DNA of 64,000 nt from a candidate division WOR-3 bacterium (GTDB lineage: Bacteria; Hydrothermota; Hydrothermia; UBA1063), in NCBI GenBank assembly GCA_039803545.1, contig JBDRYS010000001.1:65866-129865 (forward strand), given 5' to 3'. This document shows positions 1-64,000 of the stretch, piece after piece. A program made the translations under genes and the position numbers. Numbering within the stretch: the first letter of the stretch is position 1; every line of letters begins with the position of its first letter. Below the pieces are notes generated by a model. The model searched no databases. It saw only the letters and a list, made by a program, of their open reading frames with translations, and was not told the DNA's origin.

Positions 1-113
1 GTTTTGAGATGATTTGAAGTACAGCTGAAAAATCTTTATGTTGAAACATTGTTTAATTTTATATACATTGGGACGCATTGTCAAACAAATTAGTTAGCAC
101 CTCGCAAGCCTAT

Positions 114-142
114 TTGGAGTAATATGAATTTTCTGGTATAAT
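114..142 (+). promoter_or_regulatory. Sigma70 promoter of the V-ATPase D gene, predicted leaderless
   Basis: TTGGAG (114-119), a 17-bp spacer and a perfect TATAAT (137-142). The ATG at 149 lies 6 bases after the -10 box, so transcription should start at or next to the start codon. No Shine-Dalgarno sequence precedes the ATG. The 113 bases before this show no convincing gene. Confidence 0.75.
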
Positions 143-148
143 ATAAAC

Positions 149-772
149 ATGCCACTTATAAGTGCCAGTCCAACTCGGATGGAGCTCTTGAGGCTCAAAA
201 GGCGTATTGCCATTGCAAGAAAGGGCCACAAACTTCTCAAAGACAAGCAGGATGAGCTGGTAAGGATTCTCTTTGAGCTTCTTGAGGGCCTTAAAGAGCT
301 TAGGAAGAAGGTAGAAGAGGAGTTGTCGGAGTCGGTAAGGAGGTTCGTCCTCGCCAGGGCCTTTATGGAGCCTGAAGAGGTGGAGGAGCTTTTCTTGATT
401 CCTTCTGTTTCCTCAGGTATTGAGATTGGTGAGAAGAAGATAATGACCGTTGTCGTTCCAACCTTTAAAGCAAGAATTGAGGGCAATTATTTAAGTTATG
501 GGTTTGCGGGAACCTCGCCGGAGCTTGATGTGTCTTTAGAATCTCTAACGAGGGCGTACAAAGATTTAATTGAACTTGCGGAAAAGGAAAAGTCCCTTGA
601 ACTATTGGCCATCGAGGTAGAGAAGACGAGGAGGAGGGTAAATGCCCTCGAGTACATTTTAATTCCGGAGCTTGAATCCACTATTAAGTTTATTTCGATG
701 AAACTTTCTGAGATGGAAAGATCTGATATTACACGCCTGATGAAGATTAAAGATATCGTCAGAGCACATTAA
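149..772 (+). CDS. atpD: V-type ATP synthase/ATPase subunit D
   Basis: Subunit D forms the coiled-coil central shaft of V/A-type rotary ATPases, coupling the A3B3 head to the membrane ring. The 207-residue protein has the family's N-terminal signature PTRMELLRLKRR followed by GHKLLKDKQDEL, and long alternating charged helices at both ends, as expected for the two strands of the shaft. Length is usual for the family. The ATG at 149 fits the conserved N-terminus and follows a promoter with no leader. No other V-ATPase subunit follows; the next gene is a cold-shock protein with its own promoter. Other subunits may lie left of the window, but this gene has its own promoter. Identification is firm. 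Confidence 0.93.
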   Translation: MPLISASPTRMELLRLKRRIAIARKGHKLLKDKQDELVRILFELLEGLKELRKKVEEELSESVRRFVLARAFMEPEEVEELFLIPSVSSGIEIGEKKIMTVVVPTFKARIEGNYLSYGFAGTSPELDVSLESLTRAYKDLIELAEKEKSLELLAIEVEKTRRRVNALEYILIPELESTIKFISMKLSEMERSDITRLMKIKDIVRAH

Positions 773-773
773 C

Positions 774-802
774 TTGACACGACCCCCCTTTAGGAGCATA
801 AT
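774..802 (+). promoter_or_regulatory. Sigma70 promoter of the cold-shock gene
   Basis: Perfect TTGACA (774-779), 17-bp spacer and CATAAT (797-802). Transcription would begin near 809, giving a leader of about 37 bases with a GGAGG site (832-836) ahead of the ATG at 846. Confidence 0.8.
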
Positions 803-845
803 TAAACCATTCTTTACAAACAATTTTTAACGGAGGTTGTTTCAA

Positions 846-1061
846 ATGGGTAACACTAAGAAGTACGGGCGGGTCAAGTGGTTCGACTCGCGGAAAGGCT
901 ATGGATTCATCCAGCTCGAGGATGGATCTGGTGATGTGTTCGTCCACTTCTCCGATATAGAAGGAGAAGGATATAAGACACTGGAAGAAGGGCAGCGCGT
1001 GAAGTTCGATGTGGAAAAGACCAATAAGGGACCGAAGGCTGTTCACGTAGAAAAGGCATAA
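846..1061 (+). CDS. csp: Cold-shock domain protein (CspA family)
   Basis: A 71-residue single CSD (OB-fold) protein that binds single-stranded RNA and DNA and acts as an RNA chaperone. It shows RNP1 (KGYGFIQ) and RNP2 (DVFVHFSDI). The ATG at 846 is preferred to an in-frame TTG at 837 because [14 protein letters not shown] matches normal Csp N-termini and GGAGG sits 9 bases upstream. The gene is monocistronic: it has its own promoter and a strong intrinsic terminator just downstream. The high-quality promoter suggests abundant expression. Confidence 0.96.
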
Positions 1062-1086
1062 AAGCCTTATAGCCCGAAAACAAGAA

Positions 1087-1118
1087 GGGGGAACTTTGAG
1101 TTCCCCCTTTTTTATTTT
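1087..1118 (+). terminator. Intrinsic terminator after csp
   Basis: Perfect 9-bp stem GGGGGAACT / AGTTCCCCC with a TTG loop (1087-1107), followed by a run of six T and more T-rich sequence. Confidence 0.93.
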
Positions 1119-1147
1119 ATAATAAGCCGAAAATCAGGAGGTGATTG

Positions 1148-1924
1148 ATGCATCCGATTCTTTTCAGGATAGGGCCTCTTGAAGTACGCACATGGGGTGT
1201 ACTTGTGTTAATAGGTTTTATTGCTGGAATTAGCTATGTGGCTAAGAGGGCCCGCGTGATAGGTGTTAGTACTGAAAAGATATGGGATTTTGGCTTCTGG
1301 GTGGGATTAGCAGGAATTGTTGGGGCAAGGATTTTTTACGTCCTTTATCACATTCCCTATTTTAAAGAACATCCATCAGAGATTATTAAGTTCTGGGAAG
1401 GCGGAGCGGTCTTTTTTGGCGGTTTTTTGTTTGCCCTAATTACCGGGATTGTTTATTTGATAAAAAATAAGAAATATTTGCCTTTCTGGCCTATTGCTGA
1501 TTTTGCTTCTGAAGCCCTTGCCCTTGGTATGTTTTTTGGAAGGTGGGGGTGCTTCTTCAACGGGTGTTGTTTTGGTAAAGAGACCCATCTCCCTTGGGCT
1601 GTGGTATTTCCACCAGGCTCACCCGCTTATGAAGTAATGGATTCTCTTCCTATTCATCCTTCCCAGCTTTACGAGTCCTTTGCAAACTTGATACTCTTTT
1701 TTATCTTACTGAAAATTGAACAGAAAAAACCCTTTGATGGGTTTATTTTCCTATTCTACATGTTTTTCGCCTCTTTGATAAGGTTTCTCGTGGATTTCAC
1801 CAGGTATTACGAGCCCGAAAATGTGTATATTCTCACAATAAACCAGTGGATTTCCATTGCTATAATGGTTACATCCGTTGTTATTTATTTTATTTTGCGC
1901 AGGAAAGCCTTTAAGAAACATTAG
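1148..1924 (+). CDS. lgt: Prolipoprotein diacylglyceryl transferase
   Basis: Lgt moves diacylglycerol from phosphatidylglycerol to the lipobox cysteine of prolipoproteins, the first step of lipoprotein maturation in the inner membrane. The 258-residue protein has about seven hydrophobic segments, a GGAVFFGG segment (the family's GGLxFxGG) and the core motif GRWGCFFNGCCFG, a variant of the usual GRxGNFxN. IHPSQLYES and the C-terminal membrane helices also match. The ATG at 1148 follows AGGAGGTGATTG; a TTG directly before it at 1145 is less likely. The substrate supply is visible nearby: several predicted lipoproteins lie in this window. comF starts 5 bases downstream. Confidence 0.95.
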   Translation: MHPILFRIGPLEVRTWGVLVLIGFIAGISYVAKRARVIGVSTEKIWDFGFWVGLAGIVGARIFYVLYHIPYFKEHPSEIIKFWEGGAVFFGGFLFALITGIVYLIKNKKYLPFWPIADFASEALALGMFFGRWGCFFNGCCFGKETHLPWAVVFPPGSPAYEVMDSLPIHPSQLYESFANLILFFILLKIEQKKPFDGFIFLFYMFFASLIRFLVDFTRYYEPENVYILTINQWISIAIMVTSVVIYFILRRKAFKKH

Positions 1925-1929
1925 TAGCT

Positions 1930-2553
1930 GTGTTCAGATTTCTCTTAGAGGCGATTTTCCCTTCTTTCTGTTATATTTGTGGAAAGCCTTCTAAGGGCAT
2001 CCTTTGTGATGGATGCAAGAAAAATTTTGAGGAAAAGAGGGTTAACAAAATCTTTTTCCCTGACGCCGATCACCTCTCTAAAGTTTACATTGTTTTTGAG
2101 TACGAAGGAGAGGTGAGAAGGCTCATTGAAGAATTCAAGTACGGGAAGAGAAAGGAGATTGCACGTTATTTTTCTCAATATTTTTCTGGGCTTCCTCTTG
2201 ACTACGATTTTATTGTGCCCGTTCCTCTTCACGCCACAAGACTAAGGGAAAGGGGATTCAACCAGAGTGAAGTAATAGCGAAAAGGCTGGCAAAGGAATG
2301 CGGAATTCCTGTAACGAAAAAGGGCATAAGGAGGAGAAAATATACCCTTAAGCAGGCGAATTTGACCAGGAGTGAGCGCTTAGAGAATCTCTCCGGGGCT
2401 TTTTTCGTGAGTCATCCGGAAAGGTTCAGAGGAAAGAGGATTCTCCTCGTGGATGATGTTTATACCACTGGCGCTACAATGGAGAACTTAGCAAAGGCTT
2501 TTAAGAATTATCCTTCTAAGATCGATGGTTTTGCTATTGCCTCTAAGGTTTGA
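1930..2553 (+). CDS. comF: ComF family phosphoribosyltransferase-like protein
   Basis: A 207-residue ComF/GntX-type protein: an N-terminal zinc-finger-like part (CYICG near residue 16 and CDGC near residue 27) and a C-terminal phosphoribosyltransferase fold with the PRPP-binding motif ILLVDDVYTTGAT. ComF supports uptake or processing of transforming DNA in competent bacteria; many relatives have no proven role. The likely start is GTG at 1930, 5 bases after lgt, with no clear Shine-Dalgarno site. Its end overlaps the end of the convergent OmpH-like gene by 11 bp. Confidence 0.9.
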   Translation: MFRFLLEAIFPSFCYICGKPSKGILCDGCKKNFEEKRVNKIFFPDADHLSKVYIVFEYEGEVRRLIEEFKYGKRKEIARYFSQYFSGLPLDYDFIVPVPLHATRLRERGFNQSEVIAKRLAKECGIPVTKKGIRRRKYTLKQANLTRSERLENLSGAFFVSHPERFRGKRILLVDDVYTTGATMENLAKAFKNYPSKIDGFAIASKV

Positions 2554-3499
2554 ATTGTTGTGATAAGAGTCGTGCCTTTTGAAGTGACTCAACATCGAGA
2601 CTTTCTCTTGGGTTTGTAGCGGAGCCCGTTATTTCTTGTAGCTTCTCGCCCGTTGCGGTACGGTACAACTGGTAAACAAAGTTAACATTTTCACCCGAGG
2701 TTTCAACAGTTCCACACACAAAATAATCTGCGTTGAGACTCAGAGCGATCTGTTTGCAGGTTTCCGGGAACAGTTTATTGTTGGTGAGATTGCTTCGGGA
2801 TATCTCTTTGTTTACATTATCGGTAGGAATTACCTCAAGGAGTACGTTACCGGTAATTCCCTGGTAAAGGGACTTTTGAAGGCGATTGCCAAGCTGGAGT
2901 TTTTGGGCCCCAGGCTCGGTTTCCATAAGAGGAAAGACGGCAATTCTATATCTTTTTCCTCCGGATGTTGTTTGCTGAGCATAGGTTTTGTTTAACTCCT
3001 GAAGTACTTTGTCCGTTATGTCCTGAGAATTTGAAACGTAAAGGATCACCTTTGCATCGTTGTTTAACACTAAGTCAAAACCGTTTGCCACTGCCACATT
3101 TTTGATGGTTTCCTGAATTTTCTTGTAATAGGGCTCTAAAAGCTCAGAAGATTTTTTATAAAAGAGCCCATTGTCTCCCCAGATGTTTTTGATAAAATTT
3201 GAGTATGCTTCTTGGGCCTTCTGTATTTCCAGTTCTCTTTTTTCTCTGCCTTTCTCTGTAAGTCCAGGCTTTTCTATTTCTAAAAGATTTTTAAGCGAAT
3301 CTATATACTGTTTGAGACTGTCCTTCTGCCTTTCCCATTCTAAAACAAACCTGTCCAGTTCTCTCTTTGCATCCTGGAACTCAATGTATTCATAGAAGAT
3401 GCGATTCATATCAACGGTTGCGATGGACACATCCTTGCCTTGAAGTGTTGGGGTGATAGACAACGTTAAAAGTAAGAAAGTGGCAATTTTCCTTATCAC
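2543..3499 (-). CDS. OmpH/Skp periplasmic chaperone fused to a TolB-N/FlgO-like domain
   Basis: The 318-residue protein starts with a signal peptide (about residues 1-21, KIATFLLLTLSITPTLQG). Residues about 25-165 are Skp-like: IATVDMNRIFYEY, a long charged helical hairpin, then a return strand (NGFDLVLNNDAKVILYV). Skp holds unfolded outer-membrane proteins in the periplasm. Unlike typical Skp (about 160-180 residues), this one continues for some 130 residues with RIAVFPLMETEPGAQKLQ, LLEVIPTDNV and LSLNADYFVCGTVE. That tail resembles the alpha/beta domain of TolB-N/FlgO/CsgG-type proteins; the domain name is an inference. It lies 1 base after gmhA and is probably co-transcribed. Confidence 0.82.
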   Translation of the reverse strand: MIRKIATFLLLTLSITPTLQGKDVSIATVDMNRIFYEYIEFQDAKRELDRFVLEWERQKDSLKQYIDSLKNLLEIEKPGLTEKGREKRELEIQKAQEAYSNFIKNIWGDNGLFYKKSSELLEPYYKKIQETIKNVAVANGFDLVLNNDAKVILYVSNSQDITDKVLQELNKTYAQQTTSGGKRYRIAVFPLMETEPGAQKLQLGNRLQKSLYQGITGNVLLEVIPTDNVNKEISRSNLTNNKLFPETCKQIALSLNADYFVCGTVETSGENVNFVYQLYRTATGEKLQEITGSATNPRESLDVESLQKARLLSQQFKP

Positions 3500-3500
3500 T

Positions 3501-4058
3501 TTAAACCTCCAGTTTTTTCTCCAGTTCTTCTATTATTATATGCCCTATAATTTGGTGGCACTCCTGGATTATCGGAGTATTTTTTGATGGTACATGGATA
3601 ACTACGTCCACCTGGTCTTCTACTTCTGTCGGGTCTGCGCCCGTTAAGAAGATAACGGCCATTTTCTTAGCTATTGCCGTTTTGATTGCCTTAATCACAT
3701 TTTTTGAGCTTCCTGATGTAGAAAGGGCTACCAAAACATCGCCTTCCTTTCCGAGCCCTTCTACCTGCCTTGAAAAGATTTCCTCAAAGCCGAAATCGTT
3801 CCCTGTGGCAGTAATAAGAGACGTATCGGCGGATAGGGAGACAGATGGGAGCGGGGTTCTTTGGGTTTTATATTTTACCATTAATTCGGTGCTGAAATGC
3901 ATCGCCTGAGCGGCACTACCGCCGTTTCCGCACCATAGAACTTTTTTCCCCTTTTTAAGTGCGTTGGAAATTATTTCTGCAGAGAGGATTATTTTATCAC
4001 TTTCCGTCTTTGATAAAAGCTCAACGGTTTTTAAAACTTCTTCAAATCGTTTTTCCAT
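3501..4058 (-). CDS. gmhA: Phosphoheptose isomerase (sedoheptulose-7-phosphate isomerase)
   Basis: GmhA converts sedoheptulose 7-phosphate to D-glycero-D-manno-heptose 7-phosphate, the first step of the heptose pathway for LPS core or S-layer glycans. The 185-residue SIS-domain protein has WCGNGGSAAQAMHFSTEL, LSADTSLITATGNDFGFEEIF, LVALSTSGSSKNV and the C-terminal QECHQIIGHIIIEELE with its metal-site residues. Length is typical. A promoter (4067-4095) places the -10 box 8 bases before the ATG, so the leader is almost absent. The OmpH fusion follows at once. A heptosyltransferase-like GT9 lies near 43 kb, consistent with heptose use. Confidence 0.93.
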   Translation of the reverse strand: MEKRFEEVLKTVELLSKTESDKIILSAEIISNALKKGKKVLWCGNGGSAAQAMHFSTELMVKYKTQRTPLPSVSLSADTSLITATGNDFGFEEIFSRQVEGLGKEGDVLVALSTSGSSKNVIKAIKTAIAKKMAVIFLTGADPTEVEDQVDVVIHVPSKNTPIIQECHQIIGHIIIEELEKKLEV

Positions 4059-4066
4059 TGAACTTT

Positions 4067-4095
4067 ATTTTAAAGCTTGCATCTCGCATTGGAAA
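4067..4095 (-). promoter_or_regulatory. Promoter of gmhA-ompH, near-leaderless
   Basis: Read on the minus strand: TTTCCA (4095-4090), 17-bp spacer, TAAAAT (4072-4067), then 8 bases to the ATG at 4058. Confidence 0.55.
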
Positions 4096-4110
4096 AGGTA
4101 GCTTAAATAT

Positions 4111-4139
4111 TTGACAGAACAAAGGGAGGCTTTTAAAAT
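4111..4139 (+). promoter_or_regulatory. Sigma70 promoter of the GGDEF regulator, predicted leaderless
   Basis: Perfect TTGACA (4111-4116), 17-bp spacer, TAAAAT (4134-4139), then 7 bases to the ATG at 4147. The TTG that opens the long reading frame is the first part of the -35 box, so it cannot be the start if this promoter is used. Confidence 0.75.
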
Positions 4140-4146
4140 TATCCAA

Positions 4147-7100
4147 ATGATACAGGAGAAAGTAGAGCAATATACTGATGATTTAACTGGAGCACGAAAT
4201 AGAAAGTTCCTTAGTACCTTCGCCGACCTTGAGATACGACGGGCCCAGCGATATCGCACAAATTTTTCCATAATTCTTTTTGATATCGATAACTTCAAGG
4301 AAATTAACGATCTTTACGGGCATCTTGAGGGTGATAAGGTTCTCAAGGAACTTTCTCAGTTCATTATGAAATCTTTAAGAGAGTCTGATGTTCTCATTAG
4401 ATATGGTGGGGACGAGTTTATTATTTACCTTCCTAATACGGATTTTGAGGATGCCAAGTTTGTTGCCGAAAAAATCCTTAGCAGCGTGAAATCTCAGAGG
4501 ATAGCTGGAAGGAGTATCTCCCTCAGCATGGGTATCGCCGAATATCCAAGGGATGGCAAGACGTGGCAGGAACTCTTTAACAAGGCGGATATAGCCCTTT
4601 ACAGAGCGAAAAGGAGAGGTAAGGGTCGTATTGCCTGGGTTGAAGAAGTAGAAGCGGTTCCTGTAATTCCAACATCCCAGTTTGTTGACAGAATAGAGGA
4701 GAAGAGAACCCTTATAAATCTTATAAATCAGGACCAAAAACTGGTAATCGTCCGAGGAGGGGCCGGCATAGGTAAAACCCGTCTTGTGAAAGATACTCTA
4801 AAAAGAGTTGAAGGCGTCTACTTTTTTATGGGGGTAGCATACGGAGCCCTTTCCGAAGTCCCCTTTAGTCTTTTGAAGGATTTGATTCGGTACTGTTACG
4901 ACAACTATAAAATAGAATCAAAGGAGGCTCTCTCTAATTTTGACCAATTTGAACTTGCCGCTTTTTACTCTATTTTTCCAGAAGCAAGTAAAAGTGGCAG
5001 TGTAAAGAATATAGATAAGTACAAGCTCTACGATACTATACTGAAGTTCTTCAAGCATTTTGCAGTTCATAAAAGGGTTTTAATTTACATTGACGATATA
5101 CAGTGGGCGGACAAGTCATCGATGGAGCTTCTTTACTATGTTATAAGAAATGCCCCCGTCGATGTAAAGTTTTTCGCCACTTTTAGAACGGAGGACCATA
5201 TTTACGATTATGTTGAAAACTTCCTATCTCAGGCTTTACGTGAACGTTTTATTTTTGTATTGGATCTGAAGCCCTTTGATTATTCTGCAACATCCGAATT
5301 CGTTTCTGCCGTTCTTCAGGAAGAGGCTGAGGAAGAGGTGATTAGGTTCCTCTACAACAAATCTGGCGGAAACCCCTTCTTTATTGAGGAGCTAATTAAG
5401 GAACTTTACGATAAGGGGAACCTTTTGTACAATGGGAAACGCTGGGTACTTGCCGATGTTGAGAATATCTCTATCCCTCAGACCATTCAACATATCATGA
5501 GGAAAAGGGTTCAGGAGGTGGAGGGAGATAAGGTCCTTGAAGTGGCGTCCTGCATTGGGCATGAGTTTTCACCTTCGATAATTAAAGGTGTTCTTGATAT
5601 GGACATGGGAGAAATCTACGATTCCATTGAGAAAGCTATAAAGAAGGGAATCCTTGAGGAGAGTGGGCCAGATATATTTGCGTTTAAAGAAGACGTGATG
5701 AGGGAGCTTATCCTTCAAGGTATTTCTCAGAGTAAAAGGAGATTTTATCATCAGAGAATTGCAAGGTGGATAGAAGAGAATAAGGGTTATATTGCAAATG
5801 CAGAGGAACTTATAGCCTATCATGCGTATCACGGCGGAGATGTAGAGAAGATATTGCAGTATGCTCCAATAGTTGCAAGGAAGGCGATGTCACAATTTGC
5901 CTATGAGGAGGCAAAGAAGTTCTGGTTGTATTATTTTGAGTACGAAAAGGATGGGAAAAAGTACGTTAAGGAAGCACTTGATTTTGTCGAGTGCTTAATG
6001 ATTAAGGGCGATTTGAGATATGCAAGAGAATTTTTAGAAGAGGTGCAGCAGAAGTTTTCAGATTTTATCGATGCTGAGTTCTACTCGAGGTATTCGGACG
6101 TTTTGAGTGAGCAAGGACTCTATAGTGAAGCTCTTAAGTATATAGATAAAGCCATCGAACTCGCCTTTCAGCAGGAAATGAAGGAAAAAAATAATAATCA
6201 GGGTGATAAGTTAGCCGAACACTCCCTTTATAAGTATTATATCGAAAAAGGTTGGATTTTAATCAAACTCGGTCAGTATGAAGACGCAAGGGTGGTTTTG
6301 GAACAGGCACTAATTAATAAGAAGTACCTCTCTAAATACTGGGAAGGTACCCTTTATAATGTCCTTGGGGTGCTTCATGCTGAAGTATCTTCGCCTCAGG
6401 ATGCTATTGCTTATTACGAAAAGGCAATTGAAATCAGGCAGGGTATAAATGACTTTAAGGGATTGGGTGCCAGTTATATTGATATTGCTATCGTTTACCA
6501 TGACCTCGGTGACATGCAGAAAGCCATTGAATATTATGAAAAGGCAAGAGAAATTTATAAGCAGATAGGCTACAAAGGTGGTTTGATTACAACTTACATT
6601 GACATCGGGATGTATTACCTTTCCAGCAGGAAATACGACGAAGCAATGCGAAATTTCCAGAATGCCTACCATGAGGCTCATTTAATAGGTAGTAAGGATA
6701 GCATGTGCCTTGCTCTTAATAATATCGGTTCAGTCTTGAGGATTACCCGTAAATATAATGAGGCAGAGGTCTTCTATCGGAGGGCAATGGAAATCGCCGA
6801 GGAGATAAATTCCGTTGAGCATAAAATAGTGATCACCAGGAATTTTGTGAGGCTCTATAAGGACGGCTTTAAAGATTATGCAAAGGCTGAAGAATATTTC
6901 AGAGAGTTAGAGAAGTTGCTTGAGAAGAGAGAGCTTGATACAACAAAGTTTGCCTCATTATTGATTGGTGCGGAACTATTCATCCTGAAAGGAGATTTGG
7001 ACAAAGCTGGTAAAATTCTAAATGAGTTATTACCCCATTTAAAGGAGAAGAGATTCCAGAATTACAGGTTCTGGGCGCATTTTGTATTGGCTGAATATTA

Positions 7101-7359
7101 CGCCTTAAGAGGCGAAAGGAGGGAAACGGGGCGCGCCCTCCATTCTGCCCATGAAGAAGTCAGAGCGAACTTGAAAAAAGATCCAGACTACATAGTCTCT
7201 TACTTTGAAGGTTTGCTTGAGTTCTTCATTTTAACAAAGAGGAAGAGAGGCGCCTATAAAATATTGGATAAGCTGGAAGAGATGTACAAAAAATACGGGT
7301 TCGTTGAAGATTTACAACTTTTACCATATTTAAAAGAAGAAGTGGAGCAAATTCAGTAG
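4147..7359 (+). CDS. GGDEF diguanylate cyclase fused to a STAND/AAA ATPase and TPR repeats
   Basis: A 1070-residue multidomain regulator with no visible signal peptide. Residues about 10-165 are a GGDEF domain making c-di-GMP: intact active site GGDEF (87-91) and an RESD inhibitory I-site (78-81) exactly five residues before it. Residues about 180-520 form an AAA_16/STAND ATPase: Walker A GGAGIGKT (204-211) and Walker B LIYIDDIQWAD near 315. The rest (about 590-1060) is TPR-like helical repeats, for example YYEKAIEIRQG and YYEKAREIYKQIG. This layout matches class III nucleotide cyclase-AAA-TPR signalling proteins, with GGDEF in place of the cyclase. The long frame opens at TTG 4111, but ATG 4147 is preferred because of the promoter. 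It ends 7 bp inside the convergent sugar transferase. Confidence 0.9.
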   Translation: MIQEKVEQYTDDLTGARNRKFLSTFADLEIRRAQRYRTNFSIILFDIDNFKEINDLYGHLEGDKVLKELSQFIMKSLRESDVLIRYGGDEFIIYLPNTDFEDAKFVAEKILSSVKSQRIAGRSISLSMGIAEYPRDGKTWQELFNKADIALYRAKRRGKGRIAWVEEVEAVPVIPTSQFVDRIEEKRTLINLINQDQKLVIVRGGAGIGKTRLVKDTLKRVEGVYFFMGVAYGALSEVPFSLLKDLIRYCYDNYKIESKEALSNFDQFELAAFYSIFPEASKSGSVKNIDKYKLYDTILKFFKHFAVHKRVLIYIDDIQWADKSSMELLYYVIRNAPVDVKFFATFRTEDHIYDYVENFLSQALRERFIFVLDLKPFDYSATSEFVSAVLQEEAEEEVIRFLYNKSGGNPFFIEELIKELYDKGNLLYNGKRWVLADVENISIPQTIQHIMRKRVQEVEGDKVLEVASCIGHEFSPSIIKGVLDMDMGEIYDSIEKAIKKGILEESGPDIFAFKEDVMRELILQGISQSKRRFYHQRIARWIEENKGYIANAEELIAYHAYHGGDVEKILQYAPIVARKAMSQFAYEEAKKFWLYYFEYEKDGKKYVKEALDFVECLMIKGDLRYAREFLEEVQQKFSDFIDAEFYSRYSDVLSEQGLYSEALKYIDKAIELAFQQEMKEKNNNQGDKLAEHSLYKYYIEKGWILIKLGQYEDARVVLEQALINKKYLSKYWEGTLYNVLGVLHAEVSSPQDAIAYYEKAIEIRQGINDFKGLGASYIDIAIVYHDLGDMQKAIEYYEKAREIYKQIGYKGGLITTYIDIGMYYLSSRKYDEAMRNFQNAYHEAHLIGSKDSMCLALNNIGSVLRITRKYNEAEVFYRRAMEIAEEINSVEHKIVITRNFVRLYKDGFKDYAKAEEYFRELEKLLEKRELDTTKFASLLIGAELFILKGDLDKAGKILNELLPHLKEKRFQNYRFWAHFVLAEYYALRGERRETGRALHSAHEEVRANLKKDPDYIVSYFEGLLEFFILTKRKRGAYKILDKLEEMYKKYGFVEDLQLLPYLKEEVEQIQ

Positions 7360-8744
7360 GCTCCTTCGCCCTTAAAGATCTCTAAAATTGTTTTTACAAA
7401 GATTGCTAAGTCCAAAAAGATGTTCCAGTTTTTGACGTAATAGAGGTCTAACATAATCCTTTCTTCGAAGGTCAGGGCGTTCCTACCCGAGACCTGCCAT
7501 AAACCCGTAAGACCGGGTTTAACACTTAAAAGTATGTCTTTAACATCTTCAATGACCTCTAGTTCTTCGGGCAAATAAGGCCTTGGACCCACAAGACTCA
7601 TATCCCCCAACAAAACATTAAATAGTTGTGGAAGCTCGTCAAGACTGGTTTTTCTTAAGATTTTGCCAATGGGAGTGACTCTTGGGTCTTTTACGCTCAC
7701 AATTTTTCTAAATTTTTCGTATTCATCTTTAATCTCCGGGTGTTCTCTTAAAAATTCCTGTAGGATTTCCTCGGAGTTTAGATACATGGTGCGGAACTTG
7801 AAGATTTTAATAAGCTTGCCATTCTTCCCAAGCCTTGGCTGAGTGAAGATCACAGGTCCCTTCGATGTAGCAACGATGGTGATGGAGATGAGTGCAATAA
7901 CTGGTAATAAAATTATAATTAAGGGAACGGTGGCGAGAAGATCCAGTAGCCTTTTCAATTTGGCATTTTTCGGGATTAAAAGATTATATTTCAATTTGAG
8001 GCTTTTAAAACCAAAGAAATCAACGATTTCCAGCTCCTGAGGGTTTAAAGCGTGGTTGAAGGCGTTTATTAATATCTCAACATTTTTTTCCCATGCTAAG
8101 TTTTCTATCTTTTTAACCTCCGTAAGCGGTACACCACCTACAATGAGGAGGTCGGGTTCTTTTTCCAAAATAGCTTGTTTTACTATTTCGGCAGACCCAT
8201 TTTTTATATGGGCTACCACATTGATGCCACTGGTTTTCTCCCTTTCGATGGTCCTTTTGAACCATTCCAGTTCCACCGAGTCACCCCAGAAGAGAGCTTT
8301 ATCTCTAAGTAGTCCGATTTCGTAGAGGATTCTTTTTACGATAATTCTACCGACCCAGAGGAGGAAGATGCTTAAAATATAGGAGATTAGGAAAGCAAGC
8401 CTCGAGAACGACGGCTCTACTTTAATGGTATAAAGGAGAAGGGCTGAGAAGGCGGAGGCTATGGTGGTGCCTTTTGCTATTTTCAGTAGTTCTTCACTTT
8501 TGGTAAAGTATTTTGTGTAGAGGCCTTCGTAATAAAAAGTGATGACCCAGATTAAGAAGGCAAAAAAGTATTTTGAATAGTGGGCAATGGGCAGTGCTGG
8601 AGGCAATGTATATTTGGTTGTGCCAATTACATTAACTCTAATGTAATAGCCCGCATAGAAGGAGAAGGCAATGAGAAAGAGATCCAGAAGTACAAGAATA
8701 AATTTAGAGATTAACCTAATGGACCCTTTTCTTATGCCTTCCAT
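7353..8744 (-). CDS. Polyprenyl-phosphate sugar-1-phosphate transferase (WbaP/EpsE type)
   Basis: This family transfers a hexose 1-phosphate from a UDP-sugar to undecaprenyl phosphate, starting O-antigen, capsule or exopolysaccharide synthesis in the inner membrane. The 463-residue protein has four or five N-terminal membrane segments (first about 120 residues), a Rossmann-like CoA_binding_3 part (about 140-235), another membrane hairpin (LLDLLATVPLIIILLPVIAL) and the C-terminal catalytic domain with FKFRTM, RKTSLDELPQLFNVLLGDMS, LVGPRPYLPEE and KPGLTGLWQVSGR. The start overlaps the upstream glycosyltransferase by 13 bp, so the two are one unit. Sugar specificity cannot be read from the sequence. 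Confidence 0.93.
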   Translation of the reverse strand: MEGIRKGSIRLISKFILVLLDLFLIAFSFYAGYYIRVNVIGTTKYTLPPALPIAHYSKYFFAFLIWVITFYYEGLYTKYFTKSEELLKIAKGTTIASAFSALLLYTIKVEPSFSRLAFLISYILSIFLLWVGRIIVKRILYEIGLLRDKALFWGDSVELEWFKRTIEREKTSGINVVAHIKNGSAEIVKQAILEKEPDLLIVGGVPLTEVKKIENLAWEKNVEILINAFNHALNPQELEIVDFFGFKSLKLKYNLLIPKNAKLKRLLDLLATVPLIIILLPVIALISITIVATSKGPVIFTQPRLGKNGKLIKIFKFRTMYLNSEEILQEFLREHPEIKDEYEKFRKIVSVKDPRVTPIGKILRKTSLDELPQLFNVLLGDMSLVGPRPYLPEELEVIEDVKDILLSVKPGLTGLWQVSGRNALTFEERIMLDLYYVKNWNIFLDLAIFVKTILEIFKGEGAY

Positions 8745-9592
8745 TGGCTTTCCTTTACGGGAATATTTATAAAATACCGAAAAGCGATAATCAAGTTGTA
8801 GGTAAGGGATAGGATAAAAACAATAAGTTTTTCGATTGGATTCTTCGAGTGTTTTTTTGTGTAGAGAAAAAAGGAGCGGAGTTTTTGAAATTCCGACTTA
8901 AAAGGTGCCTCTTTTCGTGAAGATCCATGAAAGTGTATAATCTTTGCCCTTGGTTCGTAAATCACTGAATACCCCGATTCTATAAGCCTTTTGAAAAGGT
9001 CGGCGTCTTCGAAGAAGAGGAAAAATTGCTCATCAAATCCCTTCAGGTTCTCGAAAATTTGCCGTGGTGTCATAAAGAAACCGCCGAGGGGAAAAGATTC
9101 CTTAAGGAAGATAGGCTCTTCTATCCTCTCCAGTTCGTAGCCAAAATATTCCTTCTTGATCTTAGAATTTTTGAAGAAAATACGGAGGGGGGATGTTCTG
9201 CTGACTAAGACGTGCTTTAAAGAGGGGAACATCCTTGTGGAAGGTTGAAATGAGTGATCAGGATTTAAAAACCTTGGGGCTGCCACTGAGTTAAATTTTC
9301 TTGTGGTTTCTTCGAGAATTCTTACTGTATCGGGAGAGGCAACAGTGTCTGGATTCATAAAAAGTAGAAAGTCTCCCCTGGCCACTCTGGCACCAAAGTT
9401 ACAGCCCGATGCGTAGCCTTTGTTTTGCCTGTTTATTACCTTGGTGTTTGGAAATTTTTGAGTGAATTCCTTTAGGTCCTCTTCGGGGCTGTGATTGACA
9501 ATAACTATTTCATCAACCTGATTGTAGATGGAGTCCAAACAGCGTTTCAATAATTTCCCTGATCGATAATTTACAATTATTGCAGAGACCAT
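8732..9592 (-). CDS. Family 2 glycosyltransferase (rhamnosyltransferase-like)
   Basis: A 286-residue GT-A fold enzyme that adds a sugar to a cell-surface glycan, probably on the lipid carrier loaded by the downstream transferase. It opens with VSAIIVNYRSGKLLKRCLDS, shows the nucleotide-sugar region GDFLLFMNPDTVASPDT (a DxD-like NPD motif) and LKGFDEQFFLFFEDADLFKRL, which is typical of WbbL-like rhamnosyltransferases. A C-terminal hydrophobic stretch (LIVFILSLTYNLIIAFRYF) may hold it at the membrane. Its promoter overlaps that of divergent secA, and AAAAGGA precedes the ATG. Confidence 0.9.
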   Translation of the reverse strand: MVSAIIVNYRSGKLLKRCLDSIYNQVDEIVIVNHSPEEDLKEFTQKFPNTKVINRQNKGYASGCNFGARVARGDFLLFMNPDTVASPDTVRILEETTRKFNSVAAPRFLNPDHSFQPSTRMFPSLKHVLVSRTSPLRIFFKNSKIKKEYFGYELERIEEPIFLKESFPLGGFFMTPRQIFENLKGFDEQFFLFFEDADLFKRLIESGYSVIYEPRAKIIHFHGSSRKEAPFKSEFQKLRSFFLYTKKHSKNPIEKLIVFILSLTYNLIIAFRYFINIPVKESQWKA

Positions 9593-9603
9593 TGTTCCTT
9601 TTA

Positions 9604-9632
9604 ATTTTACACTGGCGGGTTTATAATTACAA
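9604..9632 (-). promoter_or_regulatory. Promoter of the glycosyltransferase pair, overlapping the secA promoter
   Basis: On the minus strand: TTGTAA (9632-9627), 17-bp spacer, TAAAAT (9609-9604). The spacer contains the plus-strand TATAAT (9622-9627) of secA, so the two divergent promoters physically overlap. Confidence 0.6.
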
Positions 9633-9646
9633 CGAGGAGTGGAGCC

Positions 9647-12553
9647 ATGTTTAAATTTTTAATGGAAAAAATAATAGGCTCAAGGAACGACCGGGAAATA
9701 AAGAAACTCTGGCCCATTGTTGAGAAAATAAATGAGATTTACGAAACTTATCATTCATTGAAAGATGAAGACCTAATAAAGAAAACTGAGGAGTTTGAAA
9801 AGCGTATCAGGGATGGCGAAGATCCTTTTGAAATACTGCCTGAGGCTTTTGCCCTTGTTAAAGAGGCGACGAGAAGATTGTGCGGAAAGAAATGGGAAGT
9901 TACGGGCCATATGTGGGAATGGGATATGATCCCCTTTGATGTCCAATTACTCGGTGCTATCGTACTTTTCCAGGGAAAGATTGCGGAGATGAAGACAGGT
10001 GAAGGTAAAACCCTCGTTGCGACAATGCCCCTTTATCTTCACGGGATCATAGGAAGGATTAAGGGGACCGGGGTGCACCTGGTCACAGTGAATGATTATC
10101 TTGCCCGCAGAGATAGGCAATGGATGGGACCCGTTTATGAAAGCCTTGGCTTAAGTGTTGGCGTGATCCAGAACGATATGGATAATGCTCGAAGGAAGAT
10201 TGAATATCAGAAAGATATAACCTACGGAACTAACAACGAATTTGGATTCGACTACCTGAGGGATAACATGGTTTACAGGGCAGAGGACAGGGTCCAGCGT
10301 GGTCACTACTATGCCATTGTGGATGAGGTCGACTCTATTTTGATCGATGAGGCGAGGACCCCATTAATTATCTCTGGACCTGTCGAATACTCTTCTGCAG
10401 AGATTTACAGGGAAATGAAACCCCTTGCAGAGAATTTAGTGAGGAAACAGACTCAACTGGTTACCCAGCTTCTCTTTGTTGCTGAGAATCTACTAAAACA
10501 GGGTAAGGAATTTGAGGCGGCGGAAAAGATTATTCAAGCGAGGATGGGTATGCCTAAGGCAAAGAAGCTATTCAAAATGCTCCAGGAACCTGGAATTATG
10601 AAGCTTGTGGATAAGGTTGAGTTAGAGTTGATGAAGGAAGTTAACATAGGTGGTGAAAAGACGAAGAGAATTGAAGAGCTTAAGGAAGAACTTTATTTCT
10701 GGGTTGATGAGAAGTCCCATTCTGTTGAAATAACAGAAAAGGGCAGGGAAGAGGTGGAGAAGAGGGAAAAGGGCCTCTTTGCCCTTCCTGATCTTTCTAC
10801 AGAACTTCATAAGCTTGATGAGGACAAAAATCTATCTGCTCGCGAGCGCTTTTATGAAAAAGAGAGGATTCTCAGAGAATATGCGGAGAAGAGTGATAAG
10901 ATTCATGCCCTGAAACAGTTACTCAAGGCTTACATGCTTTTCGAGAAGGATGTGGACTATGTGGTGATGGACGGGAAAGTTATAATCGTGGATGAATTCA
11001 CAGGAAGATTGATGCCAGGAAGAAGATGGTCTGATGGACTCCATGAGGCAGTCGAAGCAAAAGAGGGCGTGACAATCCAGAGAGAAACCCAGACCCTTGC
11101 CACCATTACCATTCAGAACTACTTTAGGATGTATGAAAAACTGGCTGGTATGACAGGTACCGCAATGACTGAGGCCCAGGAGTTCTGGGAGATCTACAAA
11201 CTCGATGTGATTCAGATTCCTACCAACAAACCCATTCGCAGGGTGGACTATCCCGATATAATTTTTAAGACGAAGAAGGAAAAATATGAGGCCATTATAA
11301 ATGAAATCGAAAAATGGCATAGGGTTGGCAGGCCTATTCTCGTGGGGACCACGTCAGTGGAAGTTTCTGAGCTGCTGTCCAGGTTGTTAAAGAGGAAGGG
11401 GATACCTCATCAGGTTTTGAACGCCAAATACCACGAAAAGGAAGCGGAAATCATAGCGAGGGCTGGTCAGTTTGGGGCAGTTACCATTGCAACCAACATG
11501 GCAGGTAGAGGAACGGATATTAAATTGGGCCCAAACGTTGTTCGGGCAAAGGAGTGTGCTATAAATACGCCAAATCCAACCCCTGGTCTTACCTGTACAG
11601 AGGATCCTAAGAAGTGTATTAAGGAAGGAGTTCCCTGTGGGCTTTACATTATTGGCACCGAGAAACACGAAGCCCGTAGAATTGATAATCAGCTGAGGGG
11701 AAGGGCTGGAAGGCAGGGTGATCCTGGCTCTTCGAGATTTTTCCTATCCTTGGAAGACGACCTTTTGAGACTCTTTGGTTCCGATAGGGTGATGGAACTT
11801 ATGGAAAGATTTGGAAGCAAGGATGAGGGGCCTATCGAATCTCCTATGGTGACAAAGGCTCTTGAAACGGCACAGAAGCGGGTTGAGATGCAGAATTTCC
11901 AGATTAGAAAGAGACTCCTTGAGTATGATGATGTGATGAATAGGCAAAGGGAAGTAATTTATGGCCTCAGAAACGACATCCTTGACGGTAAGGATTTAAG
12001 GGGATTGGTCCTTGATTACGCAAAGGGTATTGCGGAAGACCTTATAGAGAAATATTTAAGGAATAATGAGAGGGATGATTCCTGGAATCTTCAGGATTTG
12101 AGGAACGAGCTTGCCTACTTCTTCCTTTATGATTTTTCCGAGATGTTGAATGTGAAGAGTAAACAGGAAGTAAAGGAACTGGTTTTCAATAAGCTTGAGG
12201 ACCTTTATAAAGAACGGGAGGAGGCCTTTGGTGATGAAAAGATGAGGGAGATGGAGAGGATTGTCTTATTAACGACCCTGGATCATCTCTGGAGAGAACA
12301 CCTTTATGCCCTTGACCATTTGAGAGAGGGGGTCTATTTGAGGGCATATGCTCAAAAAGATCCATTGGTGGAGTATAAAAAAGAGAGCCTTGAACTGTTT
12401 GATGAGCTTATGGAGAGGATCCGAAACGAAAGTGTGATGAGGATTTTCCGCATTGAAGTTCCAAAAATGCCAAAGAAGTTCGCCGAAAGGATGGTTGCCT
12501 TCAAGCCCTCCATTGACACCCAGAAGGGAGGGCAGACCGAAAAGTCAAAGTAA
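9647..12553 (+). CDS. secA: Preprotein translocase ATPase SecA
   Basis: SecA drives unfolded secretory proteins through SecYEG using ATP. The 968-residue protein has Walker A MKTGEGKTLVATM, the DEAD-like VDEVDSILIDEARTPLI, the helicase motif TNMAGRGTDIKLG and RIDNQLRGRAGRQGDPG, and the C-terminal helical scaffold. Two points are unusual. Between GRGTDIKLG and GLYIIGTEKHEARR there is an extra segment with cysteines at about 637, 650, 657 and 664 (C-x12-C-x6-C-x6-C). The usual C-terminal zinc motif (CxCxnCH) is missing; the protein ends in a short polar tail. The start has GAGGAG 7 bases upstream and TATAAT at 9622-9627. Confidence 0.97.
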   Translation: MFKFLMEKIIGSRNDREIKKLWPIVEKINEIYETYHSLKDEDLIKKTEEFEKRIRDGEDPFEILPEAFALVKEATRRLCGKKWEVTGHMWEWDMIPFDVQLLGAIVLFQGKIAEMKTGEGKTLVATMPLYLHGIIGRIKGTGVHLVTVNDYLARRDRQWMGPVYESLGLSVGVIQNDMDNARRKIEYQKDITYGTNNEFGFDYLRDNMVYRAEDRVQRGHYYAIVDEVDSILIDEARTPLIISGPVEYSSAEIYREMKPLAENLVRKQTQLVTQLLFVAENLLKQGKEFEAAEKIIQARMGMPKAKKLFKMLQEPGIMKLVDKVELELMKEVNIGGEKTKRIEELKEELYFWVDEKSHSVEITEKGREEVEKREKGLFALPDLSTELHKLDEDKNLSARERFYEKERILREYAEKSDKIHALKQLLKAYMLFEKDVDYVVMDGKVIIVDEFTGRLMPGRRWSDGLHEAVEAKEGVTIQRETQTLATITIQNYFRMYEKLAGMTGTAMTEAQEFWEIYKLDVIQIPTNKPIRRVDYPDIIFKTKKEKYEAIINEIEKWHRVGRPILVGTTSVEVSELLSRLLKRKGIPHQVLNAKYHEKEAEIIARAGQFGAVTIATNMAGRGTDIKLGPNVVRAKECAINTPNPTPGLTCTEDPKKCIKEGVPCGLYIIGTEKHEARRIDNQLRGRAGRQGDPGSSRFFLSLEDDLLRLFGSDRVMELMERFGSKDEGPIESPMVTKALETAQKRVEMQNFQIRKRLLEYDDVMNRQREVIYGLRNDILDGKDLRGLVLDYAKGIAEDLIEKYLRNNERDDSWNLQDLRNELAYFFLYDFSEMLNVKSKQEVKELVFNKLEDLYKEREEAFGDEKMREMERIVLLTTLDHLWREHLYALDHLREGVYLRAYAQKDPLVEYKKESLELFDELMERIRNESVMRIFRIEVPKMPKKFAERMVAFKPSIDTQKGGQTEKSK

Positions 12554-12574
12554 AAGAATTAAGGAGGTACTAAA

Positions 12575-12988
12575 ATGAAGGTAAATTTGAAATGGGAAGA
12601 GGGCTTGAAATTTAAAGCTGAAACCCCTTCGGGTCACGAGCTTTATCTTGATTCTGCTCACAAAGAGGATGGAAAAAGTGCCGGACCTGCTCCTATGGAA
12701 CTTCTTTTGGTCGCCCTTGGTGGGTGCACAGCTATGGATGTTATATCGATTTTGAATAAAATGAGAGAAAAGGTGAAAGAGTTCAGTGTTGAAGTGGAAG
12801 GTGAAAGAGCTCCTGAACATCCAAAATATTACACAAAGATTCACATTAAGTATATCTTCAAAGGTGAAAACCTGAAGGAAGAAAACATCCAGAAAGCCAT
12901 CCAGCTTTCTCAGGATAAATATTGTAGTGTTTCAGCCAATTTGAGAGGAAAATCGGAAATTACCTACTCCTACGAAATAAGAGAATAG
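12575..12988 (+). CDS. OsmC/Ohr family peroxiredoxin-like protein
   Basis: OsmC-family proteins reduce organic hydroperoxides with two cysteines. The 137-residue protein carries both: ALGGCTAMDV (about residue 50) and KYCSVSANL (about 113), within the usual fold order. A good Shine-Dalgarno site (GGAGGTACTAAA) precedes the ATG. It follows secA by 21 bases and precedes the tRNA thiolase by 22, so it is probably read from the secA promoter. Subfamily (OsmC or YhfA-like) cannot be settled by eye. Confidence 0.9.
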   Translation: MKVNLKWEEGLKFKAETPSGHELYLDSAHKEDGKSAGPAPMELLLVALGGCTAMDVISILNKMREKVKEFSVEVEGERAPEHPKYYTKIHIKYIFKGENLKEENIQKAIQLSQDKYCSVSANLRGKSEITYSYEIRE

Positions 12989-13010
12989 TTCCTTGCAAAG
13001 CTTAAAGGCC

Positions 13011-13904
13011 ATGAGAAAGTGTATAAAATGCAAGGGGCTTACTGAAATTTTTATTCCACACCATCGACTCTCCCTTTGTAATGAGCACTATATTGAATGG
13101 TATCAAAAAAGGGTTGATACTACTATCAAAGAGTTTAAGATGTTTTCAAAGGAAGACCGCATTCTCGTTGCGGTGTCCGGAGGTAAAGATAGCCTTGCCC
13201 TCTGGCATGCCCTTGTCTCTCTTGGCTACGAAGCTGATGGTTTTATAATTGACCTTGGTTTTGGTCAGTATTCTGAAGATTCTTTGAATGTCTCTAAGAA
13301 ACTTGCAGAAAAGTTGAACAGGCCTCTCCACATTTTGGATTTGAATAAAGAGTTTTATAGCATTGAAGAGATTAAGAAAAAAGACCGCAGGCCCATCTGT
13401 TCCCTCTGTGGCACCGTGAAGAGGTATTTTATCAACCTTTACGCTAAGAAACTGGGATATCAAATCGTTGCAACTGGTCATAACTTAGACGATGAAGTGG
13501 CGGTTCTATTGGTTAACACCCTCTCCTGGAATTTAGAATACCTGAGGAGGCAATATCCCGTTTTGAAAGAGGGAAATGGCTTTGTAAGAAAAGTAAAACC
13601 TCTTTGTAAAACCACGGAGATGGAGAACAGGATTTATGTGGAGGTTAATGGGATAGAGTATGTGGAATACAAGTGCCCATATTCGAAGGGGGCAACAAGC
13701 TTAGAGTATAAAAAATTTATTGAGGATCTTGAAAAAACCAGCCCTGGAACCAAATTGAGATTCTATTCGGAGTTTTTGAGAAAGATTTATCCTTTGCTTC
13801 AAGTTGTAGAGGACCAAGGGGTAAAGCCCTGCAAAATATGCGGTGAGCCAACTTCAGGGGAGGTATGTGCGGTATGCTCAATAAAACAAAAAATGTCGCA
13901 TTAG
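13011..13904 (+). CDS. ttuA: tRNA 2-thiolation enzyme, TtuA/TtcA group (TIGR00269-like)
   Basis: An adenylating tRNA thiolase of about 297 residues. It has two zinc fingers (CIKCKG with CNEH at the N-terminus, CKICG with CAVC at the C-terminus), the PP-loop ILVAVSGGKDSLALWHAL, the cluster motif CSLCG and a later Cys in YKCPYSKG. This layout matches Thermus TtuA, which makes 2-thioribothymidine at position 54 of tRNA and stabilises tRNA at high temperature, rather than E. coli TtcA, which lacks the two fingers. ATG 13011 is preferred over an upstream TTG at 12993. The 3' end overlaps the next gene by 31 bp. Archaeal Ncs6-type enzymes are close relatives, so the exact modified position is inferred. 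Confidence 0.85.
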   Translation: MRKCIKCKGLTEIFIPHHRLSLCNEHYIEWYQKRVDTTIKEFKMFSKEDRILVAVSGGKDSLALWHALVSLGYEADGFIIDLGFGQYSEDSLNVSKKLAEKLNRPLHILDLNKEFYSIEEIKKKDRRPICSLCGTVKRYFINLYAKKLGYQIVATGHNLDDEVAVLLVNTLSWNLEYLRRQYPVLKEGNGFVRKVKPLCKTTEMENRIYVEVNGIEYVEYKCPYSKGATSLEYKKFIEDLEKTSPGTKLRFYSEFLRKIYPLLQVVEDQGVKPCKICGEPTSGEVCAVCSIKQKMSH

Positions 13905-14725
13905 GACTGCTTCTCTTTTTACTTATGGCGGTCCTGAGTTGTAAAAAGGAGAGCAAAATGCATTCAAATCTTGAACATGCTAATAAAAAATACTGGAAAG
14001 GAAGTTATTTTGTGCAGAAAACGATAAAGGATATCGATTTGAATAAATGGACGGTAAGGGCAAAGGTCGATGGCAAGTGGCAGACTTTCCAAATAGTTGA
14101 TCTTCCTGATGCCTTTGTGAATTGGAGTGTCAATAGAAGACTGGAAACCCTTGATAGGGTAAGAAGTAATCAGCCTCCTTCCCTCTCAGGTCCCCACAAC
14201 GGGATGGTTGCTTCTTACGGTATAAGGAGAAAGGATTCGAAATTTATTATTAATAATGCGGTGAAAGGTATGGGGTTTTTGCCAAAACCGGAAAAGGTAA
14301 AGGAGTTGATTACTCTCCTTGAATCAACGATAGATTCTTCTGATGAGTATAAACTCAATGTTCTCGAAAATCTTTACAAGAATGCAGATGAATACTTTAC
14401 ACGGAAGGGGCTTGTATCTCTCGAACTTTATACTAATCCTGGGTTTGAGACCCACACATTCTTAAATGAGATGGAAAATCCCGCTGTTTCTATTGTCTTC
14501 CTTGATATTCCAAGTTTTGAGGTGAGAGCCCTGGCGAGGCTTCTACATCCGGAGGACCCGATCCTTAGTGAATATGAGAAAGATATCGTCAAATATGCGA
14601 ATCTTATTCATTCTTATTTCCATGGCCATTTTGACAGGGAATTTATTGCGGTAATTTACTATGTTGTCGAAGTCTTTGACAACACCCCTGGAAGAGGAGG
14701 GCTCGGTAAGCGGGTAGTCCCTCCA

Positions 14726-14734
<9 letters not shown>
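13874..14734 (+). CDS. Predicted lipoprotein of unknown function
   Basis: I do not recognise this family. The 286-residue protein begins with a lipoprotein signal (LGLLLFLLMAVLSCKKE, Cys about residue 24). The rest is soluble and mixed alpha/beta: an early part rich in Lys and Trp (YWKGSYFVQKT, DLNKWTVRAKVDGKWQTF), then a helical part. ATG 13874 is chosen because GGGGAGG lies about 10 bases upstream; ATG 13865 is too close to that site. It overlaps the tRNA thiolase by 31 bp and so is likely co-translated. Its end overlaps the convergent SpoIID-like gene by 9 bp. Confidence 0.75.
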
Positions 14735-17817
<3,083 letters not shown>

Positions 17818-17819
17818 TC

Positions 17820-17938
17820 AAGGGGCAAACAGGACCCGGGAGTAGACCTTATTTAGGGCGTGGGAAATAGGGTCATATAAGTGGGTCATGAGTCAGCTCC
17901 TTAGGGCTTGCCTAAGCTTATAGGTTGTCTTGCCCCTT
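17820..17938 (+). ncRNA. Structured RNA element before rocD (leader, riboswitch or small RNA)
   Basis: Four mutually compatible helices account for most of 119 bases. Closing stem: 17820-17836 with 17923-17938 (AAGGGGCAA/TTGCCCCTT, then ACA/TGT and ACC/GGT with small bulges). Hairpin: 17845-17854 with 17865-17874, ten pairs around a 10-base loop. Stem: TATAAG (17876-17881) with CTTATA (17917-17922), stacked on the closing stem. Inner hairpin: CTTAGG (17900-17905) with CCTAAG (17911-17916). One pair (17849/17870) is a G-U wobble on the plus strand but A-C on the minus strand, so the plus strand is favoured. T-rich sequence follows. The ATG of rocD lies 50 bases downstream. It matches no riboswitch I can recall; a 6S-like RNA is possible. 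I see no clear promoter. Confidence 0.5.
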
Positions 17939-17988
17939 TGTTTTTCCTTTCACAATCGCTTAAAATTAAGAAAAAAGGAGGTAACCGA

Positions 17989-19191
17989 ATGAGCCTTACA
18001 GAAGAATTCATAAAAGAGGCTGAAAGGTATAGTGCTCATAATTATCATCCTCTTCCTGTTGTTCTGTCCAAAGGTGAAGGAGTTTGGGTTTGGGACGTTG
18101 AAGGAAAGAAGTATCTTGACTGCTTAAGTGCTTATTCTGCTGTGAACCAGGGGCATAGGCATCCAAAGATTATCAATGCTCTCATTGAACAGGCAAATAG
18201 AATAACGCTCACTTCGAGGGCTTTCCACAATGATAAGATGGGTGCTTTTTTGAAAAAGTTGTGCGAAGTTGCTGGCTTTGATAAGGCGCTTCCTATGAAT
18301 ACAGGTGCAGAGGCGGTAGAGACCGCTATAAAGACTGCGAGGAAATGGGGGTATTTAAAAAAGAGGGTTGAGGAAGACAAGGCTGAAATAATAGTTTGTG
18401 AGAACAATTTCCATGGCAGGACCATAACGATAATCAGTTTTTCTACCGAACCCCAGTACCGGTTCGGTTTTGGTCCCTTTACTTCCGGATTTAAGGTAAT
18501 TCCCTTTGGAGATGCAGAAGCCCTTGAAAAGGCAATAACCCCAAATACTGTAGGTTTCCTTGTGGAACCTATTCAGGGGGAGGGAGGAGTTATTGTACCT
18601 CCTGATGGGTACTACAAGGCTATCAGAGAAATCACGAAAAAACATAATGTTCTCCTTATGGCCGACGAGATTCAAACGGGATTTGGAAGAACTGGAACCC
18701 TTTTTGCAATGGACAGGGAAGGGGTGAAGCCGGACATTCTCATTGTCGGAAAGGCCCTTGGTGGAGGTGTTTACCCTGTTTCTGCTATTCTTGCTAATAA
18801 CGATGTGATGGATGTCTTCAGGCCTGGTGACCATGGCTCCACCTTTGGTGGAAATCCCCTCGCTGCTGCAGTGGGAATGGCAGCCATTGATGTGATAATT
18901 GAAGAGAGATTGCCGGAAAGAGCCGAAGAACTTGGTAATTACTTTATGAAGAGGCTTAGAGAGATTAATAGTCCCTATGTTAAAGAGGTGAGGGGGAGAG
19001 GCCTTCTTATCGGTGTTGAAATTAAGAAAGAGTATGGAACTGCACGGCCATTCTGCGAGAAGCTGATGGAACTTGGAATCCTTGCGAAGGAGACCCACGA
19101 CCAGGTGATTCGTTTTGCACCACCACTGGTAATTACAAAGGAAGAGATCGACTGGGCACTTGAGAGGATTGAGAAGGTATTAAAAGCTTAA
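17989..19191 (+). CDS. rocD: Ornithine aminotransferase (class III PLP aminotransferase)
   Basis: The enzyme interconverts ornithine plus 2-oxoglutarate and glutamate-5-semialdehyde plus glutamate, linking arginine, proline and glutamate metabolism. The 400-residue protein has SAYSAVNQGHRHPKI, MNTGAEAVETAIKTAR, HGRTITIISFSTEP, ADEIQTGFGRTG, the PLP lysine in LIVGKALGGGVYPVSA and GSTFGGNPLAAAVG. These favour ornithine aminotransferase over acetylornithine aminotransferase. ATG 17989 with AAGGAGGTAACCGA is clearly preferred to a TTG at 17908, which would lie inside the structured element. A strong terminator follows. Confidence 0.94.
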   Translation: MSLTEEFIKEAERYSAHNYHPLPVVLSKGEGVWVWDVEGKKYLDCLSAYSAVNQGHRHPKIINALIEQANRITLTSRAFHNDKMGAFLKKLCEVAGFDKALPMNTGAEAVETAIKTARKWGYLKKRVEEDKAEIIVCENNFHGRTITIISFSTEPQYRFGFGPFTSGFKVIPFGDAEALEKAITPNTVGFLVEPIQGEGGVIVPPDGYYKAIREITKKHNVLLMADEIQTGFGRTGTLFAMDREGVKPDILIVGKALGGGVYPVSAILANNDVMDVFRPGDHGSTFGGNPLAAAVGMAAIDVIIEERLPERAEELGNYFMKRLREINSPYVKEVRGRGLLIGVEIKKEYGTARPFCEKLMELGILAKETHDQVIRFAPPLVITKEEIDWALERIEKVLKA

Positions 19192-19197
19192 AATTTT

Positions 19198-19235
19198 GAG
19201 GCCCCCTTCTTGCAGAAGGGGGCCTCTTTATTTTT
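19198..19235 (+). terminator. Intrinsic terminator after rocD
   Basis: Perfect 13-bp stem (19198-19210 with 19214-19226; GAGGCCCCC core) and a TGC loop, then TTTATTTTT. It touches the stop codon of convergent tatD. Confidence 0.93.
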
Positions 19236-20001
19236 AAGAGTTTTCTGAAATTCCAAAGGCTTTTAGGGTATTCTCGTAGGTTATTCTTGCCAGTTCCTCA
19301 TAGTCAATTTTCTTGATGTCACTTATCTTCTTGAGTACGTGTCGTACGTAGGCAGGCTCATTTCGGCCTTTCTCTAAGGATGGCGTCAAATAAGGGGAAT
19401 CCGTTTCGATGAGGATTTTTTCCGGTGGGACTAACTTTGCAACCCTAATTAATGCATCGTTCTTGTATGTAATGGTCCCTGAGAAGGAGATGTAGTAATT
19501 TTCCCTTTGTAAAATGATTTCTGCTTCTTGGGGGCCACCGCTAAAGCAGTGGAAGATCACAGAGACTAAGCTAAAGTCTTCAATGATATCAAAAACCTCT
19601 TTGTATGCATTCCTGACGTGAAGTATAACGGGCTTTTTTAAGCCTTCAGCAAGTTGAAGGAATTGTGTGAATACTTCCTTTTGGACCTCCTGAGGAGAAT
19701 AATTTTTGTAAAAGTCGAGGCCGATTTCACCGATGGCAACTACCTTTGAGCTCGATTTTACAAGCCTTTCTATCTCTTTGAGGGTAGCAGGAGTGAACTT
19801 TTTTGCATCATGGGGGTGAAGTCCACAGGAAGCGTAAAGATTGTATTTTTCTGCTAATTCTACTGCTTTAATTGAAGAAGGTAAATCATAGCCCGGTATA
19901 AGGATCTTCTCAACACCAAAAGATTTTGCCCTTGATAATACCTCTTCTAAATCTTTCTTAAATTGCGGGTCGTTTAGGTGGCAGTGAGAGTCGAAAATTA
20001 T
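19234..20001 (-). CDS. tatD: TatD family metal-dependent hydrolase/DNase with a non-standard start codon
   Basis: TatD proteins are TIM-barrel metal nucleases of the amidohydrolase superfamily. All metal-site motifs are present: DSHCHLND at the N-terminus, GEIGLDFYK, ILHVRN, IFHCFSGG and ETDSPYLTP. The full frame from 20001 gives 255 residues, the usual family length. The first ATG/GTG/TTG in frame is GTG 19560, which would delete more than half of the protein and four of five motifs. Upstream of DSHCHL the frame offers only ATA (20007), ATA (20001) and ATT (19998) before a stop at 20017-20019. AAGGAGG (20018-20012) lies 4, 10 and 13 bases from them. ATA 20001 gives an N-terminus M-I-F-DSHCHL, normal for TatD. 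No frameshift is needed. The gene slightly overlaps or abuts the bactofilin stop. Confidence 0.88.
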   Translation of the reverse strand: MIFDSHCHLNDPQFKKDLEEVLSRAKSFGVEKILIPGYDLPSSIKAVELAEKYNLYASCGLHPHDAKKFTPATLKEIERLVKSSSKVVAIGEIGLDFYKNYSPQEVQKEVFTQFLQLAEGLKKPVILHVRNAYKEVFDIIEDFSLVSVIFHCFSGGPQEAEIILQRENYYISFSGTITYKNDALIRVAKLVPPEKILIETDSPYLTPSLEKGRNEPAYVRHVLKKISDIKKIDYEELARITYENTLKAFGISENS

Positions 20002-20003
20002 TG

Positions 20004-20369
20004 CTATTTTACCTCCTTAGGTGTACCTTTTTGCATCGAGCAAGTGCCCTCAAAAATTACTCCTTCTTCCACTACTAAGGTTTTACAGGTCAGTTCCCCT
20101 GTGAATCTGGCGGTAGATTCAAAGACCACTTTTTCTTCAATGTGGAGTTTTCCACGAATTGTCCCTCCTATTACTGCCGATTTTGCGGAAATTTCGTCAC
20201 CTTCAACAAGGCCTGCCTTTCCGACTATCAGTGTTCCCTGTACCTTTACGTTCCCTTTGAATTTTCCATCTATTCTGGCACTGCCAAGAACCGATATGTT
20301 ACCTGTAACTTCGGCCCCCTGGCCGATTATGGTGTCCATTTTTTCTTCTAAATTTTTTTCTGGTGCCAT
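20004..20369 (-). CDS. Bactofilin (polymer-forming cytoskeletal protein)
   Basis: Bactofilins form nucleotide-free filaments from a right-handed beta-helix and help localise envelope or wall enzymes. The 121-residue protein has the DUF583/bactofilin pattern: MDTIIGQGAEVTGNISVLGS, IDGKFKGNVKVQGTLIVG, GGTIRGKLHIEEKVVF and FTGELTCKTLVVEEGVIFEG, with regular short strands ending in glycine turns. AGGAGG lies just before the ATG. It sits between tatD and the PorU-like gene in a tight minus-strand unit. The last codons supply the Shine-Dalgarno site of tatD. Confidence 0.95.
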   Translation of the reverse strand: MAPEKNLEEKMDTIIGQGAEVTGNISVLGSARIDGKFKGNVKVQGTLIVGKAGLVEGDEISAKSAVIGGTIRGKLHIEEKVVFESTARFTGELTCKTLVVEEGVIFEGTCSMQKGTPKEVK

Positions 20370-20378
20370 TTTAACCTC

Positions 20379-23300
20379 CTATTTTCCAACGACAAAGGCT
20401 TTTATTATCTCTTGCTTTTGATCATCTTCTGCTTTTAAAGAGAGTTTAACAACGTAAAGGCCATTCGAAACTCTATCACCAAAAAGGTCCCTGAGGTTCC
20501 AGGTAACCTGGTTAAAACCTTCGGGGTATTCTGTTTCAACGCTTTGGTAGATTTTCCTTCCGGATATGGTATAGATTTCAACCTTTGCCCTCGCGTTTTT
20601 ATTGATTCTAAAGGTAAAGTAAACCCTATCTCCTTCGCTTACGGGATTGGGGAAGATGAGAAATTCATTGCATAGGTTGGCAGAACTTTTAAGTTCTAAG
20701 GTAAAACTTTTCTGGCTCATGTTATTTAAATTGTCGTAGGCAACAACTTTGAATTCTCTTTTACCAGGCTGTTCCGCGGAAAAGGGGTAATTGACTTCAC
20801 CTTTGGTGTAGGAATTCGGATAAAATTCAAAGTAGGGAGTTAAATCGATGAAATTATTGTCCATAAGAAGCATAACCCCTTTCTCCTCAGCGAAAACATT
20901 ATATAGGTTTATGCCGGAACTGTCTTCCAGGACAACTTTAAGGTTGAAAGAAAGGGGTGCTTCCGTGACTTTAGCTGCTTCTTTGCCATTAATGAATACC
21001 TCAATATCTGGTCCCGTACGGTCCTGGGTTGAAACATTTCCGAGGGCGGTGGTTAAATTAGGTATGTATTGAGCAGAGATCTCATTATCAATTTCCTTTT
21101 TAAGGATTGAGAAGCAAAAGCCCGTTCCAGTGTCGGCCGTTCCAGCGATGAAAAAGGAAATGGAGTCGTTTTCGCCTTTTGGGGAGAAGGGCGCCCGGTA
21201 AAGTACCTTGTTTTCACCTAAGTAACTAACAGAGACTGTAGGGTTTGGGGGGTTCGTGTAGGTTTCGATGTAAGGCTTATGGAACAGGAGGGCGTAATAT
21301 TCAGAGTTGTTTTGCAGGTTTGTCAACCCAATGGTATTTTTTCTCGCAATCCAGAGTGTATCAGGTGGAAACAGGTTTGTAACAGAATCAGGTAGTGGAA
21401 GATAGACAATGGTAGTGGGATCACCAAATAGGTGATAGTAGGTCAGTGATTGACTGCCGGCTTTTGCCCTGTTTACGATTTCCCCAAGAGGGTGGAGCTT
21501 TCGGTCGGAGAGGATGCTGTGGATATTGCGTCCGAAGAAGTAATTAATGGATACAAATTGACCTATGCTCGAACCGACAGTTCCTATGCTTTGATTGTAG
21601 ACGCTCATATACTCTGCAATCCCTAAGGGCGGATTTTCTCTGGTAAAGGCCCCTACCTTACAGGAGAGGAAAAGGCTGATAGGATTTTTATAATTGGAAT
21701 TGAGTAAAGGCAGATCCTGAAGGAGAAGCATTTGCTCATGGGTCAATTGAACAGGATTGCCGTGCCCGAAGAAGGTTGTCAAGAAGTTGCCCTCGTTGAA
21801 TTTTCTGATGAAGTCCTTCTTGGCCTCCTGCCCTCTTCTGTTTCTGTCAACACTGTTTCCAACCACACCATAAGAGGTTTCGTAAAGGAGTTTTACCTCT
21901 AAGAAAGGTGGTGTTATAGAGGTATCAGCTCTGATGCTGTTTGCAAGAGGGATATGGAACCCTATCTCGGTTGGGGTTCCACTTTCACCGTATTCATCGT
22001 CTGCTATGAAAAGGACTCTGGTGCGCCAGTTGTTAAAAACAGTGTTACTTTCGTATTTGTATAGTTTGTTTAAGAAAATTCCCAACTGTTCCTTTGTTCT
22101 GAAGGGAATCCTCCCAATAAAGAGTTCAGCAAAGCCATTTCCGTCAAAGTCTGCATAAAAATCGTCCCTTGCGCCCTTTTCTTCTTCGATATCCGTTGAG
22201 AGGAATGGCTCAAAGGCGGGGACTAAGTTGCCCCCGGCTCCGTTAATGTTTTTGTAGTCGTAGCAGGCGTCTCCAAAAAGTCCAACGTAAATAAGGTTGC
22301 CGTTTTCCTTTTCGTATTGGTATTTCAAAAAGTTTCTGATGGAAACGGGGTCATAAACCCCATATCCAAAGTCCCTCATTATGTCTTCGACGGTGCAGAT
22401 TTCGACCACTCCATAGGTTTTTTGCCATCTTCCGTCTACGTATTTTAGTAAGTTCTTTTCCCTGTAGTTTTTGTAAGATAGAAGGGAAGAAACAAAAGCC
22501 CTGGGCGTGATTATTATGTAGTCAATGTTGTTCCTTAAGTTGTACAAAGCTCCCGCCTTTGGTGAAAGTTCAATTTTCACTGGCTTTTTCATGGAAGAGG
22601 CAAAGTAGTAAATTTTACCCGGCATTAAGGTATCGGTAAAATATTGACCTTGCCCATCGGTATTAATTTTTAACTTTTTGGGTTGATAGGGATTTGTAAT
22701 ATCGAAGATAGCCAAAACCTTTTGCCCTACAAAGAGCCGTGCCACTGTTGTATCGGGGGCACCATAAAAAGCAACTTCATTGCTGAGGGCTGAGGTCTCT
22801 TTTTTGTAGTAGAGGGTAAAATAGTCAATGTAAACCCTGTCCTCGGTATTTGTTGAAGTAGTGGAAAGCTGGCATTTAAGGGTATTTGATGACCTTATGG
22901 TACTGACAATTCCGAAAAGCTCTCTCAATGCATAGTTTGAAGAGATATCCCCTAAAGTATCCTTGCCATTAAGGATGGCTTTAAATTGATGAATGGAACG
23001 CGTTGCACCGGCGTATTGGATTCTGAAAAAGCCAGAGTTTGAAGAAGGCGATGGAAGGTCAAAATTGTAACTGATTTCCGCTACTACGGACGAAGAAGGC
23101 CTAAAGATTTCTTCCCCAAGCCATAGCAGGCCTTTCCAGGCAATGTTTATTAGATCCCTTTCGTAGTGATAATAGGTGTAAAGCTCTCTAATTTCACGGT
23201 TAGAGACTGGATTTTTTTCTCTATAGGTTTCGCCTGGGATACCGAAGGCTAACCAGACGGAAATCGTATCGGTGTAGGGATTCTTGAAGTACTTTATCTT

Positions 23301-24245
23301 ACGCACAATCTCAATTAACGAGGGTTCATTGCCTGTTGAGTAATTTCTCAACCCTTTTGGACCGGGAGAGAAAAATCTCAACTCATCGCCGCTATTAAAT
23401 ATTCCGTCCCCATTTTTATCAAGAATTTCAAAGGGGATTTTTCTGAAATACTCGTTGGTATCATTGGGAGACGATGGCAGTGTATCCACCGCCCTTATGA
23501 AGAGCGACAGTTCCTGAATTGGAAAGGAATAGGAGAGGCCAGATTTGGCAAGGTCTTCATAGGACACTGAGTAAAAACCTTCCTCCACTATTTTAAACTG
23601 GAACCAGAGCACGCCTTCTTCAAAGGGGTTGCTTTTCTGTAATTTTGGCTTAGTGACAATTACTCCAGAATAGTTCAGGAAATTGGGCTCCAGGTAGGAA
23701 TCGTACCAACCCCTTGTCAGTGAAAAAGTTTGTTTTTTTTCGTTAATGGAAATTACTATTTCCGCTTCTTTAATGTACTGGAAAGTTTTAGCAGAGGGGT
23801 CGTAGGAGTAAGGCGTAAAAAAGATGAGTGCCGTTGGAACCCCATTGATAATCTCTGTTTCGCCCTGGTAAACTATGTTTTTTGAAGGTACTTTTTCACC
23901 CTGGTAGGTTGAAAATTCCAAACTCAGCCCATCATCTTTGAACTTTGGTACTGTAGGTAGAAGGAAATTGCTGTAGGTTTCAATACTAATTGGTCTTACG
24001 GTACAAGTGAATTTTGCCGTTGCATTTAGGGCCACTTTGACTTCATAGTATGGCAAAAAGGGAGCGTCGGGAGCGCTGGAGAGCAAAAGGTCACCTACAG
24101 GAAAAAGGTATCTAACTTCCTTTGAGTCAATGAAAGTGGCGAAAAAGTCGGGGCCTTTAAATCTTAATATTAGTTTGTCATCCAATTTTTTTTTGATCGT
24201 GAAGAGGTCCGAGAGGAAACTAAGAGTTAGGAGTAGAAGGATCAT
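20379..24245 (-). CDS. C25 (gingipain-family) cysteine protease, PorU-like, with C-terminal sorting-type domain
   Basis: A 1288-residue secreted protein. A signal peptide (about 1-15) is followed by a long beta-rich N-terminal region and the Peptidase_C25 domain (about 550-960) with the expected His-Cys pair: H828 in FFGHGNP and C862 in FLSCKVGAF. The C-terminus (about 1195-1288) is a FlgD-Ig/type A sorting-like domain: FPNPVSEGDRVYFTF, VEIYTISGRKIYQ, NGLYVVKLSL. This order resembles PorU, the sortase of the type IX secretion system, which trims cargo signals and attaches cargo to lipopolysaccharide; a secreted C25 protease is the alternative. No other T9SS component is in the window. The start overlaps the end of the Trm112-like gene. 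Confidence 0.85.
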   Translation of the reverse strand: MILLLLTLSFLSDLFTIKKKLDDKLILRFKGPDFFATFIDSKEVRYLFPVGDLLLSSAPDAPFLPYYEVKVALNATAKFTCTVRPISIETYSNFLLPTVPKFKDDGLSLEFSTYQGEKVPSKNIVYQGETEIINGVPTALIFFTPYSYDPSAKTFQYIKEAEIVISINEKKQTFSLTRGWYDSYLEPNFLNYSGVIVTKPKLQKSNPFEEGVLWFQFKIVEEGFYSVSYEDLAKSGLSYSFPIQELSLFIRAVDTLPSSPNDTNEYFRKIPFEILDKNGDGIFNSGDELRFFSPGPKGLRNYSTGNEPSLIEIVRKIKYFKNPYTDTISVWLAFGIPGETYREKNPVSNREIRELYTYYHYERDLINIAWKGLLWLGEEIFRPSSSVVAEISYNFDLPSPSSNSGFFRIQYAGATRSIHQFKAILNGKDTLGDISSNYALRELFGIVSTIRSSNTLKCQLSTTSTNTEDRVYIDYFTLYYKKETSALSNEVAFYGAPDTTVARLFVGQKVLAIFDITNPYQPKKLKINTDGQGQYFTDTLMPGKIYYFASSMKKPVKIELSPKAGALYNLRNNIDYIIITPRAFVSSLLSYKNYREKNLLKYVDGRWQKTYGVVEICTVEDIMRDFGYGVYDPVSIRNFLKYQYEKENGNLIYVGLFGDACYDYKNINGAGGNLVPAFEPFLSTDIEEEKGARDDFYADFDGNGFAELFIGRIPFRTKEQLGIFLNKLYKYESNTVFNNWRTRVLFIADDEYGESGTPTEIGFHIPLANSIRADTSITPPFLEVKLLYETSYGVVGNSVDRNRRGQEAKKDFIRKFNEGNFLTTFFGHGNPVQLTHEQMLLLQDLPLLNSNYKNPISLFLSCKVGAFTRENPPLGIAEYMSVYNQSIGTVGSSIGQFVSINYFFGRNIHSILSDRKLHPLGEIVNRAKAGSQSLTYYHLFGDPTTIVYLPLPDSVTNLFPPDTLWIARKNTIGLTNLQNNSEYYALLFHKPYIETYTNPPNPTVSVSYLGENKVLYRAPFSPKGENDSISFFIAGTADTGTGFCFSILKKEIDNEISAQYIPNLTTALGNVSTQDRTGPDIEVFINGKEAAKVTEAPLSFNLKVVLEDSSGINLYNVFAEEKGVMLLMDNNFIDLTPYFEFYPNSYTKGEVNYPFSAEQPGKREFKVVAYDNLNNMSQKSFTLELKSSANLCNEFLIFPNPVSEGDRVYFTFRINKNARAKVEIYTISGRKIYQSVETEYPEGFNQVTWNLRDLFGDRVSNGLYVVKLSLKAEDDQKQEIIKAFVVGK

Positions 24246-24411
24246 TTATAGGCTTTGCCTCCTCCACTATAAGCACGGGAATATCATCGATTACGGGGTA
24301 CTGCAACTTGCATCTTGGACAGATAAGCAGGTCTCGTTCCTTATCGTAAATCAAATCACCTTTACATTTTGGACAACAAATGAACTCAAGAAGTTTTTCC
24401 GGTATCGGCAT
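24220..24411 (-). CDS. Trm112-like zinc-ribbon protein
   Basis: A 63-residue protein of the bacterial Trm112p-like family (PF03966). It has two CxxC pairs (CCPKCKG and ICPRCKLQYPV) and ends in DIPVLIVEEA, matching the usual YPIxDGIPxLL pattern. In eukaryotes and archaea Trm112 activates methyltransferases; the bacterial role is mostly unproven. A TATAAT (24424-24419) ends 7 bases before the ATG, so the mRNA may be leaderless. Its last 26 bases overlap the PorU-like gene. Confidence 0.9.
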   Translation of the reverse strand: MPIPEKLLEFICCPKCKGDLIYDKERDLLICPRCKLQYPVIDDIPVLIVEEAKPINDPSTPNS

Positions 24412-24418
24412 GGGTAAA

Positions 24419-24424
24419 ATTATA
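24419..24424 (-). promoter_or_regulatory. -10 box before the Trm112-like gene, predicted leaderless
   Basis: TATAAT on the minus strand, 7 bases before the ATG at 24411. I could not find a good -35 box at 17 bp. The sequence from here to 24583 shows no gene. Confidence 0.45.
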
Positions 24425-24583
24425 AAGACAAAATGGTGTAAATTTCTCGCACATAATTACTATATTTCGCTTTCAAGGTTTTTTGGTGATTCTCTTCGGC
24501 CGAAGGAAAAAATTTGAGTATACTTAAGTGATTTTGACTATCTAAGTATTTACCCTGCTTATTTGCTCTGGACGGCAGACCTT

Positions 24584-24709
24584 TTACATTGTTGAAATGT
24601 TAAACAATTTGTAAAGTCCGCAGTATCTTGTGATGGCAGTGATAAGTAAAAGGAGTCCTATGATCAGGAGAATGATTTTCAAGGGTTTACTCATCTGTAC
24701 CTTGAGCAC
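24584..24709 (-). CDS. Small membrane protein, DUF2892/YgaP-tail-like
   Basis: A short frame of 36-41 residues (from ATG 24694 or GTG 24709) encodes one hydrophobic helix, KIILLIIGLLLLITAI, and a tail TRYCGLYKLFNIST. The tail resembles the C-terminal signature of DUF2892 proteins (GFCPLYxLLGIST), where the proline is usual and is missing here. The frame stays open upstream to 24754 with residues like NIVKTLLGTVLKV, so a longer product from an ATT codon is possible. No strong Shine-Dalgarno site is present. It lies alone in the 363-bp gap between divergent units. Confidence 0.45.
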   Translation of the reverse strand: MLKVQMSKPLKIILLIIGLLLLITAITRYCGLYKLFNISTM

Positions 24710-24740
24710 GGTGCCGAGAAGGGTTTTGACAATGTTTGCT

Positions 24741-24768
24741 TTTACTTTCGCAATTTATCATTTAAAAT
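24741..24768 (+). promoter_or_regulatory. Promoter of the amidase operon, predicted leaderless
   Basis: TAAAAT (24763-24768) ends 6 bases before the ATG at 24775. A weak -35-like TTTACT (24741-24746) lies 16 bp upstream. No Shine-Dalgarno sequence is present. Confidence 0.5.
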
Positions 24769-24774
24769 TAGCAC

Positions 24775-26868
24775 ATGCGCTCTCATAAACTAAGGGTGGT
24801 TATCGATCCTGGGCACGGTGGACAATCCGCCGGTGCGGTCGGACCATCTGGACTTTTGGAAAAGGATCTGAATTTAAAATTAGCCTTACTTTTAAAGGAC
24901 CGTTTAGAGTCTAAATTTCAAGTTTTTCTAACGCGGGAAGAAGATGTTGATATCCCATTAGAAGAAAGGGTAAAATTTGCGGAATCGAAAGATGCGGACA
25001 TTTTTGTTTCCATTCATTTTAATGCCGATGCATTAAAAAATCCCAATTTGAATCGCACGGAAATCTATTTCCCCTTTGAAGAAAGTGGACCTTCAAAGGA
25101 CCTCGGAGAAACGATATGTGAAGAGTTCAGAAATCGCTTTGATATACCGTGTATTGGACCTATTCCATCGAGGTACACGGTGTTGAGGGGAAAAACACCC
25201 GTAAAGGTTTTGATTGAATGCTCCTATATTACAAACCCTGAAGAAGAGCAGAGGTTGGTGGAAGAAAAGAGGCTGGAGGAAATTTCAGGGATAATTTCGG
25301 ATTCGCTTGTTAAGTTTGGTGAGCTTGGCTATTGCCGATATACAGGCTTTGAGGTGAGGGATGAAGCGATAACTTTTACTTTCAGCGAGGAAGTTTCCGT
25401 TGATAAAATCGAAGTACTGGTAGATGAGGAGGAGTTTCGATATTTTACAGTGAAGGGAAAGGAAGTTGCCCTCCTCAGGGAGTATCTCCTTGGCGGGAAA
25501 CACTTAATAGAAATCAAAGGGGAAACCTTATCAGGAAGAAGTTTACCTCACGTAATGGAAATTATTGAATTGGAACCGAAGGTCGAGTATTTCACTGCAT
25601 CGATATTCCCGTATGCGGGATATCAACTCCTAAAAATTAGGGCTTATGACAAGCATTTAAATCCCATTCCGGAAGGTGTTCGCTTAAGCGTTGAAAAAAT
25701 TGAGGCCAGTGTAAGAGCAGTAAGGAGGGGAATTTATAGGCCTGGTGAGCTGGAAACGATTGTGGAAGCGAAAAAGGAAATATCTGACAAAACTGGCTCT
25801 TTTTATATCCTTTTAAAAGGTGTTAAGGACGAGATTAAGCTTAATTTTTCCATCGGTAATCTGGATGGCAGGCTATCCGTGGAAAATGTGCCAAAGAGAA
25901 AGACCAATATCACAGGTTTTGTTTATGACGAGATTACCAGGGAGCCTTTGAAAGGTGTTCTCATTGAGGGTGAAGATTTTGTAACCTTTAGTGAGAAGTT
26001 TGGGATTTTTGAACTGGAGAGGAGCAAGGAAGAGGAAAAGGAGAAGGTTGTTTTTAAAAAGGATGGATATTACGACCTGGAGACGGAACTATCTTCAGAG
26101 ACCGTTGACAAAATTTACATGAAGCCCCTTTACAATGGTGTCCTTTTGAATAAAAGGATTCTCGTTGACATTGATAACAGGGATTTCTTAGAACCTTATT
26201 CTCTGAAAAGAAGCTGGAAAATTGCAGAAAATCTTGCTTTACTTATAAAACATGCAGGTGGTATCCCAGTGTTGACAAGGAGCTATCCCTGGCAGGAGAT
26301 CGACGATTATGTTAAAGTAAAAAGGGCGGTGAGAGAAGGTGTTGATGCTTCTCTCCAGATCAGCAACTCAAAATTACATGTAAAGGACGATTTTTACGTG
26401 TTTTACTACGAAAGGAGTGAGGATTCGAAAAAACTTGCAGAGGATGTCTCAAAGGTTAAACTCTTTAGGGATGACCCTAAAGGCTCGGTTTTGCCTTACG
26501 GTAACTATTTCATAATTCAACTGTCTGGTCCACGAATTGCCATTAATTCAAGGGGTGTTTTTGAAAAAGAGACTGAAGGGGAAGATAGCGCCTCTAAATT
26601 CATAGCACTTAAAATATTTGTAGGTTTGCTTGAATACCATGGCTTCTCGGGAATTTACCACCGAGAGTATGACGTCGATGCGGAATTGCTTTCCAAAGCT
26701 GAAATATATTCGGAAGATTTTCCCATTAGCATTGTTTCAAGGAATCGGGTTAGGCTTTTATTCTCAAGACCCGATTCAAAAATTGTCATTGCAGTGAAAA
26801 ATGGAAAAAGAGTTTTAATTAGTAAACCTTTGGAGGGGAAATGCATAACCTTGCCCGATGGAAATTGA
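24775..26868 (+). CDS. N-acetylmuramoyl-L-alanine amidase with a second, degenerate amidase domain
   Basis: Amidase_3 enzymes cleave the bond between muramic acid and the stem peptide. The 697-residue protein opens with an intact catalytic domain: zinc ligands H14 (DPGHGG), E29 and H81 (SIHFNAD), and catalytic E148 (LIECSYITNP). A beta-rich middle includes a carboxypeptidase-regulatory-like module (ITGFVYDEITREPLKGVLI, about 380-440). Residues about 460-660 follow the amidase fold again, but every catalytic position is replaced: DIDNRD for DPGHGG, QISNS for SIHxN, NSRGVF for VEGFxSN. It probably serves binding or regulation. No signal peptide is seen: a stop codon lies two codons before the ATG. 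hisC overlaps the 3' end by 28 bp. Confidence 0.88.
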   Translation: MRSHKLRVVIDPGHGGQSAGAVGPSGLLEKDLNLKLALLLKDRLESKFQVFLTREEDVDIPLEERVKFAESKDADIFVSIHFNADALKNPNLNRTEIYFPFEESGPSKDLGETICEEFRNRFDIPCIGPIPSRYTVLRGKTPVKVLIECSYITNPEEEQRLVEEKRLEEISGIISDSLVKFGELGYCRYTGFEVRDEAITFTFSEEVSVDKIEVLVDEEEFRYFTVKGKEVALLREYLLGGKHLIEIKGETLSGRSLPHVMEIIELEPKVEYFTASIFPYAGYQLLKIRAYDKHLNPIPEGVRLSVEKIEASVRAVRRGIYRPGELETIVEAKKEISDKTGSFYILLKGVKDEIKLNFSIGNLDGRLSVENVPKRKTNITGFVYDEITREPLKGVLIEGEDFVTFSEKFGIFELERSKEEEKEKVVFKKDGYYDLETELSSETVDKIYMKPLYNGVLLNKRILVDIDNRDFLEPYSLKRSWKIAENLALLIKHAGGIPVLTRSYPWQEIDDYVKVKRAVREGVDASLQISNSKLHVKDDFYVFYYERSEDSKKLAEDVSKVKLFRDDPKGSVLPYGNYFIIQLSGPRIAINSRGVFEKETEGEDSASKFIALKIFVGLLEYHGFSGIYHREYDVDAELLSKAEIYSEDFPISIVSRNRVRLLFSRPDSKIVIAVKNGKRVLISKPLEGKCITLPDGN

Positions 26869-27944
26869 GAAGTGTTAAGCCTTATGTCCCTGGCAAGCCG
26901 ATTGAGGAGCTTGCAAGGGAACTTGGAATTACAGGCGAGATAATTAAACTGGCTTCTAATGAGAATCCCCTTGGGCCTTCCCCGAAAGCTGTGGAAGCCA
27001 TCTCTAAAAAGCTCAGTGAACTTAACCTTTACCCCGATGATGCAGCTTACAATCTGGTTAAGAAGCTTTCCGGAATAAATGGCTTAACAATTGATGAAGT
27101 TATTCTTGGGAATGGTTCTGTGGAGATAATGCTGATGATAGGCCTTGCCTTTGTAAACCCAGGGGAGAGCATTATCACATCAGAAAAGTCCTTTATAATG
27201 TACAAAATAGTGGGGGAACTCATAGGTGCCAACGTGATTGAAACTCCCATGTCGGATGGAAAGATCGACCTTGAGGCGATTCTAAGGGCAATAAAAGAGG
27301 ATACTAAGGTGATTTTTATCGCAAACCCAAACAATCCAACAGGTACCTTTTGTGAGAAGAGTGAGGTTGAAGATTTCATGAGGCGGGTACCGGAGGATGT
27401 GATTGTGGTCTGGGACGAGGCTTACTATGAGTACATAAGGGGAGATAAGTTCAAGGAGACTATTGAGTATGTTAAGGATAGGAAGAATGTTATTGTTTTG
27501 AGGACTTTTTCAAAGATCTACGGGCTTGCAGGGCTCAGGGTGGGTTATGCCTTTGCGAAGAAGGAGATCATTGATGCATTAAGGAGAACTCGCTTGCCTT
27601 TTAATGTAAATAGCCTTTCTCAAGTAGCAGCTTATTATGCTCTTGATGATAAGGAGCATGTAGAAAAATCCTTAGAGGTTAACAGGAAGGGTCTTGAATA
27701 CCTTTACAGGGAGTTTAAAGCCCTTAATTTAAGATATTACGAATCTGCCTGTAATTTCATACTGGTGGATTTCGGGATGGACTCTGACATCCCTTACAAT
27801 TACCTTTTAAGGAAGGGAATTATAGTGAGGCCTGTGAAAAATTACGGTTTGCCTACCTCTCTGAGAATAACGGTGGGGACACAGGAACAAAATGAAAAAC
27901 TGATAAGGGCTATTAAAGAATTTCTTGGACATGGGGATAGCTGA
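26841..27944 (+). CDS. hisC: Histidinol-phosphate aminotransferase
   Basis: A class I/II PLP aminotransferase that converts imidazole acetol phosphate and glutamate to histidinol phosphate. The 367-residue protein has VKPYVPGKPIEEL, KLASNENPLGPSPKAV, IFIANPNNPTGTF, WDEAYYEY and the PLP lysine in RTFSKIYGLAGLRVGYAF. Length is usual. GGAGGGGAA stands directly before the ATG, inside the amidase gene. No other his gene is in the window, and some HisC homologues act on aromatic amino acids, so the substrate is inferred. Confidence 0.93.
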   Translation: MHNLARWKLRSVKPYVPGKPIEELARELGITGEIIKLASNENPLGPSPKAVEAISKKLSELNLYPDDAAYNLVKKLSGINGLTIDEVILGNGSVEIMLMIGLAFVNPGESIITSEKSFIMYKIVGELIGANVIETPMSDGKIDLEAILRAIKEDTKVIFIANPNNPTGTFCEKSEVEDFMRRVPEDVIVVWDEAYYEYIRGDKFKETIEYVKDRKNVIVLRTFSKIYGLAGLRVGYAFAKKEIIDALRRTRLPFNVNSLSQVAAYYALDDKEHVEKSLEVNRKGLEYLYREFKALNLRYYESACNFILVDFGMDSDIPYNYLLRKGIIVRPVKNYGLPTSLRITVGTQEQNEKLIRAIKEFLGHGDS

Positions 27945-28380
27945 GTCCCGAAGGGTAGCAAGAGAACTGGCCCTAATGGTTGTTTATTGTTCCAAGGTTA
28001 AGGAAAGGTTAAAGGCAAAGGATTGTGAAAAGGAAGTGTTGTCCCTTCTCGATGAGGAAGATTTGCAAATTTCAAAAGTGGATGAGGAGGCGAAGAGGTT
28101 TTATAAAAAGCTTATTGACGCCTACGAAGAGCATAAAGACAAAGCACTGGAACTTATAGGTCAACATTTAGAAAGATGGGAAATCGAGAGAATGAACCAC
28201 CTTGACCTGGCGATTCTCGAACTGGGTGTATGTGAACTTCTTGGAATTGGCGATGTAACTTACAAAGTTACTATTTCTGAAGCGGTGAACCTTGCAAAGA
28301 AATTCTCCTCAAATCGAGCGCCTCTTTTAGTTAATGCAGTAATGGATTCTATTGCTAAAACCTTAGGATTGGCCCAATGA
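27931..28380 (+). CDS. nusB: Transcription antitermination factor NusB
   Basis: NusB, with NusE (S10), binds boxA RNA and supports rRNA antitermination. The 149-residue protein has SRRVARELALMVVY at the N-terminus, a helical middle, and the family's C-terminal EAVNLAKKFSSNRAPLLVNAVMDSIAKTL. ATG 27931 overlaps the end of hisC by 14 bp; a TTG at 27925 is possible but less likely. The next gene starts in its stop codon (ATGA). Confidence 0.94.
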   Translation: MGIAESRRVARELALMVVYCSKVKERLKAKDCEKEVLSLLDEEDLQISKVDEEAKRFYKKLIDAYEEHKDKALELIGQHLERWEIERMNHLDLAILELGVCELLGIGDVTYKVTISEAVNLAKKFSSNRAPLLVNAVMDSIAKTLGLAQ

Positions 28381-29108
28381 GATATTTAGTGGTTTCTGAT
28401 ATCCATTCGAACTTGCCTGCCCTTAAAGCGGTACTTGCCAGGGCAAAAAGAGTGGGTTATGACAAGATAATTTGTCTCGGGGACTTCGTAGGATACTATA
28501 CCAGCCCAAATGAGGTGGTGGAGCTATTGAGAGGAGATCTTGCCATAGCGGTCATTGGAAACCATGATCATGGGCTTTTGCATCCCCAAACCATTACCCT
28601 TTACTTTAACGATTTGGCGAGGGAGGCGTTATTTTACAATATCAGCATAATTTCAAAGAATACCCTGGAGTTTCTGAAATCCCTTCCTTTTACTGCGGAG
28701 ATGGACGGTTTTATGTTTGTGCACGGTACCCCTTCAGACCCTGAAGCCTTTGAATACATTTACTCCAGCGTTCAAGCAGCGCGTGAGCTCCGGCTAACTT
28801 CAAAGAGGGTGATATTTTTTGGACATACCCACATTCCTGTCATTTACGAGTATGACGAGGAGAAAGATAGAGTCATTACTGTTGAAAAATACGTGAGGTT
28901 CAAAGAAGGGAAGCGTTACTTAATAAACCCTGGTAGTGTTGGACAACCCAGGGATGGAAACCCTGAAGCCAGTTTTGGCATCCTCGATATGGAGGAGGGA
29001 ATTTATCGAAACTATAGAGTAGAGTATGATGTTTTTGAAACTGTATCCGAAGTTATCAAGGCCGGATTAAATCCCCTTCTTGCTGAAAGACTTTACGATG
29101 GATTTTAG
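28377..29108 (+). CDS. Metallophosphoesterase (YfcE/MJ0936-like)
   Basis: A 243-residue calcineurin-like phosphoesterase with the full set of metal motifs: SDIHSNLPAL, GDFVGYY, GNHDHG, VHGTP and GHTHIPV. Relatives include phosphodiesterases and the diadenosine-tetraphosphatase-like group; the substrate cannot be told from sequence. It shares the ATGA overlap with nusB and its own end overlaps rimO by 11 bp, so it belongs to the amidase-hisC-nusB-rimO unit. Confidence 0.9.
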   Translation: MRYLVVSDIHSNLPALKAVLARAKRVGYDKIICLGDFVGYYTSPNEVVELLRGDLAIAVIGNHDHGLLHPQTITLYFNDLAREALFYNISIISKNTLEFLKSLPFTAEMDGFMFVHGTPSDPEAFEYIYSSVQAARELRLTSKRVIFFGHTHIPVIYEYDEEKDRVITVEKYVRFKEGKRYLINPGSVGQPRDGNPEASFGILDMEEGIYRNYRVEYDVFETVSEVIKAGLNPLLAERLYDGF

Positions 29109-30336
29109 CTCCTTTTATATTGAGACCTTAGGATGCCCCAAAAATGAGGTAGATTCGAGAATAATCCTGAGAAGACTTAAACTCGAGGGGAAAAATCCTG
29201 TTGAACCTGAGGAGGCTGATGTAATCATCATTAACAGTTGTGGCTTTTTGGAAGAAGCGATCGAGGAGCTCAAAGAGAGGATTTCCTACTGGCAGAAAAG
29301 AAGGAAAAAAGTTCTTGTCACAGGTTGCGCTGTTGAGAGATATGGAACTGGCTTTTTGAAAGGAGGAAATTTAGAACTTGTAAGAATAGACAATCTCGCC
29401 GGAGAAGGGAAAATAAAGGATATTTCGAGACAAACACTTTTACCGAGTTTCGAAAACCAGGATTTTTCAAGGGTTTCTTTATCTCATTATGTAAAGGTGC
29501 AGGAAGGTTGCACTCGAAGGTGCAGTTACTGTGTAATCTCTAAATTAAGGGGTCCCTTGCGCTCTCGTCCCATTGATGATATTGTAAGGGAGATAAGGCT
29601 TTTAATGGACAAAGGGGTAAAGGAATTTGTTTTGATTGCTCAGGATTTGACTCTTTACGGAGTAGATATCGGCCTTGACCTTGGTTCCCTTCTTAAGAGA
29701 CTTCCAGAAGGTCCCTATTACCGGCTCATGTATCTGCATCCCCATGGCATTAATGAAAGGCTCATAGGAATCATAAAAGACATTCCAGGGATTCTTTCCT
29801 ATCTCCACATCCCAATTCAACACGTGTCAGATAAAGTTCTGAAATCTATGAAAAGAGCTGGCGGAGAGAGAGCGGTAAAGCGAGCCATTGAACTGGTGAG
29901 AAAATATCTACCCGGATTTTTTATTAGAACCGATATTATGGTGGGTTATCCCGAAGAAAAGGATGAAGACTTCGAATTATTGCTTGACTTTTTGGAAAAG
30001 GAAAAGCCTGAAAGAATCGCAATTTTTAAGTATTCTCATGAGCCTTCTGCTACATCATACAGGCTTAAAGACCTTGAGCCAGAGATTAAAGAGGAACGCT
30101 ATGAAATTGCTTACCAAGTAGCTAATGAGGTAATGGGAAAGGTGCAGAGGGGGCTAATAGGGAAGAGGATCCTCGCATTTTATGAGAAGGGAGAGGGTTG
30201 GACCCAATACGATGCAAAGGGAATAGATTTTGGTATAGAAATAAAGGGGGTTAAAAACCATACCTGGTTTGGATTTGCAGAGATTTCCAAAATCAAAGAA
30301 AATCTTGATGTTGTTGGTTTTCCATTAAAACTTTAA
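29098..30336 (+). CDS. rimO: Ribosomal protein S12 methylthiotransferase RimO
   Basis: A radical-SAM enzyme that adds a methylthio group to an aspartate of ribosomal protein S12. The 412-residue protein has the UPF0004 cysteines (TLGCPKNEVDS, INSCGF, VTGCAVERY), the radical-SAM cluster motif EGCTRRCSYCVISKLRG and a C-terminal TRAM-like domain. LGCPKNxVDSE and LRGPLRSRP favour RimO over MiaB. ATG 29098 fits the family start (FYIETLGCPKN); TTG 29080 would add six residues. It is the last gene of its unit; the accC promoter lies in its last codons. Confidence 0.93.
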   Translation: MDFSSFYIETLGCPKNEVDSRIILRRLKLEGKNPVEPEEADVIIINSCGFLEEAIEELKERISYWQKRRKKVLVTGCAVERYGTGFLKGGNLELVRIDNLAGEGKIKDISRQTLLPSFENQDFSRVSLSHYVKVQEGCTRRCSYCVISKLRGPLRSRPIDDIVREIRLLMDKGVKEFVLIAQDLTLYGVDIGLDLGSLLKRLPEGPYYRLMYLHPHGINERLIGIIKDIPGILSYLHIPIQHVSDKVLKSMKRAGGERAVKRAIELVRKYLPGFFIRTDIMVGYPEEKDEDFELLLDFLEKEKPERIAIFKYSHEPSATSYRLKDLEPEIKEERYEIAYQVANEVMGKVQRGLIGKRILAFYEKGEGWTQYDAKGIDFGIEIKGVKNHTWFGFAEISKIKENLDVVGFPLKL

Positions 30337-30339
30337 AAT
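30311..30339 (+). promoter_or_regulatory. Promoter of accC-mlaEF, predicted leaderless
   Basis: TTGTTG (30311-30316), 17-bp spacer, TAAAAT (30334-30339), then 6 bases to the ATG at 30346. It starts inside the end of rimO. Confidence 0.65.
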
Positions 30340-30345
30340 AACAAC

Positions 30346-31686
30346 ATGTTTAAGAGAGTTCTTGTTGCCAATAGGGGAGAGATTGCCGTTAGGGTAATAA
30401 GGGCACTTAAGGAACTGGGAATTGAATCTGTTGCAGTTTATTCCGAAGCAGACAAGGATTCCCTGCATGTGGAAATGGCTGATTATGCTATTTGCATAGG
30501 TCCTGCTCCTTCCAAAGAGAGTTACCTCAATTTTTCTCGAATTCTTAGCGCTGCGGAGATCGCTGGAGTTGACGCCATCCATCCTGGTTATGGATTTTTA
30601 TCAGAAAATCCGGACTTTGCGGAACTTGTAGAGGCGAGCGGTTTTGTTTTTATCGGGCCTTCTTCATCGAGCATCAGGCTTATGGGCGATAAAATTGAGG
30701 CAAAGAGGAGTATGAAAAAAGTTGGTGTCCCGATACTTCCAGGTACTGAATCCCCTGTTTCCTCCCTCGATGAGGCTATAAAAATAGTCAAAGAGATAGG
30801 TTTACCTGTGATTATCAAGGCTGCAGCGGGCGGTGGTGGAAAAGGGATGAGAGTAGTTAGGGATATGGATGCCCTCGAAAGGGCTTTTAACATGGCTCAA
30901 AAGGAGGCGGAGGCTGCCTTTGGAGACCCAAGGGTTTACATTGAAAAATATATCGAAAGGCCAAGGCATGTTGAGGTTCAAGTAATTGGTGATCGCTATG
31001 GGAATATGGTTCATTTAGGTGAAAGGGAATGCTCCATTCAACGGAGGCATCAGAAATTGCTGGAAGAATCTCCTTCTCCTGCTGTAACGCCGGAGATGAG
31101 GAAGAAAATCGGTGAATATGCTGTTAAGGGTGCCCTTTCCATCGGTTATTATTCAGCTGGAACCCTCGAATTTTTGCTTGACCAGGATGGTAATTTCTAT
31201 TTTATGGAGATGAATACTCGAATTCAGGTGGAGCATCCAGTCACGGAATGGGTAACCGGAATTGATATTGTAAAGCTTCAAATTTTAATAGCCATGGGTG
31301 AGAAATTGAACTTAAAACAGGAAGAAATTAATTTTACAGGGCATGCGATAGAGGTTAGGGTTAATGCTGAGGATCCGGAGCGGGGCTTCACCCCTTCACC
31401 TGGTAAAATCGAACTTTTACACTTGCCAGGTGGTCCGGGAGTCAGGGTCGATACCCATATTTATCAGGGTTATACCATACCCCCTTATTACGACTCATTG
31501 ATAATGAAGATTATCGTTCATGACCGGGATAGGCTTTCTGCTATTTCCCGGATGAAGAGGGCCTTGGAAGAAACAGTTGTTGACGGGATAAAGACTACTA
31601 TACCTTTCTTCCTCAAATTGCTGGAAAACGAGGATTTTGTTCAAGGTAAAGTAGATACCCATTTTCTGGAACGATTCAAGTGGTAA
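30346..31686 (+). CDS. accC: Biotin carboxylase (acetyl-CoA carboxylase subunit)
   Basis: AccC carboxylates the biotin of BCCP using ATP and bicarbonate, for malonyl-CoA synthesis. The 446-residue ATP-grasp protein has [33 protein letters not shown], the glycine-rich [35 protein letters not shown] and [19 protein letters not shown]. All are normal. It is not next to accB, which is at 63.5 kb beside efp; here it leads the mlaE-mlaF unit and overlaps mlaE by 7 bp. Confidence 0.97.
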
Positions 31687-32429
31687 TTCCTTTTTTTAGA
31701 GAGATTTTAAGAAATTTAGGCTCCTATTTTTTGATGGTTTATTACTCGATTTTAGGCATTTCCTATTTAAAAAGAGAGGAAATTCTTAAACAGTTGGAGT
31801 TTTTTGCGATTAGCTCTCTTTTCATCGTTGCCCTCGCTGCATCTTTCACAGGCATGGTAACCAGTGTTCAGAGTGCTTATCAGATCAGGGACCTTTTACC
31901 CCTCGACCTTCTTGGTGCCGGGGTAGGTAAAATGGTTACCATTGAACTTGGACCTGTATTGACCGCGCTCATTCTCGCTGGTAGGGCTGGTGCCGCAATC
32001 GCTTCAGAAATTGCAACGATGAATGTTACTGACCAACTTGATGCCATGGAAGTTATGGGCATCGATCCCTACAGGTATTTAATTCTGCCGAAGGTCGTTG
32101 CAGGTACCTTAGTTACTCCCCTTCTTGTGGTTTTTGCCGATTTTATGGCGATATTGAGCTCTGCAATAGTCTCAAAGGTCATGCTCGATGTCGAATATTC
32201 AACTTTCTTGAGGTCCTTTCAAGATTATTTTTACCTTAAGGACTTTCTCGGGGGTCTATTAAAGGGGGTTGTTTTTGGTTTTATAATTACAACGGTCAGC
32301 TGCTACATGGGGATTACCAGCCGAGAGGGTGCAAGGGGAGTTGGCCTTGCGACTATGAGGGCAGTGATCTACTCCTCTGTTTTTGTTCTGTTTTTCGATT
32401 ATATCCTTGGGAGTTTGATTTATGGCTGA
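31680..32429 (+). CDS. mlaE: MlaE-type ABC transporter permease
   Basis: MlaE is the inner-membrane permease of MCE/Mla systems that move phospholipids between inner and outer membranes. The 249-residue protein has about five membrane segments and the family's central motif [25 protein letters not shown], then [27 protein letters not shown] and the C-terminal [14 protein letters not shown]. The start is GTG 31680, within the end of accC. mlaF follows with an 8-bp overlap. The usual MCE-domain substrate-binding protein is not found directly downstream. Confidence 0.94.
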
Positions 32430-33156
32430 GGTTGTGAGGGTCGAGAATGTGGTCAAAACATTTATGAACAAGAAAGTTCTAAACTCGGTAAGCTTTAGCG
32501 TGAATGAGGGTGAGACAGTCTGCATTCTTGGTAGAAGTGGAGCAGGCAAAACCGTTTTGCTCAGAATAATAGTCGGACTTTTGAGGCCTGACAAAGGTAC
32601 CGTTTATTTGTTTGGTAAGAACATCTTTAAAATAAAGAGGGAGGAGTTATTTAAACTCCGTGAAAATGTAGGATTTGTCTTTCAAAATTCTGCTCTGTTT
32701 GACTCTTTAACGGTCTTTGAAAATGTAGCCTATCCTTTTTTAAAAAGGGAGATTCCAGCCGAGGAGTTAAGGGAAAAGGTCCTCGAAATTCTTCGACTTG
32801 TGGAGATGCAAGGAGCTGAAAATTTGATGCCTTCTGAACTTTCTGGCGGCATGAAGAAACGAGCTGCCATTGCAAGGGCCCTTGTAACAGAGCCTAAGCT
32901 GGTTATCTATGATGAACCAACCGCTGGCTTGGACCTTGCTACAGGAAGATCGATTGTAAATATTATAAAAAAGTTAAACGAAGAGAGAAAAGCCACCTCC
33001 ATAATTGTGACCCACGATCTTGAGGTGGCTTCAACCCTTTCAGATAGAATACTCCTTTTGCATGAAGGTAGGATTGTAAAGGAATTGAAGCCAGAGGGCT
33101 TAAAAAATGGCTTAGATAATGAGTTAATAAGGTTTTTTAGCACGAGGGAGGGTTAA
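32422..33156 (+). CDS. mlaF: MlaF-type ABC transporter ATP-binding protein
   Basis: The ATPase partner of MlaE. The 244-residue protein has Walker A LGRSGAGKTVLL, a Q-loop (VFQNSALFDSLTV), the signature ELSGGMKKRAAIARAL, Walker B LVIYDEPTAGLD and the switch histidine VTHDLE. The form ELSGGMxKRxxxAR is characteristic of the MlaF/TTG2A group. It overlaps mlaE by 8 bp and is followed 3 bases later by the TPR-TlpA lipoprotein. Confidence 0.95.
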   Translation: MAEVVRVENVVKTFMNKKVLNSVSFSVNEGETVCILGRSGAGKTVLLRIIVGLLRPDKGTVYLFGKNIFKIKREELFKLRENVGFVFQNSALFDSLTVFENVAYPFLKREIPAEELREKVLEILRLVEMQGAENLMPSELSGGMKKRAAIARALVTEPKLVIYDEPTAGLDLATGRSIVNIIKKLNEERKATSIIVTHDLEVASTLSDRILLLHEGRIVKELKPEGLKNGLDNELIRFFSTREG

Positions 33157-33159
33157 AAA

Positions 33160-35019
33160 ATGAAGAACAAAAGGAGTGTATCCATTATGATGGTGTCGTT
33201 GCTCTTACTTTTTGTTTCATGCAGGTCCTATGAAGTGAAGCCTACGAAGCCCCAAATGGGAGAAAAGGTTGAAGTTACTGTAAGAGGAGAGTTTAAGTCG
33301 CCGCTGGTGGAGGTGGTCTATCTCAAAGAAAATCTCGACTTTGACTTTGATGTGATACCCGCTAAGGTAGAGCAAAAAGCCATTTCTTTCGTTATAACAC
33401 CTGATACTTTAACTTCTTATGTGATATGGAGGGTTGTAGACAGCAATGTAGTATATTTCCCCGATGGCGAGGGCCTGATGTTTTATTACGGTAAGAAGCC
33501 GATGCCCCTCGCTTATTACTATAAAGGCATGCATACTGAGAAAGCTATTCCATATCTGGTTGAATTGAAGCCTGAGGAGCAAAAGAAAATCATAAGAAGG
33601 GCCGAAAGAGTTTACAAGAAGGGTTTAAAGTATTATCCTTCTTGTCCAATGTGTTTTGCAAGGCTAAAAATATTGCAGTACTTTAAGCTCAAGGACGAAC
33701 GGAGCAAGGCAAAATATCTATCGGAGCTCGAAAATGTTACGGATTCCCTTTTCAACACAGGAGATTTAATGGCACAAGTAGCCGCTTTTAACGTTGCCTA
33801 TTTCTTCTCCTCTGCTAAGACTTACGATTACTTCAAGTATCTTTCGGAAAATCCTTTCATTCCCGGCGCTCTCGACGTAGCGATGAGCTATTTATATCAG
33901 TATGCAAGGAATTTAAACCCCAAAGAAGGTGCGAAATGGCTCGAGATAGGGTTAAATAAGTATGCAGACTATATTAAGGAGCCATCCTCGAGAATTAAGA
34001 ATATTTTGAGGAATTACTACTATTCCCTCTATTATGCCTACATTGTACAAGGGGATACAGTAAAGGCGATAGAATACTTGAGGAAGTTACAGCAAATTTT
34101 TCCGATGGATCCATCGCCATACGTGGTTGAAGCCTCATTGAGAATGGAAATGGGAACAATAAATTATAGGACTATTGACAGTCTTCTTGCTACTGCAGAA
34201 AAGTGCTTTAATCCCATTGCTTATTCTTACACTTACCCCTTTTATGACACCGAATCGAGGGATAAAGCTGTAAGAAGAAATCTCACTGACCTTTACAGGG
34301 TTGAATCTCGGTACTTTACAAACATTGGTGATACAGCAAGGGCTATTGCGGTGCTTGAAAAGGCCATAGAGGCTCAGGGGGGTGACCTCTATGCTGACTA
34401 TGGTGATCACGAAGAGCTGGGCGACTTACTCCTTGCTACTCGAGACCTTGAAAAGGCTATTAAGCATTACGCCTATGCCATAATTACGGGTGCGGAAGAG
34501 GATCGTATTGTTAAAAGTCTTGAGGAAAGACTTAAATCTATTAAAATAGGCGAAGATTCCGCTCGGGTTCTTATTTCAAATATGATGAAGACCATTGATG
34601 AAAATCGGATCTCTGCGCCGGACTTTATTGTTGAAACTATTGATGGCAAAAAATTGAGCTTGAAAAACCTTAAGGGTAAAGTAGTGGTATTAAACTTTTG
34701 GGCGACCTGGTGTGGGCCTTGCAGGAGAGAGATTCCAGAACTTAATAAATTAGTTGAAAAATATAAAGATAATACCGATGTGGTTTTTGTAGCAATCACC
34801 AACGACCTAAGAGAAAGAGTGGCGAACTTCCTGAGTAGTAACGAGTTTAAATATAAAGTCGCCTTTGACGTGGATAGTGTTTACCAGAAGTACAATGTAA
34901 CTGCGGTTCCTACCCACGTGATAATAGACAAAGACGGGTTTATTTCTTCTCGAATTGTAGGGTCTCTCCCCCAAATGGATGAAATTCTCAGCAAGAAGAT
35001 TGAAAAGCTACTAAAGTAG
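33160..35019 (+). CDS. Lipoprotein with TPR-like repeats and a C-terminal TlpA-type thioredoxin domain
   Basis: The 619-residue protein begins with a lipoprotein signal (MMVSLLLLFVSCRS, Cys about 21). Residues about 130-470 are helical, with TPR-like pairs such as ARAIAVLEKAIEAQGG and DLEKAIKHYAYAIITG. Residues about 485-615 form a ResA/TlpA thioredoxin domain: APDFIVETIDGKKLSLKNLK, the redox motif FWATWCGPCRRE and the cis-Pro region AVPTHVIIDKDG. Such proteins reduce disulfides or support cytochrome maturation outside the cytoplasm. It follows mlaF by 3 bases and probably shares its transcript. Confidence 0.87.
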   Translation: MKNKRSVSIMMVSLLLLFVSCRSYEVKPTKPQMGEKVEVTVRGEFKSPLVEVVYLKENLDFDFDVIPAKVEQKAISFVITPDTLTSYVIWRVVDSNVVYFPDGEGLMFYYGKKPMPLAYYYKGMHTEKAIPYLVELKPEEQKKIIRRAERVYKKGLKYYPSCPMCFARLKILQYFKLKDERSKAKYLSELENVTDSLFNTGDLMAQVAAFNVAYFFSSAKTYDYFKYLSENPFIPGALDVAMSYLYQYARNLNPKEGAKWLEIGLNKYADYIKEPSSRIKNILRNYYYSLYYAYIVQGDTVKAIEYLRKLQQIFPMDPSPYVVEASLRMEMGTINYRTIDSLLATAEKCFNPIAYSYTYPFYDTESRDKAVRRNLTDLYRVESRYFTNIGDTARAIAVLEKAIEAQGGDLYADYGDHEELGDLLLATRDLEKAIKHYAYAIITGAEEDRIVKSLEERLKSIKIGEDSARVLISNMMKTIDENRISAPDFIVETIDGKKLSLKNLKGKVVVLNFWATWCGPCRREIPELNKLVEKYKDNTDVVFVAITNDLRERVANFLSSNEFKYKVAFDVDSVYQKYNVTAVPTHVIIDKDGFISSRIVGSLPQMDEILSKKIEKLLK

Positions 35020-35032
35020 AGTTAAGGCTTAA

Positions 35033-35239
35033 TTAGCCCTTCTTTTTGTTGTAGATTTCAATAAAGTACTCGATGGACCTATCGTAGGTCCTTTCGGCCT
35101 CAGGTGGGAAGTAGCAAGCAGGAAGCTCTCCATGGGCCCTGTGGTAAGCTATGCAATCACAACAGATACCCTTCCTCGGGCAGGTAGGATAAGAACAGGT
35201 GCAACGATTTTTTAAATTGTAGTCCTTTTTGCATTCCAT
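35033..35239 (-). CDS. DUF6485 cysteine-rich small protein
   Basis: A 68-residue protein with seven cysteines: [22 protein letters not shown] and ACYF. The pattern C-x-C-x4-C-x5-CC-x2-C matches the DUF6485 family and suggests metal binding, probably zinc or a cluster. CAGGAGGCATCC precedes the ATG. It stands alone on the minus strand between two plus-strand units, and its function is unknown. Confidence 0.88.
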
Positions 35240-35375
35240 TGGATGCCTCCTGTTTTGGGAAAATTTTAATTAAGCTGCGGCGGATGTTCAAAGGTAAATT
35301 CTGGCACTGATGTTCCTTCAGTTCTGAATTTCCTTTGTTTGGCATTATATTATTGGACAAAATCTGGGAACTGCG

Positions 35376-36374
35376 ATGCATAATTACTTGAAAATTGCAT
35401 TGTTTCTGACTGCTGGTACTTTAACAGGTCTTCTCATAGATCAGTTAATTCTAAAGAAATTACTCAGGGTTTTTGAGAAATCGAAAAGGCAAGGTGAAGA
35501 GGCAGTCGTTTGGTCTCTACGGTACTGGGTGATCCTGTGGGCTATTCTAATTGCCTCTGATATCCTTGTAGGCCAGATCAAACTTGAATCTTCTACGGTA
35601 AAAGGCTTTAGGCAATTCTTTTGCATAGTTGCAATAATTTCCTTTACTATAGTTTTAGCCAGACTATCGGGAAAACTGGTAGATATATCCATTTCGAAAC
35701 TTAAGACTGCTCTACCTGGGGTTAGTCTTCTTACTAACCTCGCTCGCATAACAGTTTATATTATTGGTGGCCTTGTTCTTTTACACACTCTTGGGATTTC
35801 TATAGCTCCTATTCTTACGGGTCTTGGGATAGGAGGCGTTGCTGTAGCATTGGCCTTACAAAGCACACTGACAAACTTGGTTGCGGGGATTCAGATAATT
35901 GCAGGTGGAAAGCTCAAGGTAGGAGATTATGTTAAGCTGGAAACGGGAGAAGAGGGGTACGTTGAAGATATAACCTGGAGTAATACTTTAATCAGGGACC
36001 TCTCTAACAATATGATAGTGGTGCCCAATTCCCGCGTGACGACGTCAATTTTTAAGAATTACTACCTACCGGATGCAGAGATGTCTGTGGGAGTCCCTAT
36101 TGTGGTTTCAGTAGAGGCAGATCTTAATAAGGTTGAAAGGTTGTGCGTTGAAGTTGGTAAGGAAGTAATTCAAGAGGTCCCTGGTGCTGTGAAGACCTTT
36201 GAGCCTATAGTTCGTTTCAGTAGTTTATCTGAGTGGGGATTGGTTGTGAATGTTTTTTTCAGGGTTATTAATCCAAGGGATCAGTTTCTTTTGAAGCATG
36301 TCTTCTTAAAAGAGATTATCACGAAATTCCAGGAAGAGGGCATCAAGTTCCCCATCCGATTCCCCCAGATTTAG
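35376..36374 (+). CDS. MscS-family mechanosensitive channel
   Basis: MscS channels release solutes when membrane tension rises. The 332-residue protein has three or four N-terminal membrane segments, then the pore helix region LGIGGVAVALALQSTLTNLVAGIQII, typical of TM3, followed by the beta domain (KVGDYVKLETGEEGYVEDITWSNT, IVVPNSRVTTSIFKNY) and the alpha/beta C-terminal domain. It is monocistronic by spacing. The start is ATG 35376; I see no good Shine-Dalgarno site. The 136-bp gap from the divergent DUF6485 gene holds no other gene. Confidence 0.93.
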   Translation: MHNYLKIALFLTAGTLTGLLIDQLILKKLLRVFEKSKRQGEEAVVWSLRYWVILWAILIASDILVGQIKLESSTVKGFRQFFCIVAIISFTIVLARLSGKLVDISISKLKTALPGVSLLTNLARITVYIIGGLVLLHTLGISIAPILTGLGIGGVAVALALQSTLTNLVAGIQIIAGGKLKVGDYVKLETGEEGYVEDITWSNTLIRDLSNNMIVVPNSRVTTSIFKNYYLPDAEMSVGVPIVVSVEADLNKVERLCVEVGKEVIQEVPGAVKTFEPIVRFSSLSEWGLVVNVFFRVINPRDQFLLKHVFLKEIITKFQEEGIKFPIRFPQI

Positions 36375-36404
36375 TTTAGAAACTTAATTCTTTGTCTTTA
36401 AACT

Positions 36405-36433
36405 TTGACATTATTGCAGTTTTGCTTTAATCT
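36405..36433 (+). promoter_or_regulatory. Sigma70 promoter of the envelope glucan-module cluster
   Basis: Perfect TTGACA (36405-36410), 17-bp spacer, TAATCT (36428-36433), 9 bases to the ATG at 36443. The predicted leader is at most about 3 bases and has no Shine-Dalgarno site. Confidence 0.75.
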
Positions 36434-36442
36434 TTTTTCACT

Positions 36443-37849
36443 ATGGTTACGTTACTTTTGCTTGTTTCATCTCCAATAGTGTTGAATGGGTATTTCGAGG
36501 GGGAGTATCTTGCGCAAAAGTCAAGGCTTCCAGTGAATTGGGATATGTGGAATCCCAAGAACTATTTTGAAATGAAATTCACGGTTAGTCCTTCCCCCGG
36601 TTTAAATGGTTTTTTCTCCCTCTCGGCTCTTTCAAATTCTAATGGGATGCGGTTTTTTATGAATCAGGGCCACCTTTCCTACAGGACTTCCAATACTGAG
36701 ACTACCATTTTCTCAAGGGAGGATAGATTCTGGATATCCAGTCCCCTTCTATTTTTAGTGAATACGGACAGGGTAAAGGATGATGCCTGGGGTCCGAAGG
36801 CTGAAGGTGTGAGAATGGATTTGTGGGAGTGGAAGGGGTTTTACGCCACGGGAATTGCATCAAAATTCAGGACCTGGGATGGAGAGGCCTACCTTGCTTC
36901 TTTGACCAAGAAGTTCGGTGATCGATTCGAGATCGGAAGTATCTACTTAAAAAAGGATTGGAGAGGACCAGGAAATTCCTTTAACAGTGTCTATTCAATA
37001 AATGGAAAGACTCACATAAAAGGACCTCTTAACTTAAGGTTCGAGGTGGCAAGAAGTATTCATCCTTCTCAACTGACCCCGCGTAAAAGTGATGATTACG
37101 CCTTTGAACTGGAGTTTAGAAGAATAAGATTGAGAAATCTATCCATTGCCTGGAGTTTCTTCAATTACGGTATCGATTTCATTGACGAGTTCTCTAATAA
37201 GTTCAATCTTAATTTTGATAGGGAGTTTGATAGGCGTGGCGTCTATGGCGAGTTTGTCTATCTCGTCCCTTACAAAGCGGTTAACCTGATCTACAAGACC
37301 CGTTATTGGGAATCGAGATTTGATGAAACATACCCGGGATTCTTATTACCCCACAGGTACAATAAATGGTGGAACTACGGTGAGATTTACATCGAATATT
37401 ACGGAGGGGTCTCTTCTAAGTTTTATGTTGAATCCTTGAAGGATACTGCCCAGACCTGGAATCACCTCTTCTTTGAAATCGGCGGCGAAAATAATCTGAT
37501 GAAACTGCGGCTTCAATATAAGATTATGGACCTTGGCATTAATAGAAATGGCCAGTCTGTTTACTATTCCATTGGGGAAAGGCACTTGATAGGGGCTGAG
37601 TTGAGGGTAAATCTCACTCAAAATCTCTTCTTTTACAGCAGGGCTGCAGTTGGTATGGGAGTTGGTCGTTCCTGGGAAAGCCTTTTCCTGCAATTGGGCT
37701 ACAGAGGCATTAAAAACACTGAAATATTCTTAGAATATGGGGAACCTGGACACACGGACGGGGACCTTGTAAACGACTGGGATTTTTCCAACAATCCTTA
37801 CCTCAGGACAGAGGATAAGGCAAAGTTACTTGTAAAATATTGGTTCTGA
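36443..37849 (+). CDS. Predicted outer-membrane beta-barrel protein, cluster gene 1
   Basis: I do not recognise a named family. The 468-residue protein has a short signal-like start (VTLLLLVSSPIVLNGYFEG). The rest is built from alternating aromatic and polar beta-strands, such as GRRFxVYGEFVYLVPYK-like and YGEIYIEYYGGVSSKFYVE segments, ending in an aromatic residue (LLVKYWF), the classic outer-membrane insertion signal. This predicts a porin-like barrel. It is the first gene of a five-gene unit; the next gene starts 16 bases downstream after AAAGGAG. By context it should serve the same cargo as the carbohydrate-module genes that follow. Confidence 0.75.
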   Translation: MVTLLLLVSSPIVLNGYFEGEYLAQKSRLPVNWDMWNPKNYFEMKFTVSPSPGLNGFFSLSALSNSNGMRFFMNQGHLSYRTSNTETTIFSREDRFWISSPLLFLVNTDRVKDDAWGPKAEGVRMDLWEWKGFYATGIASKFRTWDGEAYLASLTKKFGDRFEIGSIYLKKDWRGPGNSFNSVYSINGKTHIKGPLNLRFEVARSIHPSQLTPRKSDDYAFELEFRRIRLRNLSIAWSFFNYGIDFIDEFSNKFNLNFDREFDRRGVYGEFVYLVPYKAVNLIYKTRYWESRFDETYPGFLLPHRYNKWWNYGEIYIEYYGGVSSKFYVESLKDTAQTWNHLFFEIGGENNLMKLRLQYKIMDLGINRNGQSVYYSIGERHLIGAELRVNLTQNLFFYSRAAVGMGVGRSWESLFLQLGYRGIKNTEIFLEYGEPGHTDGDLVNDWDFSNNPYLRTEDKAKLLVKYWF

Positions 37850-37864
37850 AAAAGGAGTATTGAT

Positions 37865-39703
37865 ATGCAAAACCTTTTAATCCTTGCCCTCATTTTTCAA
37901 GGGGTTAGTTCAACGCCTCAGGGGGTCAAATTTGAGTATTATAACCCCCAGGCGAAAACTGTATACTTAGCTGGCGACTTCAATAACTGGTCTACCACTT
38001 CCCATCCTATGAGGCGAGAGAGTGACGGTACCTTCTGGATCGTTGTTAAACTGGCACCAGGCAAGTATGAGTATAAGTTTGTCGTTGATGGACAGTGGAC
38101 TGCTGATCCTGACAACCCCGTAACTGTAGGTGTTTATGGCAATTCCCTCGTGCGTGTTGGAGAGAATTACGCCATTCTACCGCCTGAAATGGCAACCAAT
38201 ACCCCTGTTAGCTCCATTGTGAACTTTAATATTGATGCCCGCGGGTACTTAAAGGCGGACAGGGATACGGTTGATGGAGGTAAGTTAGGGTACAGGGTTT
38301 TCGATTACATGCAGGATGTAAAGGTTGATATGGATGCGAACCTCGAGGATAAGGCAGATCTATGGATTAGGATCCGTTACAATACGAAGACTGACAGAGA
38401 ACAACAGACTCAATTAATTCCTGTAAAGTTTGAAAGGGGATTTTTCAGTTTGAAGGGTGGAGCCTTTAACTTCAATGCCTTCTATAATGCCGACAAGATT
38501 GCTGGTCCTGATCCTTTTTCTTTGCTCAGAGAAGTAGGGGAGTTTAGGCGTGACTTTGGTGATGGTGAGCAGGGCGTGATGCTAAACTTAAGCAAATTTC
38601 TCATTTTTGACGATTTGCATCTTGCTTACTCGAACAATATCCTTCAAGATAGGGACCTTTTCTATGCCAATATGGGTAAAAGACTGGGTAACTTCAGCCT
38701 TGGAATGGTTTATCGTGGACAAAGGGGGCTTGAAAAACTTTACAGGGTTCCTTCTCCCGATAGTATGAAATCATATGACACCCTTCTCTATTTCAATACC
38801 TATGAAAATGAAAATCTATATGGAGGTTATCTGGGTTTCGATGCGAAAAGGTGTGTCCTCACTGCTGGAGGTTTACTCGGAAACAGGATTCTTGAAGCAG
38901 GTGAAAAATACATTGGTGATACGCCATATCCGGTTCATCTGAGCTGGCCAAAGTCAAAAATCATTAAAGGTATTTTCTCGATTAAGGGATTTACAGGTAA
39001 GTGGATAAATTCGGCCTGGGTCAATTATGAAAAGCATTATTATGACAATTTGTTTGTAAAGGGAGGAAGCCAGTTTTTCAAGTACTGGCGCTTTGGCTAT
39101 AGCAACTCTTACAATGGGTACTTTGGGATTAATTTTAAATATACCATTTTGAAAGCCGACTCTTTCATGAACTGGAAGTATCTTTTCGAGGACTTAGAAA
39201 ACCAGAGGCTTGAGTATGGCGAATTTCCGCTTATTTCTTACTCCCATTATCTTACTTTCAATCCATACGTGAAGTATAGGTTTAAGGCCATCGGATTTAA
39301 GTACGATTTGAAGTGGAATGCCTATGCTTTGAACCAGAAGCCTTATACCCTTGAAAACCTTTTCCATGTGGATTTGAAAGTTTGGAAGCCTATTTTGACT
39401 TATGAGTTGAGAACCTATACCGTGAAGAGTTCTTTCCTTGGTCTTTCAAAGACTTATGTTGATCACTTCGCTGAAATCGCTTATCCTATCGGTAAAAATG
39501 CTATGCTCTCCTTGAATTATGGCTATATGCCGTGGAATCTGGAAGACGAGTATTTTGCGAGGAGGGAGTACTTGATTGAGCAAGGTGTTGATTACTCCTT
39601 GCTGGTGAACAATTTCAGGGGCCTCGGTACTTTTCTTGACCTGGCTGAGACTTCTTTATCAAAGGAAAGGGGTATTCAACTATGGTTAAAAATAGCCTTT
39701 TAG
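37865..39703 (+). CDS. Glycogen-binding-type (CBM48/AMPK) module fused to an outer-membrane beta-barrel, cluster gene 2
   Basis: The 612-residue protein has a signal peptide (LLILALIFQGVSS), an N-terminal early-set carbohydrate module (about 20-97) and a long beta-barrel-like region (about 110-612) ending in LWLKIAF, with a terminal Phe. The module shows VYLAGDFNNWS, WIVVKLAPGKYEYKFVVDG and TADPDNP, the signature of AMPK-beta/CBM48 glycogen-binding modules, including the tryptophan after GDFNN and the K-F-V strand. A soluble glucan-binding module fused to a barrel is unusual. The module should face the periplasm or the surface, depending on barrel topology. The gene overlaps the next one by 22 bp. 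Confidence 0.82.
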   Translation: MQNLLILALIFQGVSSTPQGVKFEYYNPQAKTVYLAGDFNNWSTTSHPMRRESDGTFWIVVKLAPGKYEYKFVVDGQWTADPDNPVTVGVYGNSLVRVGENYAILPPEMATNTPVSSIVNFNIDARGYLKADRDTVDGGKLGYRVFDYMQDVKVDMDANLEDKADLWIRIRYNTKTDREQQTQLIPVKFERGFFSLKGGAFNFNAFYNADKIAGPDPFSLLREVGEFRRDFGDGEQGVMLNLSKFLIFDDLHLAYSNNILQDRDLFYANMGKRLGNFSLGMVYRGQRGLEKLYRVPSPDSMKSYDTLLYFNTYENENLYGGYLGFDAKRCVLTAGGLLGNRILEAGEKYIGDTPYPVHLSWPKSKIIKGIFSIKGFTGKWINSAWVNYEKHYYDNLFVKGGSQFFKYWRFGYSNSYNGYFGINFKYTILKADSFMNWKYLFEDLENQRLEYGEFPLISYSHYLTFNPYVKYRFKAIGFKYDLKWNAYALNQKPYTLENLFHVDLKVWKPILTYELRTYTVKSSFLGLSKTYVDHFAEIAYPIGKNAMLSLNYGYMPWNLEDEYFARREYLIEQGVDYSLLVNNFRGLGTFLDLAETSLSKERGIQLWLKIAF

Positions 39704-40083
39704 CACTAATATTGCTTGTAAGTAGTTGTGTGATAGTGAGTCAGATCAAGCCAAGGGTGCCCGCTCCTCATAAAACCCCCGAGGGGGTGGTTTTTCAGTT
39801 TTATGCTCCATCGGCTATGTATGTGAACCTTGCTGGTGACTTCAACCGCTGGTGCGGAACTCAAGATGGCCCCTTCAATCCAAATATTGGAAGAATGTAT
39901 GACGATGGTACTAACGGTGACAAGAAGGCGGGCGATGGGATCTGGACTATAATTTTACCTTTGAAACCCGGAACTTATCAGTACAAATACGTGGTGAATG
40001 GAACCAGCTGGTATCTCGATCCTTCCAACCCCGAGACAGTGCAATCAGGACCATATACCAATTCCCTTTTAAGGGTGGAATGA
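39682..40083 (+). CDS. Lipoprotein consisting of one CBM48/AMPK-type module, cluster gene 3
   Basis: A 133-residue protein: a lipoprotein signal (LLALILLVSSCVIVS, Cys 16) and a single early-set carbohydrate module. It shows VNLAGDFNRWCG, WTIILPLKPGTYQYKYVVNG and YLDPSNPETV, in parallel with the module of the preceding gene, and an Asp-rich insertion (YDDGTNGDKKAGDG) that could bind calcium. It has no enzyme domain, so binding is its only visible job. It overlaps its neighbours by 22 bp upstream and 4 bp (ATGA) downstream, which implies coupled translation. Confidence 0.85.
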   Translation: MVKNSLLALILLVSSCVIVSQIKPRVPAPHKTPEGVVFQFYAPSAMYVNLAGDFNRWCGTQDGPFNPNIGRMYDDGTNGDKKAGDGIWTIILPLKPGTYQYKYVVNGTSWYLDPSNPETVQSGPYTNSLLRVE

Positions 40084-40454
40084 AAAGGGCAATCCTAAAA
40101 TACATGGCGGGATTTGCATTGCTCTTGCAAATCTCTTTTCTTATTTACTCAATTTTATACCTTAGAGAAAGCGTAGAGGAGGATGTTCACATCGCCTTTT
40201 TAAGGATCACTTTGCTAATTGGAAGTGCTATGATGGTAATTTTGACACGCTACTTTTTAAGATTTATAGGGATTGCCCGAGACTCGATAGGCGCCTTTCT
40301 CGTCCAGATTATTTCTCTTTTACCTGCAATAATAATTCCTATTGGAGGGTTCATCTTTGCCTATAGAGCGAAATCTGGCGGAGAGTATCTCTTGTTTTTT
40401 GTAATAGGGCTCTATCACCTTATAAGATATTACCCTGTGCTGATAAAGATTTGA
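40080..40454 (+). CDS. Small four-helix membrane protein, cluster gene 4
   Basis: A 124-residue protein with four hydrophobic segments: KYMAGFALLLQISFLIYSILYL, then ITLLIGSAMMVILTRYFL, LVQIISLLPAIIIPIGGFIFAY and LLFFVIGLYHLIRYYPVL. I do not recognise the family. It shares an ATGA overlap with the lipoprotein before it. Its place in the cluster suggests an inner-membrane partner, but no function can be read from the sequence. Confidence 0.75.
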   Translation: MKRAILKYMAGFALLLQISFLIYSILYLRESVEEDVHIAFLRITLLIGSAMMVILTRYFLRFIGIARDSIGAFLVQIISLLPAIIIPIGGFIFAYRAKSGGEYLLFFVIGLYHLIRYYPVLIKI

Positions 40455-40525
40455 AGGGGGCGAAATGCTTGGTTTTTTAAAATATTTAAGGGGACCATTT
40501 TAGGGGAGAAATTAAGGAGGTTTCT

Positions 40526-41911
40526 ATGAAGAGGTTTTTGCCTTTGGCTATTTTAATTTTCATCATCTCCTGCGCCAAGGAGGAAGGTAATCCACTTATC
40601 AATCCTCCTGGGCAGGCTTATAGAACACAGTACAATTCCATGCAGGTGGTGGGAGATTTCCAGGGTTGGAACCTTAATGACTTTGAGAACACAAAAATGA
40701 CCCTTGTGGCTGATTACCAGTGGGAGCAAATCGTTTACTTTAATGCCCCGCAGGATAGCATTAGATTTAAGTTTGTTGCCAATAGAGACTGGAACTATGC
40801 CTTCGGGACTCAGGGTCCTGACACGGGCCTTTCCGGTTATGCACAACCGAATTGCAATGGACTGGGGGATCATATAACGGCTGGACCTCTGAGGCAGGCA
40901 GGATACTGGAAATTTCAATTTAATGAAAAAACCTTAAGATATCAAATCACCTTAGTCTCCACCCCTCGGGGGAAAATTTATGGGGTTGTAGCCTTTGCTG
41001 ACGATACGGTTCCGCCTTATCCTGAAGCCACTGTGAGGGTTTACAAGGACACTTTGCAGGTTGCTATGGTCAAGAGTGATACCCTTAACGGTAAATATGA
41101 GGTGAAGAATCTTGACGATGGGACTTACAAACTATTCTTCCAGGCGACGGGTTATAATCCTGAGTCGCTCACGGTTACGATCTCTGGATGGAATGAAGTT
41201 AATGCTGGTACTGTGGTATTGACTCCTTCGGCAGTAGGGGAGTATGCCTTTGCAGACGGCCCCTTTGTTAGCATAACTGTAGATGGCAATTTAAGTGATT
41301 GGCCATCAGCTGCCGTTATGGATACTATTGGAGACAGCCCCTGGGGCCTTTATGGTGATCTCGGTGCCCTTTACGTTGGACATGATGCGCAGAATCTTTA
41401 CATAGGTCTTCATTATGCTGCAAGGGATAATGCTGTTATTATCTATATTAATGTAAATAACGGCGACACTACCGATGGAACCCTCGATGGAAATAACCTT
41501 GATTGGTTCCCCAGGAATTTCCAGTTCCCGGATTCTACACCCGCAGAATTTATAATTGCCAAGTGGGCATCAGCAACGCCTTATGGCCCTTATTTAAGGC
41601 ATATAACTTCGGGTTCAACCACTCAAGAAGTGCCGAGCTCTGATTATTCCATTGCGGATGTACCAGATACTACGGATCCCACGGGAAGAACGAGGTTTAT
41701 GGAGGTAAGGATACCTTACGATGTTCTTTACAATCTTGGACAGAGCAGGGTATTGCCCTTTGCAAAGATAAGAGTTGTAGCTGTTGTTGCTGGTGGCGAC
41801 CACTGGAATGGCCCTGAGAGTTTGCCAGAAAACAGCGGTACCAATGGAAGCGGAACCCCAACTCTGCTCAGTAATATGTTTGTTGAGGTAATTGATAGAG
41901 ACGGGCATTGA
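40526..41911 (+). CDS. Multidomain lipoprotein: starch-binding-like, carboxypeptidase-regulatory-like and DOMON/CBM9-like domains, cluster gene 5
   Basis: The 461-residue protein has a lipoprotein signal (LAILIFIISCAKEEG, Cys 16). Residues about 35-145 are an early-set/SusE-like module (MQVVGDFQGWN, IRFKFVANRDW). Residues about 148-235 form a carboxypeptidase-regulatory-like beta-sandwich (GKIYGVVAFADDTV, GKYEVKNLDDGTYKLFF). Residues about 245-455 resemble the glucodextranase-C/DOMON/CBM9 sandwich: VDGNLSDWPSAA, LGALYVGHDAQNLYIGL and FMEVRIPYDVL. No catalytic domain is seen. A good Shine-Dalgarno site (AAGGAGG) precedes the ATG. The 71-bp gap before it holds a 12-codon frame (40465-40503). 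It is the last gene before a strong hairpin. Confidence 0.82.
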   Translation: MKRFLPLAILIFIISCAKEEGNPLINPPGQAYRTQYNSMQVVGDFQGWNLNDFENTKMTLVADYQWEQIVYFNAPQDSIRFKFVANRDWNYAFGTQGPDTGLSGYAQPNCNGLGDHITAGPLRQAGYWKFQFNEKTLRYQITLVSTPRGKIYGVVAFADDTVPPYPEATVRVYKDTLQVAMVKSDTLNGKYEVKNLDDGTYKLFFQATGYNPESLTVTISGWNEVNAGTVVLTPSAVGEYAFADGPFVSITVDGNLSDWPSAAVMDTIGDSPWGLYGDLGALYVGHDAQNLYIGLHYAARDNAVIIYINVNNGDTTDGTLDGNNLDWFPRNFQFPDSTPAEFIIAKWASATPYGPYLRHITSGSTTQEVPSSDYSIADVPDTTDPTGRTRFMEVRIPYDVLYNLGQSRVLPFAKIRVVAVVAGGDHWNGPESLPENSGTNGSGTPTLLSNMFVEVIDRDGH

Positions 41912-41917
41912 TTTAAT

Positions 41918-41946
41918 GGGGCGACACCCCTTCGGGGTGTCGCCCC
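41918..41946 (+). terminator. 13-bp perfect hairpin closing the envelope cluster
   Basis: GGGGCGACACCCC (41918-41930) pairs perfectly with 41934-41946 around a TTC loop. It begins 7 bases after the stop codon. A T-run is lacking on both strands (AAAAATCTACTTTT follows), so it may stop transcription weakly or protect the mRNA 3' end. Confidence 0.7.
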
Positions 41947-41964
41947 AAAAATCTACTTTTAAAA

Positions 41965-42627
41965 TTGGATAAAAACATCTTACAAACTATCCTCGAAATT
42001 TTACGGGAAGAACACAATAAGTGGGAAGCCCCCGTTAAAAAATTAAAGAAAAGGACAACGGATCCCTTTAAAGTTCTTGTGGCTTCGGTGATAAGTACAC
42101 GTACTAAGGATGAGGTTACGGCAGAGGCCGTTGAAAGACTTTTCAAAGAGATTAATACCCCAGAGGACTTAGCAAAATTGCCAGTGGAGAAAATAGAACA
42201 ATTGATTTACCCTTGCGGCTTTTATAAGACAAAGGCGAAAAACCTAAAGAAATTGGCGGAAATCCTTGTAAAGGATTACCATTCAAAAGTTCCAGATAAA
42301 ATGGAGGAATTGCTTAAACTTCCAGGTGTAGGGAGGAAGGTTGCAAATATTGTTCTTTCCAGGTCCTATGGACAGCCTGCAATTGCAGTGGATACCCATG
42401 TTCACCGAATATCCAATAGATTGGGAATCGTAAAAACAAAGACGCCGGAAGAGACCGAAAAAGCCCTTCAGAAGATTCTGCCCGAGGAATGGCACAGGGA
42501 TTACAATGATCTGCTGGTCGCTTTTGGCCAGACAATTTGTAAGCCCGTATCCCCCCGTTGTGATATTTGCCCTATAGAGAAATACTGCCCCAAAATTGGA
42601 GTTAAGGATGCCCGCAGAAGTAAATAA
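41965..42627 (+). CDS. nth: Endonuclease III (DNA glycosylase/AP lyase)
   Basis: Nth removes oxidised pyrimidines and cuts at AP sites. The 220-residue protein has the helix-hairpin-helix LKLPGVGRKVANIVLS with the catalytic lysine, the catalytic aspartate in VDTHVHRISNRLG and the [4Fe-4S] ligands C-x6-C-x2-C-x5-C (CKPVSPRCDICPIEKYC). The only standard start in frame is TTG 41965; it has no Shine-Dalgarno site and lies 18 bases after the hairpin, so initiation here is uncertain. The next gene overlaps by 20 bp. Confidence 0.94.
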   Translation: MDKNILQTILEILREEHNKWEAPVKKLKKRTTDPFKVLVASVISTRTKDEVTAEAVERLFKEINTPEDLAKLPVEKIEQLIYPCGFYKTKAKNLKKLAEILVKDYHSKVPDKMEELLKLPGVGRKVANIVLSRSYGQPAIAVDTHVHRISNRLGIVKTKTPEETEKALQKILPEEWHRDYNDLLVAFGQTICKPVSPRCDICPIEKYCPKIGVKDARRSK

Positions 42628-43591
42628 GGTTCTTGTAATAAGGCTTTCCTCTCTTGGTGACCTTGTTATTCTATCGTCTCTTGTAGAATTCCTTCACAGA
42701 AAGGGGAAGAGGATACACCTTGCACTTTACGAAGAATTTGCAGACCTTTATGAGGGTGATAATAGGATTGAGAAGATAATCCCCATTAAACGAACTTTTA
42801 AAGGTAAATGGAAAGGCTTACAAACTATTCGCAGAGAGAGCTACGACTTAGTGGTTGATGCCCATGGAAAGCTTTACCCCTTTCTTTTAACCCTTTTTAG
42901 TAGGACAAAATATCGCGTGAGGGCGAGAAAGAATTCCTGGGAGCGGAGAATGGCTGTTTTGTTTAAGAAGGAAATCCAGGAAACACCTCTTTACAAACTA
43001 TTTGTAACTTCAGTTCAAAAATATGTACCCGTCGACGAAATACCGAAGCCAAAACTAATTGCAACAAAAGAACCAGAATTTGACGTGCCCAGGGAATATG
43101 CAGTACTCGTCCCTGGTGCCAGCAAATGGACGAAACGATGGCCAGTGGGGTATTACCTGGAACTTGGCAAGAGAATAGTCGAGAAATTAGGATTATCTGT
43201 GATTATTATTGGAAAGGAGAAGCTCATTGAGTTAGCCCCCGTTGGATTTATCAATTTGCAAGCGAACACGAGTTTAAGGGAGCTTCTTTATATTTTGAAG
43301 AACGCAAAGTTTGTCGTTTCCAATGACACAGGTCCTGCACACATGGCCGCGGCCATTGGCACTCCTCTTTTCGTTATTTTTGGACCAACGATCCCCGAGT
43401 TCGGTTTCAGGCCTGCCGGTGAAGGGTTTGTCAAGCTCTTTGAGAAAAAACTACCTTGTCGGCCTTGCAGTTTACACGGGCTTGATAGATGCCCTATGGA
43501 GCATTTCAAATGCATGCGGGAAATTACCCCCGAGGAGGTTTTTGGTGAAATTGAAAGATTTTACTCCGGAAGGGTTTATCAGGATCTTTGA
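42608..43591 (+). CDS. Family 9 glycosyltransferase (heptosyltransferase-like)
   Basis: GT9 enzymes add ADP-heptose to the LPS inner core. The 327-residue protein has VLVIRLSSLGDLVILSSLVEFL, VPGASKWTKRWPVGYYLELG, VSNDTGPAHMAAAIGTPLFVIFGPT and the C-terminal CRPCSLHGLDRCPMEHFKCM, a Cys pattern frequent in this family. ATG 42608 follows GGAGTTAAGG; an upstream start at 42596 is less likely. Together with gmhA it supports heptose-containing surface glycans. The acceptor is not known. Confidence 0.92.
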   Translation: MPAEVNKVLVIRLSSLGDLVILSSLVEFLHRKGKRIHLALYEEFADLYEGDNRIEKIIPIKRTFKGKWKGLQTIRRESYDLVVDAHGKLYPFLLTLFSRTKYRVRARKNSWERRMAVLFKKEIQETPLYKLFVTSVQKYVPVDEIPKPKLIATKEPEFDVPREYAVLVPGASKWTKRWPVGYYLELGKRIVEKLGLSVIIIGKEKLIELAPVGFINLQANTSLRELLYILKNAKFVVSNDTGPAHMAAAIGTPLFVIFGPTIPEFGFRPAGEGFVKLFEKKLPCRPCSLHGLDRCPMEHFKCMREITPEEVFGEIERFYSGRVYQDL

Positions 43592-43733
43592 CCTCTTTGG
43601 GGTTTTCTTGGGGCTTTTGCTTTATTTATTAACCCATAGCTGGAAGTATGCCTTAGTTGGGCTCGGTGGTGTCACTTTAATCACTTCATTTTTAAGGGGA
43701 TACCTTTTATTGACTAAAAAGAAGTGGCGCTAA
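43545..43733 (+). CDS. Small two-helix membrane protein
   Basis: A 62-residue frame from GTG 43545, with GAGGAGG 7 bases upstream. It encodes a short amphipathic start ([17 protein letters not shown]) and two hydrophobic helices ([15 protein letters not shown] and [21 protein letters not shown]) ending in KKKWR. It overlaps the GT9 gene by 47 bp in another frame and the end of dapF by 20 bp. A longer reading of the same frame would run through GT9 codons and is not credible. I do not recognise the family; the strong Shine-Dalgarno site and clean topology argue that it is real. Confidence 0.65.
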
Positions 43734-44475
43734 AATATCCGTAGAAAACGAAGGATGGGCTACCACTTAAAAGGAAGTGGTTCCCTTCCTCTTTTATGCT
43801 AACTTTTCCGCCCTTTGAAATGAAAAGGGCTTGAGAGTTTACAAGCTTCAATCCCCTTAGAACACCAAAGGATGAGATTACTCCAGAGGCACAGGAGAGT
43901 GTTTCACCTACGCCCCTTTCCCAAACGCGGTAAAAAATGCCTTCCGGGGTAATTTTTAAGAAATTCACATTGGTTCTGTTTGGAAATGCACTATTTATTT
44001 CAATTTTGGGGGCAAGTTCGAAGGGGACCTCCTCTAAAAGGACAAAGTGCGGATTCCCAGCCGATTGGGTAAAATAACCCTTGACTCTTACTGATTCTAA
44101 ATCAATTTCCAGTTCTTTAAATTCAAAAAGTGCCTTCTCAATCATTACCGAAATTTGGTCTTCTTCAATTTTAATAACCCTTTCGCCCGATATGGTTTTG
44201 ACGTTGACGCTTCCTTTCTCTTTCTTAAATTTTTTAAGGTATAGCCCGTAGGAGAGTAGAGAATTAACACAAATTTCGGCTTCAGAACCATCGGCGTTAA
44301 AAAATCTAAGGGTGTGTTTTGTGTCGTTGTGAATTACGAGGGTATCTCCACCGACGCCAAAGTGTCTGTTAAGGACCTTTCTGGCAAAGTTGTTAATGTC
44401 CAAATCAGAAATAAACACCTCCTCAATAAAGACGAAGTCGTTACCTTGGGAGTTAAATTTGAGAAAGGGAATCAT
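43714..44475 (-). CDS. dapF: Diaminopimelate epimerase, divergent
   Basis: DapF converts LL- to meso-diaminopimelate for lysine and peptidoglycan. The 253-residue protein has the family frame: [42 protein letters not shown] and [12 protein letters not shown]. Both catalytic cysteines are placed correctly (AEIC and LSCASG). The first loop is altered: the usual CGNGxRC reads CVNSLLS, losing the Gly-Asn-Gly substrate loop. Activity is therefore likely but not certain. Its ATG overlaps the cysK stop by 4 bp. Confidence 0.85.
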
Positions 44476-45449
44476 AGAAAGTTTTTAGAACGCATCCAGT
44501 CGTCATTATAAAATTTGGAGAGATATTTGAAACCGGAATCTGGTAAGATCGTCACTATTACCGACCCCAGGGGTGCAGATTCATAAACCTTCAGCGCCGC
44601 CCAGACATTAGCGCCTGAGGAACCTCCTACAAATAATCCTTCTTCTCTTGCCAGCCTGCGCGCCATAAGAAAGGCATCTTTGTCGGTTATTTGATACATA
44701 TCGTCAATCACTGAAAAGTCAACATTCTTTATTAACGCGTCATCACCAAGTCCTTCCAACTCATATTCCTTAGGTTCAGCGAGCACCTTTTCTTTAAAGT
44801 AGGGATAAAATACAGACCCAACTGGGTCCACTGCAATGCACTTGATATTAGGATTTTTCTCTTTCAGAAATTTGGCGACACCTGTAAAGGTACCCCCTGT
44901 CCCAATGCCTGCTACGAAATGGGTTATTTTACCCTCCGTATCTTCCCATATCTCCTGAGCCGTTGAGTAGTAATGGGCCTTCCAGTTGTCTTCGTTATCG
45001 TGCTGGTTCACATAGAAGGAGTTTGGTGTTGTCATAGCAAGCTTTTCGGCTACTGCGTTTCTACTTTCTGGAGACCCGTGCTTTGCACTCCCTGGACAGA
45101 TTATGACTTCAGCGCCGAAGGCTCTAAGATGATCAATTTTTTCTCTTGAAACCTTTTCAGTAACAGTCAGGATGACTTTAAAGCCCTTTATCGCACCGTA
45201 CATAGCAAGGGCAACACCGGTATTTCCTGATGTAGCCTCAATTATGGTACCACCAGGTTTTAAATCACCTCTTTCTATTGCTCTTTCAACGGCATAAACA
45301 GCCATACGGTCTTTAATGCTTCCACCGGGATTTAAATATTCAACCTTAGCAAGGAGGAGCTTATTCTGACCGTTATCAGGCACTACTTTATTAAGCTTCA
45401 CTAAGGGAGTTTTGCCTATCGCTTCTAAGATTGAGTTTAGATATTTCAT
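44472..45449 (-). CDS. cysK: Cysteine synthase/cystathionine beta-synthase family enzyme
   Basis: A PLP enzyme that makes cysteine from O-acetylserine and sulfide, or cystathionine from serine and homocysteine. The 325-residue protein has the PLP lysine in [42 protein letters not shown] and [16 protein letters not shown]. Features such as [18 protein letters not shown] and LEGLGDD resemble the catalytic core of cystathionine beta-synthase, but the C-terminal CBS domains are absent. TAAAAT (45461-45456) ends 6 bases before the ATG. It leads the cysK-dapF pair. Confidence 0.9.
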
Positions 45450-45455
45450 CTTTAA

Positions 45456-45461
45456 ATTTTA
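45456..45461 (-). promoter_or_regulatory. -10 box of cysK-dapF, predicted leaderless
   Basis: TAAAAT on the minus strand, 6 bases before the ATG at 45449. The nearest -35-like sequence (TTCGAA, 16 bp upstream) is the T-arm of the tRNA-Ser gene. The gene could also be read through from the tRNA promoter. Confidence 0.5.
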
Positions 45462-45463
45462 AC

Positions 45464-45553
<90 letters not shown>

Positions 45554-45564
45554 AGCCATGTAAA

Positions 45565-45593
45565 ATTATACGGGAAAAGTGTGGTTCTAACAA
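45565..45593 (-). promoter_or_regulatory. Promoter of tRNA-Ser
   Basis: Minus strand: TTGTTA (45593-45588), 17-bp spacer, TATAAT (45570-45565), 11 bases before the tRNA 5' end. Confidence 0.75.
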
Positions 45594-45722
45594 AAAATTA
45601 AGGTTTATCGAGTCATTTGTGTAATTTGCTGTCTTTAAACTTATATTTGTCGCAACATCAAAATTTCATGAAAAGGGAACTTTTGCGATTACCTTTGGTG
45701 ACTTCGCCGTAGTGCCCTTGGT

Positions 45723-45751
45723 TTGACTTTAAGCGGCATTGAATTTAAAAT
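45723..45751 (+). promoter_or_regulatory. Promoter of the zinc-ribbon/FAD/DUF502 unit
   Basis: TTGACT (45723-45728), 17-bp spacer, TAAAAT (45746-45751). The leader is about 18 bases and carries GAAGGAGG before the ATG at 45776, so this unit uses ordinary initiation. No gene is seen in the rest of the 222-bp gap (45554-45775). Confidence 0.7.
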
Positions 45752-45775
45752 ATACTTTAGCACGAAGGAGGTTCT

Positions 45776-46273
45776 ATGGAGAGAAAAGATAAGATGCTGG
45801 ACGTTAAGATACACGACCCCTACATGGACAAGAATATATACAAAGATCCAACAATATGCCCTACCTGTGGTCTTGTGTACCATAATAAAATGTGGAAAAA
45901 GGATGAAGAACTATCCAAGCAATTAAGAAGCGTAAAAGGAGTTGAATATAAGGATTGCCCAGCGTGCAGGAAGATAAAAGACAATTATCCCTTGGGTGTT
46001 TTGGTAATTAAGGGTGGAATCATTAATGATGAAAAAAGACTCGCCGAGGTTCAGAATCTTATTAGACATGAAGTTGAAAAAGAGTCGGTGAGTAACCCAC
46101 TGGCAAGGATTATGAAAATAGATAGGTTTGATGATAGGATTGAGATCAGAACGACTACGGAGGGCTTAGCAACAAGGATTGGAAAGGCGGTTAATAGAGC
46201 CTATCAAGGGGAACTTGAGTTTGTATTTTCTGAGAGTGAAAAATTTTTAAGGGTAATTTGGCACAAGGACTAA
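45776..46273 (+). CDS. BCAM0308-like/NMD3-like zinc-ribbon protein
   Basis: A 165-residue protein with two CxxC pairs, ICPTCGLVYHNKMW (about residue 34) and DCPACRKI (about 63), then an alpha/beta domain with KIDRFDDRIEIRTTTEGLATRIGKAVNRAYQGELEF. The pattern matches bacterial proteins annotated as BCAM0308 family and resembles the zinc-ribbon part of the ribosome export factor NMD3. Function in bacteria is unknown, and the family call is from memory. Strong Shine-Dalgarno site GAAGGAGG. It leads the FAD-DUF502-CorC-pur gene string. Confidence 0.75.
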   Translation: MERKDKMLDVKIHDPYMDKNIYKDPTICPTCGLVYHNKMWKKDEELSKQLRSVKGVEYKDCPACRKIKDNYPLGVLVIKGGIINDEKRLAEVQNLIRHEVEKESVSNPLARIMKIDRFDDRIEIRTTTEGLATRIGKAVNRAYQGELEFVFSESEKFLRVIWHKD

Positions 46274-46289
46274 CGAGAGTAAAACTAAA

Positions 46290-47672
46290 TTGACAAACAA
46301 ATTTTACGACGTAATTATTGTTGGTAGTGGACCTGCAGGAACTTTCTCAGCCCTTGAGTTGGCCAAAAAAGGTTTGAAGGTTTTGATTTTAGAAAAGGGG
46401 GATGATCTTTTAAGGCGAAAGTGCCCAGCACTGGAAAAGCAGATCCCCTGCGTTAGATGTAAAAGTTGCTCTATCACCTCCGGCTTTGGCGGTGCTGGTG
46501 CCTTTTCCGATGGTAAAGTTACATTGAGTGCAGACGTTGGCGGGAATCTTAAGGATTTTTTGTCCCAGGAAGAGCTTGACAGGTTGTTCCAGAGCGTCAT
46601 TGAGAAGCTAATAGAATTCGGTGCGCCCCGTAGGATTTATGGTTTAGATTCTGAACAGGTAGATAAAATTTATTATGAGGCGCAGAGATATGGGCTTGAG
46701 ATTGTGAAGTCCAAGGTTCTCCATATGGGGACCGATAAAGGCTTTCTCGTTTTGAAGGCAATGAGGGAGGCTATAGTAAGCGAAAAGGTGGAATTTCACT
46801 GTAATGAACCAGTAGAGGACTTGATTATAAAAGATTCAAAAATCGAGGGCGTTAAGACCGTTAAGGATGAGTATTATGGAAGGTTTGTAATCCTTGCCCC
46901 CGGGCGTTCAGGTGCAGAGTGGCTATTCAAAATGTCAAAAAAGTACGGTTTTAAGACAGACACAAACCCTGTAGACATTGGAGTACGTATTGAGGTACCT
47001 GCCGAAGTTTTGAAAAAGTTAACAGATGTTTTTTATGAGCCAAAGATTATTTATTATTCCAAAAGCTTTGACGACAAAGTGAGAACCTTTTGTGTAAATC
47101 CCTACGGGGTTGTAGTGCCTGAAATGACAGAAGATGTAGTTACTGTGAACGGCCATAGCTATTCTTACCCCGTTTCTAATAATACAAACCTGGCAATCCT
47201 TGTCTCAACAAAGTTTACTCAGCCCTTTAACGACCCTGTAAGTTATGGGAAGTCCATTGCTCGGCTTGCCAACCTCCTTACCGGAAGTGTGATAATTCAG
47301 AGGTATGGGGATCTAAAACTCGGGAGGCGTTCTACGGAGGAGAGGATCAAAAGGAGCATCGTAAAACCCACATATCTGGGTGCTGTCCCAGGGGATTTAA
47401 GCTTTGCATTGCCCTACCGGTATCTCTCCAGCATAAAGGAGATGCTTGACCAGCTTGACAAGCTTGTTCCAGGAATGGCTGACGACGGGAACCTCATTTA
47501 CGGAGTTGAAGTTAAGTTTTATTCCGCAAGGATTAAGGTTACGAGGGATTTTGAGATTGAAGGCATTCAAAATCTGTTTGTCGCCGGTGATGGGGCTGGG
47601 ATTACAAGAGGCCTTTCTCAAGCAGCAGTTTCTGGGATTTTGGTTGCCAACTCTATTCTAAAGAAGGTATAA
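46290..47672 (+). CDS. FAD-dependent dehydrogenase (COG2509-like)
   Basis: The 460-residue flavoprotein has the FAD dinucleotide fold VIIVGSGPAGTFSALELA with LILEKGDD, a cysteine group CPALEKQIPCVRCKSC (about 46-60), SGFGGAGAFSDGKV and the C-terminal FAD motif NLFVAGDGAGITRGLSQAAVSG. This matches the uncharacterised FAD-dependent dehydrogenases of COG2509. The substrate is unknown; the cysteines may bind a metal or cluster. The start appears to be TTG 46290, with only a weak upstream GAGAG. It ends 2 bases before the DUF502 gene. Confidence 0.88.
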   Translation: MTNKFYDVIIVGSGPAGTFSALELAKKGLKVLILEKGDDLLRRKCPALEKQIPCVRCKSCSITSGFGGAGAFSDGKVTLSADVGGNLKDFLSQEELDRLFQSVIEKLIEFGAPRRIYGLDSEQVDKIYYEAQRYGLEIVKSKVLHMGTDKGFLVLKAMREAIVSEKVEFHCNEPVEDLIIKDSKIEGVKTVKDEYYGRFVILAPGRSGAEWLFKMSKKYGFKTDTNPVDIGVRIEVPAEVLKKLTDVFYEPKIIYYSKSFDDKVRTFCVNPYGVVVPEMTEDVVTVNGHSYSYPVSNNTNLAILVSTKFTQPFNDPVSYGKSIARLANLLTGSVIIQRYGDLKLGRRSTEERIKRSIVKPTYLGAVPGDLSFALPYRYLSSIKEMLDQLDKLVPGMADDGNLIYGVEVKFYSARIKVTRDFEIEGIQNLFVAGDGAGITRGLSQAAVSGILVANSILKKV

Positions 47673-47674
47673 AA

Positions 47675-48376
47675 ATGCCCCAAAAATTTCTTCAAAGGTT
47701 AAAAGATTCTTTCACAAAGGAAAACTTAAGGCAGGATTTTATCGCTGGTCTTGTCGTTTTGGGACCACTGGTTTTGACTTTATATATTCTTTCGGTTGTG
47801 ATCTCACTTTTCGGGAACTTTTTTGCCCAGCTTATTTTGCTTCTCCCCTTTGTCCGCGAAATACCACCCTTTTTAAAGACCCTGATTGGGCTTTTTATCG
47901 GGTTAGTTCTCCTATACCTTGCCGGACTTTCAGTGAGACTCTTTTTTGGCTTCGAACTTGAGAATTATATCAACCGTCTGATGAGTAGAATTCCCCTTGT
48001 GAGAACAATTTACAATGCTTCGAGGGAGTTAGTGAAATTCATAGGTAGTTCGCAGGAAAGGAAAGTTACATCGGGTAAGGTTGTTTTGTTCACTATTGGG
48101 GATGAAGGACCATTTCTCCTGGGATTCTTAACAAAAGAAGAGCCTTTTGAAAAGGATGGGAAAAGGTACTACATGGTGTTCTCTCCAACTGTTCCCAACC
48201 CAACCACGGGTTTTTATTTGATTGTGGAAGAGAAAAGGTTGGCTTTTCTTGATATGGATTTTAATGAAGCCTTTAAAATCATAATGACGGCAGGAATTGG
48301 TTTAGATCGTGAAGGAGGTGAAAAATTAAAAAATGGGCTTGCGAGCTTATTTGAAAAGGTTAATAAGAAAAATTAA
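47675..48376 (+). CDS. DUF502 family membrane protein
   Basis: A 233-residue protein with two N-terminal membrane segments (FIAGLVVLGPLVLTLYILSVVISLF and TLIGLFIGLVLLYLAGLSV) and a soluble C-terminal domain with IPLVRTIYNASRELVKF and VFSPTVPNPTTGFYLIV. These are the hallmarks of DUF502, a widespread family with no firm function. It overlaps the downstream CorC-like gene by 44 bp. Confidence 0.92.
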   Translation: MPQKFLQRLKDSFTKENLRQDFIAGLVVLGPLVLTLYILSVVISLFGNFFAQLILLLPFVREIPPFLKTLIGLFIGLVLLYLAGLSVRLFFGFELENYINRLMSRIPLVRTIYNASRELVKFIGSSQERKVTSGKVVLFTIGDEGPFLLGFLTKEEPFEKDGKRYYMVFSPTVPNPTTGFYLIVEEKRLAFLDMDFNEAFKIIMTAGIGLDREGGEKLKNGLASLFEKVNKKN

Positions 48377-49148
48377 AGGGCAAGAACTAAAAATCGAAGA
48401 GCTGGTTGAACTGTTCGAAGAATTGAAGGCACAGGAGATTCTTCAAAGCAGCGTTGTGGAAATTATCCAGTCAATTCTCGAGTTAAGTGATAGACAGATT
48501 GAGGAGATTATGGTTCCGAGGATAGATATGGTTTACATAAGTAGCGACGCCACTTTGAAAGATGCAGTGAAAGTCTACAGGAAGAGGGGTTTTTCGAAGC
48601 TCCCTGTAGTAAAAGAGCGGACTGACAATGTAATTGGAATTCTTTACATTAAAGAACTTCTAAAACACCTTGACGAACTTGAATCCTTAAAGGTTGCCGA
48701 CTTGGCAAAACCTGTTCACTACATCCCTTACTCTAAAAAAATTCTCGACACTTTAAAGGAAATGCAAAAGAAGCACATTTCTATTGCCATAGTGGTCGAC
48801 GAGTTTGGATCGGTGGCAGGACTTGTGACCTTAGAAGACATACTGGAGGAAATCGTCGGAGAGATTTACGAAGAGTTTGATAAGGAAGAGGTGTTAATAA
48901 GGGAACTGGAGGATGGGAGTTTTTTAGTTAACGCGAAGGTTGATCTGTATGAGGCTTCGGAAAAACTTGGGGTTGAGCTCGAAAGCGAAGAGGTGAATAC
49001 CCTTGGAGGATATATCATTGAAAATCTTGAGAGAGTTCCGGAAGTAGGGGAAAAATTTGTTATAGGTCCTCTTGAGTTTGAGGTAATTGATTCGACGCAG
49101 CAGAGGATTAAGGAATTAAAAGTAAGAGTTCTGAAGAAGGAGGAATAA
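48333..49148 (+). CDS. CorC/HlyC-type protein with paired CBS domains
   Basis: The 271-residue soluble protein has a helical N-terminus, the motif RQIEEIMVPRIDMVYI, a pair of CBS domains (about 70-185, GFSKLPVVKERTDNVIGILYI and ISIAIVVDEFGSVAGLVTLEDILEEIVGEI) and a CorC_HlyC C-terminal domain (SFLVNAKVDLYEASEKLGVEL, NTLGGYIIENLERVPEVGEK). Relatives act in magnesium/cobalt efflux or, when fused to DUF21, as membrane transporters; the DUF21 part is absent here. ATG 48333 lies deep in the preceding gene after AAGGAGGTG. Confidence 0.9.
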   Translation: MGLRAYLKRLIRKIKGQELKIEELVELFEELKAQEILQSSVVEIIQSILELSDRQIEEIMVPRIDMVYISSDATLKDAVKVYRKRGFSKLPVVKERTDNVIGILYIKELLKHLDELESLKVADLAKPVHYIPYSKKILDTLKEMQKKHISIAIVVDEFGSVAGLVTLEDILEEIVGEIYEEFDKEEVLIRELEDGSFLVNAKVDLYEASEKLGVELESEEVNTLGGYIIENLERVPEVGEKFVIGPLEFEVIDSTQQRIKELKVRVLKKEE

Positions 49149-49152
49149 GTTA

Positions 49153-49407
49153 ATGCCGGATTTTAGGGTGTCGGTAATAGTGAGGATGAGGGAGGATTTG
49201 CCGGAACCACAGGGGATGGCCTTAGAAAAAGTTCTTAAACGCCTTGGCTACGATAAGATAAGAGAAATAAGGGTAGGAAAGGTTATCGAGTTTAATGCCA
49301 GTGGTGAAAGTAAGGAAGAGGTTAAAAAAGTAGTTGAGAACCTGGCAAAATCGATTTTTTCCAACCCTGTTATTGAGGATTTTGAAATAAGGATTGAGGA
49401 GCAATGA
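49153..49407 (+). CDS. purS: Phosphoribosylformylglycinamidine synthase, PurS subunit
   Basis: PurS is the small bridging subunit that lets PurQ deliver ammonia to PurL. The 84-residue protein has FRVSVIVRMREDLPEPQGMAL, LKRLGYDKIREIRVGKVIEF and a final FSNPVIEDFEIRIEE, all normal. GGAGGAATAAGTT precedes the ATG. purQ starts inside its stop (ATGA). Confidence 0.95.
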   Translation: MPDFRVSVIVRMREDLPEPQGMALEKVLKRLGYDKIREIRVGKVIEFNASGESKEEVKKVVENLAKSIFSNPVIEDFEIRIEEQ

Positions 49408-50078
49408 GAGCAGGAGTTGTAATTTTCCCAGGGACAAACTGTGAAACCGAAACTTACTATGTTTTAAAAGATATCGTGGGTTTTGATACTTACTATGTAT
49501 GGCATGAAGAAACCTCGCTAAACAAGTTTTCCCTTGTGGTGCTACCGGGTGGCTTTTCCTATGGGGATTACTTGAGACCTGGTGCAATGGCCAAAGTTTC
49601 ACCAGTTGTGGAGTCTATAATGGATTACGTTGAAAAAGAAAAGGGTTTTGTTATTGGAATCTGTAATGGGTTTCAAATACTTACAGAGGCGGGGCTTCTC
49701 TTAGGCGGTCTAATTAGAAATAAAAATCTGAAGTTTATTTGCAAGGATGTGACCCTTAAAGTAGTTAATAACGAGTTGCCTTTTACGCATAAATTTGAAA
49801 AAGACGAGGTTATTGTAATCCCTATAGCTCATATGGATGGCAGATTTGTCGCTCACAAGGACGAGCTTGAATATCTGATCAAAAAGAATTTGATCTTCCT
49901 AAAGTACGAAGGGGAGAATCCGAACGGCTCCCTTTTAAATATAGCGGGAATAACCAATGAAAAAAGAAATGTCTTTGGGATGATGCCACATCCTGAAAGG
50001 AACTCGGAAAAACTTCTTGGAACTGGGGATGGTTTAAAATTTTTCCTTTCAATTAAGGAGTATCTTGAAAATGGATAA
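49404..50078 (+). CDS. purQ: Phosphoribosylformylglycinamidine synthase, PurQ glutaminase subunit
   Basis: The class I glutamine amidotransferase subunit of FGAM synthase. The 224-residue protein has the oxyanion region VVLPGGFSYGDYLRPGAMA, the nucleophile in GICNGFQILTEAGLL and the C-terminal His-Glu pair in MMPHPERNSE. It overlaps purS by 4 bp and purL by 8 bp. Confidence 0.96.
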   Translation: MRAGVVIFPGTNCETETYYVLKDIVGFDTYYVWHEETSLNKFSLVVLPGGFSYGDYLRPGAMAKVSPVVESIMDYVEKEKGFVIGICNGFQILTEAGLLLGGLIRNKNLKFICKDVTLKVVNNELPFTHKFEKDEVIVIPIAHMDGRFVAHKDELEYLIKKNLIFLKYEGENPNGSLLNIAGITNEKRNVFGMMPHPERNSEKLLGTGDGLKFFLSIKEYLENG

Positions 50079-52263
50079 AGAGATAATTGAAAGGCACGGT
50101 TTTACTGAAGAGGAATATCAAAAAATCGTAGAGATTTTAGGTAGAGAACCAAACCTATTGGAGCTTGGGATTTTCTCAACCCAGTGGTCAGAGCATTGCA
50201 GTTATAAATCTTCGAAGCCCTACCTTAAGGGACTTCACACTTCAGGTAGGTACGTTTTACAAGGTCCTGGAGAAAATGCGGGAGTCGTGGAGCTAAAAAA
50301 CGGATACATTCTGGCTTTTAAGGTGGAAAGTCACAATCATCCTTCAGCCGTTGAACCATTTCACGGGGCTGCTACCGGGGTTGGTGGAATAGTTCGAGAT
50401 ATTCTTTCCATGGGAGTGAGGCCTGTGGCCCTTATGGATTCACTGAGATTTGGAGAGTTAGATGATCCACACGTAAAGCATCTCTTTGAGGGGGTAGTGA
50501 GCGGCATATCCTTTTATGGAAATTGTATTGGTGTTCCCTGTGTGGCGGGCGATGTTTACTTTGAAGCACCTTTTAAGGAAAATTGTCTCGTCAATGCCTG
50601 CTGTGTGGGCATAGGGAAAAAAGAAGATTTGAAAAAAGGCCTTGCCCAGGTACCTGGTAGTCTCCTTCTCCTTGTAGGTTCAAAAACGGGAAGAGAAGGC
50701 ATACACGGTGCGACCTTTGCCTCTGATACTCTGGAAGGGCCTAAGGAAGAGAAAAGGCCCAGCGTTCAAATCGGTGATCCCTTCCTTGAAAAGCTTTTAA
50801 TTGAAGCCCTTCTTGAGGTTAATCAGTTTAAGGAACTTATAGGGATGCAGGATCTTGGTGCGGGGGGCCTTTCCACAACACCGGGGGAAATGGCGGCTCG
50901 AGGAAATGTGGGAGTGGAGATTCAGATTGAAAAAATCCCGGTAAAGTCTGAAAGAATGACGCCCTATGAGATAATGCTTTCAGAGACACAGGAAAGATTT
51001 TTATTGTGCATTAAGAAGGGAAGCGAAGAGAAGTTCAAAAAGGTTTTTAAGAAATGGGGGCTTGAAGCGGAGGTCATAGGGAGGGTTATAGAAGAGAAGG
51101 TCTTTAGAATTAAGAAAGGCGAGGAAGTTCTTGCAGAGATTCCTATTGAAGGTCTTGTAAATGGTGTTCCTATAAGACAGTTGCCGATGAAGGAGCCTGA
51201 GTATATTCAAAAGCTTAAAAGTATAGATATTTCTGTGTATAAGGCCTCTGATATTGGATCTTCCTTTAAGAAACTTCTTGCTTCTCCCAATATCGCCTCT
51301 AAAAGATGGGTGTATCAGCAGTATGATCACACTGTAAGGGGTGATACGGTGATTGTTCCAGGAAGGGCAGATGCATCTGTTTTGAGGATAAAAGGCGAAT
51401 CCTTCGGTATTGCAATTACTATGGATGGTAATGCTCGGTATTGCTACCTTGATCCCTATGAAGGAGGAAAGATTGCTGTTGCCGAGGCTGCAAGGAATCT
51501 TATTGCCGTTGGAGCTGAACCAATGGCAATTACCGACGGTTTAAATTTTGGTAATCCCGAAAATCCAGAGGTTTATTGGACCTTTGTAAAGGTAATTCAG
51601 GGGTTGAATGAGGCAGCTAAAGCCTTAGATATTCCAATAATTTCAGGAAATGTGAGCTTTTATAATGAAACCCCGGAATACCGTATTTATCCAACTCCCA
51701 TTGTTGGAATGGTAGGAATGATTGAGAACATAAATGAGATAATCGATATGTCTGTCAAAAGTCCTGGTGATTTTCTAATTTTAATAGGTAAGGAATCTGG
51801 AAAGGCAGGTGGTAGTGAGTATTTGAAGGTCTTACACGGTTTAATTGGTGGTGAAATCGACACAATTGATCTTAATTTTGAGAAAAAATTGCAGAGAACT
51901 ATTTTATCCCTTGCAAGAGATGGTCTCTTAAGAAGTGTTCATGATGTTTCTGAAGGCGGCCTTTTGACTGCTTTATTTGAGAAGCTTCTATGGTCACGAA
52001 GAGGGGCCGTAGTTGAGGTTCCTGAAATGAGTGAATATTATCTCTTCGGTGAATGGCAATCCAGGTTTCTTGTTTCCTGCAGTCCAGCCCAGAGGAACCA
52101 GGTTGTGGAAAGGTTGAAAAATAGTGACATTCCATACAAAGAGATGGGGCTTGTTACTGGAGATCGGGAGTTAGTGGTCTCTGCTCCTCAGGGGAGTATA
52201 ACCTGGAATTTAGAGGAACTGAAAGAGATTTATCTTTATTCGATCGATAATTTGATGGGCTGA
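50071..52263 (+). CDS. purL: Phosphoribosylformylglycinamidine synthase, PurL subunit (small form)
   Basis: The synthetase subunit that turns FGAR, ATP and ammonia into FGAM. The 730-residue protein is the short PurL used with PurS and PurQ: FSTQWSEHCSYKSSKPYL, KVESHNHPSAVEPFHGAATGVGG, MQDLGAGGLSTTPGEMA and a repeated AIRS-like second half (SVHDVSEGGLLTALFEKL). ATG 50071 is chosen over a TTG at 50065. purF starts 1 base after its stop codon. Confidence 0.97.
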   Translation: MDKEIIERHGFTEEEYQKIVEILGREPNLLELGIFSTQWSEHCSYKSSKPYLKGLHTSGRYVLQGPGENAGVVELKNGYILAFKVESHNHPSAVEPFHGAATGVGGIVRDILSMGVRPVALMDSLRFGELDDPHVKHLFEGVVSGISFYGNCIGVPCVAGDVYFEAPFKENCLVNACCVGIGKKEDLKKGLAQVPGSLLLLVGSKTGREGIHGATFASDTLEGPKEEKRPSVQIGDPFLEKLLIEALLEVNQFKELIGMQDLGAGGLSTTPGEMAARGNVGVEIQIEKIPVKSERMTPYEIMLSETQERFLLCIKKGSEEKFKKVFKKWGLEAEVIGRVIEEKVFRIKKGEEVLAEIPIEGLVNGVPIRQLPMKEPEYIQKLKSIDISVYKASDIGSSFKKLLASPNIASKRWVYQQYDHTVRGDTVIVPGRADASVLRIKGESFGIAITMDGNARYCYLDPYEGGKIAVAEAARNLIAVGAEPMAITDGLNFGNPENPEVYWTFVKVIQGLNEAAKALDIPIISGNVSFYNETPEYRIYPTPIVGMVGMIENINEIIDMSVKSPGDFLILIGKESGKAGGSEYLKVLHGLIGGEIDTIDLNFEKKLQRTILSLARDGLLRSVHDVSEGGLLTALFEKLLWSRRGAVVEVPEMSEYYLFGEWQSRFLVSCSPAQRNQVVERLKNSDIPYKEMGLVTGDRELVVSAPQGSITWNLEELKEIYLYSIDNLMG

Positions 52264-52264
52264 A

Positions 52265-53683
52265 ATGAGAGAATATTGCGGAATCGCCGGTGTAGTGAGT
52301 AAAAAAGGTAAGAATGTTGCAGACCTTTTGTATCTTGCACTCTTTTCTTTACAACATAGAGGGCAAGAGTCTGCAGGTATAGTGACTTACGGAAAAGACG
52401 GTTATAAATTCCACCGGGGTTTTGGACAGGTTAAAGAAGTTTTCACTTTAGAGATATTAAATAGATTAGAAGGTTATGCAGGAATTGGGCATACAAGATA
52501 CTCCACTGTTGGAAGTTCGAACAATTTTAATAACATTCAACCTCTTTACGTGGTATCGAGAAATCGTTTTATCGCAGTGGCTCATAATGGTACTTTGACC
52601 AACTATAAAGAACTGAGAGCCGAACTGGAATCTCGTGGTTACGTTTTTCACTCCACAACGGACTCTGAGATTTTCCTTTACCTATTTTCAATGTACGATG
52701 GGTTGTCTATTGAGGAAAAATTCCTGAATATTTTTAGAAAAGTAAAGGGTGCTTATTCTTTGCTCTTCTTGATTGACGATACGATCTATTTTTTGAGGGA
52801 TCCATGGGGATTTAGACCCTTAGTTTATGGAGAGAACGGTGATTACTTCATGGTGGCGTCTGAAACACCGGCCTTGAGACACGCTGGCATATTTGATTTT
52901 AGAGAATTAAAGCCTGGTGAACTGGGTGTTTTTAGGAATGGTAAGTTAGAGGTGAGACGGCTTGTTTCGTCAAGGAAGAAGGAACAATGTGTATTTGAAT
53001 TAATTTACTTTTCCCGTCCCGACTCTGTTACCTTTGGGAAGAACGTTTATAAATTTCGAAGGGAATGCGGTAGGGAGCTTGCATTATTGGAGACTCATGA
53101 AGTTGATATAGTGGTCCCCGTTCCTGACTCTGGACTCCCCGCCAGTGTAGGATATGCATCCCAGATTGGTAAACCTTTAGAGTTCGGGCTAATGCGCAGT
53201 CATTACACTGGCAGGAGTTTTATTGAACCTTATGATAGGGATAAGAAAGTCAGGATGAAGTTGATTCCCATTCAGGAGGTTTTAAGAGGGAAACGTGTGG
53301 CATTAATTGATGATTCCCTTGTTCGCGGTACGACCTCAAAGGAGATTGTAAAACTTTTAAGGGAGAATGGGGCCCGCGAGGTGCATCTGCGTTTCGCTTC
53401 ACCCCCTATTGTGGCCCCCTGCTTTTTTGGGATTGATATTCCGACTAAGGAAGAGCTTCTGGCATCCTCTCACACCTTAAGAGAACTTACTGAGATTCTC
53501 GAGGCCGACTCTGTTATGTATTTACCTATGAGCAGGCTAAAAAGGGTGTTAAATGGCGAGTGGTCGGAGTTTTGTTTTTCTTGTTTCACCGGTCAATACA
53601 ACCAAGATGCGGTTCCAGATTTCATCTTGAAAGAATTTTCAAACTACAATCCTCCAATTCTGAGTGAAATTGAGGGTTATTGA
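52265..53683 (+). CDS. purF: Amidophosphoribosyltransferase
   Basis: PurF makes phosphoribosylamine from PRPP and glutamine, the first committed step of purine synthesis. The 472-residue protein has a four-residue propeptide before the N-terminal nucleophile (MREY-CGIAGVV), the glutaminase domain (HTRYSTVGSSNNFNNIQPL) and the PRT motif VALIDDSLVRGTTSKEIV. Cysteines in KEQCVFELIYFSRPDS, PPIVAPCFFGID and FCFSCFTGQ match the [4Fe-4S] ligands of the Bacillus-type enzyme, suggesting an oxygen-sensitive cluster and propeptide processing. It ends purSQLF; its stop lies in the tRNA-Gly -35 box. Confidence 0.97.
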   Translation: MREYCGIAGVVSKKGKNVADLLYLALFSLQHRGQESAGIVTYGKDGYKFHRGFGQVKEVFTLEILNRLEGYAGIGHTRYSTVGSSNNFNNIQPLYVVSRNRFIAVAHNGTLTNYKELRAELESRGYVFHSTTDSEIFLYLFSMYDGLSIEEKFLNIFRKVKGAYSLLFLIDDTIYFLRDPWGFRPLVYGENGDYFMVASETPALRHAGIFDFRELKPGELGVFRNGKLEVRRLVSSRKKEQCVFELIYFSRPDSVTFGKNVYKFRRECGRELALLETHEVDIVVPVPDSGLPASVGYASQIGKPLEFGLMRSHYTGRSFIEPYDRDKKVRMKLIPIQEVLRGKRVALIDDSLVRGTTSKEIVKLLRENGAREVHLRFASPPIVAPCFFGIDIPTKEELLASSHTLRELTEILEADSVMYLPMSRLKRVLNGEWSEFCFSCFTGQYNQDAVPDFILKEFSNYNPPILSEIEGY

Positions 53684-53708
53684 CTGTGCCTCTCTTTGAT
53701 GCTATAAT
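53680..53708 (+). promoter_or_regulatory. Promoter of tRNA-Gly
   Basis: TTGACT (53680-53685), 17-bp spacer, TATAAT (53703-53708), 10 bases before the tRNA. The -35 box overlaps the last codon and stop of purF. Confidence 0.85.
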
Positions 53709-53718
53709 ATTAATACAA

Positions 53719-53790
53719 GCGGGAGTAGTTCAGCGGTAGAACATCACCTTGCCAAGGTGAGGGTCGCGGGTTCAAGTCCCGTCTCCCGCT
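53719..53790 (+). tRNA. tRNA-Gly (GCC anticodon)
   Basis: A 72-base tRNA with acceptor stem GCGGGAG/CTCCCGC, anticodon loop CTTGCCAAG and T-arm GCGGGTTCAAGTCCCGT. CCA is not encoded. A run of seven T starts at the 3' end and may end transcription, since the next promoter begins at 53800. Confidence 0.98.
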
Positions 53791-53799
53791 TTTTTTATT

Positions 53800-53828
53800 T
53801 TGAATAGACTTCACTATCCCTTCATAAT
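53800..53828 (+). promoter_or_regulatory. Promoter of the sugar dehydrogenase gene, predicted leaderless
   Basis: TTGAAT (53800-53805), 17-bp spacer, CATAAT (53823-53828), then 6 bases to the ATG at 53835. Confidence 0.7.
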
Positions 53829-53834
53829 TAACCC

Positions 53835-54800
53835 ATGCAAGTAGCGCTTATTGGAGCAGGTTATTGGGGAAAAAATATTTTGAGAAATCTCAAAGAGCTC
53901 GGGTTTCTCCATTGTGTATATGACAGCTCGCCAGAAAGGGTTTTGGAACTTAAAGTGCAACACCACGATCTCACCTTTTGCGAATCAATGGAGCAGATAT
54001 TCGAGGACCCTTCAATAAAGGCAGTTTGTATCGCTACCCCCGCTTCTACTCATTATTCAGTGGTTAAAAGCGCACTACTGGCAGGCAAGGATGTATTTGT
54101 GGAAAAACCGCTTGCTCTTTCTACTAAAGAAGCCGAAGAACTCATTGAAATCTCTGAAAAATATGGAAGGATTTTGATGGTGGGGCACATTCTGAGATAT
54201 CATCCTGCTATTTCAAAGTTGAAAGAGTTGATAGACAACGGGGTTCTTGGGAAGATTAATTATGTCTATTCCAATAGGTTAAACATAGGTAAGTTGAGAA
54301 ATGAAGAAAATATCCTCTGGAGTTTTGCTCCTCACGATATTTCGGTGATTCTACACCTTGTAGGTGAAGAGCCTATGAAAGTGGAAGCCTTTGGTGGAGA
54401 TTATGTGCAACAAGGTATATATGACGTGACGGTCACCCATTTAGAATTCCCAAAGGGTATAAAAGGGCACGTTTTCGTGAGTTGGCTCCATCCCTTTAAA
54501 GAGCAAAAACTGGTCGTTGTTGGTTCGGCTAATATGGCTGTTTTTGACGATCTAAGTGACGAAAAACTTTTCCTTTATCCTCATAGAATAAAATTTGAAA
54601 ACTCAGTTCCGGTGGCCGAGAAGGCTGAAAGGGTTGTCGTTCCGGTGGAAAGGGCTGAACCCTTGAAGGAAGAGCTCAAGCATTTCTTAAATTGCTGTGA
54701 GACAAGAGAAAGGCCTAAAACCGACGGATATGAAGGATTAAGGGTTTTAAAGGTTCTTGAAAAGGCGCAGGAAAGCCTTAACTTAAAAAGGAGGGCTTAA
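53835..54800 (+). CDS. Gfo/Idh/MocA oxidoreductase, UDP-sugar 3-dehydrogenase-like (WlbA/WbpB type)
   Basis: A 321-residue NAD(P)-dependent sugar dehydrogenase with the Rossmann motif [32 protein letters not shown] (the EKP lysine) and [17 protein letters not shown]. WlbA/WbpB oxidises C3 of a UDP-GlcNAc-type uronic acid on the way to 2,3-diacetamido sugars. The acyltransferase next door is the matching WlbB/WbpD partner, which supports this role. The aminotransferase of the pathway is not in the window. The gene ends in the base where the acyltransferase starts. Confidence 0.87.
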
Positions 54801-55390
54801 TGGAAGAAAAGAAGTATTTTGTCCATCCATCAAGCTATATAGATGAGAATGTGGAGATTGGCGAAGGGACAAAGATATGGCACTTTTGTCATATCCTGAG
54901 AAACACAAAAATTGGGAAAAATTGTGTTCTTGGGCAAAATGTAATGGTGGGTCCTAATGTCGTCATCGGTAATAGGTGTAAAATTCAGAATAATGTTAGT
55001 GTCTATGAGGGAGTCGAACTTGAAGATGACGTTTTCTGCGGTCCATCTATGGTTTTTACAAATGTGATAAATCCAAGGGCTTTCATCGAGAGAAAGCATG
55101 AGTTTAAGAAAACCTTAGTGAAAAAGGGCGCGACGATTGGTGCCAATGCGACTATAGTATGCGGTGTAACAATTGGAAGGTATGCTTTAGTAGGGGCTGG
55201 GGCAGTGGTTACAAAAGACGTTCCTGATTATGCCTTGGTGGTGGGTGTTCCTGCAAGGCAAATAGGATGGGTTTGTAAATGTGGAAATACCCTTAAAAAT
55301 CGGAAGGAAGATAAGTTGGTGTGCTCCAGTTGTGGAAGTGAATATGTAGAAAAAGACGGAAAATTGATACCTGTTGTCGAAAAGGTTTGA
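54800..55390 (+). CDS. Hexapeptide-repeat N-acyltransferase (WlbB/WbpD type) with a zinc ribbon
   Basis: A 196-residue left-handed beta-helix acyltransferase. Hexapeptide repeats run from [21 protein letters not shown] to [28 protein letters not shown], with [20 protein letters not shown] in the acceptor loop. WbpD acetylates the 3-amino group of UDP-2-acetamido-3-amino uronic acid. The C-terminus carries a zinc-ribbon-like part (CKCGNTL and CSSCGSEY), common in this group. AAAAGGAGGGCTTA precedes the ATG. It is translationally coupled to the dehydrogenase. Confidence 0.9.
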
Positions 55391-55415
55391 AGCAATATTT
55401 TCTGAACCTTATAAT
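55387..55415 (+). promoter_or_regulatory. Promoter of the TPR protein gene
   Basis: TTGAAG (55387-55392), 17-bp spacer, TATAAT (55410-55415). The leader is about 18 bases with GGAGGTGGTAGG before the ATG at 55440. Confidence 0.75.
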
Positions 55416-55439
55416 TACTTAACAAATGGAGGTGGTAGG

Positions 55440-56678
55440 ATGAAAAGGTTTCTCTTAAGTTTAATCCTTTTAGGTGGTGTAGCCTTTGCGCAGCAACAGC
55501 AGGAACAACCTGTTGACTCTGCCAAGATATGGCTTTCCATTGGTAGAGACTACTTAAATAAAAACATGTTTGAAGATGCCATAAGGAACTTCAAGAGATC
55601 TTTGCGTTGTAATCCCAATTTTATCCCTGCTTATCTGGAGCTGGCAAAAGCTTACATTGGAGTGGGAACCTCTTACATTTCGAGAGGCGTCAGTGACACT
55701 GGATATATGTACATTGATTCAGCAGAGGTGATTTACAAGAAGATACAAACAATTGATTCCACTGATTCCAGGGGATTACAGGGACTTGGCTTTATTTATA
55801 GTGTAATCAAAAAAGATTACAACAAAGCCATCGAATACTACAAGGCTGCCCTGGCAATTCAGCCTGATAATGTAGACGCCTTATATGGGCTTGCTAAGGT
55901 GTATCAAAACATAGGTGAAAAGTTGACGGCTGACAGTGTTTACAAGGCTGCGATAAGTAAAAATCCCAACAGTGTTGGTATTAACTACTCTTACGGATTG
56001 TTCTTGGTTGAATTAGGGAGATACGATGAAGCAATTCCCTATCTTGAGAAGGCCTATCAGTTGGGAATAGAAGACAAAGACAAGGAAAAAGAAGTCCTTC
56101 TTGCATTGGTCAAATCAGGTATTGAGGGTGGAAAAAATAAAAAAGAGTTATATCAGAAAGTGCTGCCTTATGCTGATATTCTGATTCAAGGGGACTCTAC
56201 AAATTACGTCTATTACATTAATAGAGGGGATCTCTATGCCGGAATGGGGAAAACCTCTCTTGCGCTTAAGGATTATGATACCGCTATTTCTCTTTCTAAT
56301 AACAACCCGGTGGCTATTTTGAAAAAGGCCATGTATCTTACCTATGATTTGAAACGTTATAATGACGCTATACCTGTGATCCAAAAGCTCCTTGCACAAC
56401 CCGATTTGAGTGATTACTACAAAGCTTTAGGATACTTCTTGCTTGGTGATGCCTACTTTGGCGTTGCCAATGCGACGTATCAGAGTGCAAAAGCTAAGAA
56501 TAGCAGACCTGGCGCAGGTGATGCAGTAAGGTACTATGAGATGGCGAAGGACGCTTATAGTAATGCTTTGAAATATGCCGATCCTTCTCTGAGGGATCAA
56601 ATATCAAAGAGGTTAGATTTGGCAGAGAACAATAGGTCCAAGGCCTTTGGAGTGTGGAAAGGAATTGAGCCGTGGTGA
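55440..56678 (+). CDS. Exported TPR-repeat protein
   Basis: The 412-residue protein has a cleavable signal peptide (KRFLLSLILLGGVAFAQQ) and at least six TPR units, such as NMFEDAIRNFKRSLRCNPN, YNKAIEYYKAALAIQPDN and RYDEAIPYLEKAYQLG. It should act as a periplasmic or envelope scaffold; no enzyme domain is seen. ATG 55440 with GGAGGTGG is clearly the start. The HNH gene begins within its last codons. Confidence 0.88.
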   Translation: MKRFLLSLILLGGVAFAQQQQEQPVDSAKIWLSIGRDYLNKNMFEDAIRNFKRSLRCNPNFIPAYLELAKAYIGVGTSYISRGVSDTGYMYIDSAEVIYKKIQTIDSTDSRGLQGLGFIYSVIKKDYNKAIEYYKAALAIQPDNVDALYGLAKVYQNIGEKLTADSVYKAAISKNPNSVGINYSYGLFLVELGRYDEAIPYLEKAYQLGIEDKDKEKEVLLALVKSGIEGGKNKKELYQKVLPYADILIQGDSTNYVYYINRGDLYAGMGKTSLALKDYDTAISLSNNNPVAILKKAMYLTYDLKRYNDAIPVIQKLLAQPDLSDYYKALGYFLLGDAYFGVANATYQSAKAKNSRPGAGDAVRYYEMAKDAYSNALKYADPSLRDQISKRLDLAENNRSKAFGVWKGIEPW

Positions 56679-57171
56679 AGTTTTATTGTTAAACTACGAT
56701 TATACACCTTTAAATGTTCTTAATTTAAGAAAAGCGGTCAGGTTAGTAATTTTAAAAAAGGCGGAGCCGATATACTATAAAGACGGTCTTTACTGGCGTT
56801 CTGAGAGTTTAACCCTGAGATTGCCAAGTGTGATAAGGTTACGGTATCATATTCCTTTGAAATATCGAGAAGTTCCACTAAATAAGAAAAACATTTTGCG
56901 AAGGGATAATTACACCTGCCAGTATTGTGGAACCACTGAAGGCCCCATGACCGTTGATCATGTCATACCGAAGAGGCTTGGCGGGGGTGATACCTGGGAT
57001 AATCTAGTTTGTGCCTGTTTCCGATGCAATAATAGAAAGGGAGACAGTACCCCTGAAGAGGTTGGAATGAAGCTCTTAAGGCCACCTAAAAAGCCAACTT
57101 ATTTGACCCTTTTGTTTTCCTCAATAAAGGTACCAGACAGCAGATGGAAAGAATTTCTTTTTGAGTTGTGA
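56665..57171 (+). CDS. HNH endonuclease family protein
   Basis: A protein of about 168 residues. The N-terminal VLLLNYDYTPLNVLNLRKAV and the HNH core match the common bacterial HNH (McrA-like) family: NYTCQYCG, MTVDHVIPKRLGGGDTWDNLVCACFRCNNRKGD, with two CxxC pairs and the DH and N residues. Such proteins are metal-dependent nucleases; the physiological target is mostly unknown. The start is uncertain: TTG 56665 after GGAAAGGA fits best, with TTG 56647 as an alternative. It overlaps the TPR gene and, by 4 bp, the next gene. Confidence 0.88.
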   Translation: MSRGEVLLLNYDYTPLNVLNLRKAVRLVILKKAEPIYYKDGLYWRSESLTLRLPSVIRLRYHIPLKYREVPLNKKNILRRDNYTCQYCGTTEGPMTVDHVIPKRLGGGDTWDNLVCACFRCNNRKGDSTPEEVGMKLLRPPKKPTYLTLLFSSIKVPDSRWKEFLFEL

Positions 57172-58349
57172 ACTTTCTTCTTTCAGTTTTTTTGGCTTTA
57201 AACTGTATTTCTATTCATTCAAAAATTGTTTCACAGAATTTTGTAGATTCAATCAAGAAGAATCTTCCCGACACGCTCTCTGACTCGGCCATTGTGCCGA
57301 TCGTGGTCAAGAAGCTGATTGACTACCTTGAGGGTGTGGGTGTTATCGATCCACAAATTGAGGTATGGAGGGAGGAAAAGGGTATCTCTTTTTTTGTAAA
57401 AAACGAAAAAGTGAAACCCATTTCCCGAGTTTATTTCGATCTAAAGGGAGAAAGGAAAAGTTTCAGTTATCTAAATACCTTCCTGAAAAACGGTTTTTTC
57501 TTAAGAGAGCATTTTTCGAGGACATCGAGATTTTTTGATAGGCTGGAAATCTTTGAAGTAAGAAACTACTATTTTTTACGAAGTGATGGAGAATACAGTT
57601 TAATTCTGGGAATTAGTAACTCATCCCCGCCGCCACTGTTTGTCGGGGGGATGGAGAATGGCAGGTTGTGGTTTAAAAGCGCAATTAATTGCTCCAATCT
57701 CTATTATTTCCCTTTTCGCTTTGTAGTGGATTTTTTATTTTTGGGAAGCGGTATTCAAAGTTTGAGAGGAAAAGCTGTTTTTCCTGTTGATATAACGCAT
57801 AGTTTATACTTGTCGACAGAGATATGGAGCGATTCCTTTGATCTTAATTATGGGTTAGCTTTTGGAAAGATTATTGACGTAGGAAGGGCACAATTTTTTA
57901 TCCGTGCTGGGCAAAGGGGGAAGGTCAATTACGGTGTTAGCACCTCAGCGGAGTTTTCTGAATTTGATATGGTATTGAGGGTGGAGAAGGCAAGCTATTT
58001 AAAGCACCTTATATTTGTAGAATATGAGACGAAAAGGAGTGTGGGTCCCGGCCTTGTTTTCTTAAAAACCAATTTAGAAGGCAACTACCCTATTGAAGGT
58101 GGAGGCTCATTACTGTCTAATGGGGTACCTTACTTTAAAGTATTTCTAAAGATAAATAACTTAAGTGTTTATAAAACCTTTTTTGCGGTTAACTATTATG
58201 GCATCAACTTTAGGTTGCCCACTAAAAGTGGGGTTTTACACCTCGGTCTCTCGTACCCCTCCTCGGGTAAATCTTTCAGGGATTTAGAATTTAATTTTGG
58301 ACTTTCGAAAAAATCAATTTTGTTTGACTATCTTTCAACATTTTATTAA
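57168..58349 (+). CDS. Exported protein, possible outer-membrane barrel
   Basis: I do not recognise a family. The 393-residue protein has a signal-like start (NFLLSVFLALNCISIHS), a POTRA-like N-terminal part (VIDPQIEVWREEKGISFFVK), and then beta-strand-rich sequence with alternating aromatics (YFPFRFVVDFLFLG, LYLSTEIWSDSFDLNYGLAFG) ending in LFDYLSTFY. An Omp85-like or small porin barrel is plausible, but this is inference from composition. Its start overlaps the HNH stop by 4 bp. Confidence 0.65.
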   Translation: MNFLLSVFLALNCISIHSKIVSQNFVDSIKKNLPDTLSDSAIVPIVVKKLIDYLEGVGVIDPQIEVWREEKGISFFVKNEKVKPISRVYFDLKGERKSFSYLNTFLKNGFFLREHFSRTSRFFDRLEIFEVRNYYFLRSDGEYSLILGISNSSPPPLFVGGMENGRLWFKSAINCSNLYYFPFRFVVDFLFLGSGIQSLRGKAVFPVDITHSLYLSTEIWSDSFDLNYGLAFGKIIDVGRAQFFIRAGQRGKVNYGVSTSAEFSEFDMVLRVEKASYLKHLIFVEYETKRSVGPGLVFLKTNLEGNYPIEGGGSLLSNGVPYFKVFLKINNLSVYKTFFAVNYYGINFRLPTKSGVLHLGLSYPSSGKSFRDLEFNFGLSKKSILFDYLSTFY

Positions 58350-58382
58350 AATTATCAAACTTCAAAATTAAAAGGGGGTTGC

Positions 58383-60533
58383 ATGAATTATTTCTATTTA
58401 TACTGGTTTGCTCCAATTGGTTCTATCTTTGCACTCTTATTTGCATTATACCTTACCAAATCTGTATTGTCAGAGGATGAAGGAACAGACAGGATGAGGG
58501 AAATAGCAACAGCTGTGAGGGAAGGTGCTACTGCCTACCTTAAACGGCAGTACTCCGTTGTAGCCATTTTCTTTGCAGTAACCTTCTTAATCCTTCTCGC
58601 CCTTGCACTAAGAGGATTACAACCCATTTTTGTACCTTTTGCCTTTCTCACGGGTGGCTTCTTCTCAGGACTTTCAGGTTTCATTGGCATGAGTATTGCT
58701 ACGAGGGCCAGCTCTCGAACTGCTAATGCTGCTACGAGAAGTTTGAATGATGCCCTTAGGGTCGCTTTTAAAGCCGGCGCTGTAATGGGGATGGTAGTAG
58801 TAGGCTTAGCCCTTCTGGACATAAGCATTTGGTTTGCTTTTCTTAAATGGTTTTATGGCAGTGTTAAGGGTTTAAGTGGAAACGAACTCATTGATGCAAT
58901 TACCTTTACAATGTTAAGCTTTGGAATGGGTGCATCATCTCAGGCCCTTTTTGCTCGTGTGGGAGGCGGAATCTTCACAAAGGCGGCAGATGTGGGTGCT
59001 GACCTTGTCGGTAAAGTTGAGGCTGGTATACCCGAAGATGACCCCAGAAATCCTGCCGTTATTGCAGACAATGTAGGTGATAACGTTGGTGATGTTGCAG
59101 GTATGGGTGCCGACCTTTATGAATCTTATGCGGGCTCCATTATTGCCACCATGTCCCTTGCTGCTGCCGCAAAGCTCGGTATGAGGGGTGTGGCTCTCCC
59201 CATGGTAATTGCAGGCGTCGGAGTGATTTCATCTATTATTGGAACATTCCTCGTTAAGACGAAAGAGGATGCTACACAGAAAGCGCTACTCACGGCTTTG
59301 AGAAGGGGTGTATGGAGCTCTGCAGTCCTTGTTGTGATTATAAGTTTTATAGCGTGTAAATTCATTCTTCCATCGGAGGATTTTGGAATTTTCTGGGCGA
59401 TTATTGCGGGCCTTGCAGCCGGTGTGATTATCGGTTATTTTACAGAGTATTTCACATCAGATAATTACAAACCAACGGTGAATGTTGCTAAGGCATCCCT
59501 AACTGGTCATGCGACCGTAATAATAGAAGGCATCGCGAATGGTATGTATTCAACTTTTATTCCCGTTATAACGGTGGTTGCAGCGATTCTTATCAGCTAT
59601 TTTGTATCCGGTGGACTTCATGATCCTAATCTTGGCCTTTATGGGATAGGTCTTTCTGCAGTTGGAATGCTCTCAACTCTTGGTATTACTCTCGCTACGG
59701 ATGCCTACGGGCCAGTTGCCGACAATGCGGGCGGCAATGCGGAAATGTCTCATCTCCCTGAGGAAGTTAGAAAAAGAACTGATGCCCTTGATGCCCTTGG
59801 AAATACAACGGCTGCCACCGGAAAGGGTTTTGCAATAGGTTCTGCTGCGTTAACTGCTCTTGCCTTAATAGCAGCTTATAGAAACGACATATTAACCTGG
59901 ACCAGTAGGTTAAATGTTTCCAATGTAGGGGCTTTCCTTAAGTTAATAGAGCCTACTTTAACGGAGCCTGTAGTTATAGGTGGACTTTTCATAGGAGCGT
60001 TGATGCCCTTCTTATTCTCCTCGTTGACTCTGAAGGCCGTTGGAAGGGCTGCACAAAGTATCGTCGCTGAGGTGAGAAGGCAATTTAAAGAAATTCCTGG
60101 ACTTCTTGAAGGGAAGGCAAGACCTGATTACGGGAGAGCAGTTTATCTGGTAACCAAGGCAGCCCAGAGAGAAATGATTGCCCCTGCTTTACTCGCTATT
60201 GTTGTGCCGATAGTCGTTGGTATTTTAATGGGGCCTGGTGGTGTCGTGGGACTGTTGGCTGGTGCCCTTGCTTCGGGTTTCGTTCTTGCCCTCTTTATGG
60301 CAAATTCTGGTGCCTCCTGGGATAATGCAAAAAAATATATTGAAAAGGGTAACTTTGGTGGTAAAGGTAGTGATGCCCACAAGGCTGGTGTGACGGGAGA
60401 CACTGTGGGAGATCCCTTTAAAGATACTGCCGGTCCTTCTTTGAATATTTTGATAAAGCTTATGTCAATGGTTTCAATTGTATTTGCAGGGTTTGTTGTT
60501 AAATACTCTTTAATAAGGTTTTTGATAAAATGA
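58383..60533 (+). CDS. hppA: Membrane-bound proton/sodium-translocating pyrophosphatase
   Basis: HppA hydrolyses PPi and pumps H+ or Na+, saving energy otherwise lost as heat. The 716-residue protein has about 16 membrane segments and the PPi-binding motifs [25 protein letters not shown]-type (about 200-225), [20 protein letters not shown] and the C-terminal [17 protein letters not shown]. The residue that marks potassium dependence is alanine here ([10 protein letters not shown]), pointing to the K+-stimulated clade. Whether H+ or Na+ is pumped needs finer comparison. GGGGG lies 4 bases before the ATG. prs starts in its stop (ATGA). Confidence 0.97.
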
Positions 60534-61474
60534 CAAATCCAGGTGAGATAAAGCTTATTAGCGGCAGTAATTCAAGAAAGTTGATGGAAGCAATTGCTGA
60601 TTACTTGAAAATTGAGCCATGTGCCTATGAAGTGACCAGATTTAAAGATGGCGAAATCCGGGTTCAAATAAAGGAAAGTGTAAGAGGGCACGATGTCTTT
60701 ATAATTCAGTCAACGGAGCCCCCTGCCGATAATTTACTGGAACTTTTGCTTTTGGTTGATGCTGCAAAAAGGGCTTCCGCAAAGCGGATTACAGCGGTTA
60801 TCCCGTACTTTGGTTATGCAAGGCAGGATAGGAAGGATCAGCCAAGGGTTCCCATTTCTGCTAAGCTTGTGGCCAATTTGATCCAGGTCGCAGGAACTTC
60901 GAGGGTCTTGACCTTAGACCTCCACGCCGATCAGATTCAAGGGTTTTTTGACATCCCTGTAGATAACTTATATGCTACCCCCGTTTTTAAAGAGTATTTC
61001 AAGAATCTTGATCCTTCTATGGATATAGTAGTTGCTCCAGATGTAGGTGCTACAAAGAGGGCAAGGGCAGTGGCTCGTCGGCTTGGCGATGTCCCAATTG
61101 CGCTAATAGATAAAAGAAGGCCTGAACCTAATAAAGCTGAAGTAATGAATATTGTGGGTGACGTAAAAGGAAAGAGGTGTCTTATCGTAGATGATATTAT
61201 TGATACGGGAAATACGCTGGTGGAGGCTGCGAGGGCTTTGTTAAGTAGCGGAGCTTCTGAGGTGAAGGCGGTTGCAACCCATGCACTCTTCTCTGATAAT
61301 TGTGTAGAAAAATTGGAAAATTCAGATCTTTCAGAAGTAGTAGTCACAGATTCCATTCCAAGGGCTTACCATGTTAAGAGCAACAAAATAAAGATACTAT
61401 CTGTTGCACCTTTGATAGGTGATGCAATTAGGAGAATACATGAGGAGCAGTCAGTAAGCTCTTTATTTATATAA
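60530..61474 (+). CDS. prs: Ribose-phosphate pyrophosphokinase
   Basis: Prs makes PRPP from ribose 5-phosphate and ATP, feeding the purine operon a few kilobases upstream. The 314-residue protein has [17 protein letters not shown], the ATP-site [40 protein letters not shown] and the PRPP loop [14 protein letters not shown]. All are canonical. The ATGA overlap with hppA suggests coupled translation. Confidence 0.97.
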
Positions 61475-61491
61475 ATTACAAGGAGGATTCT

Positions 61492-62115
61492 ATGGAACTG
61501 GAAGTAAAGATTAGGGAAAAAACGGGAAAAGAGGTTTCAAAAAAACTTAGAAAAAATGGCTGGATTCCTGCTGTAGTATATGGTGCCCACGAAGAGAATT
61601 TGCACATAAGTGTCCCGTTAAAGGAACTCCACGAACTTATAAAAGAGACCCATGGCGAAGCTAAGATTGTTAAGCTCAAAGCTGAAGACATCGAGAAAGA
61701 TGTTTTGTTGAAACACGTTGATAGGGATCCTGTTACCGGAGAGATAATCCACGCCGATTTCCAGGTCATTCATAAAGGTGAGGAAATACATGTTGATGTA
61801 CCTTTGGAAATACAGGGTACGGCAAAGGGTACTAAGGTGGGTGGAATTCTGGAAGTTTTGCATTGGCATATACCCGTCCGTGGTGAGATTAGCAAAATAC
61901 CACCCCAAATAACCATAGATGTTTCAGAACTCGATATTCATGATTCAATCCATGTGAAGGATCTGAAAATAGAAGGTGTTAAGATACTTCTCCATGCAGA
62001 TGAACCTATCGTTACGGTTATACCTCCAAAGAGGATGGAGGAGGTAAAGGCCGAAGCACCCGCTGAGGAAGCTGCAGGAACTGAAGGTGAAGAGGAGAAG
62101 AAAGAAGAAAAGTAA
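61492..62115 (+). CDS. rplY: 50S ribosomal protein L25 (CTC form)
   Basis: L25/Ctc binds 5S rRNA. The 207-residue protein has the N-terminal L25 domain (REKTGKEVSKKLRKNGWIPAVVYG) and the C-terminal TL5 domain (HIPVRGEISKIPPQITIDVSELDI, EPIVTVIPPKR). The tail is acidic and Ala/Glu-rich (from about residue 182), typical of long bacterial forms. AAGGAGG precedes the ATG. prs-rplY-pth is a widely conserved gene order. Confidence 0.96.
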   Translation: MELEVKIREKTGKEVSKKLRKNGWIPAVVYGAHEENLHISVPLKELHELIKETHGEAKIVKLKAEDIEKDVLLKHVDRDPVTGEIIHADFQVIHKGEEIHVDVPLEIQGTAKGTKVGGILEVLHWHIPVRGEISKIPPQITIDVSELDIHDSIHVKDLKIEGVKILLHADEPIVTVIPPKRMEEVKAEAPAEEAAGTEGEEEKKEEK

Positions 62116-62129
62116 GAAAAGCTTATTCT

Positions 62130-62711
62130 TTGATTGTGAGAATATTTTTAGTCGGAATTGGAAACCCAGGCCGAACATATAGGTTCACGAGACACAATAT
62201 AGGGCAATTGTTCGTTGATTTTGTCGCAGGAGCCCTTGATGTGAGTTTTCAGCCGGGTAAAGGTGAATATGTGTATGCAAAAAAAGGAGACCTTTTTCTA
62301 TTTAAAAGTTTAACTTATATGAATCTCTCGGGACTTGCCGTTAAGAGTATTGTTGATGATTTTGAGGTTGAGATCGCTCAAGAACTTTTTGTGTGTCATG
62401 ATGACCTCGATATGGAACCGTTCAATGTGAAGGTGAAGTATGACGGTGGTTCCGGTGGCCACAGGGGAATAGAATCTTGTATATATCATTTGGAGACTCT
62501 CGATTTTTACAGACTAAAATTTGGAATAGGTAAGCCTAAGGGTATTGATCCGAAAGATTACGTACTTTCTCAGCTGTCTGATGATGAATTGAATAAATTC
62601 AAGGATTCCTTTAAGATTGCTCTTGAAGGGATTCAGGTTATGCTGAACGAAGGGCGGGAGAAAGGTATTACCTTTATCAACACCTACGGTAGGAGAATGA
62701 ATGATGGATGA
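62130..62711 (+). CDS. pth: Peptidyl-tRNA hydrolase
   Basis: Pth recycles peptidyl-tRNA released from stalled ribosomes. The 193-residue protein has VGIGNPGRTYRFTRHNIGQLFVD with the catalytic His, TYMNLSGLAV, VCHDDLDM and GGSGGHRGIESC. The start is TTG 62130 or GTG 62136 (VRIFLVGIGNPG); neither has a clear Shine-Dalgarno site. It overlaps the next small gene by 11 bp. Confidence 0.95.
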   Translation: MIVRIFLVGIGNPGRTYRFTRHNIGQLFVDFVAGALDVSFQPGKGEYVYAKKGDLFLFKSLTYMNLSGLAVKSIVDDFEVEIAQELFVCHDDLDMEPFNVKVKYDGGSGGHRGIESCIYHLETLDFYRLKFGIGKPKGIDPKDYVLSQLSDDELNKFKDSFKIALEGIQVMLNEGREKGITFINTYGRRMNDG

Positions 62712-62913
62712 CCTCAATTTCAGGTTTTTTTACGATAAAGGCATGAAGCTTTACAAGGAAGGGAAACTTTTTGAAGCCCGTTCCTTTTTAAGGAGGGCCT
62801 ATCTAATATGGCCTTGGAATCAGAAGTTAGAAAAGGTGCTAAAAGAAATTGAGGATAAGTTGCTAAATGAAAGTAAAAGCCTGATTAAACCAGGGGAGGA
62901 GGATTATGCCTGA
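62701..62913 (+). CDS. Small TPR-like protein
   Basis: A 70-residue protein with one TPR-like helical pair (FRFFYDKGMKLYKEGKLFEA and RSFLRRAYLIWPWNQKLEKV) and a polar tail. It may start at ATG 62701 or 62704, with GGTAGGAG nearby. It overlaps pth and efp. The function is unknown; tight embedding in a conserved translation string makes it likely to be real. Confidence 0.7.
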   Translation: MMDDLNFRFFYDKGMKLYKEGKLFEARSFLRRAYLIWPWNQKLEKVLKEIEDKLLNESKSLIKPGEEDYA

Positions 62914-63454
62914 TTTGAGACCCGGAATGGCAATTAAGTATGAAGGAGAAATCTACCTTGTTATATCTTATCAGCATATTCATATGGGAAGGGGTGGGGC
63001 GACGATTAGAACACGCCTTAAAAACTTGAAAACTGGTCAAGTAAAAGAAGTAAGCCTTAGAGAATCTGATGAATATGAAGAGGTGACTCTCGAAAGGAAA
63101 CCGGCCCATCTTTCTTATGTAGAGGGCGATAATTATCATTTTCTCGAGGCAGAGACTTTTGAGGATATTACTTTTACCAGTGAACAATTGGGTGAAGCGG
63201 TTTACTATTTAAAGGAGGGAGAAGAGGTAACTGTTCTTTATGTGGATGGTGTCCCTATTAACATCGAGCTTCCCACCTTTGTAATTCTTGAGGTTGTTGA
63301 AACTGACCCAGGACTTAGAGGGGATACCGCATCAGGCGGTTCAAAGCCTGCTAAACTGGAGACCGGGCTTGTCGTTCAAGTTCCACTCTTTATTAAGATT
63401 GGTGACAAGGTAAAAGTGGATACAAGAACCGGGGAATACTTAGAGAGGGCATAA
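62906..63454 (+). CDS. efp: Elongation factor P
   Basis: EF-P rescues ribosomes stalled on polyproline stretches. The 182-residue, three-domain protein has [18 protein letters not shown], the [14 protein letters not shown]-type strand and the C-terminal [22 protein letters not shown] and [20 protein letters not shown]. The tip of domain I, where E. coli has a modifiable lysine (PGKGQ), reads HMGRGGA here, so an arginine replaces Lys34. GGGGAGGAGGATT precedes the ATG. accB follows 2 bases downstream. Confidence 0.96.
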
Positions 63455-63456
63455 AA

Positions 63457-63921
63457 ATGAACCTTGAGAAATTAAAGAAACTCCTGGATTTTATGGAAGA
63501 GCATAACCTCCAGGAGATGGAACTAAAAGGGCTTTTTTACCACATAAAGCTGAAGAAGGCGAGTGAGACAAGTTATATACCCGTTGAGTCAGTTAATAAA
63601 TCAGAAAAACAGGCGACTGTTTCTGTAGCATCTACTTCTAATCAGCCTTCAGAGACTAAGAAGGAGAGTGAAAACAATTATTATCAGATTCGTTCACCTA
63701 TGGTGGGGACCTTTTACAGAAGTCCTTCTCCCGGTGCTGAACCCTATGTAAAAGAGGGTGATATTGTGAAAAAGGGGCAGGTTGTATGCATTATTGAAGC
63801 AATGAAGGTGATGAATGAAATAGAATCCGACGTCACTGGACGAATTGTGAAGGTCCTTGTTGAGAATGGAAAGCCCGTTGAATACAATCAGCCACTCTTT
63901 CTCGTAGATACAAACCTTTGA
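63457..63921 (+). CDS. accB: Biotin carboxyl carrier protein of acetyl-CoA carboxylase
   Basis: BCCP carries the carboxybiotin between AccC and the carboxyltransferase. The 154-residue protein has an N-terminal [14 protein letters not shown] segment, a Ser/Thr/Gln-rich linker and the biotinyl domain [21 protein letters not shown] with the biotin lysine in [14 protein letters not shown]. Length is normal. It sits next to efp, as in many bacteria, but its usual partner accC is at 30.3 kb. Confidence 0.97.
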
Positions 63922-64000
63922 AAGTAGATATTGAGAGGTTTAAAGGCAACACCCCACTTAAGTTTTTAACATTTCTCGATGGTACCAAGTTTTACTTGGT
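63918..64000 (+). CDS. Start of an unidentified gene cut by the window edge
   Basis: An open frame from TTG 63918, overlapping the accB stop, runs to the end ([19 protein letters not shown]). It is too short to identify, has no clear Shine-Dalgarno site, and could be chance. Confidence 0.35.

Follow-up and report, generated by a model that had tools for sequence, protein, structure and literature searches.

A five-gene cluster of a candidate division WOR-3 bacterium, probably the outer-membrane portion of a system that captures and takes up alpha-glucan

The cluster discussed here lies in the 99%-complete, 1.67 Mb genome (G000) of a candidate division WOR-3 bacterium, within a window of 64,000 nucleotides that is the whole stretch of DNA analysed (contig C1:65866-129865). 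Five open reading frames run in the same direction with intergenic gaps of +15, -22, -4 and +71 bp, a pattern expected of one transcription unit, and both the gene order and the overlaps agree with those given in a preliminary description made from the sequence alone. The features, in window coordinates, are as follows.

36405..36433, + strand: conserved promoter-like element (TTGACA ... TTTTGCTTTAATCT), from block comparison with congeners
36443..37849, + strand: gene 1, predicted outer-membrane barrel of an undescribed family, no plug domain, 468 aa (AlphaFold2, Foldseek, C-terminal F)
37865..39703, + strand: gene 2, N-terminal CBM48/AMPK-type module (~residues 14-105) and a second predicted outer-membrane barrel, 612 aa (Pfam, PDB, Foldseek)
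39682..40083, + strand: gene 3, lipoprotein, single CBM48-type module with an inserted Asp/Gly-rich loop, 133 aa (lipobox VSSC, Pfam)
40080..40454, + strand: gene 4, small hydrophobic membrane protein, accessory and lineage-restricted, 124 aa (sequence)
40526..41911, + strand: gene 5, lipoprotein, E-set module, carboxypeptidase-regulatory-like domain and C-terminal domain, 461 aa (lipobox IISC, profiles)
41918..41946, no strand: hairpin with a perfect 13-bp stem, after gene 5 (stem search and congener comparison)

The unit had been described as running from a perfect TTGACA promoter to a 13-bp hairpin, and both ends need qualification. The hexamer at 36405 is exact and belongs to a conserved block: upstream of gene 1, a TTTGACA block, a TTTTGCTTTA block and a CTATG start are kept in four congeneric species. 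However, the -10 element is poor (TAATCT) and a sigma-70 scan did not list the element at 36405. The ATG of gene 1 lies only ~33 bases downstream of TTGACA and no Shine-Dalgarno sequence is visible before it, so that a leaderless message is possible. In a test for a regulon, none of the GH57, GH57-like and SBP genes of the same genome showed the promoter-like block in its upstream region. At the other end the perfect stem is real, but its role as a terminator is unproven because it has no T-run on its 3′ side, is common to one of the three congeners examined and has no second copy within the window. Outside the cluster, the window encodes a lipoprotein-like protein of 619 aa (33160-35019) in which TPR repeats are combined with a thioredoxin/AhpC-type domain at the C-terminus; an MscS-type channel gene (35376-36374) lies just downstream.

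The products of genes 1 and 2 had been called beta-barrels, and structure prediction agrees. The AlphaFold2 models of both have a barrel fold of outer-membrane type, with a predicted envelope location, and both proteins end in F, with F or Y at this position in nearly all homologues. The gene 1 model (pLDDT 86.8, pTM 0.78) has no plug and ~22-24 strands, a number that is uncertain, the models of both genes having been built on shallow alignments of 25-26 sequences. Its best Foldseek matches in the PDB are FimD/PapC ushers and TonB-dependent receptor barrels, which are wide barrels, and the resemblance extends to export barrels (usher and AlgE). None of the 26 gene 1 homologues matches Pfam, and a PDB sequence search with gene 1 returned no solved relative. 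In gene 2, the second barrel begins beyond ~residue 118 (pLDDT 77, pTM 0.62) and its Foldseek matches are outer-membrane barrels; this part has no Pfam match in any of the 25 sequences of the family, in which F612 is invariant. A relation between the barrels of genes 1 and 2 was considered and is not supported (profile comparison probability 2.9%).

Modules of a glycogen-binding type had been proposed for genes 2, 3 and 5, and all three hold up, genes 2 and 3 by Pfam matches above the cut-off and gene 5 through profile-profile comparison only. Residues 14-93 of gene 2 match AMPK1_CBM (3.4e-17) and CBM_48 (4e-13), gene 3 exceeds the cut-offs of both families, and the nearest solved structure to the gene 2 module among PDB sequences is the AMPK beta-1 GBD (1.3e-12). 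In Foldseek the modelled gene 2 module superimposes on 1z0m with a TM score of 0.80 (by target length) and an rmsd of 2.0 Å at 39% identity over 79 columns. In AMPK, W100, K126 and W133 touch the sugar and their mutants bind less glycogen (PMC2642990). The equivalents are W42, K71 and W78 in gene 2 and W57, K102 and W110 in gene 3. W42 and K71 are invariant (25/25), position 78 is W in 20 of the 25 sequences and Y or F in the other five, and W57, K102, W110 and N127 of gene 3 are the same in all 14 sequences. Each of the three equivalents is likewise present in all six gene 5 sequences, and an Asn near AMPK N149/N150 is kept in 24/25 gene 2 and 14/14 gene 3 sequences; AMPK L146 and T148 are not conserved in the cluster modules. 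By sequence, then, the modules of genes 2 and 3 are genuine members of the CBM48/AMPK family, and that of gene 2 is a member by its modelled fold also.

Gene 3 is the best conserved of the five genes among more distant WOR-3 relatives, and a search against plasmids gave no match. Its inserted loop, MYDDGTNGDKKAGDGIW (window 39895-39945, residues ~72-88), has D74, D75, G76, G79, D80, D85 and G86 as invariant positions and overlaps a match to the NCBIfam model choice_anch_X that is above the cut-off. The loop, rich in Asp and Gly, could possibly bind metal.

Genes 4 and 5 are accessory to the triad formed by genes 1-3. No family is above the cut-off for gene 4, and recognisable copies are confined to WOR-3 relatives among the loci listed. 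At its N-terminus gene 5 has a diverged version of the gene 2 module (profile-profile probability 92.6%), accompanied by a CarboxypepD_reg match (2.4e-6, with a bit score below the cut-off). The C-terminal domain is homologous to a free-standing protein encoded beside a MalE-like SBP; a relation to Glucodextran_C of the genome's own GH57 was looked for and not found. Two labels given earlier to gene 5 look weak: the SusF_SusE profile gives no match to the supposed SusE-like module, and Pfam and PDB searches lend no support to a DOMON/CBM9-like C-terminus. Against the same SusF_SusE profile, gene 2 reaches E 0.019, below the cut-off. Domains like those of gene 5 also occur in multidomain proteins of ~1,700-1,800 aa encoded upstream of the triad in other genomes (L078:123-5471, L074:1-5118, L090, L091 and L122), and the long protein of L078 combines these with Glucodextran_C and a T9SS-like tail.

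The preliminary description suggested looking for the gene order in relatives, and the triad proved to be kept together well beyond what had been guessed. An alignment of gene 3 was compared with 84,980 species genomes, and the statements that follow concern the best 78 of a total of at least 78 loci. All three genes are found in 41 of these; in every case they share a strand and follow the order 1-2-3, and the gaps between them have medians of 14 bp (1-2) and 10 bp (2-3). A gene 1 homologue is accompanied by the gene 2 type in 43 of 44 loci. The record titles of the triad loci name WOR-3, Eisenbacteria, Krumholzibacteriota, Zixibacteria, Cloacimonadota, Gemmatimonadota, Elusimicrobia, Lindowbacteria, Latescibacterota and Fibrobacter, among others; most are metagenome bins, in which single phylum assignments may be wrong. 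A search of open-access literature, in itself an incomplete body, turned up no description of the triad, and its novelty is thus not proven.

Enzymes of alpha-glucan breakdown are frequent neighbors of the triad. Although many of their contigs are short, the 41 triad loci include 25 with GH13 or GH57, and in 22 of those 25 the enzyme has a CBM48-type module. In one locus (L079), genes 1, 2 and 3 stand in one row with a CarboxypepD_reg protein, a GH13 bearing four CBM48 modules and a GH57-like protein. L061-L063 share a contiguous run made up of an extracellular SBP, a gene 5-related protein, a small protein of 235 aa, gene 1, a secreted GH57-like protein of ~1030 aa and gene 2. The 235-aa protein (L063:2638-3345, L061:14108-14818, L062:16587-17297), which has no family and is flanked by gene 1 and the gene 5-related protein, is restricted to these three genomes among the loci compared.

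These neighbors bear on the earlier remark that the system has no enzyme, which is correct for the cluster in the window but not for the genome, where a secreted GH57 and a secreted GH57-like protein are encoded elsewhere, nor for the relatives, where enzymes adjoin the triad. No GH13 was found in the source genome (the control search was positive in 13 of 14 genomes), while there are four GH57 genes, so far as we can see the sole basis of its alpha-glucan metabolism. The secreted GH57, ~240 kb from the cluster, has 1152 aa, a signal-like N-terminus, three CBM48 and Glucodextran_C, and keeps the GH57-type motifs HQHQP, GMWPAE and DGENAWEW as read by eye. The remaining three have no evident signal peptides. 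They lie side by side at C1:618-628 kb (L050) in an alpha-glucan set that also includes a GalT-type gene and a pair of genes for nucleotidyltransferases.

Apart from these four, a GH57-like protein is encoded at C1:671-674 kb, with 53% identity to the homologue in relatives, a T9SS-type sorting tail and a weak CBM21 match. A PDB sequence search matched the sorting tail alone, so its assignment to GH57 depends on motifs read by eye and a weak Pfam match, the latter being that of a distant homologue (E 4e-4, below the cut-off). Within the phylum, 19 of 60 genomes have gene 1, and 17 of these 19 also encode a long homologue of the GH57-like protein; none of the 41 negative genomes does, the match there being to the tail only. 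The two exceptions are G029 and G033, which are 85% and 80% complete, and the association has a Fisher p of 4e-13, a value overstated since the 60 genomes are related. GH57 with CBM48 was detected in 15 of the 19 positive and in 0 of the 41 negative genomes. For uptake, the SBP and the gene 5-related protein of L061-L063 recur as a pair at C1:151.7-154 kb, with 43% and 35% identity, at a distance of ~44 kb from the five genes. The nearest NCBIfam model to the SBP is MalE, below that model's strict cut-off. A CUT1-type permease pair, assigned to an alpha-glucan sugar by size and family only, is encoded far from the SBP gene.

We propose that the cluster is the outer-membrane part of a system for the capture and uptake of alpha-glucan (starch, glycogen, maltodextrin), a reading to which we give a probability of about 0.72. 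The ligand residues, the gene order kept across phyla and the GH13/GH57 and MalE-like neighbors are seen in the sequences, and the folds are predicted; the ligand, the orientation of the modules and passage through a barrel are inferred. In such a system the CBM48 modules of gene 2, gene 3 and probably gene 5 would hold the polymer near both barrels, and secreted GH57-type enzymes encoded elsewhere in the genome would cut it. The maltodextrins released would cross a barrel, most likely the wide and plug-less gene 1, and would pass to the MalE-like lipoprotein and an ABC permease to be used by the cytoplasmic GH57 enzymes.

The preliminary description had left the choice between alpha-glucan capture and surface anchoring, in either case without SusC/SusD. 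Capture on these terms is well supported, and we consider anchoring less likely than capture and uptake. Were the cluster to serve capture and enzyme docking only, its barrels would anchor CBM48 so that polymer and secreted amylases are held at the surface, and oligosaccharides would enter through general porins. The T9SS-type sorting tail of the GH57-like partner, the several CBM48 copies on many GH57/GH13 partners, the fusion of CBM48 to a barrel in gene 2 itself and a gene 3 lipoprotein with no obvious role besides binding would all suit this arrangement, but two separate conserved barrels exceed the needs of an anchor, and gene 1 is predicted to be a wide plug-less barrel with no binding module. 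We regard docking only as rather unlikely. It is also conceivable that the barrels export the cell's own alpha-glucan, which the CBM48 lipoproteins would then keep attached to the surface, given the likeness of the gene 1 model to usher and AlgE export barrels and the presence of a GH57 branching enzyme and nucleotidyltransferases in the genome. The neighbors in relatives are, however, catabolic (secreted amylases and MalE-like SBPs), which makes export improbable.

Two further explanations were considered. T9SS-like C-terminal domains on the GH57-like and gene 5-related partners could mean that the barrels are parts of a type IX secretion system in which CBM48 is incidental. Gene 1 is no general part of that system, however, because similar tails are present in gene 1-negative genomes, e.g., G020, G026 and G056, and it tracks the GH57-like enzyme rather than the tail; this is the least probable of the explanations considered. 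Early-set domains can also be structural, and the E-set of gene 5 is divergent, so that the modules might make protein-protein contacts in an envelope structure instead of binding sugar. Against this stand the near-invariant W-K-W-N ligand residues of genes 2 and 3 and the linkage to amylases, and we think it very improbable.

Capture and uptake of alpha-glucan also allows comparison with known systems. The outer-membrane route for alpha-glucan oligomers through maltoporin LamB uses a barrel of 18 strands. The cluster barrel would likewise pass alpha-glucan oligomers over the outer membrane, but it matches no Pfam porin family, more than 18 strands are predicted, and LamB is not among the 50 PDB matches listed. 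Secreted GH57 amylopullulanases occur in thermophiles, and the partner enzyme of the source genome resembles them in having GH57, CBM48 and Glucodextran_C, although here that partner is ~240 kb away and the cluster holds binding and membrane parts only. Genes 2 and 3 are like the AMPK beta GBD/CBM48 in sequence and ligand residues, and gene 2 in fold, with the difference that the modules are carried by a barrel and by lipoproteins that contain neither an enzyme nor a kinase, and that the gene 3 module has a D/G-rich insert.

The closest functional parallel would be the SusCDEFG systems or utilisomes of Bacteroidota, in which an outer-membrane barrel, glycan-binding lipoproteins and a surface hydrolase act in capture and uptake (PMC7618045). 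The earlier statement that the cluster has no SusC/SusD or TonB pair is borne out. SusD/RagB (PF07980) has no match in the genome, and TonB plug matches lie at C1:529 kb, C2:204 kb and C1:868 kb (below cut-off), none of them in the cluster. Unlike in Sus, the modules are of CBM48/AMPK type, with one fused to a barrel. On our analysis the best reading is that the cluster works like Sus and is not a member of it. More tentatively, and at somewhat less than even odds, the plug-less wide barrel, the CBM48-capped barrel and the CBM48 lipoprotein may constitute a SusCD-independent alpha-glucan translocon, the counterpart of Sus in many uncultured phyla.

The passage of large glycans over the outer membrane is poorly known in Gram-negative bacteria outside Bacteroidota. 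Here, two conserved barrel families without a Pfam model and one CBM48 lipoprotein occur together in many uncultured phyla, often near amylases. They provide a testable gene set for the use of starch and glycogen in lineages known mostly from metagenomes.
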